From Arcobacter sp. LC1 (GTDB taxonomy: Bacteria > Campylobacterota > Campylobacteria > Campylobacterales > Arcobacteraceae), in the NCBI GenBank assembly GCA_021378565.1, contig JAACJU010000003.1, forward strand, positions 1-64,000: 64,000 nucleotides of DNA, given 5' to 3'. Shown here piece by piece: positions 1-64,000 of the stretch. Under the pieces are notes generated by a model. It saw nothing but the letters and a program-made list of their open reading frames with translations. It was not told the origin of the DNA and made no database searches. Both the position numbers and the translations under genes were made by a program. Every line of letters begins with the position of its first letter. Within the stretch, counting starts at the first letter, position 1.

Positions 1-381
1 AACTATGGCTTTTGTATTATATTTTTTACATATTTCAAATACTTTTAATGTGCCCATAACATTGGTATCATAAGTTTCAATTGGGTCTTTATAAGATTTT
101 CTCACAAGAGCTTGAGCAGCTAGGTGAAAAACAATATCAGGTTTGTATTCTTTAAACGTTTTGTCAAGCTTTTCTAAATCTCTAATATCACCTATTATTG
201 AAATAATATCTAAATCTAATAAATCTAAATGATTTGGAGATGTTGGAGCTTGCAATGAATAGCCAATAACTTTAGCACCCATTTTATTTAACCAAAAGCA
301 AAGCCATGAGCCTTTAAAACCAGTATGTCCTGTAACTAAAATAGTTTTATTTTCATATATTTTAGAAAACAAAGAGTGCAT
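1..381 (-). CDS. rfbG: CDP-glucose 4,6-dehydratase, N-terminal part (runs off the window)
   Basis: Reading the minus strand from the ATG at 381 gives 127 open codons to the window edge. The start is MHSLFSKIYENKTILVTGHT, and the GHTGFKGSWL segment is the dinucleotide-binding loop of the short-chain dehydrogenase fold as it appears in CDP-glucose 4,6-dehydratases. HLAAQALVRKSY further in is also typical of RfbG. The enzyme converts CDP-glucose to CDP-4-keto-6-deoxyglucose, the entry to dideoxysugar or heptose-like residues of surface glycans. Its ATG overlaps the rfbF stop (TAATG), so the two are translationally coupled and act in consecutive steps. The catalytic YxxxK lies outside the window, so only the amino-terminal third is seen. 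Confidence 0.9.
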   Translation of the reverse strand, partial: MHSLFSKIYENKTILVTGHTGFKGSWLCFWLNKMGAKVIGYSLQAPTSPNHLDLLDLDIISIIGDIRDLEKLDKTFKEYKPDIVFHLAAQALVRKSYKDPIETYDTNVMGTLKVFEICKKYNTKAIV

Positions 382-1154
382 TACCATACTTTCCAAGGTG
401 CTTTTTTATTTTTCCACATATTTTGTAACTGTTGTTTATCTTTTAGCGTATCCATGCATTTCCAAAAACCATCGTGTTTGAATGTATAAATTTCACCATC
501 TTTTGCTAAGTTTTGAAGTGGGTTTTGCTCAAAAATTGTGCTATCACCTTCTGTAATATAATCAAATACCTTAGCTTCACATACAAAAAAACCTGCATTT
601 ATCCAAGAGCCATCGCCTTTTGGTTTTTCTAGAAAAGTCGAAACTTTATTATTCTTCTCAATATTTAAAGCACCGAATTTTCCTTCTGGCTGAACTGATG
701 TCATAGTCACAGCTTTTCCATGAGATTTGTGAAATTTTAGAAGATCTTCAATGTCAATATTACTAACACCGTCTCCATAAGTTAACATAAAAGGCTCATC
801 GCCTATGAATTTTTGAGCTCTTTTTATTCTTCCTCCTGTCATGCTATCCATGCCAGTATTTAAAAGTGTAATTTTCCAAGGTTCACTAGAATTGTTATGT
901 ACTTCCATTCCACCATTTTTGATATCAATTGTAACATCACTTTGATGGAGAAAATAATTTGTAAAATATTCTTTAATACAATAACCCTTATAGCCAAGCA
1001 AGATTACAAATTCATTAAATCCATATTGAGAATATATTTTCATAATATGCCATAAAATTGGCTTTCCGCCAATCTCAACCATAGGTTTGGGTTTTACATC
1101 GGTTTCTTCGCTTAGTCTTGTACCGTGACCGCCTGCTAATATGACTACTTTCAT
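381..1154 (-). CDS. rfbF: glucose-1-phosphate cytidylyltransferase
   Basis: This 257-residue nucleotidyltransferase makes CDP-glucose from CTP and glucose-1-phosphate. The family signature is at the amino terminus: GGHGTRLSEET at residues 8-18 followed by the PKPMVEIGGKPILWHIM segment. Length agrees with RfbF enzymes (about 255). LTYGDGVSN in the middle is the metal-binding region, and NAGFFVCE matches the sugar-binding part. It feeds the overlapping rfbG product, so the pair makes CDP-4-keto-6-deoxyglucose for lipopolysaccharide or capsule. The ATG has an AGGAAGA ribosome site just upstream. A leader of about 70 bases with a TATAAA-like box near 1217 is possible but weak. Confidence 0.95.
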   Translation of the reverse strand: MKVVILAGGHGTRLSEETDVKPKPMVEIGGKPILWHIMKIYSQYGFNEFVILLGYKGYCIKEYFTNYFLHQSDVTIDIKNGGMEVHNNSSEPWKITLLNTGMDSMTGGRIKRAQKFIGDEPFMLTYGDGVSNIDIEDLLKFHKSHGKAVTMTSVQPEGKFGALNIEKNNKVSTFLEKPKGDGSWINAGFFVCEAKVFDYITEGDSTIFEQNPLQNLAKDGEIYTFKHDGFWKCMDTLKDKQQLQNMWKNKKAPWKVW

Positions 1155-1508
1155 TTATCTTCCTCTTTTTTATTACAAAATCTAATCTCATTTTTTAACA
1201 TATTTACTACTATTTATAATAAACAATTTTTGTTAAGGTATAGTATTCAAAAAATAGGATGCAAGGCTAAATAGCGAAAATATTATATCGACACCTTAAG
1301 CAAAATACAACTAGTTAAACTTAGCTTTACGATATCAAATTTTTGCTTATAAACAAGATATCCAAAGTTGAATAAGAATTATTTATAAATTACTGTGATT
1401 TCTGCTTATAAAATTGTATTTATATAGACCTAAAATTCGAAAATTACAACTTTACATTAATATTTAAATGAATATAAAATAATATTTTTAAAGGATTTTA
1501 AATTTAGA
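1155..1508. other. AT-rich intergenic region between rfbF and the flagellar operon end
   Basis: These 354 bases hold no convincing gene. The part next to rfbF probably carries its promoter on the minus strand (TTATAAATA near 1212-1220). The rest is low-complexity AT sequence with no clear rho-independent terminator after the fliT-like gene, which is unexpected at the end of a long operon. No repeat or RNA gene was recognised. Confidence 0.5.
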
Positions 1509-1790
1509 CTATGAAATTTCTATGAATTTTTTTAATTTTGTAATTTTATCTAATTCTTGTTTAGTTTCGCTCTTACGCTTTTGCATAAATTCTATATTGT
1601 TATAAAATAATTCGCTTAGTTGTTCAAGTTCGTTAGTTTCAAGTTCAAAATCTTGAATTTTTTGCCCAAGACCTAGATAAGTATCTAGCCATCTTTGCAG
1701 TAGTTCAATTCTTAAGTCATTATTTTCTTTTTCTAGGCTTAAGTAAAGAAGTTCATTTAAGGCCCTTAAAGACCAGTCTCTTCTTTCCAT
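1509..1790 (-). CDS. small flagellar protein after fliS, FliT-like position
   Basis: This predicted 93-residue helical protein is rich in Glu, Leu and Lys, with a heptad-like pattern over most of its length and no signal or membrane segment. Its ATG (MERRDWSLRAL) lies inside the last codons of fliS (25-base overlap), implying coupled translation. In C. jejuni a small protein (Cj0550) also follows fliD-fliS, and in enteric bacteria this slot holds fliT, the FliD export chaperone. Position, size and coiled-coil nature make a FliT-type chaperone a reasonable inference, but I see no diagnostic motif and do not assign the name. Confidence 0.75.
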   Translation of the reverse strand: MERRDWSLRALNELLYLSLEKENNDLRIELLQRWLDTYLGLGQKIQDFELETNELEQLSELFYNNIEFMQKRKSETKQELDKITKLKKFIEIS

Positions 1791-2122
1791 GCGCCAATAA
1801 GTCCTCTAGTCACTTTCATTACTTGGTTTACAGCATTAATGTTATCATCAATTCCTGCACTAAATAAAGTTTCAATTTGATATAAATACAAACCATCTAG
1901 ATAATAGGCTATATCGCCACCATCAAAATCTAGGACATTTCTAAGTTCATCAAAAATAGCGATTGATCTATTTATATAATTAAACTTTTCTTCTATATTC
2001 CCCTCTTGCATGGCATTTTTTACAAAGGATAAGTATTTTAACAGACCTTCATATAATTTTAGCACTAAGACATAAGGATCATCAGATATTGCACTTTGCT
2101 GATTGTATGCTTCTAGTCCCAT
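1766..2122 (-). CDS. fliS: flagellin export chaperone FliS
   Basis: FliS is the cytosolic chaperone that binds the carboxyl-terminal tail of flagellin and keeps it unfolded before export. The 118-residue product has the family pattern: AYNQQSAISDDPYVLVLKLYEGLLKYL at the front, INRSIAIFDELRNVLDF in the centre and VTRGLIGAWKEE at the end. The sequence is all-helical and of normal length. The ATG is preceded by GGAGAAG. It lies 61 bases after fliD and overlaps the following helical gene, the usual fliD-fliS grouping. Confidence 0.95.
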   Translation of the reverse strand: MGLEAYNQQSAISDDPYVLVLKLYEGLLKYLSFVKNAMQEGNIEEKFNYINRSIAIFDELRNVLDFDGGDIAYYLDGLYLYQIETLFSAGIDDNINAVNQVMKVTRGLIGAWKEETGL

Positions 2123-2183
2123 TCACTTCTCCAAAACATTTAATATAAACGCTTAAAGTATATCATAAAAGTATTTAAAAACA

Positions 2184-3554
2184 TTATTGCTTTGAAGTAG
2201 ATTGCGCAATCATCATTTGCAAACCGCCAAATGATGATTGCATTCTAGATATTATTGCCGTATAAGCTGCAAATTTTTGTGCCATTGCATTATATTTATC
2301 ATCTAAATGTTTTTGTGCTTTTGTTTTATCTGATTCTAAATCTGTTAACCTTTTGTGCATATTTTTATCATATTGTGTCAAAAGTCCATTTCCAAAACTT
2401 AAGCTATCAATATATGATTTTAGTTTAGTCCCGACACCTTCAGCTTCAGCGACACCAACAAAAAGACTTTTTACATCATCAGGATGCTTTGACAAAGCTT
2501 CTGAAAAAAGCTTTGAATCAAGCTTCATACTTCCATCTTTTTGTATAGAAAAACCATAATTGAATAAAGATAAAGGATTTTTTTTAGGATCTTTACCGTA
2601 AGCTCCAAAAAATATATTTTTAATAGAATCTGTCATTTGTTTAAAAGTATCATTATCACTTAATGGACTGTCTTTATCAAATCTTTCATCTGAAATGAAT
2701 TTTATCAAATCATTATATTGCTCTACTAATTTTTTAGCAGCTGGAACTATTTTATCTGTACTTTTTGAGATTGAAACTGATGATTTTCCAGTAGATACTA
2801 CATTTATTTTTAGTCCGTCAGCCATCTGCATTTGATTACTTGCTAAATCATAAGAAACTCCATTTAAAGTAGCTTTCATATTTTGAGCTGTTACGGTATG
2901 ATTGCCTTTTGTATTAAAACCTAAGCTTGAAGCAGCAGCACCTGAAATAACTAAGGCATTATCTTTGCCTGTTTTAGCACTTGAAATTATTAATTTAAAT
3001 TGCCCAGTTCCAACTTCTTCAACTGAAGCTGTGACATCTGGATCTTGACTAATCTTAGTTGCTAATTCATCATAAGTCAAACCTTTTGTTTTGAAAGTTT
3101 GAGACTTACCATTTACGCTTATAGTAAGTGTATCTGCACCTGGTATTTTAGCAGTTTTAGAAGAAATAATATTACCTTGATAGGCATCTCTAGTAGCAAT
3201 TTGTTTTACATCAATATTTTGAGTACCAGCTTTTAGCAAGGTGGTATCATCAACTGAAAATATTGCAGAGCTTCCTGTACTAGAAGCATTTAGTTGCTTA
3301 AATACATTTGTATTGTCGCCATTATAAAGGTCGAATAATTTTACAGTATCTTGAAAGTCAGATACCTTTTTTTGAATCTCAGTGAAAATATATTCTTCAC
3401 CCTCTTTACCTTTTTCAACAGAAGTGATTTTATCTATTTGCTTAGTTATAGGATCGATTCTTGCTTTTGATTCAGCCTTTTTCAATTTATCAAGTAATGC
3501 TTGACTTAATTCAACAGAGTTTCCTGAGCCTAATCCTAAGATTCCTTGTGCCAT
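2184..3554 (-). CDS. fliD: flagellar filament cap protein FliD (short form)
   Basis: FliD (hook-associated protein 2) forms the cap under which flagellin polymerises. The amino terminus GILGLGSGNSVELSQALLDKLKKAE followed by KARIDPITKQI matches Campylobacter FliD. The carboxyl part has the conserved coiled helix (YDKNMHKRLTDLESDK) that pairs with the amino-terminal helix in the leg domain. At 456 residues it is clearly shorter than the C. jejuni protein, which I recall as about 640, so part of the exposed domain region is absent. Start chosen at MAQGILG with AAAGGAT upstream. It follows flgK by 16 bases and precedes fliS. Confidence 0.92.
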   Translation of the reverse strand: MAQGILGLGSGNSVELSQALLDKLKKAESKARIDPITKQIDKITSVEKGKEGEEYIFTEIQKKVSDFQDTVKLFDLYNGDNTNVFKQLNASSTGSSAIFSVDDTTLLKAGTQNIDVKQIATRDAYQGNIISSKTAKIPGADTLTISVNGKSQTFKTKGLTYDELATKISQDPDVTASVEEVGTGQFKLIISSAKTGKDNALVISGAAASSLGFNTKGNHTVTAQNMKATLNGVSYDLASNQMQMADGLKINVVSTGKSSVSISKSTDKIVPAAKKLVEQYNDLIKFISDERFDKDSPLSDNDTFKQMTDSIKNIFFGAYGKDPKKNPLSLFNYGFSIQKDGSMKLDSKLFSEALSKHPDDVKSLFVGVAEAEGVGTKLKSYIDSLSFGNGLLTQYDKNMHKRLTDLESDKTKAQKHLDDKYNAMAQKFAAYTAIISRMQSSFGGLQMMIAQSTSKQ

Positions 3555-3570
3555 AATTTATCCTTTCTTT

Positions 3571-5412
3571 TTAGGTCATATTTAATAATGTTTTTATCAT
3601 CTGATCCATAGTCGTTATCGTTTTTGCACTCGCCGTGTATGCTGATTGAAATTTAATAAGATTAACCATCTCTTCATCTTTATCAACTTTAGTTAACTTA
3701 TTAAAAGCTAATTGAATAGCGTGAGTAACCTCATCTTGCGTTGTTTTTTGTGAATCATTTGATTCTTTATCAGCTGAAACTTTAACCAAAAGATTTCGGT
3801 AAAATACTGTAAAAGTTGTACCTTTGCTCGTGTTATCCTGAGGTGAGCCATCAAATTGAACATTTTCTTTAAATTGTATGCTAGATAAATAATCCACATC
3901 ATCTTGAGTTAATCCATTGACTGAGTTATTATTAAATTTCAAACTATCAACAGTTGAACCTGAAAAAAATTTTAATTTATGAATAACTCCTCCGCTTGTA
4001 TCTAAATCAGTAGCTTTTTGTCCAGAAATATAAGATCCATCAGGATTTTTTATATAAGTGCTTGTAATATCACTTAAAGCATCTGCTAAGTCATCAAGTT
4101 TGGCTCTATATCCTGATAATAGATTGTTAGGTGCGCTTGTATTTGATACTTCCAAATCAGCTCTAAGCGAACCTTTTATTGGATTGACTATATCATTTGC
4201 GATAGCAAGTTGTGAAATATCTTCAGCTTCTTTAGAAGTTTTTAGATTTCTATTAACTAAAGTTTTAGTCCCAGCCGTAGCATCTTTTACTATCACACTA
4301 ACTTTAAATCTATTAGCTTCTCCACCTTTTGTAGAACGAAGAACCAAGAAATGATCCACAGTATGATCAATATATCTACTTCCATCATGTGCTTTGTTAA
4401 AAGCTCCATTTGTAGCATAAATTCCAGCGCCTGAATTGTTCACTTTTGCCGCTAAAACTCTTATATAATTTTTAGCATCAACTGTACCGCTATCATAAAC
4501 CCCATCACCATCTACATCTATTTTATCAGCTTTGGTAAATTTTTCTCCAAAATTTATAGTGATTTTGGTTTTATCATTATTATTAACCATAATACTTATC
4601 TCATCACCTGTACCAAATCCTCCAGTACCTGTAGTAGTTAGATTATTTAATCCAGATCCGTTTGAATATTTGTAACTTTGAGCTTGTTTTAACTGAACAA
4701 TTCTCAAAGGATGAACGTTTCTGCCATACACAATAGCAGGAGTCCCCTCTATATCTAGGCTATAAGGTGGAGTTTTATGTACAACAATTCCTACAAATTT
4801 TGACAACTTAGCTTCTAGCAAATCTCTTCTATCTAATAAGTCTGTGCCACCTTTTGTCCTACTTTCGAGTTGTTTATTTATATCAGAAATAGAATTTAAA
4901 ATACCATTTATTGCTTCTACGTTATCTTCTACTTTGCCTTCCATTTGTTTTTGCTTAGTTTCTGTGCCACCATATAAATTTTTCAAATCATGTATAATAT
5001 CATTTGATCTATTTTTTAAATCTGTTTTATAAATCTCATTTGCTGGAGCCGCCCTTACATCTTCTAATGATTGAAAAAAATCATTTAAATCTTTAGTTAG
5101 CCCACTACTTTCGGTTTCTTTAAAAGTATTCTCAACATTTGCCATAATGTCTGAACGTTCATCTAAATATCCAGATTTCCCATTTGCTTGGACTAGAGTA
5201 TGATTTAGATACCTATTGGTTACTCTTCTTATACCATCTATGCTTACGCCTCTACCTATGTCATTATTTTTGACATGTTCAAGTTCGCTTAGCTCAACTA
5301 TCCTTCTTTTGTATCCAGGAGTATTCTCATTTGATATGTCATTCATGACATTCTCAACAGACTGTTTTGATGCATTTAATCCCGACAAGGGAATTTGCAA
5401 CGAACCTAACAT
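3571..5412 (-). CDS. flgK: flagellar hook-filament junction protein FlgK
   Basis: FlgK (hook-associated protein 1) joins hook and filament. The 613-residue product has the rod/hook-family amino terminus (LQIPLSGLNASKQSVENVMNDISNENTPGYKR, with the ANxxTPGY-type motif) and the matching carboxyl end (EEMVNLIKFQSAYTASAKTI). The FlgK-specific central block includes LNDFFQSLEDVRAAP. Around residue 300 it contains DKIDVDGDGVYDSG, an Asp-rich loop like a calcium-binding DxDxDG site. Length is normal for Campylobacter FlgK. AAAGGAG precedes the ATG. It lies between flgH and fliD with short gaps. Confidence 0.95.
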   Translation of the reverse strand: MLGSLQIPLSGLNASKQSVENVMNDISNENTPGYKRRIVELSELEHVKNNDIGRGVSIDGIRRVTNRYLNHTLVQANGKSGYLDERSDIMANVENTFKETESSGLTKDLNDFFQSLEDVRAAPANEIYKTDLKNRSNDIIHDLKNLYGGTETKQKQMEGKVEDNVEAINGILNSISDINKQLESRTKGGTDLLDRRDLLEAKLSKFVGIVVHKTPPYSLDIEGTPAIVYGRNVHPLRIVQLKQAQSYKYSNGSGLNNLTTTGTGGFGTGDEISIMVNNNDKTKITINFGEKFTKADKIDVDGDGVYDSGTVDAKNYIRVLAAKVNNSGAGIYATNGAFNKAHDGSRYIDHTVDHFLVLRSTKGGEANRFKVSVIVKDATAGTKTLVNRNLKTSKEAEDISQLAIANDIVNPIKGSLRADLEVSNTSAPNNLLSGYRAKLDDLADALSDITSTYIKNPDGSYISGQKATDLDTSGGVIHKLKFFSGSTVDSLKFNNNSVNGLTQDDVDYLSSIQFKENVQFDGSPQDNTSKGTTFTVFYRNLLVKVSADKESNDSQKTTQDEVTHAIQLAFNKLTKVDKDEEMVNLIKFQSAYTASAKTITTMDQMIKTLLNMT

Positions 5413-5458
5413 AAATACTCCTTTTTCCTTAGTATGGCATTACATTTCTTAGATTAAG

Positions 5459-6172
5459 CTAAAACGGCCAAGCATCTTCTAAAAGTTTAGATCCCCAGCT
5501 TCTTTTTAGGTTATCATCTTCTTCACCTTTTTTAGTTATTTTTATCTTTAACTCAGCAATTTGAGATGAAGGGATGGAATTATCAGGTGAAATATCATAA
5601 GGTCTTATTATCCCGCTAAGAGTCACTTTTTGCTTATCTCCATCAATTAATATCTCTTTTGAGCCTTGAATATAATAATTTCCATTTTCATATGCTTGTT
5701 CTATTACTACTGAGATTTTTGAATTTAGCGTTTCATTAAATTTTTGGTCAGTTTTTCCACTAAAAGCATTATTAGTGTTTGATTTAAAGCCTAGTCCAAC
5801 TTTATTATTTAAATTATTTGCAAATTTATTCATAGGAGATCCAGCTGGAGTACTAGAAGAAAACTTGCCCCCACCTAATTGAGAATTGGAAGTTTTAGTA
5901 GTATCCTTAGAATTCTTTGATTCAGAAATTAAAGACTCTTTGATTTGAACTTGAATAATATCTCCAATTTGAAGATTTTTCTTATCAGCAAACAAAGAAG
6001 TTCCCTCGTTTGAATACAAAGCTCCAGGTTTTTTTCTTCCAAACTTTGCTACTCTAAGAGGTTGAAAATCAGGTTTTTTGAAAACTATTTTTGCACTTCT
6101 ATCAGCGCAAGATGTAAAGAAAAAAGAAGACAAAGAAAATACAAGAGCTAATAAAATGCTACTTTTTACCAT
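5459..6172 (-). CDS. flgH: flagellar L-ring lipoprotein FlgH
   Basis: FlgH forms the outer-membrane L-ring around the flagellar rod. The 237-residue protein begins with a lipoprotein signal peptide whose FTSC lipobox puts the lipidated cysteine at residue 22. Downstream come GTSLFADKKNLQIGDIIQVQI (the LFxDxRAxxVGDIxTVxI-like block), and NGNYYIQGSKEILIDGDKQ followed by LSGIIRPYDI, both characteristic of FlgH. Size matches C. jejuni FlgH (about 232). The ATG lies 14 bases inside the end of the preceding basic-protein gene, so the two are coupled. The partner P-ring gene flgI is divergent at 9914. Confidence 0.96.
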   Translation of the reverse strand: MVKSSILLALVFSLSSFFFTSCADRSAKIVFKKPDFQPLRVAKFGRKKPGALYSNEGTSLFADKKNLQIGDIIQVQIKESLISESKNSKDTTKTSNSQLGGGKFSSSTPAGSPMNKFANNLNNKVGLGFKSNTNNAFSGKTDQKFNETLNSKISVVIEQAYENGNYYIQGSKEILIDGDKQKVTLSGIIRPYDISPDNSIPSSQIAELKIKITKKGEEDDNLKRSWGSKLLEDAWPF

Positions 6173-6671
6173 GCTTATCTTCTACCATCTTTTTTAAATC
6201 TACAGCAATTTGAATATTGTTTATTGTGCTCCTTATTAAAGCTAGGGCTCCATATCTAATCATCAAAGGTTTGATATTTGCCCTTGGATCGCATATTATC
6301 AATAAACGATTATCAAAAATTTTTACTTTTTGTATATATTTTTGTCCCACTAAGCTAACGGCTGTCTTAGCTTCAGCATAAATAAGATCTTCTGTTTTAT
6401 TTCTTCTTTTTCTTGCTTTTATTATTCTTCTTACTCTTCTTGCTTTTTTAACTACTTTCGCTTTTTTAACTTTTCTTATTTTTCTTATTTTTATTACTTT
6501 TTTTGGAATTGGCACTTTTTTTATGATAATTTTATCTTCATGTTTTGTTTTTGGAAGCTTTTTTGCTCCCATATGTTCATAATAAGCAACAAAGCCCGAA
6601 AGCAGGACGACAAGCGTCAATAACATTGCTCTTTTTGATCTAAAACCTTTTCTCTTGACTGAAATTATCAT
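6159..6671 (-). CDS. basic single-pass membrane protein of the flagellar operon, unknown
   Basis: I do not recognise this 170-residue protein. It has a short positively charged amino end, one hydrophobic segment (residues about 15-31, AMLLTLVVLLSGFVAYY), and then an exceptionally Lys/Arg-rich stretch from about 40 to 92 with almost no acidic residues. The last 75 residues look like a small alpha/beta domain (QKYIQKVKIFDNRLLIICD, then ALIRSTINNIQIAVDL). By the positive-inside rule the basic part could be cytosolic, but an N-in topology would place it in the periplasm; topology is unresolved. It sits between fliL and flgH with an 8-base gap and a 14-base overlap, so a flagellar or envelope role is inferred. 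Confidence 0.8.
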   Translation of the reverse strand: MIISVKRKGFRSKRAMLLTLVVLLSGFVAYYEHMGAKKLPKTKHEDKIIIKKVPIPKKVIKIRKIRKVKKAKVVKKARRVRRIIKARKRRNKTEDLIYAEAKTAVSLVGQKYIQKVKIFDNRLLIICDPRANIKPLMIRYGALALIRSTINNIQIAVDLKKMVEDKHGKK

Positions 6672-6678
6672 CTTTGTC

Positions 6679-7206
6679 CTATTTTATTACAAAAATTGTA
6701 AAATAAATTTCTTTTATTGAATTACTTTGAACATTTTGCCCATTTTCATTGGAACCATTCAAGACTTTGTTTATATCTTGAATTAAATCTTCTTTTAATA
6801 ATTCTTTTCCTCCAACAGTTAAAAGCTCTTCTGAACTTCGTGAACTAATTTCTCTTATAACTGTATCGATTATTTCAGGCTTATTATTTTTTACCATGCT
6901 AGCAAAACTAGGTTCTGTACTTTGCATTGTAAAAGATAGCTTCATAAGCTTTGCTCTTCCTTGAGCATCTGTAATATTTAGAACCAAATCATTAATAGCA
7001 GCTTGAAATTTTTGATAAGATTTTACAGGTGCCTTTGCAGTACTACCTGCAGCTTTTTGTGGACTAAAATCACCCTTTGAATAAAGCATATATCCACCAA
7101 CACCGACAAAGGCTAATATTATTATAAGGAACAATACTAAAATTATTAAAACCTTACTTCCTCCACCTGAATTTTGAGGTCTTCTGTCTTCATTATCTTC
7201 TGCCAT
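6679..7206 (-). CDS. fliL: flagellar basal body-associated protein FliL
   Basis: FliL is an inner-membrane protein around the stator that tunes torque. The 175-residue product has a short hydrophilic cytosolic start, one transmembrane helix (residues about 20-42) and a periplasmic domain with the FliL pattern: YQKFQAAINDLVLNITDAQG, KLMKLSFTMQST, then PEIIDTVIREISSRSSEELL and a terminal SIKEIYFTIFVIK. The stomatin-like fold is consistent with this arrangement. It follows the motE-like gene by 12 bases. Length fits the family. Confidence 0.93.
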   Translation of the reverse strand: MAEDNEDRRPQNSGGGSKVLIILVLFLIIILAFVGVGGYMLYSKGDFSPQKAAGSTAKAPVKSYQKFQAAINDLVLNITDAQGRAKLMKLSFTMQSTEPSFASMVKNNKPEIIDTVIREISSRSSEELLTVGGKELLKEDLIQDINKVLNGSNENGQNVQSNSIKEIYFTIFVIK

Positions 7207-7218
7207 TTTATCTCTCCT

Positions 7219-7686
7219 TTAGTCTATTTTGTAAATTCTTAGCATTTGGGTTAACTGTGCTGCATTATTTACATCTAAGTATTTCATTATAGCAGTTATT
7301 TGTTTATCTTTTAGTTTAATTAGTATTGCAAATACACTTTTTAGTTTATTTTCTTTTATCATTTTATCAAAAATCTTAGCGGCAACTTTTGGTGACATTT
7401 TATTATAGATATCTGATGTTTTACTTTTTATTTTACCAGCTATTTGTTTTAATAACTTTTTATCTTCATTTCTCATATTTTGAATAGCTTTTTTATCTTT
7501 TTGAATTCTAAGCAATAAGTCTTCAAGTTGCTTTTGCTTTTTTTTATATTCTTTATCTTTTTTCGTATAAAAAGCATTTAAATCTTTTTTTAGATCTTGT
7601 ATTTCTTGTTTTTGTTTTACATAACTTGTATTATCAAAACCTAGAACAAAAGTAAAAGCTATACAAAGTAAAAAAAATTTTAACAA
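7219..7686 (-). CDS. MotE-like periplasmic flagellar protein
   Basis: The 155-residue product has a Sec-type signal peptide (MLKFFLLCIAFTFVLGF), a long Lys/Glu coiled coil (residues about 25-95) and a carboxyl domain with NKMSPKVAAKIFDKM and AILIKLKDKQITAIMKYLD. This MgtE-N/FliG-like repeat is the hallmark of MotE, a periplasmic protein involved in assembly of the motility apparatus in several bacteria. In C. jejuni the Cj1496c-Cj1497c pair has the same domain pairing with a FliJ-like gene, as here. Its start overlaps the fliJ-like stop by 7 bases. The fit to MotE is by domain plan, not exact sequence recall. Confidence 0.85.
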   Translation of the reverse strand: MLKFFLLCIAFTFVLGFDNTSYVKQKQEIQDLKKDLNAFYTKKDKEYKKKQKQLEDLLLRIQKDKKAIQNMRNEDKKLLKQIAGKIKSKTSDIYNKMSPKVAAKIFDKMIKENKLKSVFAILIKLKDKQITAIMKYLDVNNAAQLTQMLRIYKID

Positions 7687-8093
7687 ATTCTAGCCTTGTG
7701 ATACTTGCTTTGCATATACTCATCAGCAAATTCCTCATCAGTTTTTATCATTTTTTGCATTTTTTCTTGCACTTGCAAATCAACTAGATATGAATATTTT
7801 TCTTTTTCTTGTTGCAAATATTTAATCTCATCTTCAACATTCTCGACTAAATCGTTTAGGTCTAGTTTTTCATGGAACAAATTTTCTTCTAAATCTCTTA
7901 AATGATTTTTATGAATTTGTAAAACCATAAAATCACTCATCATTCCAAATTTATCTACTGAAACTGTATTTATTTCATTCTCAATTTCATCAATTTTATC
8001 TTCAATATCTGAGATTTGTATAAGTAAACGGCTTTTTTCTAAAATTTTTAAATCTCTTTGACTTTTTCTTAATTTATATAACTTTTCTACCAT
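7680..8093 (-). CDS. FliJ-like flagellar export coiled-coil protein
   Basis: This is a soluble, almost entirely coiled-coil protein of about 137 residues, charged throughout (ISDIEDKIDEIENEINTV, LVENVEDEIKYLQQEKEKY). FliJ-family proteins sit in the central pore of the flagellar ATPase and recycle chaperones. C. jejuni Cj1497c and H. pylori HP0256 are diverged FliJ homologues next to a MotE-like gene, matching the neighbour here. I place the start at the ATG at 8093 (MVEKLYKLRKSQ), 2 bases after fliQ ends; an upstream in-frame ATG at 8126 would overlap fliQ by 31 bases and adds residues unlike the family. Confidence 0.82.
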   Translation of the reverse strand: MVEKLYKLRKSQRDLKILEKSRLLIQISDIEDKIDEIENEINTVSVDKFGMMSDFMVLQIHKNHLRDLEENLFHEKLDLNDLVENVEDEIKYLQQEKEKYSYLVDLQVQEKMQKMIKTDEEFADEYMQSKYHKARIC

Positions 8094-8095
8094 AA

Positions 8096-8356
8096 TTAAT
8101 GTCCAAAACTCAAAATCAATCCCCAAAGACCTCTAGTATATCCCTCAACTTGATCACCAATCCAAGGCAAGGATATTAAAATAAAGGCTGAAACTAATAC
8201 CATTTTTGGTACAAAAGATAAAGAAGCATCAGATACTTGCGTTACAGCTTGAAAAATACTAATTACAAGCCCAATAACCAAACTAACTAGCAAAGATGGC
8301 AAGCCTAAAAGTAAAATTATTTTTACTGTTTGTTGTGAAATCGCCATTAAGTCCAT
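8096..8356 (-). CDS. fliQ: flagellar type III export apparatus protein FliQ
   Basis: FliQ is one of the FliP-FliQ-FliR subunits that build the export gate at the base of the flagellum. The 86-residue product consists of two hydrophobic helices (about residues 13-36 and 49-70) with the family sequence LVIGLVISIFQAVTQVSDASLSFVPKM between them. Length and hydropathy fit FliQ exactly. It starts 1 base after the acidic-protein stop, so it is co-translated with it. fliP and fliR are not in this window. Confidence 0.97.
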   Translation of the reverse strand: MDLMAISQQTVKIILLLGLPSLLVSLVIGLVISIFQAVTQVSDASLSFVPKMVLVSAFILISLPWIGDQVEGYTRGLWGLILSFGH

Positions 8357-8357
8357 A

Positions 8358-9821
8358 TTATTTTTTTACCTTAAGAGTAATTTCTACATCTTTATCGCCC
8401 AAACTTTTTTTGAAATTTTTGAAAAATTCATCCATATTATTTGCATCTAATTCTAAAATTTCGCTAGTTTGTGTAGTAGAAACGGGAATATCTTTTTTAG
8501 CTAATGATGTTGCTATTTCAGAATCTATTTCAGAATCTAGTAAAGCTTGTCTTATTTCTTCTTCAGATAATGTATCAAGTTCTTTTTCATCAGAGCCTTT
8601 TTTATTTCCAGCTTTTATCTTAGCTCTTAGCTTAACTCTTGGCTTGACTTCCTCTTTTTTATCTTCTTGAACACTTTTTGGCTTTGGTCTTTCTTGTATA
8701 TTTTCTTGTATATTTTCTGCTTCTTTTGTTTTGTTTGCTTCTGTCTTATTTACTTCTAATTTTTTATTTTTTATTTGCTCTTTTTTATCTTCTTGTATAT
8801 TTTCTGCTTGATTTTGAATTTCTTCTTGAACATCTACTTGGCTGTCTTCATCAGCTTCTTCTGTAGCTTCCTCTTGGGCTTCTTCTAAACTTGTTCCTTC
8901 ACTAAAAAAACCTAAACCACCTCTAATACTTGATTCTTTTTCAGGTCTAACTTTTCTAGGAATTTTTTGAGGCTCTTTTGGCGCTTCTACTTTTGGCACT
9001 TCTTGTGCTTGCTCTACTGCAACTTGCTGTTGTTTTACTTCTAAATCATTACTTTCTTCGCTTAAAGTATCGTGCAAGAAGTTATCTAAATCTTTTATCT
9101 TTTCTTCTTCGCCTTGATTCAGATTTATCTCTTCTTTAGGTAGCATTTCGCTTTCATCAAAATTTGGCTCAGCTATAGGACCTTCATCTTCTGTAGATAA
9201 ACTAGCATCTTCTTCATTAGCTTGTTGCTCACTTAATTCATCTAGTGCTTCAAAATCATCATCACGCTTATACGTAGCCACATAAGCACCTGGTTCTTTA
9301 TTTGCGACTTCTTCAATTTTGTTTATATCGTTTTTAATTTGCCCTATTAAATTAGATTTTCTATTAGATTTTAAGCCCTTAGCTCCAGCACTTGAGTTTT
9401 TACTTTTACTATTTTCAATGGCAGGTTTTAAGCTTGCTCTTTCTTGCTCTTCAAGTTTAACAAATTCATCTGCTTGCAAATCTTCAAGCTTATTATTTAT
9501 ATAACTTGCTAACTCTTTATAAGAACTTACATCTAATTTTGCTATATCGTATCTTTTTAAGAATTCTTCTTCTATTCCATCTTTAGAACTAAAAAGTCCT
9601 AAAGTTTTATTAAAAACGCCTTTTTTAATAATTTTAGATTCTTCAATAAGATAAATGTCATCAGGACTTCTAGCAATTTTATCTTTTAATTCTTGCGAAC
9701 TCGCAATACGCTCTACTCTAGCCATAGCATCAATTTTATATTTAACATTTGATTTTACTAAAACACTATTTACATCTTTTGCAAAAGCGTCTTTTCCATA
9801 TATAAAGATATCCAAACCCAT
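8358..9821 (-). CDS. large acidic protein heading the flagellar operon, unknown
   Basis: I do not recognise this 487-residue protein. Residues 1-120 look folded, with an alternating beta/alpha pattern (DIFIYG; DDIYLIEESKII; YDIAKLDVSSYKELASYINNKL) that recalls a degenerate receiver or Rossmann-like domain, though no phospho-acceptor pocket is evident. Residues 120-420 are low-complexity, dominated by Glu, Asp, Gln, Lys and Ser, with repeated ENIQE and QEDKKE units. The last 70 residues carry LSEEEIRQALLDSEIDSE and a short conserved-looking tail. No signal or membrane segment, so probably cytosolic. A scaffold or export-related role is inferred only from its place 1 base before fliQ. A TATAAT box lies just upstream. 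Confidence 0.85.
   Translation of the reverse strand: MGLDIFIYGKDAFAKDVNSVLVKSNVKYKIDAMARVERIASSQELKDKIARSPDDIYLIEESKIIKKGVFNKTLGLFSSKDGIEEEFLKRYDIAKLDVSSYKELASYINNKLEDLQADEFVKLEEQERASLKPAIENSKSKNSSAGAKGLKSNRKSNLIGQIKNDINKIEEVANKEPGAYVATYKRDDDFEALDELSEQQANEEDASLSTEDEGPIAEPNFDESEMLPKEEINLNQGEEEKIKDLDNFLHDTLSEESNDLEVKQQQVAVEQAQEVPKVEAPKEPQKIPRKVRPEKESSIRGGLGFFSEGTSLEEAQEEATEEADEDSQVDVQEEIQNQAENIQEDKKEQIKNKKLEVNKTEANKTKEAENIQENIQERPKPKSVQEDKKEEVKPRVKLRAKIKAGNKKGSDEKELDTLSEEEIRQALLDSEIDSEIATSLAKKDIPVSTTQTSEILELDANNMDEFFKNFKKSLGDKDVEITLKVKK
8692..8715. repeat. 12-bp tandem duplication inside the acidic protein gene
   Basis: On the plus strand TCTTGTATATTT occurs twice in a row, and a related copy (TCTTGTATATTTTCTGCTT) lies near 8791-8809. 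In the protein this gives the repeated ENIQ-ENIQE units. Being a multiple of three, copy changes would keep the frame, so the acidic linker can vary in length without loss of the ends. Confidence 0.7.
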
Positions 9822-9843
9822 ATCCTAAAAAGTATTTTTTAAA

Positions 9844-9849
9844 ATTATA
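9844..9849 (-). promoter_or_regulatory. -10 box for the minus-strand flagellar operon
   Basis: The minus strand reads GGTATAATTTT, a perfect TATAAT, 22 bases before the ATG at 9821. The 92-base gap between this operon and flgI must hold both divergent promoters. No GG-N10-GC sigma-54 element was found in the gap, so housekeeping sigma control of the operon head is the simplest reading. Confidence 0.6.
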
Positions 9850-9913
9850 CCTTCATTTTATCAAATTTTAGATAAAATTTGCAATAGCTTAGCACTAAAG
9901 GAACATAAAAACA

Positions 9914-10966
9914 TTGAAATACCTATTAAGCTTACTAATAATTATTAATTTTTTACATGCACAAACAATAAAAGATATAACTACAATAGTAGGAATTAGG
10001 GATAATCAACTTTTAGGGTATGGCTTAGTGGCTGGATTAGCTGGAAGTGGAGATAAAAGTAAATTTACTATGCAATCTTTACAAAATTTGCTAAGAAACT
10101 CTTATATTAAAATACCCGCTCAAGCAATAAAATCAAAAAATATAGCAGCTGTTATGGTAACAGCTGAGCTTCCTCCTTTTGTAAGACAAGGTGATACAAT
10201 TAGAGTGAAAATTTCAGCTATAGGTGACGCAAAATCTATAAATCACGGAGTTTTATTGCTTACTCAGCTAAAGGGCGTGAATGGCAAAGTCTACGCAATA
10301 GCGCAAGGAAGTATCACTGCAAATATTGACAATCTAACAACTGGCTATATTCCTGCAGGAGCATCTATTGAAAATGAAGTCAATTTTGCGTTAAACAAAC
10401 AAAAAGCAATCACTTTAAGTCTTATTAGAAATTCAGCTAAAGATGCTTATATGATTGAAACTAAAATAAATAAAAACTTTAAAAAAAAATTAGCAACTGC
10501 ACTTGATACAAAAACTGTTTTTGTAAAAAAGCCAAAAGACTTATCTATGATACATTTTATAGCTTTGGTTCAAGCTCTTGATATAAATACAAATTTACGA
10601 AAAAGAATTATTATTGATATGAGCAAAGGTACTGTTATTGCAGGAAATAATATATTAATCAAACCAGTTACAATTGCAGGAAGTAATTTTACTTTAAAAA
10701 TTGGAAAAAGCCCATTAGATGATAAAAATTGGAAAAATCCAGCTGTAAACAAAGGCGTTGATATTGGTGATGATGTAAAAATTGGAGTGAATGTCCAAAA
10801 AATAGATTTTACTAATGCCTTAATCCACAGCAAACAGGCTCCAACTTTATCTGATTTAATGCGAGCTATGAAAACTATGAAATTATCAATAAAAGAAATA
10901 ATTAGCACGATTAGAAATTTGAAAGAATTAGGCGCAATAAATGCTGATTTGGTTATAAGAAGATAA
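9914..10966 (+). CDS. flgI: flagellar P-ring protein FlgI
   Basis: FlgI forms the periplasmic P-ring of the basal body. The 350-residue precursor starts with a Sec signal peptide (MKYLLSLLIIINFLHAQ) cleaved near residue 16-17. IKDITTIVGIRDNQLLGYGLVAGLAGSGDK directly after it is diagnostic, as are NIAAVMVTAELPPFVRQGD and the terminal LKELGAINADLVIRR. The start is TTG at 9914 with AAAGGA nine bases upstream; no in-frame ATG is close enough to keep the signal peptide. The gene after it, fliM, begins 1 base past its stop, so flgI-fliM is one transcript. Confidence 0.97.
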   Translation: MKYLLSLLIIINFLHAQTIKDITTIVGIRDNQLLGYGLVAGLAGSGDKSKFTMQSLQNLLRNSYIKIPAQAIKSKNIAAVMVTAELPPFVRQGDTIRVKISAIGDAKSINHGVLLLTQLKGVNGKVYAIAQGSITANIDNLTTGYIPAGASIENEVNFALNKQKAITLSLIRNSAKDAYMIETKINKNFKKKLATALDTKTVFVKKPKDLSMIHFIALVQALDINTNLRKRIIIDMSKGTVIAGNNILIKPVTIAGSNFTLKIGKSPLDDKNWKNPAVNKGVDIGDDVKIGVNVQKIDFTNALIHSKQAPTLSDLMRAMKTMKLSIKEIISTIRNLKELGAINADLVIRR

Positions 10967-10967
10967 A

Positions 10968-12059
10968 ATGGCTGAATTTCTAAGTCAAGATGAGATTGAT
11001 GCTCTTTTAGACATAGCTGAACAAGGCGAAGATATTGATAATGCCCAAGATGAAAAGGCAGTATCAAAAGAAAAAAACTACTCAATTTATGACTTTAAAA
11101 AACCGAACCGTATCTCAAATGAACAATTTAAAGCATTTTCTTCTTTGCATGATAAAATGCTTAGAAACTTAACAACAGATTTATCTGCGATGCTTAGAAA
11201 AATTATAGAAATAAAACTTTATTCAATAGAGCAGATGACTTATGGAGAATTTATTCTTTCAATTCCACAACTAACTTCTTTAAATACACTATCGATTAAA
11301 CCACTTGAAGGAAGAATGGTAATTGAGTGCAATCCTGGAATTGCGCATAAAATTATAGCTGAATTATTAGGTGCAGATGGAGCGCCAAATGATAATGCAG
11401 ATAGAGAATTAACAGAAATTGAAATGGAAATACTAGATCATTTTTATGCACTTTTGATAGAGCATTTACATTCATCTTGGGCTGAGATTACTAATATCAA
11501 TTTTAAAGTTGAATCAAAAGACACTAACACAAATGCTATACAAATTGTAAGTGACCATGAGATTGTCCTGCTTGTTGTATTAGAAATTACTATTGATGAT
11601 GACTCTGGTTTTTTATCAATTTGTTACCCTATTTCATACATAGAAACCTTGCTTACAAAAATAGTTGAAAAATTATTCTCTCAAGGAAACAATGTAAAAA
11701 CAAGCAGAAAAAAAGATATAGAAACGCTAATCTCTGGTGCAAAAATGAGCATAGAAGCGATTTTAGCAGAATCAGAACTTACTATTTTAGAACTTCTAAA
11801 TATTGGTGCTGAAGATATAGTGGTTTTTAATAAAAATGCTGATAGTGCCCTAGCCAAAATTTATATAAACTCTCAGGAAAAATTTTTAGGACTCTCAGGT
11901 ATTAAAAATAATAGAAAAGCTATAAAAATAGAAGCAAATATAGACCACGAAAAACAAGAAACACTGAAACTTCTAAGAGTTATGCGAGAAGAAAGAGAAA
12001 CTGTTGCTAAAGAAAGCGCAGAAAATATTAGAAGAATGCTTAATGAAAGAGATAGCTAA
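10968..12059 (+). CDS. fliM: flagellar motor switch protein FliM
   Basis: FliM is the middle protein of the C-ring that receives CheY-P and sets the direction of rotation. The amino-terminal motif MAEFLSQDEIDALLDIAEQG is the CheY-P binding segment. The CheC-like middle domain follows (FILSIPQLTSLNTLSIKPLE; HKIIAELLGADG), and the carboxyl part has the SpoA-like domain (AILAESELTILELLNIGAEDIVVFNK). Length (363) is that of Campylobacter FliM. It is 1 base from flgI and convergent with pyrC; no strong terminator was seen between 12060 and 12125. Confidence 0.97.
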   Translation: MAEFLSQDEIDALLDIAEQGEDIDNAQDEKAVSKEKNYSIYDFKKPNRISNEQFKAFSSLHDKMLRNLTTDLSAMLRKIIEIKLYSIEQMTYGEFILSIPQLTSLNTLSIKPLEGRMVIECNPGIAHKIIAELLGADGAPNDNADRELTEIEMEILDHFYALLIEHLHSSWAEITNINFKVESKDTNTNAIQIVSDHEIVLLVVLEITIDDDSGFLSICYPISYIETLLTKIVEKLFSQGNNVKTSRKKDIETLISGAKMSIEAILAESELTILELLNIGAEDIVVFNKNADSALAKIYINSQEKFLGLSGIKNNRKAIKIEANIDHEKQETLKLLRVMREERETVAKESAENIRRMLNERDS

Positions 12060-12125
12060 AAACCTTAACAATAAGGAAAAGACTAATAAATATTATCTTA
12101 GCATTAAAACTACAAATATCTAAGA

Positions 12126-13166
12126 CTATAAAGTACTAATTTCTTCAATACTAAAATCAAGTTCTTCTCCTGCAAAAAGTGGGACTACTTTCTCACTTCC
12201 TAAATCATAACTTTTTGGCACTAAAAAATTCTTTTTGATTAAAGTAATATTTTTATTTATAAAATTAGTTTTATTTAAATTATAAATACTTCTAGCATTT
12301 AGGCTTAAAAATTTATTTAGATTTTGCTCTTTTTTGTGTTTTGAAAATAAAGAACAAAGTGCTTGCAAGGCTAAGGGTGCTGTAAAAACGCCAGCAGCAC
12401 AACCGCAAGCTTCTTTTTTATCCTTTGGATGTGGAGCTGAATCACTTCCAAACATAACTTTTGGATTAGCTTCTAAAGCTAGGGATAAAAGTGCTTCTTT
12501 ATCTTCATGAGTTTTCAAAATTGGCTTACAAAATAAGTGGGGTTTTAAAAATCCTCCAGCTAAATCGTCTAAGGTAAAAAGCAAATGATGTAAGGTTATG
12601 CTTGCGTATAAATTATCATATTTTTGGCTTAATTCGCATGCTTCTTTTGTAGTAATATGCTCCATAATTATTGTTAAATTTGGATAAGCAAGTGCCAATG
12701 ATTCATAAATAGGCAAAAATTCTTTTTCTCTATCCATCACAAAACCAGAGCTTTCTCCATGCACACAAAGCACAATACCAAGCTCAGTCATAAGTTTTAA
12801 TGTTGGGGCAAGAGATTTTAAATCCAAAAGATTTACACCATTTTCACTATTTGTTGTGATTCCAGCAGGATACATTTTTATTGCTAAAATATCTTCTTTT
12901 ATACTTTCTAAAAACTCTTGTGAATAGTTTTGAAAAAACAAAGTCATAAAAGGAGTGAAGGCATTTTTTGTGGTATTTTGTATTCTTGTTTTATAGGCTA
13001 AAAGGGTTTTTTTTGCGGTTATTGGTGGTACTAAATTTGGCATAATCAAAGCACCGCTAAAATATTTTGCGCTCAAAGGCGCTACAAGTTCTAGCATTTT
13101 TTCATCTCTTAAATGCAAATGCATATCCAAAGGTGAGTTTAAAATAATTTTATTTATTTTATTCAT
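12126..13166 (-). CDS. pyrC: dihydroorotase
   Basis: PyrC closes carbamoyl-aspartate to dihydroorotate in pyrimidine synthesis. The 346-residue enzyme has the zinc-binding HLHLRD motif (His16, His18), VLCVHGES, the metal-ligand block IIMEHITTKEACEL, ASITLHHLLFTLDDL and the catalytic aspartate in FGSDSAPHPKD near residue 240. This is the shorter class II (E. coli-type) dihydroorotase as in C. jejuni. It starts 1 base after the glnK stop, so pyrimidine synthesis is placed in the ammonium-uptake operon. Both pathways depend on glutamine, which may explain the link. Confidence 0.95.
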   Translation of the reverse strand: MNKINKIILNSPLDMHLHLRDEKMLELVAPLSAKYFSGALIMPNLVPPITAKKTLLAYKTRIQNTTKNAFTPFMTLFFQNYSQEFLESIKEDILAIKMYPAGITTNSENGVNLLDLKSLAPTLKLMTELGIVLCVHGESSGFVMDREKEFLPIYESLALAYPNLTIIMEHITTKEACELSQKYDNLYASITLHHLLFTLDDLAGGFLKPHLFCKPILKTHEDKEALLSLALEANPKVMFGSDSAPHPKDKKEACGCAAGVFTAPLALQALCSLFSKHKKEQNLNKFLSLNARSIYNLNKTNFINKNITLIKKNFLVPKSYDLGSEKVVPLFAGEELDFSIEEISTL

Positions 13167-13167
13167 C

Positions 13168-13506
<339 letters not shown>

Positions 13507-13565
13507 TTATTTCCTTAGTATTTATATTGATATTTTTTTCAAGCTTATGTTGATGTTGACTTTTA

Positions 13566-14741
13566 CTAAAATGCCCTTTTAAATTCAGGGTAAGCTTCAA
13601 GTCCACATTCTTCTATATCTAAGCCTTGCGCTTGTTCATAATCATCAGCTTTTAGTTTAAATAATTTATTTATTACAAATAATACTATATATGAACTTAC
13701 AAAAGAAAAAAGTCCAATCTCAAGCACTGCTTTTGCTTGAGCTAAAAAAGAGATTTTTGGTACAAGAAATGCTACAATTAAAGTTCCAAAAATACCATTT
13801 ACCAAATGCACGCTCAAAGCTCCCACAGGGTCATCAAAACTTAGATAATCAAAAAAATTAACAAAAAATACAACCAAAATCCCAGCTAAAGTACCTACAA
13901 GCAAAGGCTCATAAATATTATATAAATCAGCTCCTGCGCTAACTGCAACAAGTCCACCTAAAGCGCCATTTAAAATCATAGTAATATCAAATTTTTTGTA
14001 TCTCAAATATGATAAAAACCCAACACTGAGGGCGCCACTTAAGCCTGCTGTATTTGTATTTAATATACAAAGTGCAACTTCATTTGCGCTAAATTTGGAA
14101 GAAAATGCCCCTACACTTCCTCCGTTAAATCCAAACCACCCAAGCCATAATAAAAATGCACCAAGACATAAAAGTGGAATATTTGAAGCAGGAATTACTC
14201 TAATTTTACCTTTTATATATCTGCCTTTTCTAGGGCCGATGATTAACATTGCAGAAAGTAATGCCCAGCCACCCAAAGAGTGAATCACGCTTGAACCTGC
14301 TAAATCATGGAAATCTAAGCTTAAAAAAGTGTTCTGTAAAATATCTTTAGTCCAAGCTAATTTGATAACAAAAGGATAAATAAAAATAGACATAATAAGT
14401 GTAAAAATCCCAAGAGGCAAGATTTTAGCTCTTTCGCTTATGCCCCCACTAATAATATTTACTACCTTTCCTGCAAACGCCATTTCAAAAAACATAAAAG
14501 CATAATTACTTAGATTTTTTGGTGCAAAATCTCCAAAAGCGAAGTGATAACCTACAAACAAAAAACCTAAAGATGCCAAAACATAAATCATAGTATTTAT
14601 CATCAAAACACTAGAAACATTTTTAACTCTAACCAAACCAGCTTCAAGCATGGCAAAACCAGGAACCATGAACACAACTAAAACACTAGCAAAAAGCATA
14701 AAAAGTGTATTTATTATATAATCCAAAGATGGGTTTGCCAT
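13566..14741 (-). CDS. amtB: ammonium transporter AmtB
   Basis: AmtB forms trimeric inner-membrane channels for ammonium. The 391-residue protein has about eleven membrane helices. It holds the pore histidine pair: one in DLAGSSVIHSLGG and one in GALSVHLVNGIFGTL. It has the early motif VPGFAMLEAGLVRVKN and LLWLGWFGFNGGS. Length fits the family, with no signal-peptide extension visible. It is the first gene of amtB-glnK-pyrC, and is blocked by unmodified GlnK in other bacteria. The promoter lies in the 95-base gap shared with the divergent regulator gene. Confidence 0.97.
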   Translation of the reverse strand: MANPSLDYIINTLFMLFASVLVVFMVPGFAMLEAGLVRVKNVSSVLMINTMIYVLASLGFLFVGYHFAFGDFAPKNLSNYAFMFFEMAFAGKVVNIISGGISERAKILPLGIFTLIMSIFIYPFVIKLAWTKDILQNTFLSLDFHDLAGSSVIHSLGGWALLSAMLIIGPRKGRYIKGKIRVIPASNIPLLCLGAFLLWLGWFGFNGGSVGAFSSKFSANEVALCILNTNTAGLSGALSVGFLSYLRYKKFDITMILNGALGGLVAVSAGADLYNIYEPLLVGTLAGILVVFFVNFFDYLSFDDPVGALSVHLVNGIFGTLIVAFLVPKISFLAQAKAVLEIGLFSFVSSYIVLFVINKLFKLKADDYEQAQGLDIEECGLEAYPEFKRAF

Positions 14742-14773
14742 TTTTTGCCTTTTTATCTAAGATATTTATTTTA

Positions 14774-14779
14774 ATTATA
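14774..14779 (-). promoter_or_regulatory. -10 box for amtB-glnK-pyrC
   Basis: The minus strand reads GGTTATAATTAA, giving a perfect TATAAT 32 bases before the amtB ATG at 14741. The opposite regulator gene starts 58 bases away, so a protein bound between them could control both directions. Confidence 0.6.
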
Positions 14780-14808
14780 ACCCAAACTAAGTATTAATTT
14801 ATTTTTTT

Positions 14809-14818
14809 ATTGTACAAT
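14809..14818. promoter_or_regulatory. 10-bp palindrome in the amtB/regulator divergent gap
   Basis: ATTGTACAAT is a perfect palindrome 19 bases before the ATG of the Fis-type regulator and 68 bases before amtB. Its centre TGTACA resembles the core of NtrC/Fis-like sites. It could be an operator for the regulator encoded alongside, but ten bases in AT-rich DNA is limited evidence. Confidence 0.35.
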
Positions 14819-14836
14819 TTATATACAAGGAAAGAA

Positions 14837-15616
14837 ATGCCTAATACTTTTTTAAGCTCATCTTTTATCTCTAAAGAATTACTAAAATCAGCAAAAATTT
14901 TAAAAAATCTCAATATAAATGTACTTATTTCAGGAGCGAGTGGAACAGGCAAAAAAACCCTAGCAAGAAACATTGACAAAGAAGCTAAGATAATTTTAGC
15001 AAAAGATTTTCAAGAGTTACTAGAAAAGGGCTTTAAAAATTTTAAAGCAAAATGTATAATAATAGATAAATTTGAAGATTTTAATAACCTTGATTTACTA
15101 GAGCTTTGGTTAAAAAACTCAAAAACTAGAATAATAGCCTTAGCTAAAACAAATGCGTTAAATAAAAAAATTCTAGAGCATTTTTGCGTAAATCTAGAAA
15201 TTCCAGCACTTGAATCTAGGCTAGAAGATAAAAATATTTTAAGTAAAAAATTTGCCAAACAGGCAAAAGAACTTTTAGGCAAAGAGCTTTTTGATAAAAC
15301 AAAGCAGACAAACAAAGCAGAGGAAAATACTGATTTAGAGAATGCGCACCTTTTAAAACAAAAAATTTATTTAAATTATTTTTTTGAGCATATTAAAAAA
15401 GATGAATTACTTTTGCTTATGGAAAAATTTATTTTAAAAAACTTTTCTAAAGATTTTGAGGATTTTAAGTATAAGGATTTTCTTTATCTTTATGAAGCAC
15501 CGCTTTTAAAAATAGCAAAAGAAAAATACAAAAGCCAAGTAAAAATGTCAAAACACCTTGGACTAAATCGCACAACACTTAGAAAAAAGCTAGAAGCTAA
15601 CAAAGATTTTTTATAA
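14837..15616 (+). CDS. shrunken NtrC-type regulator: degenerate AAA+ plus Fis helix-turn-helix
   Basis: The 259-residue product has a Walker A loop (SGASGTGKKTLARN, about residues 31-44) and a carboxyl Fis-type helix-turn-helix (KSQVKMSKHLGLNRTTLRKKLEAN). This order is that of NtrC-family activators, but there is no receiver domain, only some 30 residues separate Walker A from the Walker-B-like CIIIDKFEDF, and the GAFTGA loop that contacts sigma-54 is missing. It may bind DNA as a repressor or nucleotide-sensing switch rather than activate sigma-54. Start: ATG at 14837 with AAGGAAAG before it; a TTG at 14810 lies upstream of that ribosome site. Its stop overlaps the glnD start (TAATG). No established name is known to me. 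Confidence 0.85.
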   Translation: MPNTFLSSSFISKELLKSAKILKNLNINVLISGASGTGKKTLARNIDKEAKIILAKDFQELLEKGFKNFKAKCIIIDKFEDFNNLDLLELWLKNSKTRIIALAKTNALNKKILEHFCVNLEIPALESRLEDKNILSKKFAKQAKELLGKELFDKTKQTNKAEENTDLENAHLLKQKIYLNYFFEHIKKDELLLLMEKFILKNFSKDFEDFKYKDFLYLYEAPLLKIAKEKYKSQVKMSKHLGLNRTTLRKKLEANKDFL

Positions 15617-18147
15617 TGGATGAATTAAGTCTAAAAATAGAAGAATTATTAGCAAAAAAAGAAGCTGATTTTGAGATTTCACAACTTTTTAAAGACTATT
15701 TTGATAAATATATAAATGCACAAAAACAAAACATAAATCAACTAAGTGGCAAAAAGTTTTTTATAAGCCACACAAAAGCTGTTGATAATTTTATTATTAT
15801 GCTTTATAAATACATACTTAGAAGAAATTTTGGCTCTTATAGACCTTCAAGTTTAGCTCTTCCAATAACTTTAGTAGCACTTGGAAGCTATGGAAGGGAA
15901 CAACTTTGTCTTTATAGCGATATTGATTTACTTTTGGTATATCAAGACATCAAGGGCTATAATACAAAAAATATTTTAGAAGAATTTTTAACCCTTGCTT
16001 GGGATTGTGGGCTAAAATTAGGGCATAAAGTGCATGAAATTTCACAACTTGAGGGGGATTTCAACAAAGATATTACATCTAAAACCTCAGCTTTAGAATC
16101 AAGACTAATTTATGGCTCAAAACTTTTATGGCATTCTTATGAAAATGTCATAAGCAGTCTAAGAAGAACTAAGCAAAAAGAATTTATTTTAGCCAAGATT
16201 GAAGAACAGCAAAAAAGATTAGAAAAGTATCCTTTAAACATGCAAACAAATATCAAAGATGGATATGGTGGAATAAGAGAATCTAACACCTTATTTTGGA
16301 TAGCAAATACGATACACAAAATACCATCTTTAAAAGAATTAGTGCCTTATTTATTTTCTCCAGAAGAGTATTTAAAATACAGAATAAGCTTAGAATTTAT
16401 TTTTCAAGTGAGAAATATTTTGCATAAAATATCTTCAAAAAAGCAAGACTTAGTTAACTTTGATATTTTGCCAAATTTAAGCCAAAAACTTGGATTTAAA
16501 GATTCAAAAAATACTACAAAAGAAAATCTTTGTTTTTCAAAATTATTTGAAGCTTTGCATGAAATTCATTTTTTTACACATATTATGACAAATAAACTAA
16601 CAAGAAGATATTTTTGCGCCTTAGAAAATATTACAAAATTAAAAAAACTTAGATATAAAAAAAATCTATTTATAAAAGAAAACAAGCTTTATTCGGGCTT
16701 TAATGCTAGGGGTAAAAATATTACAAAAATACTAAAAGAAATGCTTGTGCTTCCTAAAGAAGTGAAAAGCTTTGATAATTCATTTATTTATTTAGTATCA
16801 AAGTCAAAAACAAGCCAAAGTAAAGAGCTAAAAACTATGATTTTAAAATTGCTTTTTTCGCAAAGAGATATTTATTTAATTTTAAAATGCCTGTATGAAG
16901 CCAAACTTTTTACTAAGCTTTTTCCACTAAGTAAAAAAATAATAAATCAAGCACAATTTGATGGGTATCATAGTTTTCCTGTGGATATTCATTGTATAAA
17001 AACTATTTATTATCTTGAAAATATTGATGATGATTTTATTTTAGATATTTATCAGAGCCTAAGTTTTTATGAAAAAAGTCTAGTAAAAATCTCTGCTTTA
17101 TTTCACGATATGGGCAAAGGAAGAAAACTAGAGCATCATTTAGCGGGTGAGATTTTATTTAAAAAATATGCAAAAAGTATAGGTATGGATGAAAAAAGTC
17201 TAGTCATTTGTGCGAAGCTTATAAAAAATCACAACCTTTTAAGCAAAACAGCGACAAGAGAAGATATTTATTCGCAAAAAACTATTTTAAATTTTTTAGC
17301 ACTTGTAAAAAACGAATTAAATATAAAACTTTTGCTTTTACTTAGCTTTGCAGACATCAAAGCTCTTGGCTCGGCGTCTTACACTAACTCAACTTTGACG
17401 CTTATAAAAGAGCTTTTCATTCAAGCTATGCAAGGATTTAAAAATACAGAATTAATAGAGCAAAGTTCAAGAAAACTAGCAAAATTAAAAGCCATACAAA
17501 GACTAAAAATATACAAAGACTTAGATATAAAAATGCAAAATAAAATAAAAACTATATCTTCAACTCAAATATTTTTACAAGAAAAAGCTGAGAATATTTT
17601 ACAGCTTTCACTAAAAGCTAGAAATTTTGATGATTTTGTTTTTGATATTTTTAATAACCAAGATAAACACTTACAAATTGAAGTTATCAGAAGTAAGGAT
17701 CTTAATCTTGGTTTTTTACTAGCAAATTTTCAATCTTTAAATATTATTTCTTTAAATATTTTCAAACTTTATGATAATAAGAAATTCTTTAAAATTATTT
17801 ATTCCGAGAGCTTAGAAAAAGAAAACCTTAGTTTTTTTACACAAATTATAAAGTCTTCTTTTGATATGGGCAAAAAGGCTTTTATAAAAAAACCTAAAAT
17901 TCTTAGAAATGAAATCGAAATAAATCTAGAACACAGTGAAACTTTAGTGCAAATGAAAATAAATACACAAGACCAAAAAGGGCTTTTTTCTTATATTGCT
18001 AAAGTTTTTGATGATTTTGGTATAGATATTGAAAGTGCAAAAATTCATACTACAAAAAACAAAACAAGAGATATGTTACTTATTGAAAAAAATGGTAATT
18101 TTTGCTCAAAACAAGATGAAATTTTAAAAAAACTTTGTTCTGATTAA
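15616..18147 (+). CDS. glnD: [protein-PII] uridylyltransferase / uridylyl-removing enzyme
   Basis: GlnD adds UMP to PII when glutamine is low and removes it when glutamine is high. The 843-residue protein shows the nucleotidyltransferase motif GSYGREQLCLYSDIDL (Gly90-Ser91, Asp102, Asp104), an HD hydrolase domain with LFHDMGKGRK (His497-Asp498), and a carboxyl ACT domain (MKINTQDQKGLFSYIAKVF). A first ACT domain around 690-740 is diverged. Length is close to E. coli GlnD (890). Its target Tyr51 is present in the nearby GlnK. It overlaps the regulator gene by one base and ends 205 bases before nrdD. Confidence 0.95.
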   Translation: MDELSLKIEELLAKKEADFEISQLFKDYFDKYINAQKQNINQLSGKKFFISHTKAVDNFIIMLYKYILRRNFGSYRPSSLALPITLVALGSYGREQLCLYSDIDLLLVYQDIKGYNTKNILEEFLTLAWDCGLKLGHKVHEISQLEGDFNKDITSKTSALESRLIYGSKLLWHSYENVISSLRRTKQKEFILAKIEEQQKRLEKYPLNMQTNIKDGYGGIRESNTLFWIANTIHKIPSLKELVPYLFSPEEYLKYRISLEFIFQVRNILHKISSKKQDLVNFDILPNLSQKLGFKDSKNTTKENLCFSKLFEALHEIHFFTHIMTNKLTRRYFCALENITKLKKLRYKKNLFIKENKLYSGFNARGKNITKILKEMLVLPKEVKSFDNSFIYLVSKSKTSQSKELKTMILKLLFSQRDIYLILKCLYEAKLFTKLFPLSKKIINQAQFDGYHSFPVDIHCIKTIYYLENIDDDFILDIYQSLSFYEKSLVKISALFHDMGKGRKLEHHLAGEILFKKYAKSIGMDEKSLVICAKLIKNHNLLSKTATREDIYSQKTILNFLALVKNELNIKLLLLLSFADIKALGSASYTNSTLTLIKELFIQAMQGFKNTELIEQSSRKLAKLKAIQRLKIYKDLDIKMQNKIKTISSTQIFLQEKAENILQLSLKARNFDDFVFDIFNNQDKHLQIEVIRSKDLNLGFLLANFQSLNIISLNIFKLYDNKKFFKIIYSESLEKENLSFFTQIIKSSFDMGKKAFIKKPKILRNEIEINLEHSETLVQMKINTQDQKGLFSYIAKVFDDFGIDIESAKIHTTKNKTRDMLLIEKNGNFCSKQDEILKKLCSD

Positions 18148-18219
18148 AATATTTTATATAATCTTAAGCTCTGAGTTAAAGCCTAATTGTATTGTTTTTC
18201 TTTTGATATTTTATAAGAA

Positions 18220-18239
18220 TTAATAAAAATTTTTATTAA
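18220..18239. promoter_or_regulatory. perfect 20-bp palindrome upstream of nrdD
   Basis: TTAATAAAAATTTTTATTAA is a perfect inverted repeat with no spacer, 73 bases downstream of the glnD stop and 87 bases before the nrdD -10 box. It could be an operator for anaerobic or NrdR-type control, or a weak terminator of glnD. It does not match the NrdR box consensus that I know, and the composition is simple, so the role is open. Confidence 0.4.
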
Positions 18240-18325
18240 GAGCTTTTTCTTTACTTTCAAACACACATAAGCATTATTTTTACAAATAAATAATAAATTT
18301 TATATTTTTATTTCTAGTATATTGA

Positions 18326-18331
18326 TATAAT
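18326..18331 (+). promoter_or_regulatory. -10 box for nrdD-nrdG
   Basis: TTGATATAATCACT contains TATAAT 22 bases before the chosen nrdD ATG at 18353. The leader would be short and carry AAGAAGG as ribosome site. Confidence 0.55.
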
Positions 18332-18352
18332 CACTTTAAGAAGGTGAAAAAA

Positions 18353-20536
18353 ATGAAAGAAGTTATAAAAAGAAATGGGAGCAAAGAAAACTTTGACAAA
18401 ACAAGAATAAGTAAGGCAATTACAAAAACGTATACTAAAATGCAAAAAGAATTGCCAAAGGCTTTGGTAGAGAATATTGCGCAAGAAATAAGTGAAATAA
18501 AAGAAGTTTTGAATGTAGAGCAGATTCAAGATTTAGTTGTAAAAAAGCTGATGACAAGCCAAAAAGATATAGCCCTAGCCTATCAAGAATTTAGGACAAT
18601 AAAAGCTGAGATTAGAAATAAAGAGCAAAATATTCATAGGCAAATCACACAGCTTATTGATATGTCTAATATTGAATTATTAAATGAAAATGCAAATAAA
18701 GACACAAAAACAATCTCAGTACAAAGAGATCTATTAGCTGGAATTTCTTCAAAAGATTATTATCTAAATAAAGTCTTACCACAAAATCTAAAACAAGCTC
18801 ACGAAGAAGGAAGAATTCATATTCACGATTTGGATTATTTATTATTTCAAGAAACAAACTGCGAATTAGTTGATATAGAAACTATGTTAAAAGGTGGTTG
18901 CACTATAGGAAACGCAAAAATGCTAGAGCCAAATTCAGTAGGTGTCGCAGTAGGTCATATTGTCCAAATAATTGCCTCAGTTTCATCTAGCACTTATGGG
19001 GGTTGCTCTATTGGTTATCTTGATAGAGCTTTAGAACCTTATATCAAAAAAAGTTTTGCGAAGCATTTTGTAAAAGGGCTTAAATATTTAGAAGGCAAAA
19101 GTGAAGATGAGATTTCTGCGTTAAAACTCAAGCAAACTTTTGAGTACGCAAACAAAATCTTAGAGCAAAAATATCCAAAAGTTTTCACTTATGCTAAAGA
19201 ATTATGCGAAGATTCTGTAAAACAAGCCATGCAAGGTCTTGAATATGAGATTAATTCTTTATTTACAGTAAATGGGCAAAGTCCTTTTACAACTATTGGC
19301 ATAGGTACACAAAAAACTTGGGAAGGTAAGCTTGTACAAAAGTATGTTTTTAAAACAAGAATGGAAGGTTTTGGAGCAAAAAAAGAAACTGCGATTTTTC
19401 CAAAGATTGTATATGCTATGAGCGAGGGGCTAAATTTTAGTCCAAAAGATCCAAACTGGGATATGAGTTTACTTGCTTTTGCTTGCATGAGTCGCTCAAT
19501 TTATCCTGATATTTTGTTTGTAAATCCTAAGGAAATAAAGGAAGAAACCGTGCTTTATCCTATGGGATGCAGAGCATTTTTATCTGCTTGGTTTGATAAA
19601 AAAGGAAAAGAAACTTATGCTGGTAGATTTAATATGGGCGCAACTTCTATAAATCTTCCACGAATTGCAATCAAGCATAAAAATGATGAAAAAGGTTTTT
19701 ACAAAGAGCTAGAAGAGCTTATGGAACTTTGCAAAGAAAACTGCTTGTTTAGAGCAAATTATTTAGAAAATGCCAAAGCAGAACTAGCGCCTATTTTATG
19801 GATTGATGGGGCAATGGCGCAAAAAAAACCAAATGAAAGTATAAAAGATTTAGTTTGGGGAGGATACGCTACTATTTCTATTGGCTTTATTGGCTTAAGC
19901 GAAGTATCTGAGCTTTTGTATGGTAAAAACTTTGCTTTAGATGAAAAGGTTTATAAAAAAACTTTTAAAATACTAGAATATATGTCAAATAAAGTTTTAG
20001 AATATAGAGAAAAATATAAGCTAGGATTTGCCTTTTATTCAACTCCTTCAGAATCTTTGTGCGATAGATTTGCCAAAATAGACTTAAAAGAATTTGGAAG
20101 TATTGAGGGCATTACTGATAAAGGATATTATGATAATTCTTTTCATGTATCTTCGCAACTGCAAATAAATCTTTTTGAAAAACTAAAACTTGAAGCGCCT
20201 GCACACGCTCTTGCTGGAGGTGGGCATATTTCTTATATAGAAACTGATTGTTTAAAAAATAATCCTGAAGCTATTTATGAGATTTTAAAATATGCTAAGT
20301 CTGTTGGCATTCATTATATGGGAATAAATCAACCTATTGACAAGTGCCATATTTGTGATTTTAAAGGTGAATTTACTGCTAGTGCTGATGGCTTTACTTG
20401 TCCACAATGTGGAAATCATGACTCAACTCAAATGAATGTCATAAGAAGAGTTTGTGGCTACCTTGCTCAACCTGACGCAAGACCATTTAATGATGGAAAA
20501 CAAAAAGAATTAGTAAATAGAGTGAAACACAAGTAA
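18353..20536 (+). CDS. nrdD: anaerobic ribonucleoside-triphosphate reductase
   Basis: NrdD is the oxygen-sensitive class III ribonucleotide reductase that makes deoxynucleotides under anoxia. The 727-residue protein starts with an ATP-cone (KRNGSKENFDKTRISKAI), has MGCRAFLSAW with a conserved cysteine, a carboxyl zinc site (CHIC and CPQC) and the glycyl-radical motif RVCGYLAQPDARPF with the radical at Gly702. Start: ATG at 18353, with AAGG about eight bases upstream; a GTG at 18344 overlaps that ribosome site and is less likely. It is followed 3 bases later by its activase nrdG. I recall no nrdD in C. jejuni, so this suggests better anaerobic growth. Confidence 0.96.
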   Translation: MKEVIKRNGSKENFDKTRISKAITKTYTKMQKELPKALVENIAQEISEIKEVLNVEQIQDLVVKKLMTSQKDIALAYQEFRTIKAEIRNKEQNIHRQITQLIDMSNIELLNENANKDTKTISVQRDLLAGISSKDYYLNKVLPQNLKQAHEEGRIHIHDLDYLLFQETNCELVDIETMLKGGCTIGNAKMLEPNSVGVAVGHIVQIIASVSSSTYGGCSIGYLDRALEPYIKKSFAKHFVKGLKYLEGKSEDEISALKLKQTFEYANKILEQKYPKVFTYAKELCEDSVKQAMQGLEYEINSLFTVNGQSPFTTIGIGTQKTWEGKLVQKYVFKTRMEGFGAKKETAIFPKIVYAMSEGLNFSPKDPNWDMSLLAFACMSRSIYPDILFVNPKEIKEETVLYPMGCRAFLSAWFDKKGKETYAGRFNMGATSINLPRIAIKHKNDEKGFYKELEELMELCKENCLFRANYLENAKAELAPILWIDGAMAQKKPNESIKDLVWGGYATISIGFIGLSEVSELLYGKNFALDEKVYKKTFKILEYMSNKVLEYREKYKLGFAFYSTPSESLCDRFAKIDLKEFGSIEGITDKGYYDNSFHVSSQLQINLFEKLKLEAPAHALAGGGHISYIETDCLKNNPEAIYEILKYAKSVGIHYMGINQPIDKCHICDFKGEFTASADGFTCPQCGNHDSTQMNVIRRVCGYLAQPDARPFNDGKQKELVNRVKHK

Positions 20537-20539
20537 GAA

Positions 20540-21055
20540 ATGCATTATTCTGATATAAAATATGCAGATATGATAGACGGCGAAGGCATAAGAGTTAGTG
20601 TCTTCGTAAGTGGGTGTTCGCACGGGTGCAAGGGCTGTTTTAATGTGGATACTTGGAATCCGACTTTTGGAGAAGTTTTTGATGAAAGCGTGCAAGATGA
20701 GATTTTGAATTATTTCAAAAAATATGGAGATAATTTACAGGGCTTATCTTTGCTAGGAGGCGACCCAACTTATCCTTTAAATATTGAACCACTAAAAGAG
20801 TTTGTTTTAAAATTTAAAAATATTTATTCAGACAAAAATATCTGGATTTGGTCAGGATATAAGTGGGAATATATTTATAAAAATAAAAAACTATTGAGTT
20901 TAGTTTCTCTTTGTGATGTTTTAGTTGATGGAAAATTTGTAGAAGAGTTAAAAGATTTAAATCTAAAATACAGAGGCAGTAGCAATCAAAGAATAATAGA
21001 TATTCAAAAAAGCCTAAAAGAAGAAAAACTTAATTTTTATAAAACTTTAGAATAA
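20540..21055 (+). CDS. nrdG: anaerobic ribonucleotide reductase activating protein
   Basis: NrdG is the radical-SAM activase that installs the glycyl radical in NrdD. The 171-residue protein has the radical-SAM cluster motif CSHGCKGC (Cys26, Cys30, Cys33), the SAM-binding LSLLGGDPTYPLN and WIWSGYKWE typical of NrdG. It starts 3 bases after nrdD, and the pair forms a two-gene operon. Length is within the family range (about 155-200). Confidence 0.96.
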   Translation: MHYSDIKYADMIDGEGIRVSVFVSGCSHGCKGCFNVDTWNPTFGEVFDESVQDEILNYFKKYGDNLQGLSLLGGDPTYPLNIEPLKEFVLKFKNIYSDKNIWIWSGYKWEYIYKNKKLLSLVSLCDVLVDGKFVEELKDLNLKYRGSSNQRIIDIQKSLKEEKLNFYKTLE

Positions 21056-21361
21056 AATTTTAAAGGCTTCGAATATTCAAAAAATCAATACTGCGTAATA
21101 TCTTATAAAATCTATCAAATTAAAAAAAATAATCAATTATTTAGGCTATAATATAAGCATTAAGAAACTATAAAAAATAGTTCAATTCATGTATTCATTT
21201 AAATTAAAGAAAATGAATATAAAAGCGCATTTTAAGAGTGAAAGAATAAATTAGATTTTAGACTTTTGCTTATTGTTTTAGAAAAATAAAATTACATTCA
21301 ATGATAAGCATAATAATGTTTTATATTTGAAGTAATGAAATTGAAATATTAAGGTAGTGAG
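21056..21361. other. intergenic region between nrdG and the DMT permease
   Basis: These 306 bases hold no gene that I can support. GGCTATAATATAAG at 21144-21157 contains a good plus-strand -10 box (21147-21152), but it is 210 bases before the permease ATG. A small imperfect hairpin GAAACTAT-AAAAA-ATAGTTC follows at about 21163-21183, so a short untranslated leader or small RNA is possible. AAGGTAGTGAG before 21362 supplies the permease ribosome site. Confidence 0.4.
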
Positions 21362-22288
21362 ATGAAAACTAAAGCTCTTAACTCAGATTTTTTAATGATT
21401 TTAACCGCAGCTATATGGGGTTTTACATTTGTTGCTCAAAAAGTTGGAATGGATTATATCGGGCCATTTTTGTTTTCAGGATTAAGGTTTGCTTTGGGTG
21501 CTTTGGTAATTTTGCCTTTTTTGTGCCATACTTTAAAGAAAGAAAGAAAGAAAGAGAAAAAACCGATTTTAACTAAGAATATTTTGCTCGGAGGTTTTCT
21601 TGTAGGGCTTGTTTTAACAATTGCTTTAAACTTGCAACAATCAGGACTAATGTTTACAACAGTAACTCACTCAGGTTTTATAACAGGTTTTTATGTAATC
21701 ATAGTTCCGTTAATAGGAATATTTTTAAAGCATAAAACAAGTTTAGGCACATGGATTGGCGCAGTATTTGCTGTGATTGGAATCTTACTTTTAAGCGTGA
21801 ACGCAGATTTTGAAATATCATGGGGCGATTGGCTTCAGCTAGCTGGCGCATTTGCTTGGGCAATTCATGTTTTATTGGTGGGGCATTTTGTAGGTAAATT
21901 TAATGCCATCTTGCTAGCATTTATTCAGTTTGTAGTTTGTGCAATTTTGAGTTTAATTTTGGCGATTATTTTTGAAAAAATCAACTTACTTTCGATTTAT
22001 CACGCAGTACCTTCGATATTATATGGTGGAATACTCGCTGCTGGTGTAGGTTTTACTTTGCAAGTTATTGCTCAAAAAAATGCTCTTCCTTCTCATGCTG
22101 CAGTTATTTTATCGCTTGAGAGTGTATTTTCTGCAATAGCAGGAGCATTAATTTTACACGAAGTATTGCCTTTAAGAGGGTATCTAGGATGTGGGCTTAT
22201 GTTTATAGGAATGCTAATCGCACAATTATATCCACACAAAAAAATAAAAAAAATGGCACGATTAAGAACTATAAGAAAAATACAATAA
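21362..22288 (+). CDS. DMT superfamily (EamA) permease
   Basis: The 308-residue protein has ten predicted membrane helices in two repeated EamA halves: the first contains AAIWGFTFVAQKVGMDYIGP and FSGLRFALGALVILP, the second AGAFAWAIHVLLVGHFV and LSLESVFSAIAGALILHEVL. These are the usual drug/metabolite transporter signatures. The direction is normally export, with amino acids, nucleobases or other small molecules as substrates, but the sequence does not show which. A short basic tail follows the last helix. It stands alone, with nrdG upstream and a convergent YbjQ-like gene downstream. Confidence 0.9.
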   Translation: MKTKALNSDFLMILTAAIWGFTFVAQKVGMDYIGPFLFSGLRFALGALVILPFLCHTLKKERKKEKKPILTKNILLGGFLVGLVLTIALNLQQSGLMFTTVTHSGFITGFYVIIVPLIGIFLKHKTSLGTWIGAVFAVIGILLLSVNADFEISWGDWLQLAGAFAWAIHVLLVGHFVGKFNAILLAFIQFVVCAILSLILAIIFEKINLLSIYHAVPSILYGGILAAGVGFTLQVIAQKNALPSHAAVILSLESVFSAIAGALILHEVLPLRGYLGCGLMFIGMLIAQLYPHKKIKKMARLRTIRKIQ

Positions 22289-22473
22289 GGGTAACTATCA
22301 TAGCAATAAAGATTTTTAAATTCTAGAATTTATAGCGTAGATTAGTTTTTAATAAAATAAAAGTATTTATAAAAATAGATAGTTTATTCAAAGCACCTAA
22401 AAATTTGTGTGCGACGATTGCGACAAAAGATAATATCGTTCCTAGTAAACCAAAAGGCTACAAAGAATAAGCT

Positions 22474-22905
22474 TTATTTAAAAGCGCTTGCAATAGCAGA
22501 GACACAACTTTTAAGCCTCCAAATAGTTAATTTTACAAAATTATCTATTTTGGCTTGAGCTGAATTTTCTTTTTCTAAATCTTCTTCTCTATCTTCAAAC
22601 CTTTTTAAATATTTATCATAACCCTCTCCTTCTATAATTACAGCATTTCCACTAAGAGATGAATTAAGTTCGCCTGATGATTTTACACCAGTAACTGCAT
22701 TAGCTCCTAAAAATTTTGCTCTAGCTCTTAATTTATCTTTTAATTTATTTTCTCTACCCTCATTTTGAAAAGCAAAAGTTGTTAAATCTGTTCTTCCTGA
22801 TGTTGAAGATACACTAATATCTTGTATAAATTCTACAACTTTAATTTTATAGTCTTTTAGATTGTTAGTACCATAAACTAGCATAACTTCTTTTTCTAAA
22901 CTCAT
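22474..22905 (-). CDS. YbjQ-like (UPF0145) protein, copy 1
   Basis: The 143-residue product belongs by pattern to the YbjQ-type small proteins, with LGANAVTGVKSSGELN and SLSGNAVIIEGEGYDKY resembling the ANAVVGVR-type core. Function is unknown in the family. The first 24 residues closely match the second copy at 41465, including the bases before the start (AAAGGGGATATT then ATGAG). I chose the ATG at 22905 rather than 22926 because that ribosome site lies between them. The carboxyl end is a basic and Trp-containing helix (KLTIWRLKSCVSAIASAFK), unlike the membrane tail of the paralogue. Confidence 0.75.
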   Translation of the reverse strand: MSLEKEVMLVYGTNNLKDYKIKVVEFIQDISVSSTSGRTDLTTFAFQNEGRENKLKDKLRARAKFLGANAVTGVKSSGELNSSLSGNAVIIEGEGYDKYLKRFEDREEDLEKENSAQAKIDNFVKLTIWRLKSCVSAIASAFK

Positions 22906-23030
22906 AATATCCCCTTTGTAAATCATTGATATAATATAATGTATCTTAGCTTAAAAGTTTTTAAAACAAATAGTCAAAATTAATGATAAATTTTTGAAAA
23001 TTATTAAAAATACTAAGCAAAAAAAAGAAA

Positions 23031-24311
23031 CTATCTTTCTCTAAAATAAGCCTCTTCTTCTCTTTGCTTGTCTCTTTTCTTTTCTAGTCTTCGTTTTAAT
23101 TTCCGTCTTATTTTTCTTTTTAGTTTTCGTTTTAATATCTTTAATCTATATTCTTTAACTTTGAAATTATAAAAAAATAAAAATATTGTTACTCCTACTA
23201 AAATATATATAAAACCAATACTAAAAATCATATATTTGAAATTAATAGACAAAAAGTTAAATAATTGCAAAAATATAATTGACATAATAAATGATAAAAA
23301 CTGTGCAAAAGCTGATGTTTTAGCTAAATATTCTTTTTTAGTTAGACACTGCCAAATAGCTTGAAACTCAATCCATAAAACAAAGCAAGAACTTATCATA
23401 AATAAGTCTATTAAAGCAAAGTATTCATTTGTCGAAAAAGCAAATAAAATATAAAAAATACCGTGCAATAAGGTTCCAAAAAGAAGTATATTTTCTATTT
23501 TGAAATGCTTTTTAAAATACTTTTGCATTAAAATTGAGCCAAATATCGCTCCAGCACAAGCTGTGGCAAAAAATATACTGATTCCTACAGCTTTTACTTG
23601 TAAATTTTCATTCAAAAAACCCACAAGAATAGAATTTCTTGTAAAAGTGCCAAAGGTAAAAAAAGCCATTACTACTACGTAAAAAAATGCCCCGCTTTGT
23701 TTGGCATATTTGAAGACTTTAATAAACTCATGATGAGTTTTAAATAAACTAACCTTTGTTTTAATTTCTTCATGATATTTAAACTTCATTAATGGAATTA
23801 AAATTAAAACATTAATAAGCGCAGCAAGAAAAAATAAATAGCTTTCTAGGTTAAATTTTAAAAATACTCCAGCAATGATTGGGGCAAAAATACCTGCAAT
23901 ATTTGCTGCAATACTTAGCACCGCGTGAGAAGCTGAGAGATTATTTTTTGCGATAATCCTTACTAAGGTTCTTATGGATGTAGAATAAAACTGTTTATTT
24001 CCCATTAATAATATTGATAAAATAGACAAAGTAAAAATATCTAACAAGCCCATCAACGACATTATGCCACCAAACAAAAGAGATAGACTTCTAATAATTG
24101 AGCTATATAATAAAATAGTTTTTTTATTGTGATTGTCGATTATATATCCTGAAAAATAAACTAATAAAATTCTAGCTACAAACCCACTTGTAAAAACTTT
24201 TATTACTTCATCTGGATTATGTGAGAATTTTAATGCTAAATATCCAAGGATGATTACATCAAAGGCACCATTTAAGATGGAGCCAAAATGAAAAATAGAT
24301 AATTTTTTCAA
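23031..24311 (-). CDS. MFS permease with a long polybasic tail
   Basis: The 426-residue protein has about eleven to twelve membrane helices of the major facilitator superfamily, including the cytoplasmic loop YIIDNHNKKTILLYSS between helices 2 and 3 (the GxxxDxxxRR-type position). The substrate cannot be told. The last 45 residues are extremely basic, with repeated KRK, RRK and KRR groups before ending in a short acidic stretch (REEEAYFRER), which is rare in this family. It lies alone between a YbjQ-like gene and the hicAB pair, in what looks like an accessory segment. Confidence 0.85.
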   Translation of the reverse strand: MKKLSIFHFGSILNGAFDVIILGYLALKFSHNPDEVIKVFTSGFVARILLVYFSGYIIDNHNKKTILLYSSIIRSLSLLFGGIMSLMGLLDIFTLSILSILLMGNKQFYSTSIRTLVRIIAKNNLSASHAVLSIAANIAGIFAPIIAGVFLKFNLESYLFFLAALINVLILIPLMKFKYHEEIKTKVSLFKTHHEFIKVFKYAKQSGAFFYVVVMAFFTFGTFTRNSILVGFLNENLQVKAVGISIFFATACAGAIFGSILMQKYFKKHFKIENILLFGTLLHGIFYILFAFSTNEYFALIDLFMISSCFVLWIEFQAIWQCLTKKEYLAKTSAFAQFLSFIMSIIFLQLFNFLSINFKYMIFSIGFIYILVGVTIFLFFYNFKVKEYRLKILKRKLKRKIRRKLKRRLEKKRDKQREEEAYFRER

Positions 24312-24489
24312 TATTTTCCTTATATTTTATGTTTCGTATCTGCTAGAAGATTTTAAGGCAGGATTTTTGTGCCTATACTTGTCTTTTCATTTTATCTTTT
24401 CATTAAGAATACTGTAAATTTTAGAATTATTTAAAAAGCCAACAATAAATGGGTTTAGATTGTTTTTGCAATATCTTAGCAAATATTTT

Positions 24490-24900
24490 TTATGAAGAAA
24501 CAATCTTTAAGGCTGACTCCTCTAAAAATTCTGACCTATTTTTTAGATTATGAGATTTCATATATTCATCAATACTTTTTAAGGCTCTTAAATTCAAATT
24601 AACTGTTATTCTTTTTTTCTTTAATAGATTATGCTCTATGACTTGAGGCACAGCGTTTAAAGGTATATCTAATTGCTTTAGTTTTTTAGGTGTAAAATAT
24701 TCTAAGGCATTTGCTTTAGGCAAGATATTTAAATCTTCTAAGTTTAAATCCAAAACTTCTTTAGCCATTTGTACTGAATGAATAAAATTATCACCACAAG
24801 TATAAGTACCTTCAACATCAGGTATGATTACATTAAAACCATCGTCTTTGTCTTTAGAGCCAATATCTTCATCTTTGTATAAAAAAGCTATATAATTCAT
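24490..24900 (-). CDS. hicB: HicB-type antitoxin
   Basis: The 136-residue protein has an amino-terminal HicB fold (NYIAFLYKDED, DGFNVIIPDVEGTYTCGD, VQMAKEVLDLNLED), which binds the toxin, and a carboxyl ribbon-helix-helix DNA-binding domain (RITVNLNLRALKSIDEYMKS followed by RSEFLEESA). HicB neutralises HicA and represses the operon. It overlaps the hicA stop by 4 bases (ATGA-type), as is normal for these pairs. Length is typical. With both partners intact, the module is probably functional. Confidence 0.92.
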   Translation of the reverse strand: MNYIAFLYKDEDIGSKDKDDGFNVIIPDVEGTYTCGDNFIHSVQMAKEVLDLNLEDLNILPKANALEYFTPKKLKQLDIPLNAVPQVIEHNLLKKKRITVNLNLRALKSIDEYMKSHNLKNRSEFLEESALKIVSS

Positions 24901-25082
24901 ATTAATTTTACCCCTGTATCTTTTTCTATATTTTTAATAGTTCCTATTTTAATATCTTTTTTGCCATGACTTGGCACGGTTGCAAACTTAAAGCCATCTG
25001 TTAATCTGATATGACTTCCTTTTTGCCTTAATTTGTAAAAGCCATTTTGCTTGAGTATTTTTAATATCTCTTTTGCATTCAT
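24897..25082 (-). CDS. hicA: HicA-type mRNA interferase toxin
   Basis: HicA is a small ribosome-independent ribonuclease with a double-stranded-RNA-binding fold. The 61-residue product has the catalytic glycine-serine-histidine motif (QKGSHIRL, His24), preceded by KILKQNGFYKLRQ and followed by VPSHGKKDIKIGTIKNI, as in the family. It is translated first, overlapping hicB by 4 bases. A perfect TATAAT at 25088-25093 lies only five bases before the ATG, so the transcript could begin at or very near the start codon; no Shine-Dalgarno sequence is visible. Confidence 0.93.
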   Translation of the reverse strand: MNAKEILKILKQNGFYKLRQKGSHIRLTDGFKFATVPSHGKKDIKIGTIKNIEKDTGVKLI

Positions 25083-25087
25083 ACATC

Positions 25088-25093
25088 ATTATA
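25088..25093 (-). promoter_or_regulatory. -10-like box directly before hicA
   Basis: The minus strand reads TACTATAATGATGT before the hicA ATG. If this is the -10 element the mRNA starts at about the ATG and is leaderless. The box could instead be fortuitous, since the region is AT-rich. Confidence 0.4.
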
Positions 25094-25153
25094 GTAAGGA
25101 TAAACTTAATTTATGTTTATGTTTATGTTTGGGTTTGAATTTATTGCAAAACC

Positions 25154-26083
25154 TTAAATATGCCCATACTGAAATAAAATAAGCCAAACAGAAAGTGTAA
25201 ACATAGACAAAATAGTTTCTAAACTGATAATAAAACTCATAGAAGAGCCATCCCCTCCAAAAGCTTCTGTCATAGCTGTAGCATTTGCAGAGCAAGGTGA
25301 GCCTGCGTAAATCGTACAAACTAAAACTATGATTTGATTAAAATGAAGTGATGAAAGTGTAATAAAAACAACCGAAGGCAAGATTATTAATTTTATAAAT
25401 GAAGATAAAAGTGCTCCTATGATTTTTCTTGAATCCATATTAAGATTAAGGCTTGCTCCAACTCCTATTAAACTTAGAGCCAATGAAGCACTGCCTATTT
25501 TATCCAAGGTATTGTTAAGCCAAATAATATGAATAATTGAGGGTAAAAAATTGCTAATATAATTTAGAGCTAATCCAAGCAAACAAGAAAATACAGGAGG
25601 GCTCATCAAGGTGGCGATAAATGTTTGGGATATATTCTTTTTATTTTTTGAATGTTGATTTAGAATAAAAACACTTATTATATTTGTTGTCATTATCATA
25701 AAAGCAGTGATTAGTGCAATTATTGGCATAGTATCTTCTTTTATATAATACAAAACTACACCAATAAAGACATAACTATTGTATTTTATGGAACCTTGTA
25801 AGAAAGCTACCCAAAAGTTTTTGTCTTTAAAAAAAGCTCGTGTGAGCCAAATAATTCTAACAAAAATAAGAATTATACTTATAAGCACTGGTATAAATGT
25901 TATGTTTGTGTGATGAAAATCTGTTTTTGCAATACTGTAAACTATAAAAATAGGAAACATAATATAATAAACTAATTTATTAATATTTTTCCAAAACTTC
26001 TTGTCTTTAATAAAATATATTTTCGCTAAATATCCAAGAATTAGCATAATCGCAATTGGTAAGATTGAGTTAAGCACTCCCAT
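25154..26083 (-). CDS. AEC family (auxin efflux carrier-type) permease
   Basis: The 309-residue protein has about ten membrane helices in two halves. The start PIAIMLILGYLAKIYFI and the later SLALSLIGVGASLNLN and CTIYAGSPCSANATAMTEAFGGD segments are the usual AEC signatures (the P-x-A-N-A-T helix break). Bacterial members move organic acids such as malate or lactate or amino acids; the substrate here cannot be decided. A TTTATG hexamer repeated three times follows the gene (about 25109-25127). The following region to tkt (26084-26268) is AT-rich and empty. Confidence 0.88.
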   Translation of the reverse strand: MGVLNSILPIAIMLILGYLAKIYFIKDKKFWKNINKLVYYIMFPIFIVYSIAKTDFHHTNITFIPVLISIILIFVRIIWLTRAFFKDKNFWVAFLQGSIKYNSYVFIGVVLYYIKEDTMPIIALITAFMIMTTNIISVFILNQHSKNKKNISQTFIATLMSPPVFSCLLGLALNYISNFLPSIIHIIWLNNTLDKIGSASLALSLIGVGASLNLNMDSRKIIGALLSSFIKLIILPSVVFITLSSLHFNQIIVLVCTIYAGSPCSANATAMTEAFGGDGSSMSFIISLETILSMFTLSVWLILFQYGHI

Positions 26084-26268
26084 TATAAGCTTTTCAAACT
26101 AAAAAATTTACTTTTTTGATATTTTCTACATTTCATAATGTCTTTTTGCATTTTAACTCCAAGAATATTATCTATGTTTAAAATATTATAAATATATAAT
26201 AATAAATTATATCATAAATAATACAAGAAGATATTACAAAATTATATTTTAGCGCTAAGCTAAATATT

Positions 26269-28212
26269 TTATAGTCCTAGCTTGTCTTTTATTTTTTGTG
26301 CAAGGATATTTTTATCAAAACCAAAAAATTTGAATAAATCTTCAGCTTTTCCACTTGCTCCAAAAGTATCCATTCCAAAAACCTCATCAGCATACTTATA
26401 CCACTCCAAACCTCTAGCTGCTTCAATAGCAAAAACTTTAGTATTTGGTTTAATAATTTTATCAATATAATCTTTATCTTGCTCAAGCATTAAGTCAAAA
26501 CAAGGCACAGAAACTACGTTAGCTTTGATACCCTCTTTATTTAAAATAGAACTTACTTTAAGGCTTAAAAATACTTCTGAACCTGAACTTAAAATCGTAA
26601 TACTTGCATCTTCGTAAGCTCTTAATAAATAAGCACCGTTTTCAACACTTCCATAAACTTTGTCTTTTTTTAGAACTTGGAGTTTTTGTCTTGAACAAAC
26701 AAAAGCACTTGGAGCATTTAGTTTTAAAGCCACTTTCCAAGAGTCAATATTTTCATAAGCATCTGCTGGTCTAAAAGTATAAAAGTTAGGCAAAGCCCTA
26801 AACTGACTAAGTTGCTCGATTGGTTGATGAGTTGGTCCATCTTCTCCCACGCCTATACTGTCATGTGTCCAAATAAAATGGCTAGGAATACTTGCAAGTG
26901 CGGCTATTCTTGCACTTGGTTTTAAATAATCAGAAAATACAAAAAAAGTAGCGCAATAAACTCTAAAAAGCCCATATAAATTCATAGCATTTGTTGCTGC
27001 TGCCATAGTGTGCTCTTTTATTCCAAAGTGGATATTTCGCCCCTTAGGAAAATCGCCAAAGCCATCTAAATTTGTTTTGTTTGATGGTGCTAAGTCTGCA
27101 CTTCCACCTAAAAAGCCAATAAAAGACGCGGCAATGGCATTTAAGATTTGATGGTTTGAATCCCTAGTCGCAACTTTTGTGCCTACTTCAAAATCTGGAT
27201 ATTTTACCTTAGAAAAATCTGGATTTTCCAAAGCTTTTAAGACTTCTTTTTTAGAGCTTTTTTCTAAAGCTTTATTCCAATTTTTCTCTAGTTCTTCTCC
27301 AAGTTTGCTTTTATCAAAATACGCCCTAGCTTCGCTACTTACAAAAAAATCTTCTTTTGGATTAAAACCTGCTTTTTGCTTAGATTCTTCTAACTCTTCA
27401 ATTCCTAAAGGTGAACCGTGAGACGCTGAAGTGCCTGCTAAGTTTACTGAGCCTTTTGCTATTATTGTATTTGCTATTATTAGCACAGGTTTGCTTGCTT
27501 TTTTTGCCCTTAAAAGAGTTTCATCAATTTGGTTTAAATCATGTCCATCTATTTCAAAAACTATCCAATCGCTTGCTTCAAAGCGTTTTTTTACATCTTC
27601 ACTCCAAGCAAGATTTGCATCTCCTTCTATTGTTATATTATTTGAATCATAAATCAAAATCAAATTATCAAGTCCTAGGTGCCCTGCATTTGCACTTGCT
27701 TCATAAGAAAGCCCTTCTTGCAAATCGCCATCACCACAAAAACAATAAACTTTATGATTGATTAAATCTGAACCTAGAAGATTTTGCGCATATTTTGCTG
27801 CCATTGCAAAACCCAAAGCATTTGCTATGCCTTGTCCTAAAGGTCCTGTGCTTATCTCAACTCCTGGAGTGTGTCCGTATTCTGGATGTCCTGGAGTTTT
27901 AGAGTTTAATTGTCTAAAAGATTTTAATTCATCAAGACTTAAATCAAATCCCCATAAATGAAGCAAAGAATAAAGCAAGGCACTTGCGTGTCCACCTGAA
28001 AAAACAAGTCTATCTCTATTTAGCCATTTTGGATTTTTTGGATTTAGATTTATATGCTTAGATAAAATACAAGCTAACTCAGCCATACCCATAGCAGCTC
28101 CAGGGTGTCCGCTATTTGCTTTTTGAACCATATCTGCAGATAAAAATCTAAGAGTATCGGCACTATTTTGAAGTTTAGTTATTTGAATATTTTCTTGAGT
28201 ATTTGTTGGCAT
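26269..28212 (-). CDS. tkt: transketolase
   Basis: Transketolase moves two-carbon units between sugar phosphates in the non-oxidative pentose phosphate pathway. The 647-residue enzyme has the thiamine-diphosphate signatures: ANSGHPGAAMG, DRLVFSGGHASALLYSLLHL, GPLGQGIANALGFA and GDGDLQEG followed by the NN of the metal loop (DSNNITIEG), and the transketolase motif IWTHDSIGVGEDGPTHQP in the second half. Length is normal. It is divergent from lctP; the -10 box TATAAT lies at 28237-28242 on the minus strand with AGGGATAA before the ATG. Confidence 0.98.
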   Translation of the reverse strand: MPTNTQENIQITKLQNSADTLRFLSADMVQKANSGHPGAAMGMAELACILSKHINLNPKNPKWLNRDRLVFSGGHASALLYSLLHLWGFDLSLDELKSFRQLNSKTPGHPEYGHTPGVEISTGPLGQGIANALGFAMAAKYAQNLLGSDLINHKVYCFCGDGDLQEGLSYEASANAGHLGLDNLILIYDSNNITIEGDANLAWSEDVKKRFEASDWIVFEIDGHDLNQIDETLLRAKKASKPVLIIANTIIAKGSVNLAGTSASHGSPLGIEELEESKQKAGFNPKEDFFVSSEARAYFDKSKLGEELEKNWNKALEKSSKKEVLKALENPDFSKVKYPDFEVGTKVATRDSNHQILNAIAASFIGFLGGSADLAPSNKTNLDGFGDFPKGRNIHFGIKEHTMAAATNAMNLYGLFRVYCATFFVFSDYLKPSARIAALASIPSHFIWTHDSIGVGEDGPTHQPIEQLSQFRALPNFYTFRPADAYENIDSWKVALKLNAPSAFVCSRQKLQVLKKDKVYGSVENGAYLLRAYEDASITILSSGSEVFLSLKVSSILNKEGIKANVVSVPCFDLMLEQDKDYIDKIIKPNTKVFAIEAARGLEWYKYADEVFGMDTFGASGKAEDLFKFFGFDKNILAQKIKDKLGL

Positions 28213-28236
28213 ATTTATCCCTATGAGTTTTATTAT

Positions 28237-28242
28237 ATTATA
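28237..28242 (-). promoter_or_regulatory. -10 box for tkt
   Basis: The minus strand reads GGCTATAATATAAT, with TATAAT 25 bases before the tkt ATG. The 234-base gap to lctP also holds the lactate permease promoter, which I could not place confidently. Confidence 0.55.
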
Positions 28243-28446
28243 GCCAAAATACTTTTAGCCAAGTTTAAGCAAAAATCATTGCTTTATTTAAATCTTAGTG
28301 AAAATTTTTAACATTTGAAACTTATAGTTTGAAAAAGTGTGAATATAATTCCATTTTTTTAATCTAAAATTCATTTTCCTTCAAATTTCACAATATTACT
28401 ATTATTTTTTGCTAAGCTTATTTAAGAAAAATTCTAAGGAAATGTT

Positions 28447-30063
28447 ATGGATATATTGAAATTAGGGCTTACTACTTTGCCTATGATTTTACCTTTTTTC
28501 TTTCTTGTGCTTTTGCGATGGGGAGCACAAAAAGGGATGTTTGTAAGCTCGATTATTTTTATAGTTTTAGCTTATTTTATTTGGGGAATGGATTTAAACG
28601 TTATTGGTGCTTCGGTAATCCAAGGAGTGCATAAAGCCTTTACAATACTTTATATTTTGTTTGGTGCGATTATGCTTTTAAAGGTTTTAACTTATACAAA
28701 AAGTGTAGAAGTTATAAAAGGAGGCTTTAAACAAATCTCAGATGATATGAGAGTTCAAGCTGTAATTGTCGGGGTTTTATTTGTTGCGCTTATTGAAGGT
28801 GCTGCTGGTTTTGGTGCACCTGCTGTTGTAGCTGCGCCTTTGCTTATGAGCCTTGGTTTTACTCCTTTAGCTTCTGCTGTTATAGCTTTAGTTGGTGATA
28901 GTGTACCTGTTTCTTTTGGGGCTGTTGGAACTCCTGTTTTGGTAGGGCTTGGCGATATTAAGCATAGTAGTGGAGATTTTTTTCATCAAATTTCTAATCA
29001 TATAACTATGATTGATAGCGTAATGGGCGTTTTGTTGCCTTCAATCATTATTTTGATTTTGGTAATAAACTTTGGAAAAAGAAAAAGCATAAAAGATGTT
29101 TTAGAGATTTTACCTTGGACATTAATGATTGGATTATTTTACGCAGTTATGGCAATCATAAGTTCTTTTTTGCTTGGACCTGAGTTTGTATCAATAGTAA
29201 CTCCTATTTTAACCTTAATTTTAGCTACAGTCACAGCTAAGAAAAAGTTTTTACTTCCAAAACATACAACTTGGACACTTGAGGGTAAGTTTGAAAATGC
29301 AAAAATGCCAAAAAAAGACTTTACGCATTCTAAAAAAAAGCTAATTCTTGCTTGGATGCCTTATTTACTTCTTGTTATTTTATTAATTGCTACAAGAATG
29401 ATTCCACCTTTAAAAGCTTTTTGTTTACATGCTATTAATTTTGGATTAACAAATATTTTACATGAAGGGTTCAACTCGTCATGGCAAGTTTTGTATTCTC
29501 CTGGTTCAATACTTTTAATCTCTGCTATTTTGGCGTTTTTTTTAGAACGAAGCAAAAAAGAAGTTTTGATTAAATCATTTTTTGATTCTATTTATACAGT
29601 AAAAAGTGCAGCTATTGTTTTGGTATTTACACTAGCTTTAGTGCAAACCTTTGTAAACTCAGCACATTCGGGAATGGATATAAGTATGCCTTCATACCTA
29701 GCACATTATTTAGCTGAAGTTTTCAAACAATCTTGGGTATTTGTAGCACCATTTTTAGGAATACTAGGCTCATTTATCACAGGTTCTGCTACAGTTTCAA
29801 CCTTAACTTTTGCTACCATTCAAGCGCAAGTTGCAAGCGGTGTTGGGTTAGATCATTATTTGATTTTAGCTGAGCAAATTATCGGCGGGGCTGCTGGGAA
29901 TATGATTTGTATTCACAATGTTGTAGCAGTTGCTACTGTTGTAGGGCTAATTAACAAAGAAGGTGATATTATCAAAAAAACCTTGCCAATGGCGATATTT
30001 TACGGGCTTATGGCAGGTTTAGTGAGTTTTATTTTAATGCATTTTTTCCATCATTTAGGCTAA
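28447..30063 (+). CDS. lctP: L-lactate permease
   Basis: LctP imports lactate with protons. The 538-residue protein has about thirteen hydrophobic segments and the family blocks [38 protein letters not shown] and [18 protein letters not shown], and the terminal [26 protein letters not shown]. In C. jejuni lctP (Cj0076c) is next to the lactate-oxidation genes; here the lutABC set lies about 8 kb away on the opposite strand. AAGGAAATGTT gives the ribosome site. The tRNA-Val follows 58 bases after the stop. Confidence 0.97.
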
Positions 30064-30121
30064 GATTTTCTTAGCTTAATATGATTGTAAGTGCATTTTA
30101 AATATCATTCTTTGTAATTTT

Positions 30122-30197
30122 GGTCTTATAACTCAGTTGGTAGAGTATTAGCTCGACAAGCTAAGAGTCACAGGTTCAAATCCTGTTAAGACCACCA
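30122..30197 (+). tRNA. tRNA-Val (anticodon GAC)
   Basis: The 76 bases fold as a tRNA: acceptor arms GGTCTTA and TAAGACC, D stem ACTC/GAGT with an AGTTGGTA loop, anticodon stem TTAGC/GCTAA, T arm CACAGG-TTCAAAT-CCTGT, discriminator A and an encoded CCA. The anticodon loop is TCGACAA, giving anticodon GAC for valine. By this numbering position 33, almost always T, is C. The stems are intact, so the gene is probably active; the odd base is either a true lineage trait or a sequence error. Confidence 0.93.
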
Positions 30198-30262
30198 TTT
30201 AAAAACTTCAAAAATTCTCTAGACAATCTAGCTTTTACTTTATTTTCGTTAAAATATCTAAG

Positions 30263-30268
30263 TATAAT
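30263..30268 (+). promoter_or_regulatory. -10 box for the proA operon
   Basis: AAGTATAATTTTT contains TATAAT 24 bases before the proA ATG, with TTAGGATAAA as ribosome site. This would drive proA, the phosphohexomutase and the nitrilase-family gene. Confidence 0.55.
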
Positions 30269-30291
30269 TTTTCAAATTAGGTTAGGATAAA

Positions 30292-31527
30292 ATGGAACAA
30301 TTTTTAAAAAAAGCAAAAAAAGCAAGCAAAATCATATCTCAGCTTAGTAGTAAAATAAAAAACCAAATCTTAGAAGAAATGGCAAAAGCTTTGATAGATA
30401 ATTGCGATTATATTATAAAAAACAATAACAAAGACTTAGAAAAGGCAAGAAAAAATAATCTTAATTCTGCACTTTTAGATAGGCTTGTTTTAACAGGCGA
30501 TAAAGTACAAGAAATGTCAAATGCGCTTCTTGCCATTAGCAAATTAAAAGACCCAACAAACAGAGTGCTTGATGGCTGGGTAAATCAAGATGGCTTAAAT
30601 ATCCAAAAAGTCTCAGTTCCCCTTGGCGTGATTGGAGTTATTTATGAAAGTAGACCAGATGTCACAAGCGATTGCGCGGCACTTTGCTTTAAAAGCGGAA
30701 ATGTTGTTATCTTAAAAGGTGGCAAAGAAGCGCAAAATTCAAGTGTAGCGATTGTTGAAATTTTACAAGAAGTATTAATCAAAAACAACTTAGCAAAAGA
30801 ATGTATTTCTTTGATACCTGAATACACGCAAGAAGGAGTTAGAAAACTTCTAAAGCAAGATAAATACATAGATTTGATAATTCCACGAGGAGGAGCTGGT
30901 TTGATAGAATTTGTCTCAAAAAATTCTTCTATTCCAGTTGTTAAACACGATAAAGGACTTTGCCATATTTTTATAGATAAATATGCAGATTTTAACAAAG
31001 CAAGAAAAATAGCAATAAATGCAAAATGCCAAAGACCAAGCGTTTGCAACGCAATGGAGACTTTGCTTATTCATCAAGACATAGCAGAGGAAATTTTGCC
31101 ACTTTTTTATGAAGATTTTACACAAGAAAAAACTAAGCTTTTAGGCTGTGAAAAAACTGCTAAAATCATCAAAGTAAAACTTGCAAATGAAGAAAATTTT
31201 CAAACAGAATACTTAACAAATACCTTAAATATAAAAATAGTTAAAGACTTAGATGAAGCACTTTTGCATATTGCACGTTTTAGCTCAGGGCATAGTGAAG
31301 CAATAATTAGTGAAAATTATACACAAATTGAATACTTTTTAGCACAAGTTGATTCAGCTTGTGTTTATGCAAATGCGAGTACGAGATTTACTGATGGTTC
31401 TTGTTTTGAGCTTGGCGCTGAAGTTGGAATTAGTACAAATAAACTTCACGCTAGAGGACCTATGGGACTAAATGAACTAACATCTTATAAATTTAAAATA
31501 TATGGAAAAGGGCAAATAAGAGCATGA
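30292..31527 (+). CDS. proA: gamma-glutamyl phosphate reductase
   Basis: ProA reduces gamma-glutamyl phosphate to glutamate semialdehyde in proline synthesis. The 411-residue enzyme has VPLGVIGVIYESRPDVTSD, the cofactor block CFKSGNVVILKGGKEAQNS, and the catalytic cysteine in SVCNAMETLL (Cys252), as well as the terminal VGISTNKLHARGPMGL motif. Length is that of the family. It overlaps the next gene by 4 bases (ATGA), so the three-gene set to 33624 is one transcript. No proB lies in the window. Confidence 0.97.
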   Translation: MEQFLKKAKKASKIISQLSSKIKNQILEEMAKALIDNCDYIIKNNNKDLEKARKNNLNSALLDRLVLTGDKVQEMSNALLAISKLKDPTNRVLDGWVNQDGLNIQKVSVPLGVIGVIYESRPDVTSDCAALCFKSGNVVILKGGKEAQNSSVAIVEILQEVLIKNNLAKECISLIPEYTQEGVRKLLKQDKYIDLIIPRGGAGLIEFVSKNSSIPVVKHDKGLCHIFIDKYADFNKARKIAINAKCQRPSVCNAMETLLIHQDIAEEILPLFYEDFTQEKTKLLGCEKTAKIIKVKLANEENFQTEYLTNTLNIKIVKDLDEALLHIARFSSGHSEAIISENYTQIEYFLAQVDSACVYANASTRFTDGSCFELGAEVGISTNKLHARGPMGLNELTSYKFKIYGKGQIRA

Positions 31528-32933
31528 TAAATCAAACGATTTTTAGAGAATATGATATAAGAGGAATAATTGACAAAGATTTAAATGAACAAAGTGTTAA
31601 GCTAATAGGATATTTTTTAGGGCTTGAGATTTGCAAAAGAACTTGTAAAGGAAGCGAAAATGCTAAAAGCTCAAAAGTCGTAGTAGGGTTTGATGCACGA
31701 ACTCATTCTCCTTTGTTGTTTGAATATTTATGCTCAGGATTAAACGCAAGTTCTTGTGAAGTTCTTGGTATGGGCTTAGTGGCTACGGGGGTTAATTATT
31801 TTAGCTCTTTTATGGATTTTGATGGACAAAAACCTGAGGCTTCAGTAATGATAACAGGAAGTCATAATACAAAAGAATACAATGGCTTTAAAATAACTAT
31901 TTCAAATCTTCCTTTTTTTGGAGAAGATATTTATGCTTTGGGTGAGAAAATTAAGCAAAATTACAAAAAAGAAATTCCAAACAATACAAGCTATAAAAAA
32001 ATAAATGTAAAAACTCCTTATATTGCTTATATGCTAGATGAGTTTTCGCACTTAAAAAATATGAAAAATAAATTTGTAATTGATTGCGGGAACGGCGTAG
32101 CTGACACGGTTTTGAGCCAAATTCTTGACGGTTTAAAGCTAGATTATAAGGGTTTGTTTTGTAATCCTGATGGCACTTTTCCAAACCACCACCCAGACCC
32201 TAGTGAAGAAGAGAATTTAAAAGATTTAAAAGCTGAGCTAAAAGGCGTTTATGAATTTGGTTTTGCTTTTGATGGAGATGCTGATAGGATTGCATTTTTA
32301 ACTAAAAAGCACAATGTAAAAGGCGATATTCTAGCCTTGCTTTTTGCAAAAACTATGAAAAATCCTGTCATTATCGGCGAAGTCAAATGCACACAAATAA
32401 TGTACGATTTAATAAATGAAAACGGCAAAGCTATAATGTACAAAACAGGGCATTCAAATCTAAAAGTAAAATTAAAAGAAGAAAATGCTGATCTAGCGGC
32501 TGAAGTTTCTGGGCATATTTTCTTTAATGATAGATATTTTGGTTTTGATGATGCAATTTACGCATGTCTGCGAATACTTGAACTCATTTTCAATGGTATG
32601 AATATAGACAAAGAAATAGAATCTTTACCTAAAGTTTATTCAAGCGAAGAGCTAAAAATAAAAACAAGCGATGAAGAGAAATTTATAATAATTGAGAAAA
32701 TCAAAAAACTACTAGAAAGCCCTATAAAAGATTTTCCAAAAATCAAAGATATTATTGATGTTGATGGGCTCAGAATTGTTTTTGAAGATGGTTGGGGCTT
32801 GGTTAGAGCTTCAAATACTAGCCCTGTATTGGTAACTAGATTTGAAGCAAAATCTAAAGAACTATCCGAACTTTACAAGCAAAAAATAAATGAACTGATT
32901 TTAGATGCAAAATCTTGTAATTCTAGCAAATAA
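31524..32933 (+). CDS. phosphomannomutase / phosphoglucomutase
   Basis: This alpha-D-phosphohexomutase interconverts hexose 1- and 6-phosphates, giving mannose-1-P or glucose-1-P for glycans; glucose-1-P is the substrate of rfbF at 381. The 469-residue protein has FREYDIRGI near the start, the phosphoserine loop MITGSHNTKEYNGFK (Ser113), the magnesium loop FDGDADRIA and the sugar-binding AEVSGHIFF (SGE-like position reads SGH) and terminal RASNTSPVL. The SGH variation is normal in bacterial PMM/PGM enzymes of this group. Both neighbours overlap it (4 and 29 bases). Confidence 0.93.
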   Translation: MINQTIFREYDIRGIIDKDLNEQSVKLIGYFLGLEICKRTCKGSENAKSSKVVVGFDARTHSPLLFEYLCSGLNASSCEVLGMGLVATGVNYFSSFMDFDGQKPEASVMITGSHNTKEYNGFKITISNLPFFGEDIYALGEKIKQNYKKEIPNNTSYKKINVKTPYIAYMLDEFSHLKNMKNKFVIDCGNGVADTVLSQILDGLKLDYKGLFCNPDGTFPNHHPDPSEEENLKDLKAELKGVYEFGFAFDGDADRIAFLTKKHNVKGDILALLFAKTMKNPVIIGEVKCTQIMYDLINENGKAIMYKTGHSNLKVKLKEENADLAAEVSGHIFFNDRYFGFDDAIYACLRILELIFNGMNIDKEIESLPKVYSSEELKIKTSDEEKFIIIEKIKKLLESPIKDFPKIKDIIDVDGLRIVFEDGWGLVRASNTSPVLVTRFEAKSKELSELYKQKINELILDAKSCNSSK

Positions 32934-33624
32934 AATCACCCAAGATTTTGACAAAAACTTGGGATTAATGCTTGAACAGATTGAGAGCTTTGAAGATGAA
33001 ACTTTGATTTTAGCTCCTGAACTTGCTCTTAGTGGATACTCTTATGAAAATACACAAAAAAGCATAGATATTTCAAAACTTGCCTTAGAAAAATTGCCCC
33101 TAGCTTGTAAAAATAAGCATCTTGGACTAAGTCTAGTTTTAGAAGAAGATGGCAGAATTTATAATACTTTTTGCTTTTTTTCAAAAGGTGCTTTGATTTT
33201 TAGCCAAAGTAAAATAAAATTATTTAATCTAAATGATGAAGAGATTTATTTTTCTACAAGAGCCAAAAAGAACTTAGAAATATTTGAAGTAAATGGAATA
33301 AAAATCGGGGTGCTGATTTGTTTTGAACTTAGATTTCTAGAACTTTGGCAAGAGCTAAGAGGTGTTGATTTGATTTTAATTCCTGCCATGTGGGGCAAGG
33401 AACGAGCAAATAACTTTGAAGATTTAAGCAAAGCGTTAGCTACAATAAATCAATGTTTTGTCTTAGGTGCAATTCCTAAAAATAAATCTTTAGCGAATTC
33501 TAGCCTTATTGTTTTTCCAGATGGAAAAAATCAAATGATAGAAAATTTAGATTTTTTAGAAAAAAAAGTTGATTTTGCAGAAGTTAAAAAGCAAAGAAAA
33601 TTGCTTTTTACAGGGCTTTGCTAG
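32905..33624 (+). CDS. nitrilase-superfamily carbon-nitrogen hydrolase
   Basis: The 239-residue protein has the Glu-Lys-Cys triad of the nitrilase fold: Glu39 in LAPELALSGY, Lys103 in SQSKIKLFN and Cys139 in LICFELRF. Related small enzymes deaminate omega-amido acids such as 2-oxoglutaramate or repair damaged glutathione. A similar gene (Cj0556 region) lies near proA in C. jejuni. The substrate is not evident. It overlaps the mutase gene by 29 bases. Downstream (33625-33720) is a markedly pyrimidine-rich spacer before the convergent aapP. Confidence 0.88.
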   Translation: MQNLVILANKITQDFDKNLGLMLEQIESFEDETLILAPELALSGYSYENTQKSIDISKLALEKLPLACKNKHLGLSLVLEEDGRIYNTFCFFSKGALIFSQSKIKLFNLNDEEIYFSTRAKKNLEIFEVNGIKIGVLICFELRFLELWQELRGVDLILIPAMWGKERANNFEDLSKALATINQCFVLGAIPKNKSLANSSLIVFPDGKNQMIENLDFLEKKVDFAEVKKQRKLLFTGLC

Positions 33625-33720
33625 GTTTTAAATTATTAAAACTAGCTAAACTTTAACTTCTTAATTTCTTTAACTTTTCTAACTTCCTAGCTTCCCTATT
33701 TTTCTTAAATTATCTAGTTT

Positions 33721-34461
33721 TTAATGTGATAAAATCTGTTCTAAAAATAGTTTCAATCTATCACTTTTTGGATTTGAGAAAAATTCTTTTGGCTCATTTA
33801 CTTCAATGATTTGCCCTTCATCCATAAAGACAACTCTGTGCGCAACTTTTTTAGCAAAGCTCATTTCATGAGTTACACAAAGCATAGTTTTATCTTCAGT
33901 TGACAAAGATACCATAACATCTAAAACTTCACTTATCATCTCAGGATCAAGTGCTGAAGTTGGCTCATCAAAAAGCATAATCTTAGGATTTGCACAAAGT
34001 GCTCTTGCGATTGCTACTCTTTGTTTTTGCCCTCCACTTAGCTGGTTTGGATATTTATCAGCTTGTTCTGCTATGTTTACTCGTTCAAGATATTTCATAG
34101 CCATTGCCGTAGCCTCTTTTTTTGGCATATGGTGCACATGCGTTGGAGATAAAGTCAAGTTATCGATTATGCTAAGATGAGGAAAAAGTTCAAAATGTTG
34201 AAACACCATAGACACTTCACTTCTTATTTTTTTTATTCTTTTTATATCATCATCAACTTTAGTGTCGTTTACTGTGATTGAACCTTCTTTAAATTTTTCA
34301 AGACGATTAATGCACCTTATGAGAGTTGATTTTCCTGAACCTGAAGGCCCACAAATAACTACAATCTCACCTTTTTCAATATTTAAATTTATGTCTTTTA
34401 AAACATGAAAATCCCCATACCATTTATTTAAATTTTTAATTTCTATAATATTATCTGACAT
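33721..34461 (-). CDS. aapP: general amino-acid ABC transporter, ATPase
   Basis: The 246-residue ATPase powers the Aap amino-acid importer. Walker A is GPSGSGKST, the signature is LSGGQKQRVAIARAL, and Walker B is IMLFDEPTSALDPE. The polar amino-acid family marks (DFHVLKDINL; FQHFELFPHL) are present. It is the last gene of the aapJQMP order, 7 bases after aapM. Similar GlnQ ATPases exist, but the membrane-protein lengths and order of this operon fit AapP. Confidence 0.95.
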   Translation of the reverse strand: MSDNIIEIKNLNKWYGDFHVLKDINLNIEKGEIVVICGPSGSGKSTLIRCINRLEKFKEGSITVNDTKVDDDIKRIKKIRSEVSMVFQHFELFPHLSIIDNLTLSPTHVHHMPKKEATAMAMKYLERVNIAEQADKYPNQLSGGQKQRVAIARALCANPKIMLFDEPTSALDPEMISEVLDVMVSLSTEDKTMLCVTHEMSFAKKVAHRVVFMDEGQIIEVNEPKEFFSNPKSDRLKLFLEQILSH

Positions 34462-34468
34462 TTCATTC

Positions 34469-35560
34469 CTAACTTTTATTATTTGTATTAAATCTATTTT
34501 CTAAAACTTTAGAATACCTAGAAAGGCTAAAGCAAAAAATCCAAAAAACAACAGCTACAAAAACATAGCCCTCTGTATCAAAACCTAGCCAATTAGCGTC
34601 ACTTCCTGCTAAGTGAATGATTCCTAAGAAGTCAAAAAGCCCTACGATTAACACTAAGGTTGTATCTTGCAAAAGGCAAATAAATGTACCGACTAGATTG
34701 GGAATTGATACTTTAAGTGCTTGAGGAAGTATAACTAAAGCCATTTTTTTCCAGTACGTAAGCCCCAAAGAATCCGCAGCTTCGTATTGTCCTTTGGGGA
34801 TTGACTGCAAACCTCCTCTTATGCATTCAGCCACATAAGCAGAGTAAAAAAGTCCAATTGCTAGAATAGCTCTAGTTAATTTTGGGATACCAACACCCTC
34901 AGGAAAAAACAAAGGCGCAATAACTTGAGCCATAAATAAAATAGTAATTAAAGGAACTCCGCGAATTAGTTCAATATAAGTAATACTTAGTTTTTTAATA
35001 ATTGGCAATTCTGATTTTCTACCAAAAGCTAGAATAATTCCAATAATAAAAGATATTACGATACCTGAACTTGCAACTACTAAAGTAAGTAAAAGTCCAC
35101 CCCAATGACTAGCACTTACAACTTTAAGCCCAAAATATCCCCCTTCTAAAAGAATATAAACAATGATAGGATAGAGAACTACCATAATAGCTTTTGTCCA
35201 AAAATTAGCTTTTAAATATTTAAAAGCTCCTGCTACAACAAAAAATAAAACAAAAGCTATATCAGGTCTCCAAATTTGAGCATCTGGATAAAGTCCGTAG
35301 ATAAATAAAGAAAGTTTTTCTCTTATAAAAATCCAACAAGCACCTGTGCCTGTGTAATCAGCTTTGGTAGTTCCTTCAAAAGTTGCATGAACAAAAGCCC
35401 ATGATATTATAGGTGGTATAAGCCAAACTAAAAATAATATTCCAAGTATTGTTAGAACAATATCCAAAGGACTTGAGAGAAAATTTTTCTTAATCCATAA
35501 AAATATATGCGTTTTTTCTTTAGGAGCTGGTCTTGCTGGTTTTACTTCATATACTGCCAT
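34469..35560 (-). CDS. aapM: general amino-acid ABC transporter, permease AapM
   Basis: AapM is one of two non-identical membrane subunits. The 363-residue protein is longer than usual HisM-type permeases, with an extra amino-terminal membrane region up to residue 150, as in the Aap/Bzt type. The ABC permease coupling loop is EAADSLGLTYWKKMALVILPQ. IELIRGVPLITILFMAQV is the HisM-type pattern. It begins 1 base after aapQ. Confidence 0.94.
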   Translation of the reverse strand: MAVYEVKPARPAPKEKTHIFLWIKKNFLSSPLDIVLTILGILFLVWLIPPIISWAFVHATFEGTTKADYTGTGACWIFIREKLSLFIYGLYPDAQIWRPDIAFVLFFVVAGAFKYLKANFWTKAIMVVLYPIIVYILLEGGYFGLKVVSASHWGGLLLTLVVASSGIVISFIIGIILAFGRKSELPIIKKLSITYIELIRGVPLITILFMAQVIAPLFFPEGVGIPKLTRAILAIGLFYSAYVAECIRGGLQSIPKGQYEAADSLGLTYWKKMALVILPQALKVSIPNLVGTFICLLQDTTLVLIVGLFDFLGIIHLAGSDANWLGFDTEGYVFVAVVFWIFCFSLSRYSKVLENRFNTNNKS

Positions 35561-35561
35561 C

Positions 35562-36716
35562 TTATCTCTCCTTTATTTGGATTTTTTTATTGATAAAATT
35601 TAAAATCAAAGAAATTATCAAAGATAAAAATAAATAAACAAGCATAGTAATAGTTATAATTTCTATGGCTTGACCCGTTTGATTTAATACAGTTCCTGCA
35701 AAAACTGTTACAATTTCTGGATAACCAATAGCTGTAGCTAAAGATGAATTTTTTACTACATTTAAGTATAGATTGATTATAGGTGGTATTGCTATTTTTA
35801 TAGCTTGTGGCAAAATAATTATAGTAAGCACTTGATATTTTGAAAGTCCTAAAGATTGTGCTGCTTCTTTTTGCCCTTTTGGTATCGCTTCTATTGCGCT
35901 TCTAACTGCCTCAGCTATATATGTAGCTGTGAAAATACTAAGAGCTAAAACAAGAGCTAAAAATTCAGGATATAAAACATCTCCGCCACTAAAGTTAAAG
36001 CCATGTAAACTTGGATAATCAAGATGTACTGCTTTTGTATCTAGTAAAAATACTAATAAAGGAACTATTATGATAATTGCTACTGAGACAGGCACAAGAG
36101 CAAATTCTTTTCCTTCTTCTTCAAAGCGTTTTTTTGCCCATTTTTTTAAAAAATAAACTCCAATGACTGCTATAAGAAAAGCTAAAAATACATAAATCAT
36201 ATGTGAGCTAAAGATAGGGTCTGGAAAATATAAGCCTCTGTTGTTTATAAACACACCTTTTATGGGGTGCAAACTTGCCCTTGGACTTGGAAGTGCGGCT
36301 AAGACTATATTATACCAAAATAGAATTTGTAGTAATAAAGGTATATTTCTAAAAATCTCAACATATAAAAGAGCTAATTTTGAAATAATGAAATTGTGTG
36401 ATAATCTCGCAATTCCTATAACTATGCCTAGAACTGAAGATATAATTATTCCAACTATTGAGACTATAAGAGTATTTAAAAGTCCAACTAAAAAAACGTC
36501 AAAATAAGTAGAGCTTTGACTGCTATAAGCTATTGGGCTTTCATCTATTCCAAAACCAGCTACATGGTGTAAAAATCCTAAACCTGTTACTATGCCTCTT
36601 TGTTCTATATTGTGAGACACATTGCTTGCAATATACCACATAAAAGCAACGACGGCAATGACTGTTAAAAGCTGAAAAAATATGCCCCTAAACTTTTGAT
36701 TGTTCAAAAAATACAA
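35562..36716 (-). CDS. aapQ: general amino-acid ABC transporter, permease AapQ
   Basis: This is the partner permease, 384 residues. Its coupling loop is EAAQSLGLSKYQVLTIIILPQAI, and FRNIPLLLQILFWY and the family's long central insertion (KGVFINNRGLYFPDP) match AapQ/BztB. The first 100 residues hold another membrane helix and a periplasmic loop. A perfect hairpin lies between it and the upstream binding-protein gene. The 63-base gap to aapJ is the only real gap in the operon. Confidence 0.94.
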   Translation of the reverse strand: MYFLNNQKFRGIFFQLLTVIAVVAFMWYIASNVSHNIEQRGIVTGLGFLHHVAGFGIDESPIAYSSQSSTYFDVFLVGLLNTLIVSIVGIIISSVLGIVIGIARLSHNFIISKLALLYVEIFRNIPLLLQILFWYNIVLAALPSPRASLHPIKGVFINNRGLYFPDPIFSSHMIYVFLAFLIAVIGVYFLKKWAKKRFEEEGKEFALVPVSVAIIIIVPLLVFLLDTKAVHLDYPSLHGFNFSGGDVLYPEFLALVLALSIFTATYIAEAVRSAIEAIPKGQKEAAQSLGLSKYQVLTIIILPQAIKIAIPPIINLYLNVVKNSSLATAIGYPEIVTVFAGTVLNQTGQAIEIITITMLVYLFLSLIISLILNFINKKIQIKER

Positions 36717-36736
36717 TAAGAATCCTTTCCATAAGT

Positions 36737-36759
36737 CTTAGGCACAAAGAGTGCCTAAG
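36737..36759 (-). promoter_or_regulatory. intercistronic stem-loop between aapJ and aapQ
   Basis: CTTAGGCAC and GTGCCTAAG form a perfect 9-bp stem round an AAAGA loop. In transcription direction the hairpin is not followed by a T run, so it is probably not a full terminator. Such structures after binding-protein genes commonly protect the upstream mRNA, which would raise the binding protein above the permeases. Confidence 0.6.
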
Positions 36760-36779
36760 TAAAATTAACAATGTTTTGT

Positions 36780-37793
36780 CTAATCAAATGGAGGGGAGAA
36801 TTGTAATCCGCCTTTATTCCAAAGCTTATTTATACCTCTTGGTATTTTTAAAGCTGAATCCATACCAACATTTCTTTTGTAAGATTGCCCATAATTACCG
36901 ACTTGTTTTACGATATTATAAGCCCATTTTTTATTTATGTGTAAATTTTTACCCATAGTTCCAGTTATTCCTAAGAATCTTTTGATTGTTGGGCTTGAAG
37001 TTGTTTTTGCGATTTTATCCACATTTTGACTAGTAATTCCTAGCTCTTCAGCTTCAACCATAGCACTATAAGACCATTTTACTATATTAAACCATACATC
37101 ATCACCTTGTCTAACAGAAGGGCCAAGTGGTTCTTTTGAAATAATTTCTGGCAAAATAACATAATTTTTTGGATTTTTAAGCTTAGTTCGCTCAGCTGCG
37201 AGTTGTGATCTATCTGAAGTTATAGCGTCACATCTTCCAGCTTGAAAAGCTTTTGTTGTCTCTGGTGTTGTATCATAATCTATTGATTTATATTTTAAAT
37301 GGTGAGAACTAAAATAATCTGCTACATTTAGCTCAGTTGTAGTTCCCGCATTAATACAAATAGAAGCACCATTTAAATCTTTTAAGTGTTTAATTCCTAG
37401 TTTTTTTGATACCAAAAATCCTTGTCCATCATAGTAATCAACTCCAGCAAAATTAATTCCTAGAGAGCTATCTCTTGATTCAGTCCAAGTAGTATTTCTT
37501 GATAAAACGTCTATTTCACCAGTTTGAAGTGCAGTGAAACGCTCTTTTGCATCAAGTGGAACGAATCTTACTTTTGAAGCGTTTCCTAAAACAGCAGCAG
37601 CTATAGCTCTGCAAACATCAACATCTAAGCCTTTCCATTTTTTACTAGGACCAACTTCTGAAAAACCTGCTAAACCGTTATTAACACCGCATTTTATATA
37701 GCCTTGCTTGACTACATTTTGCAAAGTTCCAGCTATTGCGGGGAGTGCCATAGCACAAATAAGTGCAGTACCTAATACTTTTTTACCTAACAT
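36780..37793 (-). CDS. aapJ: general amino-acid ABC transporter, periplasmic binding protein
   Basis: The 337-residue precursor has a Sec signal peptide (MLGKKVLGTALICAMALPAIAG, cleaved about residue 22) and the solute-binding domain of family 3. GYIKCGVNNGLAGFSEVGPS and GLDVDVCRAIAAAVLG fit AapJ/BztA, as do DYYDGQGFLVSK and CDAITSDRSQLAAERT. It binds several L-amino acids in the periplasm. It heads the operon with AGGAGATTA before the ATG; a TATAAG box around 37848 could be its -10 element. Confidence 0.96.
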   Translation of the reverse strand: MLGKKVLGTALICAMALPAIAGTLQNVVKQGYIKCGVNNGLAGFSEVGPSKKWKGLDVDVCRAIAAAVLGNASKVRFVPLDAKERFTALQTGEIDVLSRNTTWTESRDSSLGINFAGVDYYDGQGFLVSKKLGIKHLKDLNGASICINAGTTTELNVADYFSSHHLKYKSIDYDTTPETTKAFQAGRCDAITSDRSQLAAERTKLKNPKNYVILPEIISKEPLGPSVRQGDDVWFNIVKWSYSAMVEAEELGITSQNVDKIAKTTSSPTIKRFLGITGTMGKNLHINKKWAYNIVKQVGNYGQSYKRNVGMDSALKIPRGINKLWNKGGLQFSPPFD

Positions 37794-38069
37794 TTAATCT
37801 CCTCTTAGTTTTTTTCCACTTTTTATGAGTTCTTTAAAAAAACTTATAAAAGTTTCTAGCCTACATTTTACATACTTATTTTTAAGACTAGCTTAATATA
37901 TAAAAATTTTGACGTTTTTAAACTAATTAATAATAAATATGTTATTTTAAGTTAAAGAATATTTATTAGACATAGGTATAGATATTAGTTTTTAAAAAAT
38001 AGATTTAAAAATTAAAATTAAAGGCGAGATTTTTAAAGAGCTTAGCTAATATTCTAAGCCCTTAATATT

Positions 38070-38663
38070 TTATACAAGAAGTACGAATGTTGATTTTGCA
38101 CCGTGAGCGCCAATTACCAAAGATTGCTCAATATCAGCAGTTGAAGAAGGTCCAGCTATAAATGTCCCATATTTTCCATCTTTAAAATCAACTTTTTTAT
38201 AAGCTTCGTGCATATTATTTACCAAATTTTCTTTAGGCACAATAAAAACCGTATTTTTGGCTATAAAATAAAGTGCTCTGTGTCTATTTTCAAGATTTTT
38301 AACCCAAACAGCTCCATTTTCAGCCACGCCAAACTCTGCTTTTACAATACTCAAATCCAAGTTTGAAAAATTATGAGGATCATCTGCCATATTTGGGTTT
38401 ATGCAAGATTTTAAGCCTTTTTGAATATAAGAAATATTTGAAGCAAGATGCTCTATGTTTGGAAAAAGTTTTTTTATTTTTTCCAAAACCTCATCTTCAT
38501 TTTTTAATACAAAAGCATCTGAACTTATTGTTTTTAATACACTTTTAAATTGTTTAAATTTATCTTTATACACAATTCCAAAACCTTCATAATCAGGCAA
38601 AGCTACATTTGGTACTACATTTGTATTTTTTATATTATTTAAAATTTCATCACGAGAAGCCAT
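38070..38663 (-). CDS. lutC: L-lactate utilisation protein LutC
   Basis: LutC (LldG-type, LUD domain) is part of the non-flavin lactate oxidation complex. The 197-residue protein has SIVKAEFGVAENGAVWVKN and the carboxyl IAGPSSTADIEQSLVIGAHGAK, both family marks. It is the equivalent of C. jejuni Cj0073c. Its start overlaps the lutB stop by one base (TAATG). It contains no cluster-binding cysteines, as expected. Confidence 0.95.
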   Translation of the reverse strand: MASRDEILNNIKNTNVVPNVALPDYEGFGIVYKDKFKQFKSVLKTISSDAFVLKNEDEVLEKIKKLFPNIEHLASNISYIQKGLKSCINPNMADDPHNFSNLDLSIVKAEFGVAENGAVWVKNLENRHRALYFIAKNTVFIVPKENLVNNMHEAYKKVDFKDGKYGTFIAGPSSTADIEQSLVIGAHGAKSTFVLLV

Positions 38664-40024
38664 TATTTCATCCTTTTTTCATAAATTTCTTTAAAGCTAT
38701 GTTTTGGAAATTTTGGTAATTCTCTTGCTTTTCCCCAAGCATTTAGCTTAGAATACACAAGAGCTCTTGGCAAAATAGGCACTATTTTTCTAGCTATTTT
38801 GCCACCAAAGTCAGTTAAAAAAGTGGATTTTAAAACAAAAGCAGCCATTTTGAGAATAAGTAATTTTTTCTTTTTCATAAGCCCACGTTCTACAACTTCA
38901 CTTCTGTGTTTATAAATTTGCTTGTCTAAGTCTATTTTTACAGGACAAACACTAGCACACGACGCGCAAAGTGAACAAGCAAAAGGAAGACTTGAATATT
39001 TTTTTAAATCCCTAACTGAAGCAAGAGCTATACCTATTGGACCTGGAATAACATATTCATAACTATGCCCTCCACTTCTTCTAAAAACTGGACAAGTATT
39101 CATACAAGCTGCGCATCTTATACAGTTTAATGATTGGTAATAATCCTTACTTGCTAAAAACTTACTTCTTTTATTATCAACTATTACAATATGCATTTTA
39201 CCACCCTCAACTGGGCCATGGTAGTGTGAAGTGTATGTTGTAACTGCTTGTCCTACGGCATTTCTTGCTAGCATTCTAGTAAATACGCTCAAATCTTGCA
39301 ATCTTGGAATAATCTTTTCTATGCCCATACAAGCAATATGAAGTTTAGGCAAACTTGCACCTAAATCTGCATTTCCTTCGTTTGTGCAAATTACTATGCC
39401 ACCAGTGTCTGCAATTGCAAAATTAACCCCTGTAACAGTAGCGTCTGCACTTAAAAATTTCTCTCTTAAGTGCTCTCTCATAGCATTTGCTAAATAAGTT
39501 GGGTCAAAATTATTTTCATCAGTAAAAATAAATTTTGCAAAAGTTTTTGCTACATCTTGTCTTTTTAGATGAATTGCAGGAAGTACGATATGTGATGGTT
39601 TTTCATGCCGAAATTGAACAATTCGCTCACCTAAATCTGTATCAACAACTTCAAAGCCTTCATCTTCTAAGTGATGATTTAACTCACATTCTTCACTTAA
39701 CATAGATTTTGATTTTACTATTTTTTTAACTTTTGCATCTTTTAAAAGCTTAGTTACTATATCGTTGTGTTCTTGTGCATCTTTTGCCCAATGAACTTCT
39801 ATGCCTCTAGCCTTTGCATTTTTTTCAAATTGGATTAAATACTTATCTAGATTGCTCATAGTGTGAGTTTTTATAGCACTTGCTAAGTTTCTAAGTTCTT
39901 CCCATTCAGGGACTTTTTTTATAGCAATATCTCTTTTTTTTCTTACAAACCAAAGTGTTTCATCATGCCAATGCATTCGCTCATCATTATCTACAAATTT
40001 TTGTGCTAAATATGGATGACTCAT
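38663..40024 (-). CDS. lutB: L-lactate utilisation iron-sulphur protein LutB
   Basis: LutB (LldF-type) carries two [4Fe-4S] clusters and a LUD domain. The 453-residue protein has CIRCAACMNTCPVFRRSGG and CSLCASCASVCPVKIDL at about residues 300-370, after the LUD part with GVNFAIADTGGIVICTNEGN. It passes electrons from lactate towards the respiratory chain. Equivalent of Cj0074c. It overlaps both partners (4 bases with lutA, 1 with lutC). Confidence 0.96.
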   Translation of the reverse strand: MSHPYLAQKFVDNDERMHWHDETLWFVRKKRDIAIKKVPEWEELRNLASAIKTHTMSNLDKYLIQFEKNAKARGIEVHWAKDAQEHNDIVTKLLKDAKVKKIVKSKSMLSEECELNHHLEDEGFEVVDTDLGERIVQFRHEKPSHIVLPAIHLKRQDVAKTFAKFIFTDENNFDPTYLANAMREHLREKFLSADATVTGVNFAIADTGGIVICTNEGNADLGASLPKLHIACMGIEKIIPRLQDLSVFTRMLARNAVGQAVTTYTSHYHGPVEGGKMHIVIVDNKRSKFLASKDYYQSLNCIRCAACMNTCPVFRRSGGHSYEYVIPGPIGIALASVRDLKKYSSLPFACSLCASCASVCPVKIDLDKQIYKHRSEVVERGLMKKKKLLILKMAAFVLKSTFLTDFGGKIARKIVPILPRALVYSKLNAWGKARELPKFPKHSFKEIYEKRMK

Positions 40025-40767
40025 TTTACACCTCCACTTAAGATTTGTGCGAAATGCAAGGTTTTTATATCATCTTTGTTTCTGTCAATTATTCCTTGCA
40101 TATGCATAAGACAAGACATATCTGCGCCGACTATATATTTTGAGCCTGAACCTAAGTGGTCTTTTACTTTATCTTTTCCCATAGCTGATGATATGACTTC
40201 TTCATTTACACAAAATGTACCGCCAAAACCACAGCATTCATCAACTCTTTGCAATTCGCAAAATTCTATACCCTCAACCATACTAAGAAGGTCTTTAAGC
40301 TTAGAAAAAGTAGGAATATTCAGCTCACTTGGACTTCCAAGATGAAGTTGCCTATGTCCGTGGCAAGAATTATGAAGGCTTATTTTATGAGGAAATTTTG
40401 CCTTAAAAGATTTAGGTTTGATAATATCATGCAAAAACTCACTAAGTTCATAAATAGATGTTTTTACTTTATTAAAATCTTCATCATCTTTAGCAAAAAA
40501 TTCTTCATAATTATCTTTAACCATTGCCACACAAGAACCACTTGGAGCAACAATATAATCATATTTTTTAAAAATATTAACAAACTTTATAGCTAAGTCT
40601 TTAATACTTTTAGTACATCCTGAGTTTGCCATAGGTTGCCCACAGCAAGTTTGCTCTTTAGGGTACTCAACGTCAAGCTTTAAATCTTCTAAAACTTTTA
40701 ATGTTGCCAAACAAGCATCAGGGTAAAGCTCGTTCATATAACAGGGAATAAAAAGGCCGATTTTCAT
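40021..40767 (-). CDS. lutA: L-lactate utilisation protein LutA
   Basis: LutA (LldE-type) has two cysteine-rich CCG domains: QTCCGQPMANSGC near residue 42 and DECCGFGGTFCVNEE near residue 190, the non-cubane cluster pattern shared with heterodisulphide reductases and glycolate oxidase. The 248 residues match family size and C. jejuni Cj0075c. It is the first gene of lutABC, with AAGGATTT before the ATG. Together with LctP it allows growth on lactate. Confidence 0.96.
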   Translation of the reverse strand: MKIGLFIPCYMNELYPDACLATLKVLEDLKLDVEYPKEQTCCGQPMANSGCTKSIKDLAIKFVNIFKKYDYIVAPSGSCVAMVKDNYEEFFAKDDEDFNKVKTSIYELSEFLHDIIKPKSFKAKFPHKISLHNSCHGHRQLHLGSPSELNIPTFSKLKDLLSMVEGIEFCELQRVDECCGFGGTFCVNEEVISSAMGKDKVKDHLGSGSKYIVGADMSCLMHMQGIIDRNKDDIKTLHFAQILSGGVK

Positions 40768-40910
40768 TTTAAATCCTTATCTTCAAATATTTAGCCAATT
40801 TTAACATTTTTACATTAAATTTGGTTAATGATTTAATTTTAATAAAAAATATAAATTTATTCTTCTTATTATTATGATTTAAAGAAACAATTATATATTT
40901 TATTTAAAAA

Positions 40911-41342
40911 TTATACTTGCTCAATCGCTACATTATTATCTCTTAAAAATTTTGTAATAAGTTCAGAACTATTATATTCATAAGATTTTTCATAAACAAT
41001 TTTGACTATTCCACTAGCTATAATATTTTTAGAACAATCACTACAAGGCTCTAAAGTTACATAAATACTAGCACCTTCTATGCTAATACCTTTTCTAGCA
41101 GCATAAATTATAGCATTCATTTCAGCATGTATTTCATAGGTTTTTGACCATTCATGGTGTTCTTTTTGGTGTACATTGCCCCAATAATCAGAACAATTTA
41201 TATATCCTTTAGGAGTTCCGTTATAGCCACTTGACAAGATTCGCCCATCTTTTACAATAACAGCACCCACCTTTTTAGACACACATTTTGACACACTTGC
41301 TAGCTCTTTTGCTATGTTTATAAAATTCTTATCTTCTAGCAT
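40911..41342 (-). CDS. dCMP deaminase-family protein
   Basis: Deoxycytidylate deaminases turn dCMP to dUMP for thymidylate synthesis. The 143-residue protein has the zinc site of the cytidine deaminase fold: HAEMNA (His72, catalytic Glu74) and PCSDC (Cys100, Cys103). The long loop with a histidine cluster (VHQKEHHEWSKTYE) agrees with the dCMP deaminase/ComEB group over free-nucleoside deaminases. It is divergent from the second YbjQ-like gene with a 122-base gap. Confidence 0.88.
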   Translation of the reverse strand: MLEDKNFINIAKELASVSKCVSKKVGAVIVKDGRILSSGYNGTPKGYINCSDYWGNVHQKEHHEWSKTYEIHAEMNAIIYAARKGISIEGASIYVTLEPCSDCSKNIIASGIVKIVYEKSYEYNSSELITKFLRDNNVAIEQV

Positions 41343-41435
41343 TATTTTGTCCTTAAATCTTGAATAATTAGTAAAATAGAAGATAAACTATCAAGGCTTT
41401 AAGTTAGCTTATATTTAAAATAAAATATGCTATAT

Positions 41436-41441
41436 TATAAT
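41436..41441 (+). promoter_or_regulatory. -10 box for YbjQ-like copy 2
   Basis: CTATATTATAATAATT contains TATAAT 23 bases before the ATG at 41465. The region between it and the start is largely shared with copy 1 (minus strand before 22905). Confidence 0.5.
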
Positions 41442-41464
41442 AATTAGTTTATAAAGGGGATATT

Positions 41465-41926
41465 ATGAGTTTAGAAAAAGAAGTTATGTTAGTTTATGGT
41501 TCAAACCTAGATATTTATAATATTAAAGTTAAAAAGTTCATACAAGCAATTAGTGTGTCTGTTGGTTCAGGTAGAACTGATTATTATACTTCAGCAGGAG
41601 ATAATACAAGAGCACAAGAAAAGCTAAAAAATAAACTAATGCAAAAAGCTTTAGAAGTTGGAGCTGATGGAGTAATAGATGTAAAATCTTGTGGAGAACT
41701 TGGCTCATCACTAGGAGGCAATGCTGTAACTCTTGAGGGAAAAGGTTTTGAGGAGTTTGTGAAAGATAGAGAAATTGCAAGAGTTGAAGAATTAAAACAC
41801 CCCACAAAGAAAAAGAAATCTCTGCTTTTTAAAGTTTTAATGGTTGTTTTAATTATACTTGCTATACCTGCTGTACAAATCATTGGTGGTGTTATAATAA
41901 AACTTATGGAGCAAGGCACTAATTAG
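41465..41926 (+). CDS. YbjQ-like (UPF0145) protein, copy 2, with membrane tail
   Basis: The 153-residue product has the YbjQ-type core LEVGADGVIDVKSCGELG and SSLGGNAVTLEGKGFEEF. It is paralogous to the protein at 22474-22905: the first eight codons and ribosome site are almost identical, the middle is related, but the ends differ. Here the last 35 residues form a basic linker (PTKKKKSLLFK) and a transmembrane helix (LMVVLIILAIPAVQIIGGVII), so this copy is a carboxyl-anchored membrane form. Function unknown. Confidence 0.78.
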   Translation: MSLEKEVMLVYGSNLDIYNIKVKKFIQAISVSVGSGRTDYYTSAGDNTRAQEKLKNKLMQKALEVGADGVIDVKSCGELGSSLGGNAVTLEGKGFEEFVKDREIARVEELKHPTKKKKSLLFKVLMVVLIILAIPAVQIIGGVIIKLMEQGTN

Positions 41927-41948
41927 CAACACAAGTTGCTAATTCTTA

Positions 41949-42158
41949 TTAAAATATTTTTTTTATTCCATCTTCTATTTTGCCTGTAACCTCGTTATAT
42001 TTATCTATTCCTTTTGAAATAGAATTCCCTGCACTATCCACCCCTTTATTTATTCTATTCAACGCCCCACGCATTTCGCCAACTTTATTTCTCAAAAAAT
42101 CAACTTTATGATTAGTTGGATTATGGTTTATATTTTTTAAAAATACAACATTAAGCAA
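41949..42158 (-). CDS. doubtful small ORF
   Basis: A 69-codon frame, TTG-started, with a Gly/Ala/Lys-rich amphipathic end (NKGVDSAGNSISKGIDKY). No ribosome site is visible and no family comes to mind. It may be the remains of a larger gene, a small amphipathic peptide, or not a gene. It is convergent with the YbjQ-like gene. An internal ATG would give 41 residues. I keep it because codon use resembles real genes nearby. Confidence 0.3.
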   Translation of the reverse strand: MLNVVFLKNINHNPTNHKVDFLRNKVGEMRGALNRINKGVDSAGNSISKGIDKYNEVTGKIEDGIKKIF

Positions 42159-42403
42159 ACAAGCTTACAATTCAAAGTATTTATAAAACTACTAGTCTTG
42201 CTATTAAAGGAAGTTATTTTTTGAGTTTAGATAATCTATAAACAAATTTTTAGAATATGTGTATTTTTAAGCTATTATTTTGAAAAAATGTCCTTTAGAC
42301 TAGAAAAATCCCGTTCTTTTCATATTTTTTAGATATTTTAATCAATAAAACTTTAATTATTACTATGGTAAAATGACCAAAATTTAGCTAAAGGCAAAAT
42401 AAA

Positions 42404-42853
42404 ATGGATTTTAAAGAAATTAAAGAACTTATTCGAATATTTGATAAAAGCGAAGCTGACAAATTAAGAATAAAAGATGGAAATTTTGAAATTTTATTAC
42501 AAAGTGGCTCTGAAAATACTTATATATCAAGTCCCACTCCAGTAACTTCTGTTGCAATTCCTAGCGAAGTAAAAAATGAAATAAATGAAACAAAAGATGA
42601 AATTAGCTTAGAGGGTGAGACTATAAAATCACCAATGGTTGGTACTTTTTATGCCTCTCCATCTCCTGAGGCTGAACCTTTTCTAAAAATTGGCGACAAA
42701 GTAAGCAAGGGGCAAACCTTGTGTATTTTAGAAGCTATGAAAATAATGAATGAAGTTGAAGCAGAATTTGATTGTAAAATCATTGATATTTTGATAAAAG
42801 ATTCAGATCCTGTTGAATATGATATGCCTTTGTTTGTTATAGAAAGAATCTAA
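42404..42853 (+). CDS. accB: acetyl-CoA carboxylase, biotin carboxyl carrier protein
   Basis: AccB carries the biotin of acetyl-CoA carboxylase, the first step of fatty acid synthesis. The 149-residue protein has the carboxyl biotinyl domain with CILEAMKIMNEVEA (biotin on Lys113), KSPMVGTFYASPSPEAEPF before it, and a short linker after the amino-terminal KEIKELIRIFDKSEADKLRI part. It begins the accBC pair. The likely -10 is GGTAAAATG near 42367-42373, and AAAGGCAAAA is the ribosome site. Matches the Cj1291c-Cj1290c arrangement. Confidence 0.97.
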   Translation: MDFKEIKELIRIFDKSEADKLRIKDGNFEILLQSGSENTYISSPTPVTSVAIPSEVKNEINETKDEISLEGETIKSPMVGTFYASPSPEAEPFLKIGDKVSKGQTLCILEAMKIMNEVEAEFDCKIIDILIKDSDPVEYDMPLFVIERI

Positions 42854-44194
42854 ATGAAAGATATTAAAAAAATCCTAATCGCAAATAGAGGCGAAATAGT
42901 CCAAAGAGCGATTAGAACCATCAAAGAGATGGGTAAAAAATCTGTAGCTGTTTATTCTACTGGAGACAAAGAAGCATCTTATTTAAAACAAGCTGATGAA
43001 GCTGTTTGTATTGGTCCTGCAAAACCAAGCGAGAGCTATTTAAATATTCCTGCTATAATCGCTGCTGCTGAAATGACAGGCTGTGACGCTATTTTTCCAG
43101 GTTATGGATTTTTATCTGAAAATCAAGATTTTGTTGAAGTATGTAAACTTCATAATATCAAATTTATCGGTCCTTCTGTTGAAGTAATGGAGAAAATGAG
43201 CGATAAAGCAAAAGCAAAAGAAGAAATGGTAAAAGCTGGAGTTCCTGTAGTTCCAGGAAGTAAGGGGTGCGTAACTTGCATAAAAGAAGCTAAAAAAATT
43301 GCCAAAGAAATAGGATACCCTATTATGGCAAAAGCTGCTGCTGGTGGTGGTGGACGAGGACTAAGACTGATTGAAGATGAGGAGCATTTTGAACAACTTT
43401 ATAATGCAGCTTCAACTGAAGCTCTAAACGCCTTTGGTGATGGCTCTATGTATCTTGAACGATTTATAAATAAACCAAGACATATTGAAGTTCAAGTTTT
43501 AGGTGATAGTTTTGGAAATGCCATTCATGTAGGTGAGCGAGATTGTTCTTTGCAAAGAAGACATCAAAAAGTTTTAGAAGAATCACCTGCTGTTATTTTA
43601 GATGAAGATACAAGAAATAAACTTTTGGATATTGCTGTAAAAGCTACAAAATACCTAAAATATGAAGGAGCTGGAACTTTTGAATTTCTAGCTGATGATA
43701 AGCAAAATTTTTATTTTATGGAAATGAATACAAGATTACAAGTAGAACATCCAGTATCTGAGATGACAAGTGGGCTAGATATCGTTGAATGGATGATTAG
43801 AATAGCCCAAGGAGACAAGCTTCCGTCACAAGAGTCTATAAAAAGAAGAGGACACTCAATAGAATGTAGGATTACGGCCGAAGATCCAGTTACTTTTTTA
43901 CCTTGCCCAGGTAAAGTAACCCAATGGATGGTTCCAGGAGGAAGAAACACAAGAGTAGATTCACATATCTACACAAATTATGTAGTTCCACCTTATTACG
44001 ATTCTATGATAGCTAAGCTAATAGTTTGGGGAAGAGATAGAACTAAAGCTATTAGCATTATGAAAAGGGCACTAGAAGAGTTTGAGGCAGAGGGAATTAA
44101 AACTACAATTCCTTTCCATAGGAAAATGATGGACAATGTTGATTTTATAAACAATAATTATGATACTAATTATCTTGATAATCACAAAGGTTAA
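42854..44194 (+). CDS. accC: acetyl-CoA carboxylase, biotin carboxylase
   Basis: AccC carboxylates the AccB biotin using ATP and bicarbonate. The 446-residue enzyme has IKKILIANRGEIVQRAIRT at the start, the ATP-grasp loop KAAAGGGGRGLRL, ERFINKPRHIEVQVLGD, the EMNTRLQVEHPVSEM motif and ECRITAEDP. In E. coli the GEI is followed by ALR; VQR here is a small change. It follows accB with no gap. Confidence 0.98.
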   Translation: MKDIKKILIANRGEIVQRAIRTIKEMGKKSVAVYSTGDKEASYLKQADEAVCIGPAKPSESYLNIPAIIAAAEMTGCDAIFPGYGFLSENQDFVEVCKLHNIKFIGPSVEVMEKMSDKAKAKEEMVKAGVPVVPGSKGCVTCIKEAKKIAKEIGYPIMAKAAAGGGGRGLRLIEDEEHFEQLYNAASTEALNAFGDGSMYLERFINKPRHIEVQVLGDSFGNAIHVGERDCSLQRRHQKVLEESPAVILDEDTRNKLLDIAVKATKYLKYEGAGTFEFLADDKQNFYFMEMNTRLQVEHPVSEMTSGLDIVEWMIRIAQGDKLPSQESIKRRGHSIECRITAEDPVTFLPCPGKVTQWMVPGGRNTRVDSHIYTNYVVPPYYDSMIAKLIVWGRDRTKAISIMKRALEEFEAEGIKTTIPFHRKMMDNVDFINNNYDTNYLDNHKG

Positions 44195-44212
44195 GCTAGT
44201 TAAAAAGCTTAA
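44191..44212 (+). terminator. possible terminator after accC
   Basis: TTAAGCT and AGCTTAA form a 7-bp stem that includes the accC stop codon, followed by TCTTTATATTTTT. The stem is short and AT-rich, so termination may be partial. Confidence 0.4.
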
Positions 44213-44328
44213 TCTTTATATTTTTATACTGCGCAAAATAAATATTTTTTTATCTCAAACTTACAACCTTAGGCAAAATGCTAAAAATAATTTTAGTATT
44301 TAACAAAACGCAATAAAAAAAGGCAAAT

Positions 44329-45759
44329 ATGAATTTTAAAGATTTTAACTTCAAAGAAGAATTACAAAAAGCAATAGACGAGGCAGGTTTTAAAGAACCA
44401 AGTCCTATACAAAAAGAAGCTATCCCTATTATCTTAGCAGGTAATGACATAGTTGGACAAGCTCACACAGGTACTGGTAAAACAGCGGCTTTTGGTTTAC
44501 CCGTTTTAAATATGTTAGAAGATACAAAAGGTGTACAAGTACTTGTTGTTGTACCAACTAGAGAACTTGCAATGCAAGTTAGTGATGAATTATATAAATT
44601 TGGTAAGTTTTTACATCTTAAAACTGCTACAGTTTATGGTGGACAATCTTATGATAGACAAATAAAGCATATTGCAAATGCTTCAATAGTTGTAGCAACT
44701 CCTGGACGATTGCTTGATTTATTAAAATCAAAAAGAATCAAACTAAGTCCTAGTTTTGTCATACTTGATGAAGCTGATGAGATGCTTGATATGGGATTTT
44801 TAGAAGATATTAAAACAATTTTTACATTTTTAAAAGTAAAAAGACAAACTTTATTATTTTCAGCAACCATGCCCGAAGCTATCAAAAGACTAGCAAAAAA
44901 TATTTTAAACGATCCAAAATTTGTAACAATAGAAAATAACCAAGTAACAAATGAAAAAATTAGTCAAAGTTATTACGTAGTTTCTGAATATGAAAGAGAT
45001 GACGCAATACTAAGACTATATGATTTTAAAAATCCTAGCAAATCTATAATATTTTGTAGAACGAAAAAAGAAGTTGATAGATTGTCTACTTTTTTAATTT
45101 CTCAAGGTTTTATGGCAAAAGGTTTACATGGAGATATGGAGCAACGCCAAAGAGAAGAAGTGATTAAAGCTTTTAAATCTAATCATTTAGAAATTTTAAT
45201 TGCAACTGACGTGGCTGCAAGAGGGCTTGATGTAAATGATGTATCGCATGTTTTTAATTATCATCTTCCTTTTGATAGTGAAAGTTATGTGCATAGAATT
45301 GGGCGAACTGGAAGAGCTGGAAAAGAAGGTTCAGCAGTTTCTATTGTAACTCCGCATGAATTTAATATGCTACAAAAAATAGAAAAAAGCACAGGAACTA
45401 AATTACAATCGCAAGTTATTCCAAATATAAAATCAGTTAAAGAGAAAAAATTTGATTCCTTATTAGAAAAAACAAGAACTCAAGAAATTACAGATGTTTC
45501 AACACAAATTGTAGAAGCTTTAAAAAATGAATTTGACTTATCAACTATTGCTTTTAAATTAGCTTCAATCTTAAGTAATTCAACTCTTGTAAAAGGGAAT
45601 AATATTATAGGAAAAAGTCAAAAAGATATAGATAGACTTTATAATAGCGTGCACAACGATAGAGGCGCACCTAATAAAAAAAGAGGAAACTTCCGAGGCG
45701 GAAGAAGTAATCAAAGAAATAGTAGTAGACCTAGAAGTAGAAGTAGAAGCAGAGGTTAA
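44329..45759 (+). CDS. DEAD-box RNA helicase
   Basis: The 476-residue helicase unwinds RNA during cold or in mRNA decay. Motifs in order: FKEPSPIQKEAIP (Q), AHTGTGKTAAFG (I), PTRELAMQV (Ia), TPGRLLDL (Ib), DEADEML (II), FSATMP (III), IIFCRTKKEVD (IV), TDVAARGLD (V) and HRIGRTGRAG (VI). The tail is an Arg/Gly/Ser-rich string (KKRGNFRGGRSNQRNSSRP, then RSRSRSRG) expected to bind RNA. H. pylori RhpA and Campylobacter relatives have the same plan. It is single, between accC and the phosphate permease. Confidence 0.96.
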   Translation: MNFKDFNFKEELQKAIDEAGFKEPSPIQKEAIPIILAGNDIVGQAHTGTGKTAAFGLPVLNMLEDTKGVQVLVVVPTRELAMQVSDELYKFGKFLHLKTATVYGGQSYDRQIKHIANASIVVATPGRLLDLLKSKRIKLSPSFVILDEADEMLDMGFLEDIKTIFTFLKVKRQTLLFSATMPEAIKRLAKNILNDPKFVTIENNQVTNEKISQSYYVVSEYERDDAILRLYDFKNPSKSIIFCRTKKEVDRLSTFLISQGFMAKGLHGDMEQRQREEVIKAFKSNHLEILIATDVAARGLDVNDVSHVFNYHLPFDSESYVHRIGRTGRAGKEGSAVSIVTPHEFNMLQKIEKSTGTKLQSQVIPNIKSVKEKKFDSLLEKTRTQEITDVSTQIVEALKNEFDLSTIAFKLASILSNSTLVKGNNIIGKSQKDIDRLYNSVHNDRGAPNKKRGNFRGGRSNQRNSSRPRSRSRSRG

Positions 45760-45769
45760 AAACTAAAAT

Positions 45770-45818
45770 AAATATCTTCAAGGGTATAATTTTTACTAAA
45801 ATTTATACCTAGATATTT
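45770..45818 (+). terminator. long nested hairpin after the helicase gene
   Basis: AAATATCT pairs with AGATATTT (45770-45777 / 45811-45818), and inside that GGTATAA pairs with TTATACC (45783-45789 / 45803-45809), with further TTT/AAA pairs at the tip. An asymmetric bulge separates the stems. The tail TTAAAAAATTT is not a proper U tract, so this is either a weak terminator or an RNA structure with another role. Confidence 0.45.
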
Positions 45819-45871
45819 TAAAAAATTTAAATTAGAATGCTCAAGAGTGATTAAGTTAGCAAAGACTATGA

Positions 45872-45877
45872 TATAAT
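45872..45877 (+). promoter_or_regulatory. -10 box for the phosphate permease
   Basis: ATGATATAATTTG contains TATAAT 28 bases before the preferred ATG at 45905. Confidence 0.5.
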
Positions 45878-45904
45878 TTGTTTTTATGAAAAATGGGGAT
45901 GAAG

Positions 45905-47479
45905 ATGGATATTCAAACTATTCAAAAGATTGACAATAAGTCTACTAAAACTATGACTTTTACTAGATTAGTTGTAGCTATACTTTTTATATTTTTAGTT
46001 TTTATTTGGAGCTATACGCACTATGGCTCATCTACAAATATATTTTTGTTTATAGGCGCTATTTTTGGTGCTTATATGGCTATGAACATTGGTGCAAATG
46101 ATGTAGCAAACAACGTAGGCCCAGCAGTTGGCTCAAAAGCACTTACTATGTTTGGTGCTGTTGTTATTGCTGCTGTTTTTGAAACAGCTGGAACTTTTTT
46201 AGCTGGAGCTGATGTTGTAAATACTATTAAAAATGGCATAATTGACCCATCTTTAATACCTAATCCAGAAATTTTTATTTGGGCTATGGCTGCAGCTTTA
46301 CTAGCAGCTGCTATTTGGCTAAATTTTTCTACCTTTGTAGGAACTCCAGTATCTACCACGCACTCCATAGTTGGAGGAGTCTTAGGCGCAGGAATTGCTG
46401 CTGCTGGATTTGATATTGTATCTTGGATGAGTGTTGGTAAAATCGTACTTTCTTGGATAATTTCGCCAATTTTAGGGGGAGTATTTGCTGCTGGTTTTTT
46501 GTATTTTATCAAAAGAAATATAGTCTATAAAAAAGATATGCTAGGAGCTGCAAAAACTTTTGTACCCTTGCTAATTTCTATAATGACTTGGGCTTTTGTA
46601 ACATACCTTATCTTAAAAGGCTTAAAACATTTAATACACTTAAGCACTACAACAACTATAATAATATCTTTGATTATTGGAGTGCTTACATATTTTGTAG
46701 TAAAACCTTTAGTAGCAAAAAAAGCTTTGAGCTTAGAAAATAGCCGAGAAAGCATAAATACACTTTTTAACATACCATTAATATTCTCAGCTGCGCTTTT
46801 GAGTTTTGCTCATGGTGCAAATGATAGTGCAAATGCAATAGGACCTTTGGCTGCAATTGCAAGCTCAGTTATTCATTCAAATATGAGCTCAAATGTTGGT
46901 ATCCCTTATTGGGTTATGGGCATAGGTGGCTTAGGGATTTCCATTGGGCTTTTATTGTATGGTCCAAAGCTAATAAGAACAGTTGGGAGTGAAATCACCG
47001 AACTTGACCAAATAAGAGCATTTAGTATAGCTATAGCTTCAGCAGTTGTAGTAATATTAGCCTCAGGGCTTGGGCTTCCTGTTAGCTCGACGCATATTGC
47101 CGTTGGAGGAGTTTTTGGAGTTGGTTTTTTAAGAGAATGGCTGTACTCTAGTGAAAGCAATTTTATGAGAGAAGCAAAACACAAACTAACGAAAAGAAAA
47201 AAAGAGCTTAATATTTACAATGCTGAACTAAAAAAACTTGATGCTAAAGAGAAAAAAGACAAGGTAACTTATAGACGAATAATAGAATTATTTAATTTAA
47301 TTGAAAAAGCAGAAAGTAAAGCAAAATCTTGGAAAAAAGAATTTAAAAGTGCAAAAAAAGTAAAATATGTAAAAAGAGAAGCTGTAAATAAAATAGTTGC
47401 TGCTTGGGTGATAACAGTTCCCGCAGCGGCTTTGATAGGTGCTGGAGTATTTTATATGATAAAAGGAATTATGTTATAG
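45905..47479 (+). CDS. inorganic phosphate (PiT family) permease
   Basis: The roughly 524-residue PiT permease imports phosphate with protons or sodium. Two inverted signatures mark it: GAYMAMNIGANDVANNVGPAVGSKA in the first half and LLSFAHGANDSANAIGPLAAIAS in the second. GTPVSTTHSIVGGVLGAG and GLPVSSTHIAVGGVFGVG are the matching repeats. A charged cytosolic helix (residues about 425-495) lies before the last membrane helix. Three in-frame ATGs occur (45893, 45899, 45905); the third has GGGGA six bases upstream, so I take it. C. jejuni Cj1194 is similar. Confidence 0.95.
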   Translation: MDIQTIQKIDNKSTKTMTFTRLVVAILFIFLVFIWSYTHYGSSTNIFLFIGAIFGAYMAMNIGANDVANNVGPAVGSKALTMFGAVVIAAVFETAGTFLAGADVVNTIKNGIIDPSLIPNPEIFIWAMAAALLAAAIWLNFSTFVGTPVSTTHSIVGGVLGAGIAAAGFDIVSWMSVGKIVLSWIISPILGGVFAAGFLYFIKRNIVYKKDMLGAAKTFVPLLISIMTWAFVTYLILKGLKHLIHLSTTTTIIISLIIGVLTYFVVKPLVAKKALSLENSRESINTLFNIPLIFSAALLSFAHGANDSANAIGPLAAIASSVIHSNMSSNVGIPYWVMGIGGLGISIGLLLYGPKLIRTVGSEITELDQIRAFSIAIASAVVVILASGLGLPVSSTHIAVGGVFGVGFLREWLYSSESNFMREAKHKLTKRKKELNIYNAELKKLDAKEKKDKVTYRRIIELFNLIEKAESKAKSWKKEFKSAKKVKYVKREAVNKIVAAWVITVPAAALIGAGVFYMIKGIML

Positions 47480-47520
47480 GCAAACAAAATGCTTATAAAA
47501 AATTCTAAGAGATTTTAGTT

Positions 47521-49302
47521 TTGTGTGGAATTTTAGGAACAAATTTTTTAAGTGAGAACTTTGCGCAAGCCTTAGCCTTACTAAAATCTAGAGGTCCTGA
47601 TTTTAACAAAATAGTCCAATGCGAATCTAAGCTTTTTGGACATACTAGACTAGCGATTTTAGATTTGCAATGCCAAGCAAACCAACCTATGGAATATGAT
47701 AATCTTCTTCTTGTTTTTAATGGAGAAATTTATAATTATCTTGAACTTCAAAAAGAGCACAATCTAACTTGCAAAACAAAAAGTGATAGTGAAGTTCTTC
47801 TTAAGCTATATCAAAAATATGGCAAAGACTGCTTAAAACTTTTAAATGGAATGTTTAGCTTTTGCATTTATAATAAACAAACAAAAGAATATTTTTGTGC
47901 AAGAGATAAATATGGTAAAAAGCCATTTTTTTATTATTATTCTAAGGCTTATAAAAAATTTATTTTTGCTAGTTCTATAAAATCTATTTTAAAAATTTTA
48001 AATAAAAAACCTGCAATAAACAAGCTCGCTCTTGGAGAATATTTTTCTTATTTTTGTCCGCAAAATGATAATACTTTTTATCAAGATATTAAAAAGCTAG
48101 AGCCCTCAAGCTATCTTTATTTTAAAGATGATGAACTAATTTGTAAAAAATATTATAAAATAAAAACTAAAAAAACTATTTTTGATGAAAAAGAAGCTTT
48201 GGAGCAAATTGAAGAAAATCTTATTAATTCTATTAAATTAAGATTAAGAAGTGATGCAAAAATTGGAATACTTTTAAGTGGAGGACTAGACTCCTCTTTG
48301 ATTTGTAGCTTGCAAAAAAGGCATTTTAAAAATGAACTTCCCTTATATTCTTTAGGTTTTGAAACACATAGTAAATATGACGAAACAAGCTATGCAAGCA
48401 CCGTAGCAAAGCATTTAGATGCAGAACATACAATAATAAAAATGAATAAAAATAATTTTATCGATATATTTTCTAGCACTCTTGAATCTTTCGAAGAGCC
48501 ACATTGCGATAGTGCTGGTCTTGGGCTTAATTATTTAATGAGACATATCAAGCAAGATAAAATTAAAGTTCTTTTAAGTGGGGAAGGAAGTGATGAGCTA
48601 TTTTTTGGTTATGATAATTATGCTAAATTTTATAGTTATTATCTCTTTGCACAAAGCTTGGATAATAAACAAAAAGATTTTTTAAAGGGTTTTTCGCAAG
48701 CCTTACAGAACAATACAAAAGAGAGTGAATACTTAAGAAGAATAGCAAATAAAGAAAAACTCTATCACACTTTTGGAGAAATTTATAACTACAAACAAAA
48801 AAGAAGACTTTTTAAAACAGTTCCTAAAATGCAAGAGCTTAAAGAAAAAAAAGATTTTTTGGATACTATGAGCTATTTTGATATTAAAATTTGGCTAAAT
48901 TCTTTGCTTACAAAAGTAGATAGAATGTCTATGACAAATTCTATAGAAGTTCGTTGTCCTTATCTGGATTTTAATCTTGTAGATTTAAGTTTTAAGATAG
49001 ATTCAAAGCTTAAAATGGGGAATACAAATAAATATTTGATTAAAAAATTAGCACAAAATTATCTTCCCCAAAGCATAATAACAAGACAAAAAAAGGGCTT
49101 TAATATGCCTTTTAATGAATGGCTTTTTGAAGAATATTCAAGTGAAATTTTGGATTTAATTCTTAGGGTAAATAAAATTTGTGGATATTTTAATGAAGAA
49201 TATATAAGATTTATTTACATTCAGGCACAAAATAATAAATTTAAACAACACCTTTATAGCCTTTATGTTTTTGCAAGATGGTTTGAAGAAATTTATATGT
49301 AA
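47521..49302 (+). CDS. asnB: asparagine synthase (glutamine-hydrolysing)
   Basis: AsnB amidates aspartate with glutamine nitrogen, using ATP. The start is TTG at 47521 so that the nucleophile cysteine is residue 2 (CGILGTNF), which becomes the amino terminus after Met removal. The glutaminase half contains LKSRGPDF, FGHTRLAILD and LVFNGEIYNY. The synthetase half has the P-loop GILLSGGLDSSL and LLSGEGSDELFFGY, and RMSMTNSIEVRCPYLD. The 593 residues fit the family. AsnB-like enzymes also amidate sugars, but no glycan genes are next to it. It ends in a perfect hairpin. Confidence 0.93.
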   Translation: MCGILGTNFLSENFAQALALLKSRGPDFNKIVQCESKLFGHTRLAILDLQCQANQPMEYDNLLLVFNGEIYNYLELQKEHNLTCKTKSDSEVLLKLYQKYGKDCLKLLNGMFSFCIYNKQTKEYFCARDKYGKKPFFYYYSKAYKKFIFASSIKSILKILNKKPAINKLALGEYFSYFCPQNDNTFYQDIKKLEPSSYLYFKDDELICKKYYKIKTKKTIFDEKEALEQIEENLINSIKLRLRSDAKIGILLSGGLDSSLICSLQKRHFKNELPLYSLGFETHSKYDETSYASTVAKHLDAEHTIIKMNKNNFIDIFSSTLESFEEPHCDSAGLGLNYLMRHIKQDKIKVLLSGEGSDELFFGYDNYAKFYSYYLFAQSLDNKQKDFLKGFSQALQNNTKESEYLRRIANKEKLYHTFGEIYNYKQKRRLFKTVPKMQELKEKKDFLDTMSYFDIKIWLNSLLTKVDRMSMTNSIEVRCPYLDFNLVDLSFKIDSKLKMGNTNKYLIKKLAQNYLPQSIITRQKKGFNMPFNEWLFEEYSSEILDLILRVNKICGYFNEEYIRFIYIQAQNNKFKQHLYSLYVFARWFEEIYM

Positions 49303-49330
49303 GCTAGTAAGATTTCATCTTACTAGCTTA
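49300..49330. terminator. bidirectional hairpin between asnB and the cytochrome c gene
   Basis: A perfect 14-bp stem (49300-49313 with 49317-49330) round a TTC loop includes the asnB stop codon. It lies 23 bases after the end of the convergent cytochrome gene at 49354. There is no long U tract on either side, but the symmetry and place between convergent genes suggest shared termination. Confidence 0.7.
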
Positions 49331-49353
49331 TGGAATTATTAGTTTGAATGATT

Positions 49354-50565
49354 TTATTCTTTTGCAGCATTATGACCTTTAATTACTTCTTTTTTCATCT
49401 TCATAATTTCACCTTGTGAATGAGATATTTTTAAAGGTGTAAAAGTAGCTTGTAGGTAATTAACTAAATCTGTTAATTCCTGGGGATTTAGTTTAAATTT
49501 TGGCATAGTTCCAAATGAATCATTTTGAGAATATCTTGTTTTGCCTATACCATAGACAAGAGTATAAATAGTATTTAATGGTCTTTTTCGTTCAAGTGTT
49601 CCGTCTCCTGCTAAAGCTGGAGCTACATTTTTTATACCTTGTCCATTAATACCGTGACAAGATGAACAATATCCAATATATAAAACATATCCTGATTTTG
49701 TTTTATCATGTCCATTAAATACTAGAGGTTTTTTTGTGTTGTTTTTATCTCCTAGCAAATACGTTGCAATTGCATTTAAATCTTTATTATTTACCATAGA
49801 TAAACTATGATAAGTAATAGGAGTCATATGTCCTAAAACTGTTCCTTTTCTTGAATATCCATATTTTAAAATATTTGTAATATCACTTTTTCCCCAACCT
49901 TGTGCTTGCAAACTTTGAGGCGTAATATTTGGAGCGAATACTCCTGCTATCAAGTTTCCTTGTAAATGAAATTTATCTTTTATTCCCATAGTAAAATTTC
50001 TAGGAGTATGGCAAGCTCCACAATGTCCTAAAGAGTTAACTAAATAATTTCCTCTTTTATAAGCTTTACTTTTATTATAGTTATCTGATAAATGAATAGC
50101 TTTGTAATTTACTATATTCCAAGCTTTCATACCAACTCTTATATTAAAAGGAAACTTAAGTCCATCTTTTTTATTTGCTTGATTTACTGCTTTTATACTC
50201 ACAAAGTAAGCATACAAAGCTTTCATATCTTTATCTTTAATTAGCCTAAAAGATACAAAAGGCATAGCTGGATATAAGTTACCATGTGGAGTGACTCCTT
50301 TTCTAACAGCTTTTACGAACTGATTATAAGTGTAAGAGCCTATTCCGTATTTTTTAGATGAACTTATATTTTTTGAGTAAATTATTCCAAAAGGAGTAGG
50401 AAAAGGAACGCCTCCACCAAATTGTTTACCAATATCTTTGGTATGACAAGCATAGCAGTCAGCAGCTTGTGCCAAATACTTACCTTGTTGAATAAGTGTT
50501 TTATTAGACGCTAAAAGTAAAGTTGATATTAGTGCACAAAGTGCAAGAATAGTTATTTTTTTCAT
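49354..50565 (-). CDS. tri-haem cytochrome c subunit of a molybdenum oxidoreductase
   Basis: The 403-residue precursor has a Sec signal (MKKITILALCALISTLLLAS) and three CxxCH haem sites: CYACH (37-41), CGACH near 187 and CSSCH near 305. This three-domain plan is that of the cytochrome subunits of periplasmic dehydrogenases (alcohol, gluconate and Mo-type aldehyde dehydrogenases). It takes electrons from the 2Fe-2S subunit next door and passes them to the respiratory chain, in place of an FAD subunit. Its start overlaps the small-subunit stop by 4 bases. Confidence 0.93.
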   Translation of the reverse strand: MKKITILALCALISTLLLASNKTLIQQGKYLAQAADCYACHTKDIGKQFGGGVPFPTPFGIIYSKNISSSKKYGIGSYTYNQFVKAVRKGVTPHGNLYPAMPFVSFRLIKDKDMKALYAYFVSIKAVNQANKKDGLKFPFNIRVGMKAWNIVNYKAIHLSDNYNKSKAYKRGNYLVNSLGHCGACHTPRNFTMGIKDKFHLQGNLIAGVFAPNITPQSLQAQGWGKSDITNILKYGYSRKGTVLGHMTPITYHSLSMVNNKDLNAIATYLLGDKNNTKKPLVFNGHDKTKSGYVLYIGYCSSCHGINGQGIKNVAPALAGDGTLERKRPLNTIYTLVYGIGKTRYSQNDSFGTMPKFKLNPQELTDLVNYLQATFTPLKISHSQGEIMKMKKEVIKGHNAAKE

Positions 50566-51092
50566 ACTGTTAATCCTTTACTTGATATGATTAAATCTTT
50601 CATAGCTCCATAGTATTTTTTATACCCTGTGCATCTGCATAGATGTTCTCCTAAGGCTTTTTCTATTTGTGTTTCTACATCTTCTTTTTTTATTGGAGTC
50701 TTTTTTAAATCTTCATAAAACTTTATTGCTTCATTTGTAAATCCTGATGTACACCAACCACATTGAAAAGAGTAATGTTTTATAAAAGCTTCTTGTACAG
50801 GATGAAGTTTAGTAAGTTCTCCTTTAGAGTTTTTGCTAGCATGCCCTTCGATAGTTCTTATTTTTAAATTATTAAATGTTAGAGCTGAGCTTATACATGT
50901 TCTTCTTGTTTCGCTTTTTCCATTTGGTAAATCTACAATTACTGTACATGCGTGGCATTGTCCTAATCCACAGCCAAACTTAGTGCCTGTTAGGTTTAGA
51001 TATTCATGTAAGAACTCTATCATCATAATTTCTTCAGAAATTGGCATAGGCCCTACTTTTCTTCCGTTGACCATTAAATTTAAAGTATACAT
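50562..51092 (-). CDS. 2Fe-2S small subunit of a molybdenum hydroxylase
   Basis: The 176-residue protein has two [2Fe-2S] sites in xanthine-oxidase order: the plant-type CGLGQCHAC plus RRTCIS, and CGWCTSGF plus HLCRCTGY. It resembles IorA (isoquinoline 1-oxidoreductase) and the small subunit of aldehyde dehydrogenases. It transfers electrons from molybdopterin to the cytochrome. No own signal peptide is seen, so it is probably carried through the Tat system together with the large subunit. It begins directly after the large-subunit stop. Confidence 0.94.
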   Translation of the reverse strand: MYTLNLMVNGRKVGPMPISEEIMMIEFLHEYLNLTGTKFGCGLGQCHACTVIVDLPNGKSETRRTCISSALTFNNLKIRTIEGHASKNSKGELTKLHPVQEAFIKHYSFQCGWCTSGFTNEAIKFYEDLKKTPIKKEDVETQIEKALGEHLCRCTGYKKYYGAMKDLIISSKGLTV

Positions 51093-53984
51093 CTATATCT
51101 CCTCTTTGGCTGTTTGTTTATTTTCTTGTTTTTCTAAAATGCCATTTACTATATTTTCAGGAGTAACTGGAAGATGATAAAATCTTTTACCAATAGCATG
51201 ATGAATTCCTGTCATAATCGCTGAAACTACTGGTATCATAACAACTTCAGCTAGACCTTTAGAGGGCTCACTAGGTCCTCGTTCAGGCAATAAATAATGT
51301 TCCATATCCCAAACTCCAACATCCTCTGCCATTGGTGCATGGTATCTATTTATATTCCAAGTTCCATCACCTGCACCCTTACTATCAAGCGGTAATGATT
51401 CGTGTAAAGCGTGACCTATTCCCATAGCAACACCACCTTCAAGCTGACCTTCTACTAATTTTTTGACTAAAATATGCCCAGTTTCTAAAAAAGTATGAGT
51501 TTTTAAAATCTCTATTTTTCCACTTCCTTCATAAATTGCAAGTTCAACTAAAGTTGCACATGGAGTATAATATGTTTGCCCAGCATTTTGTAATTTTGTA
51601 CTAGGATAAGCCATCGAACTTCTATCAAGTAAATGATAACCTCTAGAATTCATCAATCTTTTTTTATCTTTACTTGCACCTTTTCCATATTTTATAGCCA
51701 AAGCATCAAGCTGTAAACTTTCCTTTTTACCTGAAATGTTAAAATCAGCCTTAGCCCAAGCCCAACGATTAAATGCGTGAGCTACAACACTTGTAACTAA
51801 TCCCATTTTATGTGCTTGTTTTGCTAAAGTTTTTAAATCAAGTGGAGGATATCCAAAGGCTGTAAGTTTTCCATCTTTCCAAGAAGCCTGAGTCCAGTCG
51901 TTAAAATCAGCTTCTTTTACTGTGCCATTTGAGTATAATTTAGCCCAAATTGATACAGCTGCTGGGAAAAGCCCATGTTTTAAAAGTATTTTTGCTGCTA
52001 TTTGTGTAGTTTGAGTTTGAAACATAGCTGATTGTGAAGCTGAAGAAGCTAAATCAATTATAGGAGTCCATCTAGGATTTTTACTCATTTTATCTTGTCT
52101 AGCTTGAGTAATCGTAAAAGGATTATCTCCAGCAAATAACTGTAAAGCTAAAAATTCTTCAATTTCTCCACATTTTACCTCATCAGCCATAGAGCCTAAG
52201 TATCTAGAAATCAAAGCACCTTGAGAAGTATCAGCGCCTGTTCCTATTTCCATAGTGGCGATTTTTAAAATTATTTTTCCATCTTCATTTATTTCTATGC
52301 TAGAGCTTGGAGCTTCTGCACTTGTTCCATAATCTTTAGTAACAATTCCAAAGCCAACTCCGTATTTCTTACCGATATTTTCTTTTTCAAATCTAGCTTT
52401 TTTTGTATCTTTATTTAACCAAATATCATGCTTAGCAACTAAATCAAGCATTTCAAGATAACGATTTCCCATACTTGAGACATAACCTTGAGTGCTTTTA
52501 TCGCTAGGTTTTAAAAGGTTTTTTCTTCGTATTTCAATTGGGTCAATATTTAAGTCCTGTGCAGCTTCACTTAACATCATCTCAATTGTATTCATAGTTT
52601 GCAAAGTTCCATAACCTCGCATAGAACCAGCTTGAGGACTAGCTGAGGGATAAACATATCCTTTTATGTCAGATCTTGGAAAATAATAAACACTTTGGAT
52701 AGAAGATACTCCAACCATCAAAACAGAATCAGAAAAATTTGCTCGCCCGCCACCATCAAGACTCATATCAGATATAAAGCCTTTAATTTTATGCGTTTTT
52801 TTATCAATAGCTAAACGGTTTTTCATATCAAAAGCATGTCTTTTTACACCTGATTGAAACTGTTCGTATCTATCATTTGCTATTCTAACAGGCTTTTTTG
52901 AATACATTGAAACTACAAGTCCATAATATGGAAAAGGAGTATGATCTTTTCCTCCAAAACCACCGCCGATATAAGGAGAATGGACAATAAGTTTTTTGAT
53001 ATTTTTTCCAAGAGGACTAATTGCCAGCATCTTAGCAGCTAAATCATAGAAATTTCCAGGAGATTGAGAAGTTATAACTAGGTGCAGAGTTTCTTTATTT
53101 TTATCAAGCCAAACATTAAAAGTCTCAGGTTCTAAGAACATAGGGTCAATTGATTGAGTTGTAAATTCTTTATCCAAAACATACCAATCTTTGTTTTTGC
53201 TTTTGACCTTAAAATCATGTGCTAATTCATCAGCATAATACATTCCCTTTTCTGCTTTGGAGCCTTTTTTATTTGCTTTGATATTCCAATTTGGTTTATG
53301 ATCTTTATATCTAGGAAAAATAAGACCACTTTCTTTTGCACTATAAATATCTCTATTTTTTGAACCGCCAATTCCTTCTTTTCTAATAGCTCGAACAGCG
53401 CCATAAGGATTTTTTGTTTTTGAGCTAGGTTCTACTTTCTTGCCAAATTTAATAACTTTATCATTAAAATGCAAAACATCTTTAGCTTTTTTATAGCTTA
53501 GGAAATTATTAAAAATTAAAATAGCTAATTCATGCCCTTGATAATCAGGCACATCACCAATAGGTAAAAGCATTTTATCGCCAAAAAACTCAGGAAATTT
53601 AATCTTATCTTCTTTGAGATTTTTTGCTGTTATTATTTTTATTGGTTTAGAATCTTTTTTTAGCATACTTAAATCTAAGCCTTCATAGATTTTATTTGCT
53701 AGAGGAGTTCTTATCATGTAAGCATAATGCTGCTCATTTGGCCAAGATTCTAAATCCTTAGATCGATAATCTCGTCCATAGATTTTCTCTCCTGTTACTT
53801 TAGCAAGAGCGTCAAAACGAAAATTTGGTTGCTCATCACTTTTCCAATCTTGTCTTAGATTGATAGAATTTTCATAATGTTTAAATTTCTCATTTCCAAA
53901 TAAATACGGAGCAGAATAAACAGTTATTCCTCCCACTACGCATTGTTTTACAAAAGTACGCCTTTTGGTATTGATTTTCTCCAT
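51093..53984 (-). CDS. molybdopterin-binding large subunit of a periplasmic aldehyde/isoquinoline-type oxidoreductase
   Basis: The 963-residue protein has a twin-arginine signal (TKRRTFVKQCVVGG, residues 6-19), so it is folded with its cofactor and exported. Molybdenum-site blocks: PYIGGGFGGKDHTPF, QAGSMRGYGTLQTMNTIEMM, EIGTGADTSQGAL, EGQLEGGVAMGIGHAL and KGLAEVVMIPVVSAI, where the final Glu would be catalytic. It matches the IorB / AldH type. The true substrate (aldehyde or N-heterocycle) cannot be told. With the small subunit and cytochrome it makes a three-gene operon; XdhC and MocA genes for its cofactor lie at 55983-57561. Confidence 0.93.
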   Translation of the reverse strand: MEKINTKRRTFVKQCVVGGITVYSAPYLFGNEKFKHYENSINLRQDWKSDEQPNFRFDALAKVTGEKIYGRDYRSKDLESWPNEQHYAYMIRTPLANKIYEGLDLSMLKKDSKPIKIITAKNLKEDKIKFPEFFGDKMLLPIGDVPDYQGHELAILIFNNFLSYKKAKDVLHFNDKVIKFGKKVEPSSKTKNPYGAVRAIRKEGIGGSKNRDIYSAKESGLIFPRYKDHKPNWNIKANKKGSKAEKGMYYADELAHDFKVKSKNKDWYVLDKEFTTQSIDPMFLEPETFNVWLDKNKETLHLVITSQSPGNFYDLAAKMLAISPLGKNIKKLIVHSPYIGGGFGGKDHTPFPYYGLVVSMYSKKPVRIANDRYEQFQSGVKRHAFDMKNRLAIDKKTHKIKGFISDMSLDGGGRANFSDSVLMVGVSSIQSVYYFPRSDIKGYVYPSASPQAGSMRGYGTLQTMNTIEMMLSEAAQDLNIDPIEIRRKNLLKPSDKSTQGYVSSMGNRYLEMLDLVAKHDIWLNKDTKKARFEKENIGKKYGVGFGIVTKDYGTSAEAPSSSIEINEDGKIILKIATMEIGTGADTSQGALISRYLGSMADEVKCGEIEEFLALQLFAGDNPFTITQARQDKMSKNPRWTPIIDLASSASQSAMFQTQTTQIAAKILLKHGLFPAAVSIWAKLYSNGTVKEADFNDWTQASWKDGKLTAFGYPPLDLKTLAKQAHKMGLVTSVVAHAFNRWAWAKADFNISGKKESLQLDALAIKYGKGASKDKKRLMNSRGYHLLDRSSMAYPSTKLQNAGQTYYTPCATLVELAIYEGSGKIEILKTHTFLETGHILVKKLVEGQLEGGVAMGIGHALHESLPLDSKGAGDGTWNINRYHAPMAEDVGVWDMEHYLLPERGPSEPSKGLAEVVMIPVVSAIMTGIHHAIGKRFYHLPVTPENIVNGILEKQENKQTAKEEI

Positions 53985-54148
53985 ACTCCACCCTATTGTT
54001 GATATTTTGAAACATTATTACATACTTTAATCATTTTATTTTAATTTTCAAAAAAAATAAGAGTTATATTGTCTTAAAAGTATCATTAGGTAACTAATTA
54101 ATATTTCATAAAAAAGAATATTAATATAATTATTTAAAAAATGTTACA

Positions 54149-54176
54149 TTTCTAGCAAGCTTTTGCTCGCTAGAAA
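54149..54176 (-). terminator. terminator after ggt
   Basis: TTTCTAGCAAGC and GCTCGCTAGAAA form a 12-bp stem with one mismatch and a TTTT loop. In the minus-strand direction it is followed by TGTAACATTTTTTAAA, a moderate T tract, 3 bases after the ggt stop. Confidence 0.65.
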
Positions 54177-54178
54177 AT

Positions 54179-55944
54179 CTAGTAACCTTGTGCAAGTCCT
54201 GCTGGTCTTCTTCTATCATTTGCCCCTTCAATAAGCCCACTTTTTGGATTTATTAAAATAGCTTCATCTGCTCCCCAAGAACGTACAAATTTAAAAGTAT
54301 AGCCCATTTTTTCTAAGCCTTTTTTTGTTTGTTTGCTTAAGTAATTAGGTTCAACATAAATATGTTCTGGAAGCCATTGTTCATGAACTCTAGGCGCATC
54401 AACTGCTTGTTTTACATTCATTTTAAAATCAACAATATTTAAAAAACTCTCTAAAGTTGTAGAAATTATAGTAGAGCCACCAGGGCTACCTGTTAGTAAA
54501 AATGGTTTATTTTTATACAAAACTATACTAGGAGACATTGAAGATAATGGTCTTTTTTGTGGCGCAATGGCATTTGCTTCGCCTTGGACTAAACCAAAAG
54601 CATTTGGCACACCTGTTTTTGAAGTAAAATCATCCATTTCATTGTTTAAGAAAAATCCTGTATCTTTTGCGATTTGTCCTAAACCAAATAAATAATTTAT
54701 AGTATATGTTAAACTTACACAATTTCCATCTTTGTCAATCACTGAAAAATCTGTAGTATGTTGCCCTTCATAAGCACCTAAGCTTCCTTTGATTTGCGAA
54801 GATGGAGTAGCTTTAGATATTTTTATACTTGCTTGTAAAGCAGATATATTTTTTTAGATAAAAGTCTAGTAATGGGATTTTTTATAAATTTAGGATCGCC
54901 TAAATAAGTATTTCTATCTGCAAAAGCTCTTCTTTCTGCCTCAACTAAATAATGCGTCGCTTTTACTGAAGAATAGCCATATTTTTTGATAGGATATTTT
55001 TTTAAAATATTTAAAATCTCACAAATTGTAACTCCACCTGAGCTAGGAGGTGGGTCAGATACAAATTTATAAGAATGATAAGTGCAAGTTATTGGCTTAG
55101 ACCAAGATATGGAATACTTTGCAAAATCTTTCATACTTAAAATTCCACCATGCTCTTTGCTAGCTTGAACAATTTTTTTAGCGATTTGTCCTTTATAAAA
55201 AGCCTTAGTTCCACCTTTTTTGATAAGCTCTAAACTGTGAGCTAAAAGTGGCTGTTTTAAAATATCACCTACTTTATAAGGCTTAGAATTTTTCAAAAAT
55301 ATACTAGCAACATTTGGGTATTTTTTAAATCTTTTTATTCTTTTATTTAAAATATTTATATCGCCTTGCTCTAGTACAAAACCATCTTTAGCTAATTTAA
55401 TCGCAGGATTTAGCACCTTAGCTAAACTCATAGTTCCATATTTTTTCAAAGCAGAATTTAAGCCCATAACAGTTCCAGGAACTCCAACCCCTAAATAAGT
55501 TTTCGTACTTGCACCTTTTACTACTTTGCCATTTTTATCTTGAAACATTGTTTTAGCGGCTTTTAATGGGGCTTTTTCTCTAAAATTTAAAAATAGATTT
55601 TTGCCATTTTTTAAGTGAAGTATCATAAATCCACCTCCACCTATATTTCCACAACATGGATGAGTAACAGCCAAAGCGTAAGCTGTAGCTACTGCGGCGT
55701 CAATAGCATTTCCGCCCTCTTTTAGGATATTTATTCCGACATTAGTCGCTAAATGCTGAGCACTTACTACCATAGCATGCTTTGCTTTCACTGGTTTAGC
55801 TTGTTTTAATGCACTCCTAGAAATCCCTCCAACACTTGAATCAAGCGCAGTACTTGGAATACCATTTTGCCCAACACAAGCAGTAAAAAAGCACAGACTT
55901 AAAACCCCAATAAGTATATTTAATACAAAATATTTTTTCTTCAT
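54179..55944 (-). pseudogene. ggt: gamma-glutamyltranspeptidase, frameshifted at an A7 tract
   Basis: GGT cleaves gamma-glutamyl bonds of glutathione and glutamine in the periplasm. The first part (373 residues from 55944) has a lipoprotein-like signal (CFFTAC) and the large-subunit motifs GGNAIDAAVATAYALAVTHPCCG. The second part carries the small subunit, with HTTDFSVIDKDGN (the nucleophile is the first Thr, codon 54755-54757), NNEMDDF and RPLSSMSPSIV. They are in different frames: the break is at seven A (plus-strand T, 54849-54855). An eighth A would read through to LSKKNISALQASIKI and restore about 588 residues. It may be a real mutation, a reversible switch, or a sequencing error. Confidence 0.88.
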
Positions 55945-55982
55945 TCTTTCTCCCTTTTTCTATTTTTAGATTTTTTAGATAC

Positions 55983-56579
55983 CTAAATTTTCAAATAATC
56001 GCTTGGATAATCAATATCTACAATAACTCCTTTATCATTAGTTTGAATAAGTTTTAAATGGTTTTTTAATTTTTTTAATTCCTGCTGTGGCTTTTGACCA
56101 GATTCAAGAGCAGAAAATTGCTCAAAAAAATCCTTTCCTATAATTACGGGATGACCTTGTTTTTCTTTGTAACTTGGGCGAAGAATCAAATCTTTTTTAG
56201 CATTTTTTGATAAAATTTTTATAGTCTCTTGTTTTATATTAGGCATATCAGCTAAAAAAATAGCGCAAGCTTCAAAAGTATTTTTAGATGTAATTTCTTT
56301 TAAAGCTTGACTTAAATTTTGACTTAAACTAGCAGTGCAAGAACTTGCACTTAGGCAAGTTATATTAAATTTTTCCAAAAGTTTTAAAAAATCTTTATTT
56401 TCATTTTTTCTATGTACTAAAAAAATATCTTGATAACAAGAGCTAACATTTTCTAAACTTCTAAGGATTAAAGGCTTGGGGTTAAGGGCTGGGTTTTGTT
56501 CTCCAAGGCTTAGGCGTTTATCTTTTTTAAATCTTTTAGAATAACCACCAGCTAAAATCAAGGCGCAAGTTTTTGGCAT
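55983..56579 (-). CDS. MobA/MocA-family nucleotidyltransferase for molybdenum cofactor
   Basis: The 198-residue protein has the nucleotidyltransferase loop LILAGGYSKRFKKDKRL and FLADMPNIKQETI, with the final VIVDIDYPSDY (DIDTPEDL-type). Its place between xdhC and ggt and close to a xanthine-oxidase-family enzyme favours MocA (CTP) over MobA (GTP), giving the cytosine-dinucleotide cofactor used by such enzymes. This is an inference. It begins 1 base after xdhC and ends 38 bases before ggt. Confidence 0.85.
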   Translation of the reverse strand: MPKTCALILAGGYSKRFKKDKRLSLGEQNPALNPKPLILRSLENVSSCYQDIFLVHRKNENKDFLKLLEKFNITCLSASSCTASLSQNLSQALKEITSKNTFEACAIFLADMPNIKQETIKILSKNAKKDLILRPSYKEKQGHPVIIGKDFFEQFSALESGQKPQQELKKLKNHLKLIQTNDKGVIVDIDYPSDYLKI

Positions 56580-56580
56580 T

Positions 56581-57561
56581 TTAGTTCTTTTTTGAGTTTA
56601 GCACTTTTAAAACTTCAGCCATAATAGAGATTGCGATTTGTGCGGGTATTTTAGCAAATATTTCAAGTCCCACAGGAGCATTTAATTTTTGCAAAAACTC
56701 TTCTTTGAAGTCATCTCTTTGTCTAAATCTATCAAGGCGTTTTTGGGTATTTTTAGCTGAGCCAATCGCACCTATATAAAAAGCTTGATTTAAAAATGCT
56801 TCAATCAAACCCTCATCATCAAGGCTAGGGTCATGAGCTAAGGCAAGAACTATAGAATTTTTATCTGAGTATTTTTTTATAAAATCTCTAGGGTTTATTA
56901 TTTCAATATCAACTCCTCCAACTTTTGCATTATAATCCCAAGAAGAAATAAGAACTTCTCTAGTATCACAAATTTTTACTTCAAATTCAAGCTCAAGTGC
57001 CATTTTTACCAAATATTTAGAAACTAAAGACGCTCCAAGGATTAAAAATCTAGGCACAGGCTGATATGCAAAGGAAATTTCATTTTGCATAACTTCAACA
57101 CTTTTAGCAGTAATAACACTTTTCAAAAAAGTAGTTTTTTTAGTTTTTAAGTCAAGTATTTTTGTAAAATTTTCTCTTTTTTTGCAAAGTTTTAAAAATT
57201 CTTTTTGCTTAGAAATATTTTCTTCATTTGGAGATAGGTTTTCTATAAGGATTTTTACATAACCACAGCAAGGCAGATTAAGCCCCTGCGTATTTGGTAA
57301 TAAATGATTTCCGTAAGTATAATATTCTAAATCTTTTGAGAATTCTTTTTGCTTTAAAATTTCAACAAAAGCTTTGTCCATTAGTGGGGATGAAATAAAT
57401 CCAAAATATTCATCTTCATCGTAAGAGCTACAAGCAAATAACGAGCCAAGAGGTCTAGTTGAAGCACCTTTTTTATCAATAATTGTGCAAAATTTAAGAC
57501 TTTTGCCTTTTTCTAAAAATTCTATACTTTTTTCAATAACTTCCAAATCACTTTTTTGCAT
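56581..57561 (-). CDS. xdhC: XdhC/CoxI-family molybdenum hydroxylase maturation factor
   Basis: XdhC-type proteins bind the molybdenum cofactor, help sulphurate it and insert it in xanthine-dehydrogenase-family enzymes. The 326-residue protein has the amino-terminal XdhC/CoxI pattern and a carboxyl Rossmann part (RFLILGASLVSKYLVKMALE, FYIGAIGSAKNTQKRLDRF and APVGLEIFAKIPAQIAISIMAEVL), all diagnostic. It is the first gene of xdhC-mocA(-ggt), 3.5 kb from the client operon on the same strand. Its gap to gpsA (57562-57727) is the shared promoter region. Confidence 0.92.
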   Translation of the reverse strand: MQKSDLEVIEKSIEFLEKGKSLKFCTIIDKKGASTRPLGSLFACSSYDEDEYFGFISSPLMDKAFVEILKQKEFSKDLEYYTYGNHLLPNTQGLNLPCCGYVKILIENLSPNEENISKQKEFLKLCKKRENFTKILDLKTKKTTFLKSVITAKSVEVMQNEISFAYQPVPRFLILGASLVSKYLVKMALELEFEVKICDTREVLISSWDYNAKVGGVDIEIINPRDFIKKYSDKNSIVLALAHDPSLDDEGLIEAFLNQAFYIGAIGSAKNTQKRLDRFRQRDDFKEEFLQKLNAPVGLEIFAKIPAQIAISIMAEVLKVLNSKKN

Positions 57562-57727
57562 TGTTACGCCTTTTAATTAATTCTTTTTTTATAGCTTTTG
57601 CAAGTTTGCTAAGTTCATAATTAAATTATATGATATTTTTAAATTTTTTACAAATTAAAAAAAATATTTATAAGGCTTAAAAAGTATTTTTTTGTTATTA
57701 TTATCTAAACGGTTATAAGGATTGAAA

Positions 57728-58615
57728 GTGGCAGATTTAGCTGTAATTGGAGCTGGAAAATGGGGGCAAGCCCTACACTTTGCGTTTAGTAAAAAACAAA
57801 CTACGCTTATAAGCTCAAGAACAAAAAGAGACTTAAAAAACTTTGTTAGTCTTGAACTTGCCCTCGCTTGTCCTTATCTTGTAATTGCAATTCCAAGTCA
57901 GGAAGTAAGGTCTTGGCTTGAGAATAATTTTGTTTTTAAAAATCAAAAGATTTTAGTAGCTGCAAAAGGAATTGAAGCAAGTACAGGTAAATTTTTAAAT
58001 GAGATTTATTTAGATTTTGTTCCAAAAGAAAACTTAGCTTTTATTTCAGGTCCTTCTTTTGCTACTGAGGTTATGCAAGGCTTGCCTACAGCTTTAGTTT
58101 TAAATGCAACTTCGCATGAGCTTTTTAGAGAGTTTAGTCAATTTTTTCCAAATTTTATAAAAACATACTTTAGCGAAGACATAATTGGAGCTGAGATTTC
58201 AGGTGCTTACAAAAATGTTTTGGCCATTGCTTCAGGTATTAGTGATGGCTTAGGACTTGGAAATAATGCAAGGGCTTCTTTAATCTCAAGAGGCTTAGTA
58301 GAGTTAGAGCGTTTTGCTTCGCATTTTGGCTCAAAAGAAAGTACTTTTATAGGACTTAGTGGGGCTGGAGATTTATTTTTAACAGCGACTTCTACAATGA
58401 GTAGAAATTATAGAGTGGGACTAGGACTTGCAAAAAATCAAAGCTTAGAAGATATTTTAATAGAATTAAATGAAGTAGCTGAGGGAGTTAAAACTTGCGA
58501 GGCAATTTATAAAATATCAAAAAAACACAATATTTATACACCAATTGCCAAAGAAGTTAAGCTTATTTTAGATGGTAAAAAGCCTCGTGACAGCTTAAAA
58601 GATTTATTAAACTAA
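57728..58615 (+). CDS. gpsA: glycerol-3-phosphate dehydrogenase [NAD(P)+]
   Basis: GpsA reduces dihydroxyacetone phosphate to glycerol-3-phosphate for phospholipid synthesis. The roughly 295-residue enzyme has LAVIGAGKWGQALHF at the front (NAD fold), FISGPSFATEVMQGLPTALV and EISGAYKNVLAIASGISDGLGLG with the catalytic lysine, and LIGLSGAGDLFLTA-type GLSGAGDLFLTATS. I prefer GTG at 57728: AAGG lies seven bases before it. A TTG at 57722 is only one base from that ribosome site. It stands alone between xdhC and the convergent rho. Confidence 0.96.
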   Translation: MADLAVIGAGKWGQALHFAFSKKQTTLISSRTKRDLKNFVSLELALACPYLVIAIPSQEVRSWLENNFVFKNQKILVAAKGIEASTGKFLNEIYLDFVPKENLAFISGPSFATEVMQGLPTALVLNATSHELFREFSQFFPNFIKTYFSEDIIGAEISGAYKNVLAIASGISDGLGLGNNARASLISRGLVELERFASHFGSKESTFIGLSGAGDLFLTATSTMSRNYRVGLGLAKNQSLEDILIELNEVAEGVKTCEAIYKISKKHNIYTPIAKEVKLILDGKKPRDSLKDLLN

Positions 58616-58740
58616 AACTTTATTTTTTAAGAATGGTTAAAAATATTTTTATTTAAGGAGTGCCAAGCTCTAACAAACCGATAAAGCTAGATTTCTAAAA
58701 AATCATGGCTTTTTGGTATTTTAATTTTCTATTTTCTACT

Positions 58741-60069
58741 TTACTCATTCATAGATGAGAAGAATTCTTCATTATTTTCAGTTTTTTGCATTTTTGGATA
58801 AATAAATTTTAAGGCGTCAACTTCATCCATATTTGCAATTGCATTTCTTAAAATCCAAGTTTTTTGTAAAATATCAGGCGTTAATAAAAGCTCTTCTTTT
58901 CTTGTACCTGATTTTGTAATATTTAAAGCTGGATACACTCTTTTATCAGCCGCACTTCTGCTTAGTACTACTTCAGAATTTCCCGTACCTTTAAATTCTT
59001 CAAAAATTACTTCATCCATTTTTGAGCCAGTTTCAATTAAAGCTGTTGAAATAATAGTTAAAGAACCACCCTCTTCTATATTTCTAGCAGCTCCAAAAAA
59101 TCTTTTTGGTTTGTGAAGTGCATTTGCATCAACTCCACCTGATAAGACTTTTCCACTACTTGGTGTAACTGTATTATAAGCTCTTGCTAATCTTGTAATT
59201 GAATCAAGTAAAATAACTACATCTTTACCCATTTCTACAACTCTTTTAGCTTTTTCGATAACAATCTCGGCAACTCTTACATGATTATGTGCTGGCAAGT
59301 CAAAAGTTGAGCTATAAACTTCACCTTTTACACTTCTTTGCATATCAGTTACTTCTTCAGGTCGTTCGTCAATCAAAAGCACCATAAGATGAGCTTCAGG
59401 ATGGTTTTTGCTAATTCCGTGAGCTAATTCTTTTAATAATTCAGTTTTTCCTGTTTTTGGAGGTGCAACGATTAAACCTCTTTGCCCTTTTCCCATAGGC
59501 ACGAATAAATCAAGCATTCTTCCTGCTAGTCTATTAGGAGCATATTCAAAAGTAAATCTATCAAGAGAATATAAAGGTGTCAAGTTATCAAATAATGGTC
59601 TATTTTTTGACTCGTTTATTGGTAAATAATTTATCGCTTCAATTTTTAAAAGAGCATAATATTTTTCGCTATCTTTATTTGGAGGACGAACTTGCCCAGT
59701 TACTATATCACCCGTTCTAAGAGCAAATTTTCTAATTTGTGTCGCAGATACATAAGAATCATTTGAAGTATCACTAAAATTACCATCAATTGCTCGTAAA
59801 AATCCAAAGCCGCCATCTTTAATCTCTAAAATTCCCGTAAAAAGTATAAAGCCGCCTTGGTTTATTTGAGCTTTTAAAATAGAAAACATTAAATCTTGGC
59901 GTTTTAATTCTTGGGGATTTTCGACATTTAATTCTTGGGCAATTTTTAAAAGAGAAACTAAGTTTTGAGCTCTTAGTTGTTCGATTGTATAACCCTCTAC
60001 TGGTACATGCGTTCTTACCTTATTTCGTGAAGAAGGTTTATTGTTTGTTGTTTTTGTTTCGTCTGTCAA
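58741..60069 (-). CDS. rho: transcription termination factor Rho
   Basis: Rho is the hexameric RNA helicase that ends transcription. The 442-residue protein has an amino-terminal RNA-binding domain ([17 protein letters not shown] and [17 protein letters not shown]), Walker [11 protein letters not shown], Walker [17 protein letters not shown], the Q loop [14 protein letters not shown] and the R-loop region. It has a short Asn/Lys/Thr start ([16 protein letters not shown]). It is single, convergent with gpsA. The start ATG at 60069 is preceded by an AT-rich leader. Confidence 0.98.
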
Positions 60070-60219
60070 TTTATTCGACCTTGTGGATTTTTTGGATTGA
60101 GGTTTTATTCTATATACAAACTAGTCTCAACGGATTAGGGCTAGATGAAAAGAAGATTTATCATTGTATTGTTTATTTTTTTAAAAGTCAAGCTAAAAGA
60201 AAGATTTTTATAAAAAATA

Positions 60220-60247
60220 CTTAAAGCCCTTCAAAAGGGGCTTTAAG
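60220..60247 (-). terminator. rho-independent terminator of the peroxiredoxin gene
   Basis: CTTAAAGCCC and GGGCTTTAAG make a perfect 10-bp stem with an eight-base loop. In the minus-strand direction it is followed by TATTTTTTATAAA, a good U tract, and it lies 9 bases after the gene ends. This is the best terminator on the minus strand in the window. Confidence 0.85.
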
Positions 60248-60255
60248 CAAAAACT

Positions 60256-60852
60256 TTATAAATCAGCCTCATGTTTAGATAAGTAATCAGCGACACCTTC
60301 AGTAGTATCTTTCATACCGTCATCACCTTTTTGCCAACCAGCTGGGCAAACTTCACCATGTTCGTTTGTAAAAAGCATAGTATCTACCATTCTAATCATT
60401 TCATCAATATTTCTTCCAAGTGGCAAGTCATTTATAACAGCGTGTCTAATAGTACCATCACTATCAAGCAAAAATGAACCTCTTAGTGCAACTGATTCAT
60501 TTAACAAAACATCAAAATCTCTAGCAATTTGCTTAGAAATATCTGCAACTAAAGGAAAATTAACTCTTCCAATTCCACCTTTTTCGACTGGTGTTTCTCT
60601 CCAAGCAAAGTGTGAAAATTGAGAATCAACAGAAATTCCGATTACATTTATTCCTCTATCTTCAAATTCTTTAGCTCTTTTTGAAAAAGCAATAATTTCT
60701 GAAGGACAAACAAAAGTAAAATCCATAGGATAAAAAAATACTACAGCACCTTTTTTTCCTATATTTTTATATAATTTAAAATCCTCTACTATTGAACCAT
60801 CGGCTAAAACAGCTGCTGCTGTAAAATCTGTTGCTTTTGTTGTTACTATCAT
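60256..60852 (-). CDS. ahpC: 2-Cys peroxiredoxin (alkyl hydroperoxide reductase C)
   Basis: AhpC reduces hydrogen and organic peroxides. The 198-residue protein has the peroxidatic motif DFTFVCPSEI (Cys49) and the resolving motif GEVCPAGW (Cys169), marking a typical 2-Cys enzyme. The Campylobacter/Helicobacter order places it divergent from fdxA (Cj0334-Cj0333c), as here. AAAAGGAAATATC precedes the ATG. The carboxyl end (TEGVADYLSKHEADL) includes the YF-like region altered to YLSK. Confidence 0.97.
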   Translation of the reverse strand: MIVTTKATDFTAAAVLADGSIVEDFKLYKNIGKKGAVVFFYPMDFTFVCPSEIIAFSKRAKEFEDRGINVIGISVDSQFSHFAWRETPVEKGGIGRVNFPLVADISKQIARDFDVLLNESVALRGSFLLDSDGTIRHAVINDLPLGRNIDEMIRMVDTMLFTNEHGEVCPAGWQKGDDGMKDTTEGVADYLSKHEADL

Positions 60853-60892
60853 GATATTTCCTTTTTGTATAAAATTTGTAAAATTAAAAAAT

Positions 60893-60898
60893 ATTATA
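60893..60898 (-). promoter_or_regulatory. -10 box for ahpC
   Basis: The minus strand reads ATGTATAATATTT, with TATAAT 41 bases before the ahpC ATG. The gap 60853-61109 to fdxA is AT-rich with TTATTATAA-like words where a PerR or Fur-type regulator could bind, but I cannot define a site. Confidence 0.55.
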
Positions 60899-61109
60899 CA
60901 TACTTATCTTTATAAAATAATAAAATTTTAGCAAAAATAATAAATTCTTTGATAAAAATACTCAAATAACAAATATTATTATAACTTTAGCTTTACTTTA
61001 CCAAAGTTTTACATAAATGTTTTATTCAAAAAATTAGAAATTCTTTTTTAAGCAAATTTTACTAAATATATGTTAAAGTGTGTGTTCAATATTTTTCAAA
61101 GGAGCTATA

Positions 61110-61385
61110 ATGGCAGTTAAGATTACTGATATTTGTATCAGCTGTGATTCATGTTTAGATGAATGTCCAGTTGACGCAATAGTCGATAACGACGATAACC
61201 CAACAGGAGAAGATGTATACTTTGTCCAAAGTGACAAATGTGTTGAATGTGTTGGTCACAATGATGAACCAGCATGTGCTAGTGCATGTCCAACTGATGG
61301 GTGTATTGTATGGGATGAAAAAAGTTCTGGTTCAGTGCAAAGCCCAAATAGAGGCGAAGTAGGAAGTCCTGTAGTTGATGATTAG
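61110..61385 (+). CDS. fdxA: 2[4Fe-4S] ferredoxin
   Basis: The 91-residue ferredoxin has two cluster motifs: CISCDSCLDECPVDA, and CVECVGHNDEPACASACPTDGC, where extra residues between the second and third cysteines mark the Allochromatium-type ferredoxin. A tail after residue 70 is polar. In C. jejuni fdxA is divergent from ahpC and linked to iron and oxygen tolerance. Start: the ATG at 61110 has AAAGGAG before it; an in-frame upstream codon at 61080 lies before the ribosome site. It ends in a strong terminator. Confidence 0.95.
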   Translation: MAVKITDICISCDSCLDECPVDAIVDNDDNPTGEDVYFVQSDKCVECVGHNDEPACASACPTDGCIVWDEKSSGSVQSPNRGEVGSPVVDD

Positions 61386-61414
61386 TATTTTCATACGAAA
61401 TTAAAAACTACTTT

Positions 61415-61450
61415 AAAAAAAGGTGAGCAAGTCATTGTTTGCCTTTTTTT
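61415..61450 (+). terminator. rho-independent terminator of fdxA
   Basis: A 16-bp stem (61415-61430 with 61435-61450), with A7-GG against CC-T7 at the base and three G-T wobbles above, closes a GTCA loop. The T7 run serves as the terminator tail, with more T after it. It separates fdxA from ndk. Confidence 0.88.
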
Positions 61451-61503
61451 AATTTTTTAGCTACAATTCGCGACTAAGTAAAATTTTATAAGGATACAAA
61501 ATA

Positions 61504-61917
61504 ATGCAAGAAACATTATCAATAATAAAACCTGATGGCGTTGCAAACAATTTAGTAGGCAAAATCATAAGTAGATTTGAAGAAGCTGGACTAGAGATTT
61601 GTGCTATTAAAAAGATTAGATTGAGCAAGCCTGATGCTAAGGCATTTTACGCTGTTCACAAAGACCAAGCTTTTTTTGCTGACTTGATTGACTTTATGGT
61701 TTCAGGTCCTGTTGTTATTTCTGTTTTAAAAGGGCAAGACGCTGTTAATAAAAATAGAGAATTAATGGGTGCTACAAATCCAAAAGAAGCAAAAGCTGGA
61801 ACAATAAGAGCAGATTTTGCTAAAAGCATAGACGCAAACACTGTACATGGAAGCGATAGCGAAGAAAATGCAAAAAATGAAATATCATTTTTCTTTGCAA
61901 GACAAGATATTTACTAA
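61504..61917 (+). CDS. ndk: nucleoside diphosphate kinase
   Basis: Ndk balances nucleoside triphosphates by phosphate transfer through a histidine. The 137-residue enzyme has [22 protein letters not shown] at the start, [24 protein letters not shown] and the active-site [11 protein letters not shown] (His115). Size and motifs are standard. It begins the ndk-DUF177-rpmF-plsX-fabH run in the same order as C. jejuni. Confidence 0.98.
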
Positions 61918-61939
61918 AAATAAAAAATAAGTTTATTTT

Positions 61940-62326
61940 ATGAAAATAGATTTAAGAAAAATACCTAATACTGAAAAAAAATTTGAAAATAAGTTTAATT
62001 CAGTAAGAATTCAAGGTATTTTTTGTAAAGTGACTCCACATTTAGTTAAAATTGATTCCTTGATAACAGGGAATGTGAAAATAACTTGCTCAAGATGTGG
62101 AGAAAAATGCGAAAAAGAATTAGATGAAAAATTAATTTTTTTTGTAAGTGATGGAATCTATGAAGGCAAAGAAGATATTCTTGTGCTTGAGAGTGAAGAT
62201 GGATTTATTGATTTTGACGAGATTTGTCAAAGCGAAATAGCATCTTTATTAAGCGATTATCATTTATGCAAAGAATGTGAAGAAAAAAACGAACCTATAA
62301 ATATAGAAATTATCAAGGAGATATAA
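61940..62326 (+). CDS. DUF177 (YceD-type) protein
   Basis: The 128-residue protein lies just before rpmF, the conserved place of YceD/DUF177 proteins, which take part in 23S rRNA or ribosome assembly. A CxxC pair ([21 protein letters not shown]) and a second one near the end (LCKECEEK) could bind zinc. [18 protein letters not shown]-like text ([13 protein letters not shown]) and [16 protein letters not shown] fit the family. Molecular function is poorly known. It ends 1 base before rpmF. Confidence 0.88.
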
Positions 62327-62327
62327 A

Positions 62328-62489
62328 ATGGCAGTACCAAAAAGACGAGTGAGTCACACAAGAAGTGCAAAAAGAAGAACTCATTACAAAATAACACTAA
62401 AAAGACCTGTAAAAGATAGCGATGGAACATGGAAAATGCCTCATATGGTGAATCCAAATACTGGCGAATATAAAAAGAGCGATGCTTAA
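62328..62489 (+). CDS. rpmF: 50S ribosomal protein L32
   Basis: The frame from ATG 62328 to TAA 62487-62489 encodes 53 residues: [20 protein letters not shown] at the start and [10 protein letters not shown] at the end, the L32 pattern. It lacks the two CxxC pairs of zinc-binding L32 proteins and so belongs to the cysteine-free form. AAGGAG lies seven bases before the start. It overlaps plsX by 8 bases. Confidence 0.97.
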
Positions 62490-63474
62490 GATAGCAATAG
62501 ATGGCATGGGTGGGGACTTTGGTCCTGAACCTATTATAGAAGGACTTTTAGCAGCGTTAAAATCTAATAAAGAATTTAGCGCTATTGCTGTTGGAGACAA
62601 GGAACAAATTCTTCCTTTAATTCCTGAAGCTTATCAAGAAAGAATAGAAATATTACATGCTACTGATGTTATTTCTATGTCTGATTTGGCAACAGACGCA
62701 CTAAAACGAAAAGACTCAACTATTTATAAAGCTACCGAACTTGTCAAACTTGGAAATGCTGACGCTTTAATCTCAGCTGGACATAGTGGCGCTTCTATGG
62801 GTTTAGCGACTTTAAGAATTGGGCGAATTGAAGGTGTTACAAGACCCGCAATTGCTACACTTATGCCAACAAACGAAAATAAAAGTACCTTGGTTTTAGA
62901 TGTAGGTGCAAATATTGATAGTGATGCTAAAATTCTTTTTCAATTTGCGATAATGGGACAAGCATATGCAAAAGATGTTTTGCATATTGAAGAGCCTAAG
63001 ACTGGACTTTTAAGCAATGGGGAAGAAGAAAGCAAGGGTAGCATAGTTACTAAAGAAGCTTTTACTTATATGAAAAATCTCCCTAATTTTGCTGGAAATG
63101 TCGAGGGAAATGATATTTTCAATGGTTCAGTTGATGTAGTTATTTGTGATGGCTTTGTAGGAAATATCCTTTTAAAAACTGCTGAGGGTGTGGCTGATAC
63201 TATTAGCAAAATTATAAAAACAAATCTTAAACGCTCTTTGATTACCATAGCTGGTGCAGTGCTTATGAGAAAAGTTTTTAAAACGCTAAAAGTAAAAGTT
63301 GATTACGCTGAATATGGTGGTGCGCCACTTTTAGGTATCAAAGCTCCTGTTATAATATCACATGGTAAAAGTAATGCAAAAGCTATAAAAAATGCAATAT
63401 TTCAAGCAATTGATGCAGCTGATTCAAATTTGAATTCTGATATAAAAGAAAAATTAGCACAATACAAAATTTAA
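62482..63474 (+). CDS. plsX: phosphate acyltransferase PlsX
   Basis: PlsX makes acyl-phosphate from acyl-ACP for the PlsY step of phospholipid synthesis. The 330-residue protein has [50 protein letters not shown] and [17 protein letters not shown], all family marks. The ATG lies within the last codons of rpmF (8-base overlap), so it is co-translated. It ends 12 bases before fabH. Confidence 0.98.
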
Positions 63475-63486
63475 AAGGATTTATTT

Positions 63487-64000
63487 ATGCCTTATGCAGC
63501 TTTTAGATCAATAGGAGCTTTTGTTCCTGAAAAAATAATGACAAATAAAGATTTTGAAAAGCTTATTGATACAAGTGATGAATGGATACAAAAAAGAACT
63601 GGAATAAAAGAGCGAAGAATCTCAAATGAAGATGAAGCATCTTCAGATTTGGGAGCAAAGGCTGCTAAGGTAGCGATAGAGCGAGCAAAAATAGACAAAG
63701 ATGAGATTGATTTAGTAATTTGTGCTACTGTAACACCTGATTATTTATGTATGCCCTCAACTGCTTGCTTGATAGCTTCAAAATTAGAATTAAAACCTGT
63801 TATGGCATTTGACATAAGCGCAGCTTGTACTGGTTTTGTTTATGCTCTTAGCATTGCTAAAGCTTTTATAGAATCTGGTATGAAAAAAAATGTTTTAATA
63901 GTTGGAGCTGAAACGTATAGCTCAATTTTGGACTACACAGATAGAGCAACTTGCTTTTTATTTGGTGATGGTGCTGGGGCTTGTATTATTAGCGCAACTG
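63487..64000 (+). CDS. fabH: beta-ketoacyl-ACP synthase III (runs off the window)
   Basis: FabH starts fatty acid synthesis by condensing acetyl-CoA with malonyl-ACP. The ATG at 63487 (AAAAGGATTTATTT before it) opens 171 codons to the window end: [36 protein letters not shown] and the nucleophile Cys114 in [13 protein letters not shown], with [10 protein letters not shown] at the end. The catalytic His and Asn lie beyond the window. Gene order with plsX is that of C. jejuni. Confidence 0.97.

Follow-up and report, generated by a model that had tools for sequence, protein, structure and literature searches.

A receiver-less, reduced NtrC-type regulator co-translated with glnD in Arcobacter and its predicted operator at nitrogen-assimilation promoters

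The window, a stretch of 64,000 nucleotides from Arcobacter sp. LC1, belongs to a genome of 1.86 Mb in 26 contigs (99.8% complete) and contains an amtB-glnK-pyrC run that is divergent to a pair formed by glnD and a gene for a degenerate NtrC-type regulator, here called REG (Table 1). The gap between amtB and REG measures 95 bp (14742-14836). The codons of REG occupy 14837-15613 and its stop codon 15614-15616, the last base of which also opens the ATG of glnD at 15616 (TAATG). From this one-base overlap the initial annotation, made from the sequence of the locus alone, had proposed co-translation, and the arrangement recurs elsewhere: of 40 same-strand junctions examined, 37 show an overlap of 1-14 bases (-1, -4, -8 or -14). 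Among the other three, one has a distance of +10 and in two the glnD frame is interrupted. glnD is translationally coupled to REG. Its product carries GlnD_UR_UTase (6e-25), nucleotidyltransferase, HD and ACT domains according to Pfam and NCBIfam as well as the GSYGREQLCLYSDID and HDMGKG motifs, and its match to TIGR01693 (9e-101, 338 bits) stays under the 519-bit cut-off, which makes it a divergent GlnD member. No other HTH_8 protein was found in the genome; further matches to PF00158 begin inside the profile, lie in long ORFs and by inspection resemble Clp/Lon-type AAA+ proteins. A search of the same genome (G000) for sigma-54 gave no PF04552 match.

Table 1. Features of the REG locus and of the partner protein c4; coordinates refer to the window unless a contig is named
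Feature	Position	Strand	Basis
REG, degenerate NtrC-type regulator, AAA+ remnant and Fis/NtrC-type HTH, 259 aa	14837-15616	+	ORF, Pfam/NCBIfam, AF2, Foldseek, hhalign
Walker A, REG residues 33-40 (GASGTGKK)	14933-14956	+	G33 and G38 invariant; K39 in 78/81, R in 3
Walker B remnant, REG residues 74-78 (IIIDK), catalytic Glu replaced by Lys	15056-15070	+	alignment
NtrC-type HTH core, REG residues 233-251 (SQVKMSKHLGLNRTTLRKK)	15533-15589	+	81-sequence alignment
glnD, PII uridylyltransferase/uridylyl-removing enzyme	15616-18147	+	Pfam, TIGR01693, motifs
amtB, ammonium transporter, predicted REG target	13566-14741	-	PF00909 3.9e-78
glnK (PII), predicted REG target together with amtB	13168-13506	-	PF00543 2.3e-32
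Putative operator TTGTACAATTTATATACAA (TGTAYA-N5-TRTACA), common to amtB-glnK and REG-glnD	14810-14828		0 mismatches to family motif
Perfect -10 box TATAAT of amtB, exactly 30 bp from operator	14774-14779	-	sequence scan
Candidate -10 box TACAAT of REG-glnD, inside operator	14813-14818	+	sequence scan; inferred
c4, copy of the window genome (outside the window)	C26:50002-50682

Only residues 12-50 of REG are covered by the Pfam profile Sigma54_activat, and the C-terminus is an NtrC/Fis-type HTH. Neither the ORF translation nor Pfam or NCBIfam reveals a receiver domain with a phosphorylatable Asp, which implies that REG is not phosphorylated in the usual way. When 81 REG sequences were aligned with E. 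coli NtrC and PspF by hhalign (REG 2-258 to NtrC 137-469, E=2e-15), a 20-residue gap fell on the GAFTGA (L1) loop, and the segment preceding the arginine fingers was likewise lost in a gap; GAFTGA is missing from every aligned member of the family. From the Walker A Lys39 to the Walker B Asp77 REG has 38 residues, where E. coli NtrC has 65 (K174 to D239). Position 78, which should hold the catalytic Glu, is K, N, H, R or C in 45 of 45 type C sequences and never E, the Walker B Asp varies outside type C, and the sensor II Arg is not conserved. Having lost the arginine-finger segment along with the Glu of Walker B and the Arg of sensor II, REG is unlikely to hydrolyse ATP.

At the other end of the protein, the HTH residues S233, Q234, N244, R245, T247, R249, K250 and K251 are identical in 81 of 81 sequences. 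Together with the recurring glnD overlap, the 23 columns that are invariant across 59 REG sequences argue that the design of REG and its junction with glnD are not due to chance. The AF2 model (pLDDT 85) is that of a P-loop AAA+ protein with five main strands, a lid and an HTH at 216-254, and its best Foldseek matches are NtrX, NtrC1, NtrC4, PspF and VpsR. Judged by sequence, the DNA-binding end is strongly constrained, and little or no motor function is left. The initial annotation had described a protein that keeps Walker A and a Fis HTH, lacks a receiver and has about 30 residues between Walker A and B; this description stands, with its estimate close to the 38 counted here, and the intact GAFTGA loop that could have overturned it was sought in the alignment and not found. 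Its further idea of a nucleotide-responsive switch finds no support, as Walker A is kept but the other elements named above are lost.

The family and its gene neighbourhoods were surveyed, a check that the initial annotation had suggested. Of 104 Arcobacteraceae-type genomes, 81 carry a REG orthologue, and these represent 19 of 20 genera. Against genome contigs a single-sequence query gave no match, while an alignment query gave matches. Almost all named relatives belong to Arcobacter, Halarcobacter, Malaciobacter, Poseidonibacter, Aliarcobacter and other Campylobacterales, which puts the window in the Arcobacteraceae. A profile of 59 sequences strongly matches full-length, similarly short proteins in about 20 additional families of this order. 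REG is lost in an Aliarcobacter butzleri-like lineage and in two families (f10 and f13, probably the Campylobacteraceae and Helicobacteraceae), where the profile matches only around Walker A, in longer proteins. Sigma-54 (PF04552) was found in 33 of the 104 family genomes and went undetected in 49 of the 81 genomes with REG, including that of the window, a count to be read with the incompleteness of some genomes in mind. The view that REG is a normal sigma-54 activator, already dismissed in the initial annotation, is rejected on the missing GAFTGA and the lack of detectable sigma-54 in the window genome.

REG genes occur in three contexts, with gene names assigned partly by inspection and partly from profile search: context A in outgroups (tol-pal-cpoB-slyD-REG-fabD-pfs-ttcA), context B beside a protein of 230 aa, c4, often followed by amtB-glnK, and context C as REG-glnD. 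In the tree, the proteins of type C group as a single clade (98/99) that is nested with those of type A. A family specific to glnD was considered and rejected, because most relatives outside the Arcobacteraceae lie between slyD and fabD.

An inverted repeat was first noticed on reading the intergenic regions, after which all 6+6 dyads were counted de novo. The top-ranked dyad, TGTATA-N5-TATACA, is exact in 18 of 61 intergenic regions (shuffle maximum for any dyad, 5), and with up to two mismatches it is present in 44 of 61 against a shuffled mean of 4.5, with a peak at a spacer of 5. This 6-5-6 geometry is that of NtrC sites. Upstream of glnA in genomes with REG, the same dyad lies about 84 bp from the start and is exact in 16 of 23 (shuffle maximum 3); the glnA site of the window genome, TTGTACAAAAAATAAACAG, has two mismatches. 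With at most one mismatch allowed, the amtB operator is present in 16 of 18 genomes with REG and in none of 8 relatives without it (p=3e-5), and the glnA operator in 20 of 23 and none of 4, respectively (p=0.002), where the Fisher p-values overstate the significance and are only indicative, since the genomes without REG represent one Aliarcobacter-type lineage and the kinship of the genomes compared makes the counts non-independent. An Rfam search of the loci without REG returned no match. Despite the presence of REG, a good site is absent from the type C amtB promoter of L061, from one of the two such promoters in L065 and from the glnA promoter of G102. In one genus (g8) the gap immediately preceding amtB does not contain the operator.

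Within the window genome the regulon was probed by pattern scan only. Perfect matches number two, one in the gap between amtB and REG and one inside a glycosyltransferase-like CDS, and weak matches are near background (122 vs 93 in the control). A wide REG regulon is therefore not claimed; the evident regulated regions are the one strong site and glnA with its two mismatches.

The distance between operator and promoter is also conserved. A perfect TATAAT stands 30/31 bp from the operator in 12 of 26 amtB promoters that have an operator (shuffled mean 0.17, maximum 2) and a box deviating at no more than one position in 20 of 26 (shuffled mean 2.0, maximum 7), while TATAAT-like boxes are found 29-32 bp from the operator in 19 of 22 glnA and 14 of 21 outgroup amtB promoters. 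At a spacing of 30/31 bp, the operator spans roughly -61 to -42 of a sigma-70-type promoter. Many Campylobacterota promoters are devoid of a -35 box, so that its absence here says little. On the REG side, the operator includes the TACAAT box and stops 8 bp short of the ATG, which fits autorepression. The choice between activation and repression is deduced from the position of the putative operator.

In some other clades, the motif changes in a manner that can be followed in the protein. Outgroup (type A) amtB genes have TGATTA-N5-TAATCA upstream, exact in 18 of 29 (shuffle maximum 2); among loci of the B2 clade this motif is perfect in L050 and L124 and has one mismatch in L121. At residue 246 in the recognition helix of REG, proteins of types A and B2 have N without exception (18 of 18), whereas 62 of the 63 belonging to types C and B1 have I, V, M or T; this count is confounded by phylogeny, as it reflects few independent changes. 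In the window REG this residue is T, and the window operator carries a TGTACA half. The constant geometry, the changed half-site and the one residue that tracks it connect the motif with REG, including in genomes where the genes are unlinked.

The partner protein c4 was found in 26 of 26 genomes with REG and 0 of 2 without. Its alignment (A2) has weak PAS matches in Pfam, and for its AF2 model (pLDDT 85) Foldseek returns histidine kinases, among them the catalytic domain of NtrB, 1r62 (TM 0.66 by target). The fold holds no DHp/phosphoacceptor domain, and Pfam finds neither HisKA nor HATPase in 22 members and the copy of the window genome. Where c4 is unlinked from REG, it follows an rpoD-like ORF by a few bases in 10 of 10 loci viewed, three of which were confirmed as RpoD by Pfam. 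From its model, c4 looks like a degenerate NtrB with a PAS and a kinase-like domain. In E. coli, PII acts on NtrB via the kinase domain of the latter, and the domain kept in c4 would fit such a route of PII contact.

From the protein anatomy, breadth, motif, spacing, co-occurrence and residue/operator covariation computed here, it can be inferred that REG binds DNA, activates transcription, represses its own and receives signals through PII and the NtrB relic. REG is likely to be a reduced, sigma-54-independent descendant of NtrC; as judged from sequence, it is the remnant of an NtrBC system that works without phosphorylation and with sigma-70, and it would activate amtB-glnK and glnA via the putative operator. 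A REG dimer would bind the 17-bp palindrome TGTATA-N5-TATACA through its NtrC-type HTH and recruit or position sigma-70 RNA polymerase at these promoters, thereby switching on ammonium uptake and glutamine synthetase, and on its own promoter it would curb the synthesis of REG and GlnD. The initial annotation had taken REG for a nitrogen regulator from its position divergent to amtB-glnK, and the operators predicted at amtB and glnA agree with this. The nitrogen signal most likely reaches REG through protein contacts with the PII system (GlnK) and the degenerate NtrB; PII contacts are proposed because GlnD modifies GlnK and is co-translated with REG, and a direct coupling of REG to PII modification is suggested by gene order and conservation of the partner.

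The same operator could also be read as a site of repression, at which bound REG blocks polymerase at amtB-glnK, glnA and its own gene under plentiful nitrogen. Such a role is unlikely: the putative REG promoter is covered by the operator, and NtrC relatives without GAFTGA can repress (Caulobacter NtrC, PMC10274813), but at amtB and glnA the site precedes the -35 region and keeps a fixed helical distance to the -10 box, a position typical of activators and not of occluding repressors. Slightly less probable still, and compatible with the operator model, is an active ATP-dependent AAA+ ring remodelling sigma-70 promoters, or a sensor of ATP/ADP. Most members do keep Walker A, and R. capsulatus NtrC is reported as ATP-dependent with the housekeeping polymerase (Bowman and Kranz 1998, via PMC10274813); the absent Walker B Glu, the Asp that varies outside type C, the deleted arginine-finger segment and the unconserved sensor II Arg speak against it.

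That the operator serves another regulator and REG merely adjoins it is improbable and was rejected. TGTATA-like palindromes could suit other factors, and binding by REG is a prediction from sequence, yet the motif has NtrC geometry, is lost along with REG, and shifts from TGTATA to TGATTA with residue 246 where REG is far from amtB. The prospect of a functionless, decaying relic is negligible and was likewise discarded, since the divergent AAA+ motifs and the losses in the Aliarcobacter butzleri-like lineage, f10 and f13 have to be set against HTH residues invariant in 81 sequences across the order, a conserved operator, intact ORFs and the coupling to glnD.

The reading of REG as a sigma-70-dependent activator can tentatively be extended to most of the order, where it is possible, short of probable, that a receiver-less NtrC acts as sigma-70 activator while a kinase-dead NtrB relic, usually behind rpoD, relays the PII state by contact alone, with operator specificity stemming largely from one recognition-helix residue. 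If true, a two-component system became a contact-only switch from PII to sigma-70. The genome of Arcobacter butzleri is reported to lack RpoN and NtrB/NtrC homologues (PMC2147049), and FlgR has been called the sole sigma-54 activator of Campylobacter and other Epsilonproteobacteria (PMC3162934), which leaves the control of ammonium assimilation open. The REG family offers a testable answer across most of the order and, if true, explains control of nitrogen uptake without sigma-54 or a standard NtrB/NtrC pair. It also shows a possible route for the conversion of a sigma-54 system to sigma-70, and residue 246 with its TGTATA and TGATTA operators is a clean natural experiment in protein-DNA specificity.

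No description of the REG family or its operator was found in the open-licence papers searched, which is weak evidence given that scope; what appears new is a receiver-less, strongly reduced, order-wide NtrC family with its predicted operator. REG resembles enterobacterial NtrC (NRI) in the full-length alignment of AAA+ domain and HTH, in its 6-5-6 operator with TG...CA ends and in its targets glnA and amtB-glnK. By contrast, it has no receiver, GAFTGA, Walker B Glu or arginine-finger segment, its site is near a -10 box, and sigma-54 is undetected in the window genome; the half-site is TGTATA instead of the TGCACC of E. coli NtrC. Brucella abortus NtrX (5m7n), the best Foldseek match, has an AAA+ domain of the NtrC kind with only 15% identity to REG and, unlike REG, carries a receiver. 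NtrB (NRII) and c4 are alike in the PAS-like N-terminus and catalytic-domain fold, but c4 lacks DHp and has no Pfam kinase match. The claim of the initial annotation that no regulator of this design had been described was too strong, as NtrC relatives without GAFTGA that work with sigma-70 are known precedents for REG (PMC10274813, PMC3162934). TyrR, DhaR, HupR and VpsR are former enhancer-binding proteins that lost the interaction with sigma-54 (PMC3162934); they differ from REG in sensor domains and targets and are not receiver-less, reduced forms in a nitrogen circuit. The NtrC proteins of R. capsulatus and Caulobacter, which lack GAFTGA and exert sigma-70-dependent nitrogen control (PMC10274813), share with REG the lost L1 loop and nitrogen control at sigma-70 promoters, predicted in the case of REG, but they have retained a receiver that is phosphorylated, a functional NtrB and an almost complete AAA+ domain, none of which is present in REG with its about 250 aa. 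By its missing GAFTGA and the siting of its operator on sigma-70-type promoters, both read from sequence, REG fits the class of sigma-70 NtrC proteins without GAFTGA.

The amtB leader of the REG-minus genomes, an Aliarcobacter-type lineage devoid of the degenerate NtrC-type regulator REG, contains a nearly invariant element, GTCCAGCGCTGG...AAAAGGAC, which is possibly a replacement RNA control in these genomes (L126-L133). Two stems can be folded from this element; an Rfam search of the leader gave no match, and the stems display no covariation by which the fold could be tested.

Many relatives possess two tandem copies of amtB-glnK (L055, L056, L062-L066), usually with the operator, the predicted REG site, on both. 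Between amtB and REG, many relatives (L052-L076), but not the window, have the gene cluster c5, which encodes a predicted membrane protein of about 287 aa, of no recognised family, and often has an operator of its own. In two relatives (L059 and L031) the reading frame of glnD is interrupted, yet the coupled start is retained.

Positions of features in the compared loci
Feature	Locus	Position
GTCCAGCGCTGG...AAAAGGAC element	L126-L133	last ~55 bases before amtB
c5 (example)	L075	4000-4860
rpoD	L283 (G000:C26:46000-55000, window genome)	2149-3996
c4	L283 (G000:C26:46000-55000, window genome)	4000-4692

In the outgroup families, the order slyD-REG-fabD occurs inside a tol-pal-slyD-fabD-pfs-ttcA cluster (L107, L109-L114, L117, L118, L120, L123, L138, L139), a setting with no obvious link to nitrogen. 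Directly 3' of the gene for the housekeeping sigma factor, rpoD, both Arcobacteraceae and outgroup families carry c4, the NtrB-like remnant gene (L283 and L284-L292).
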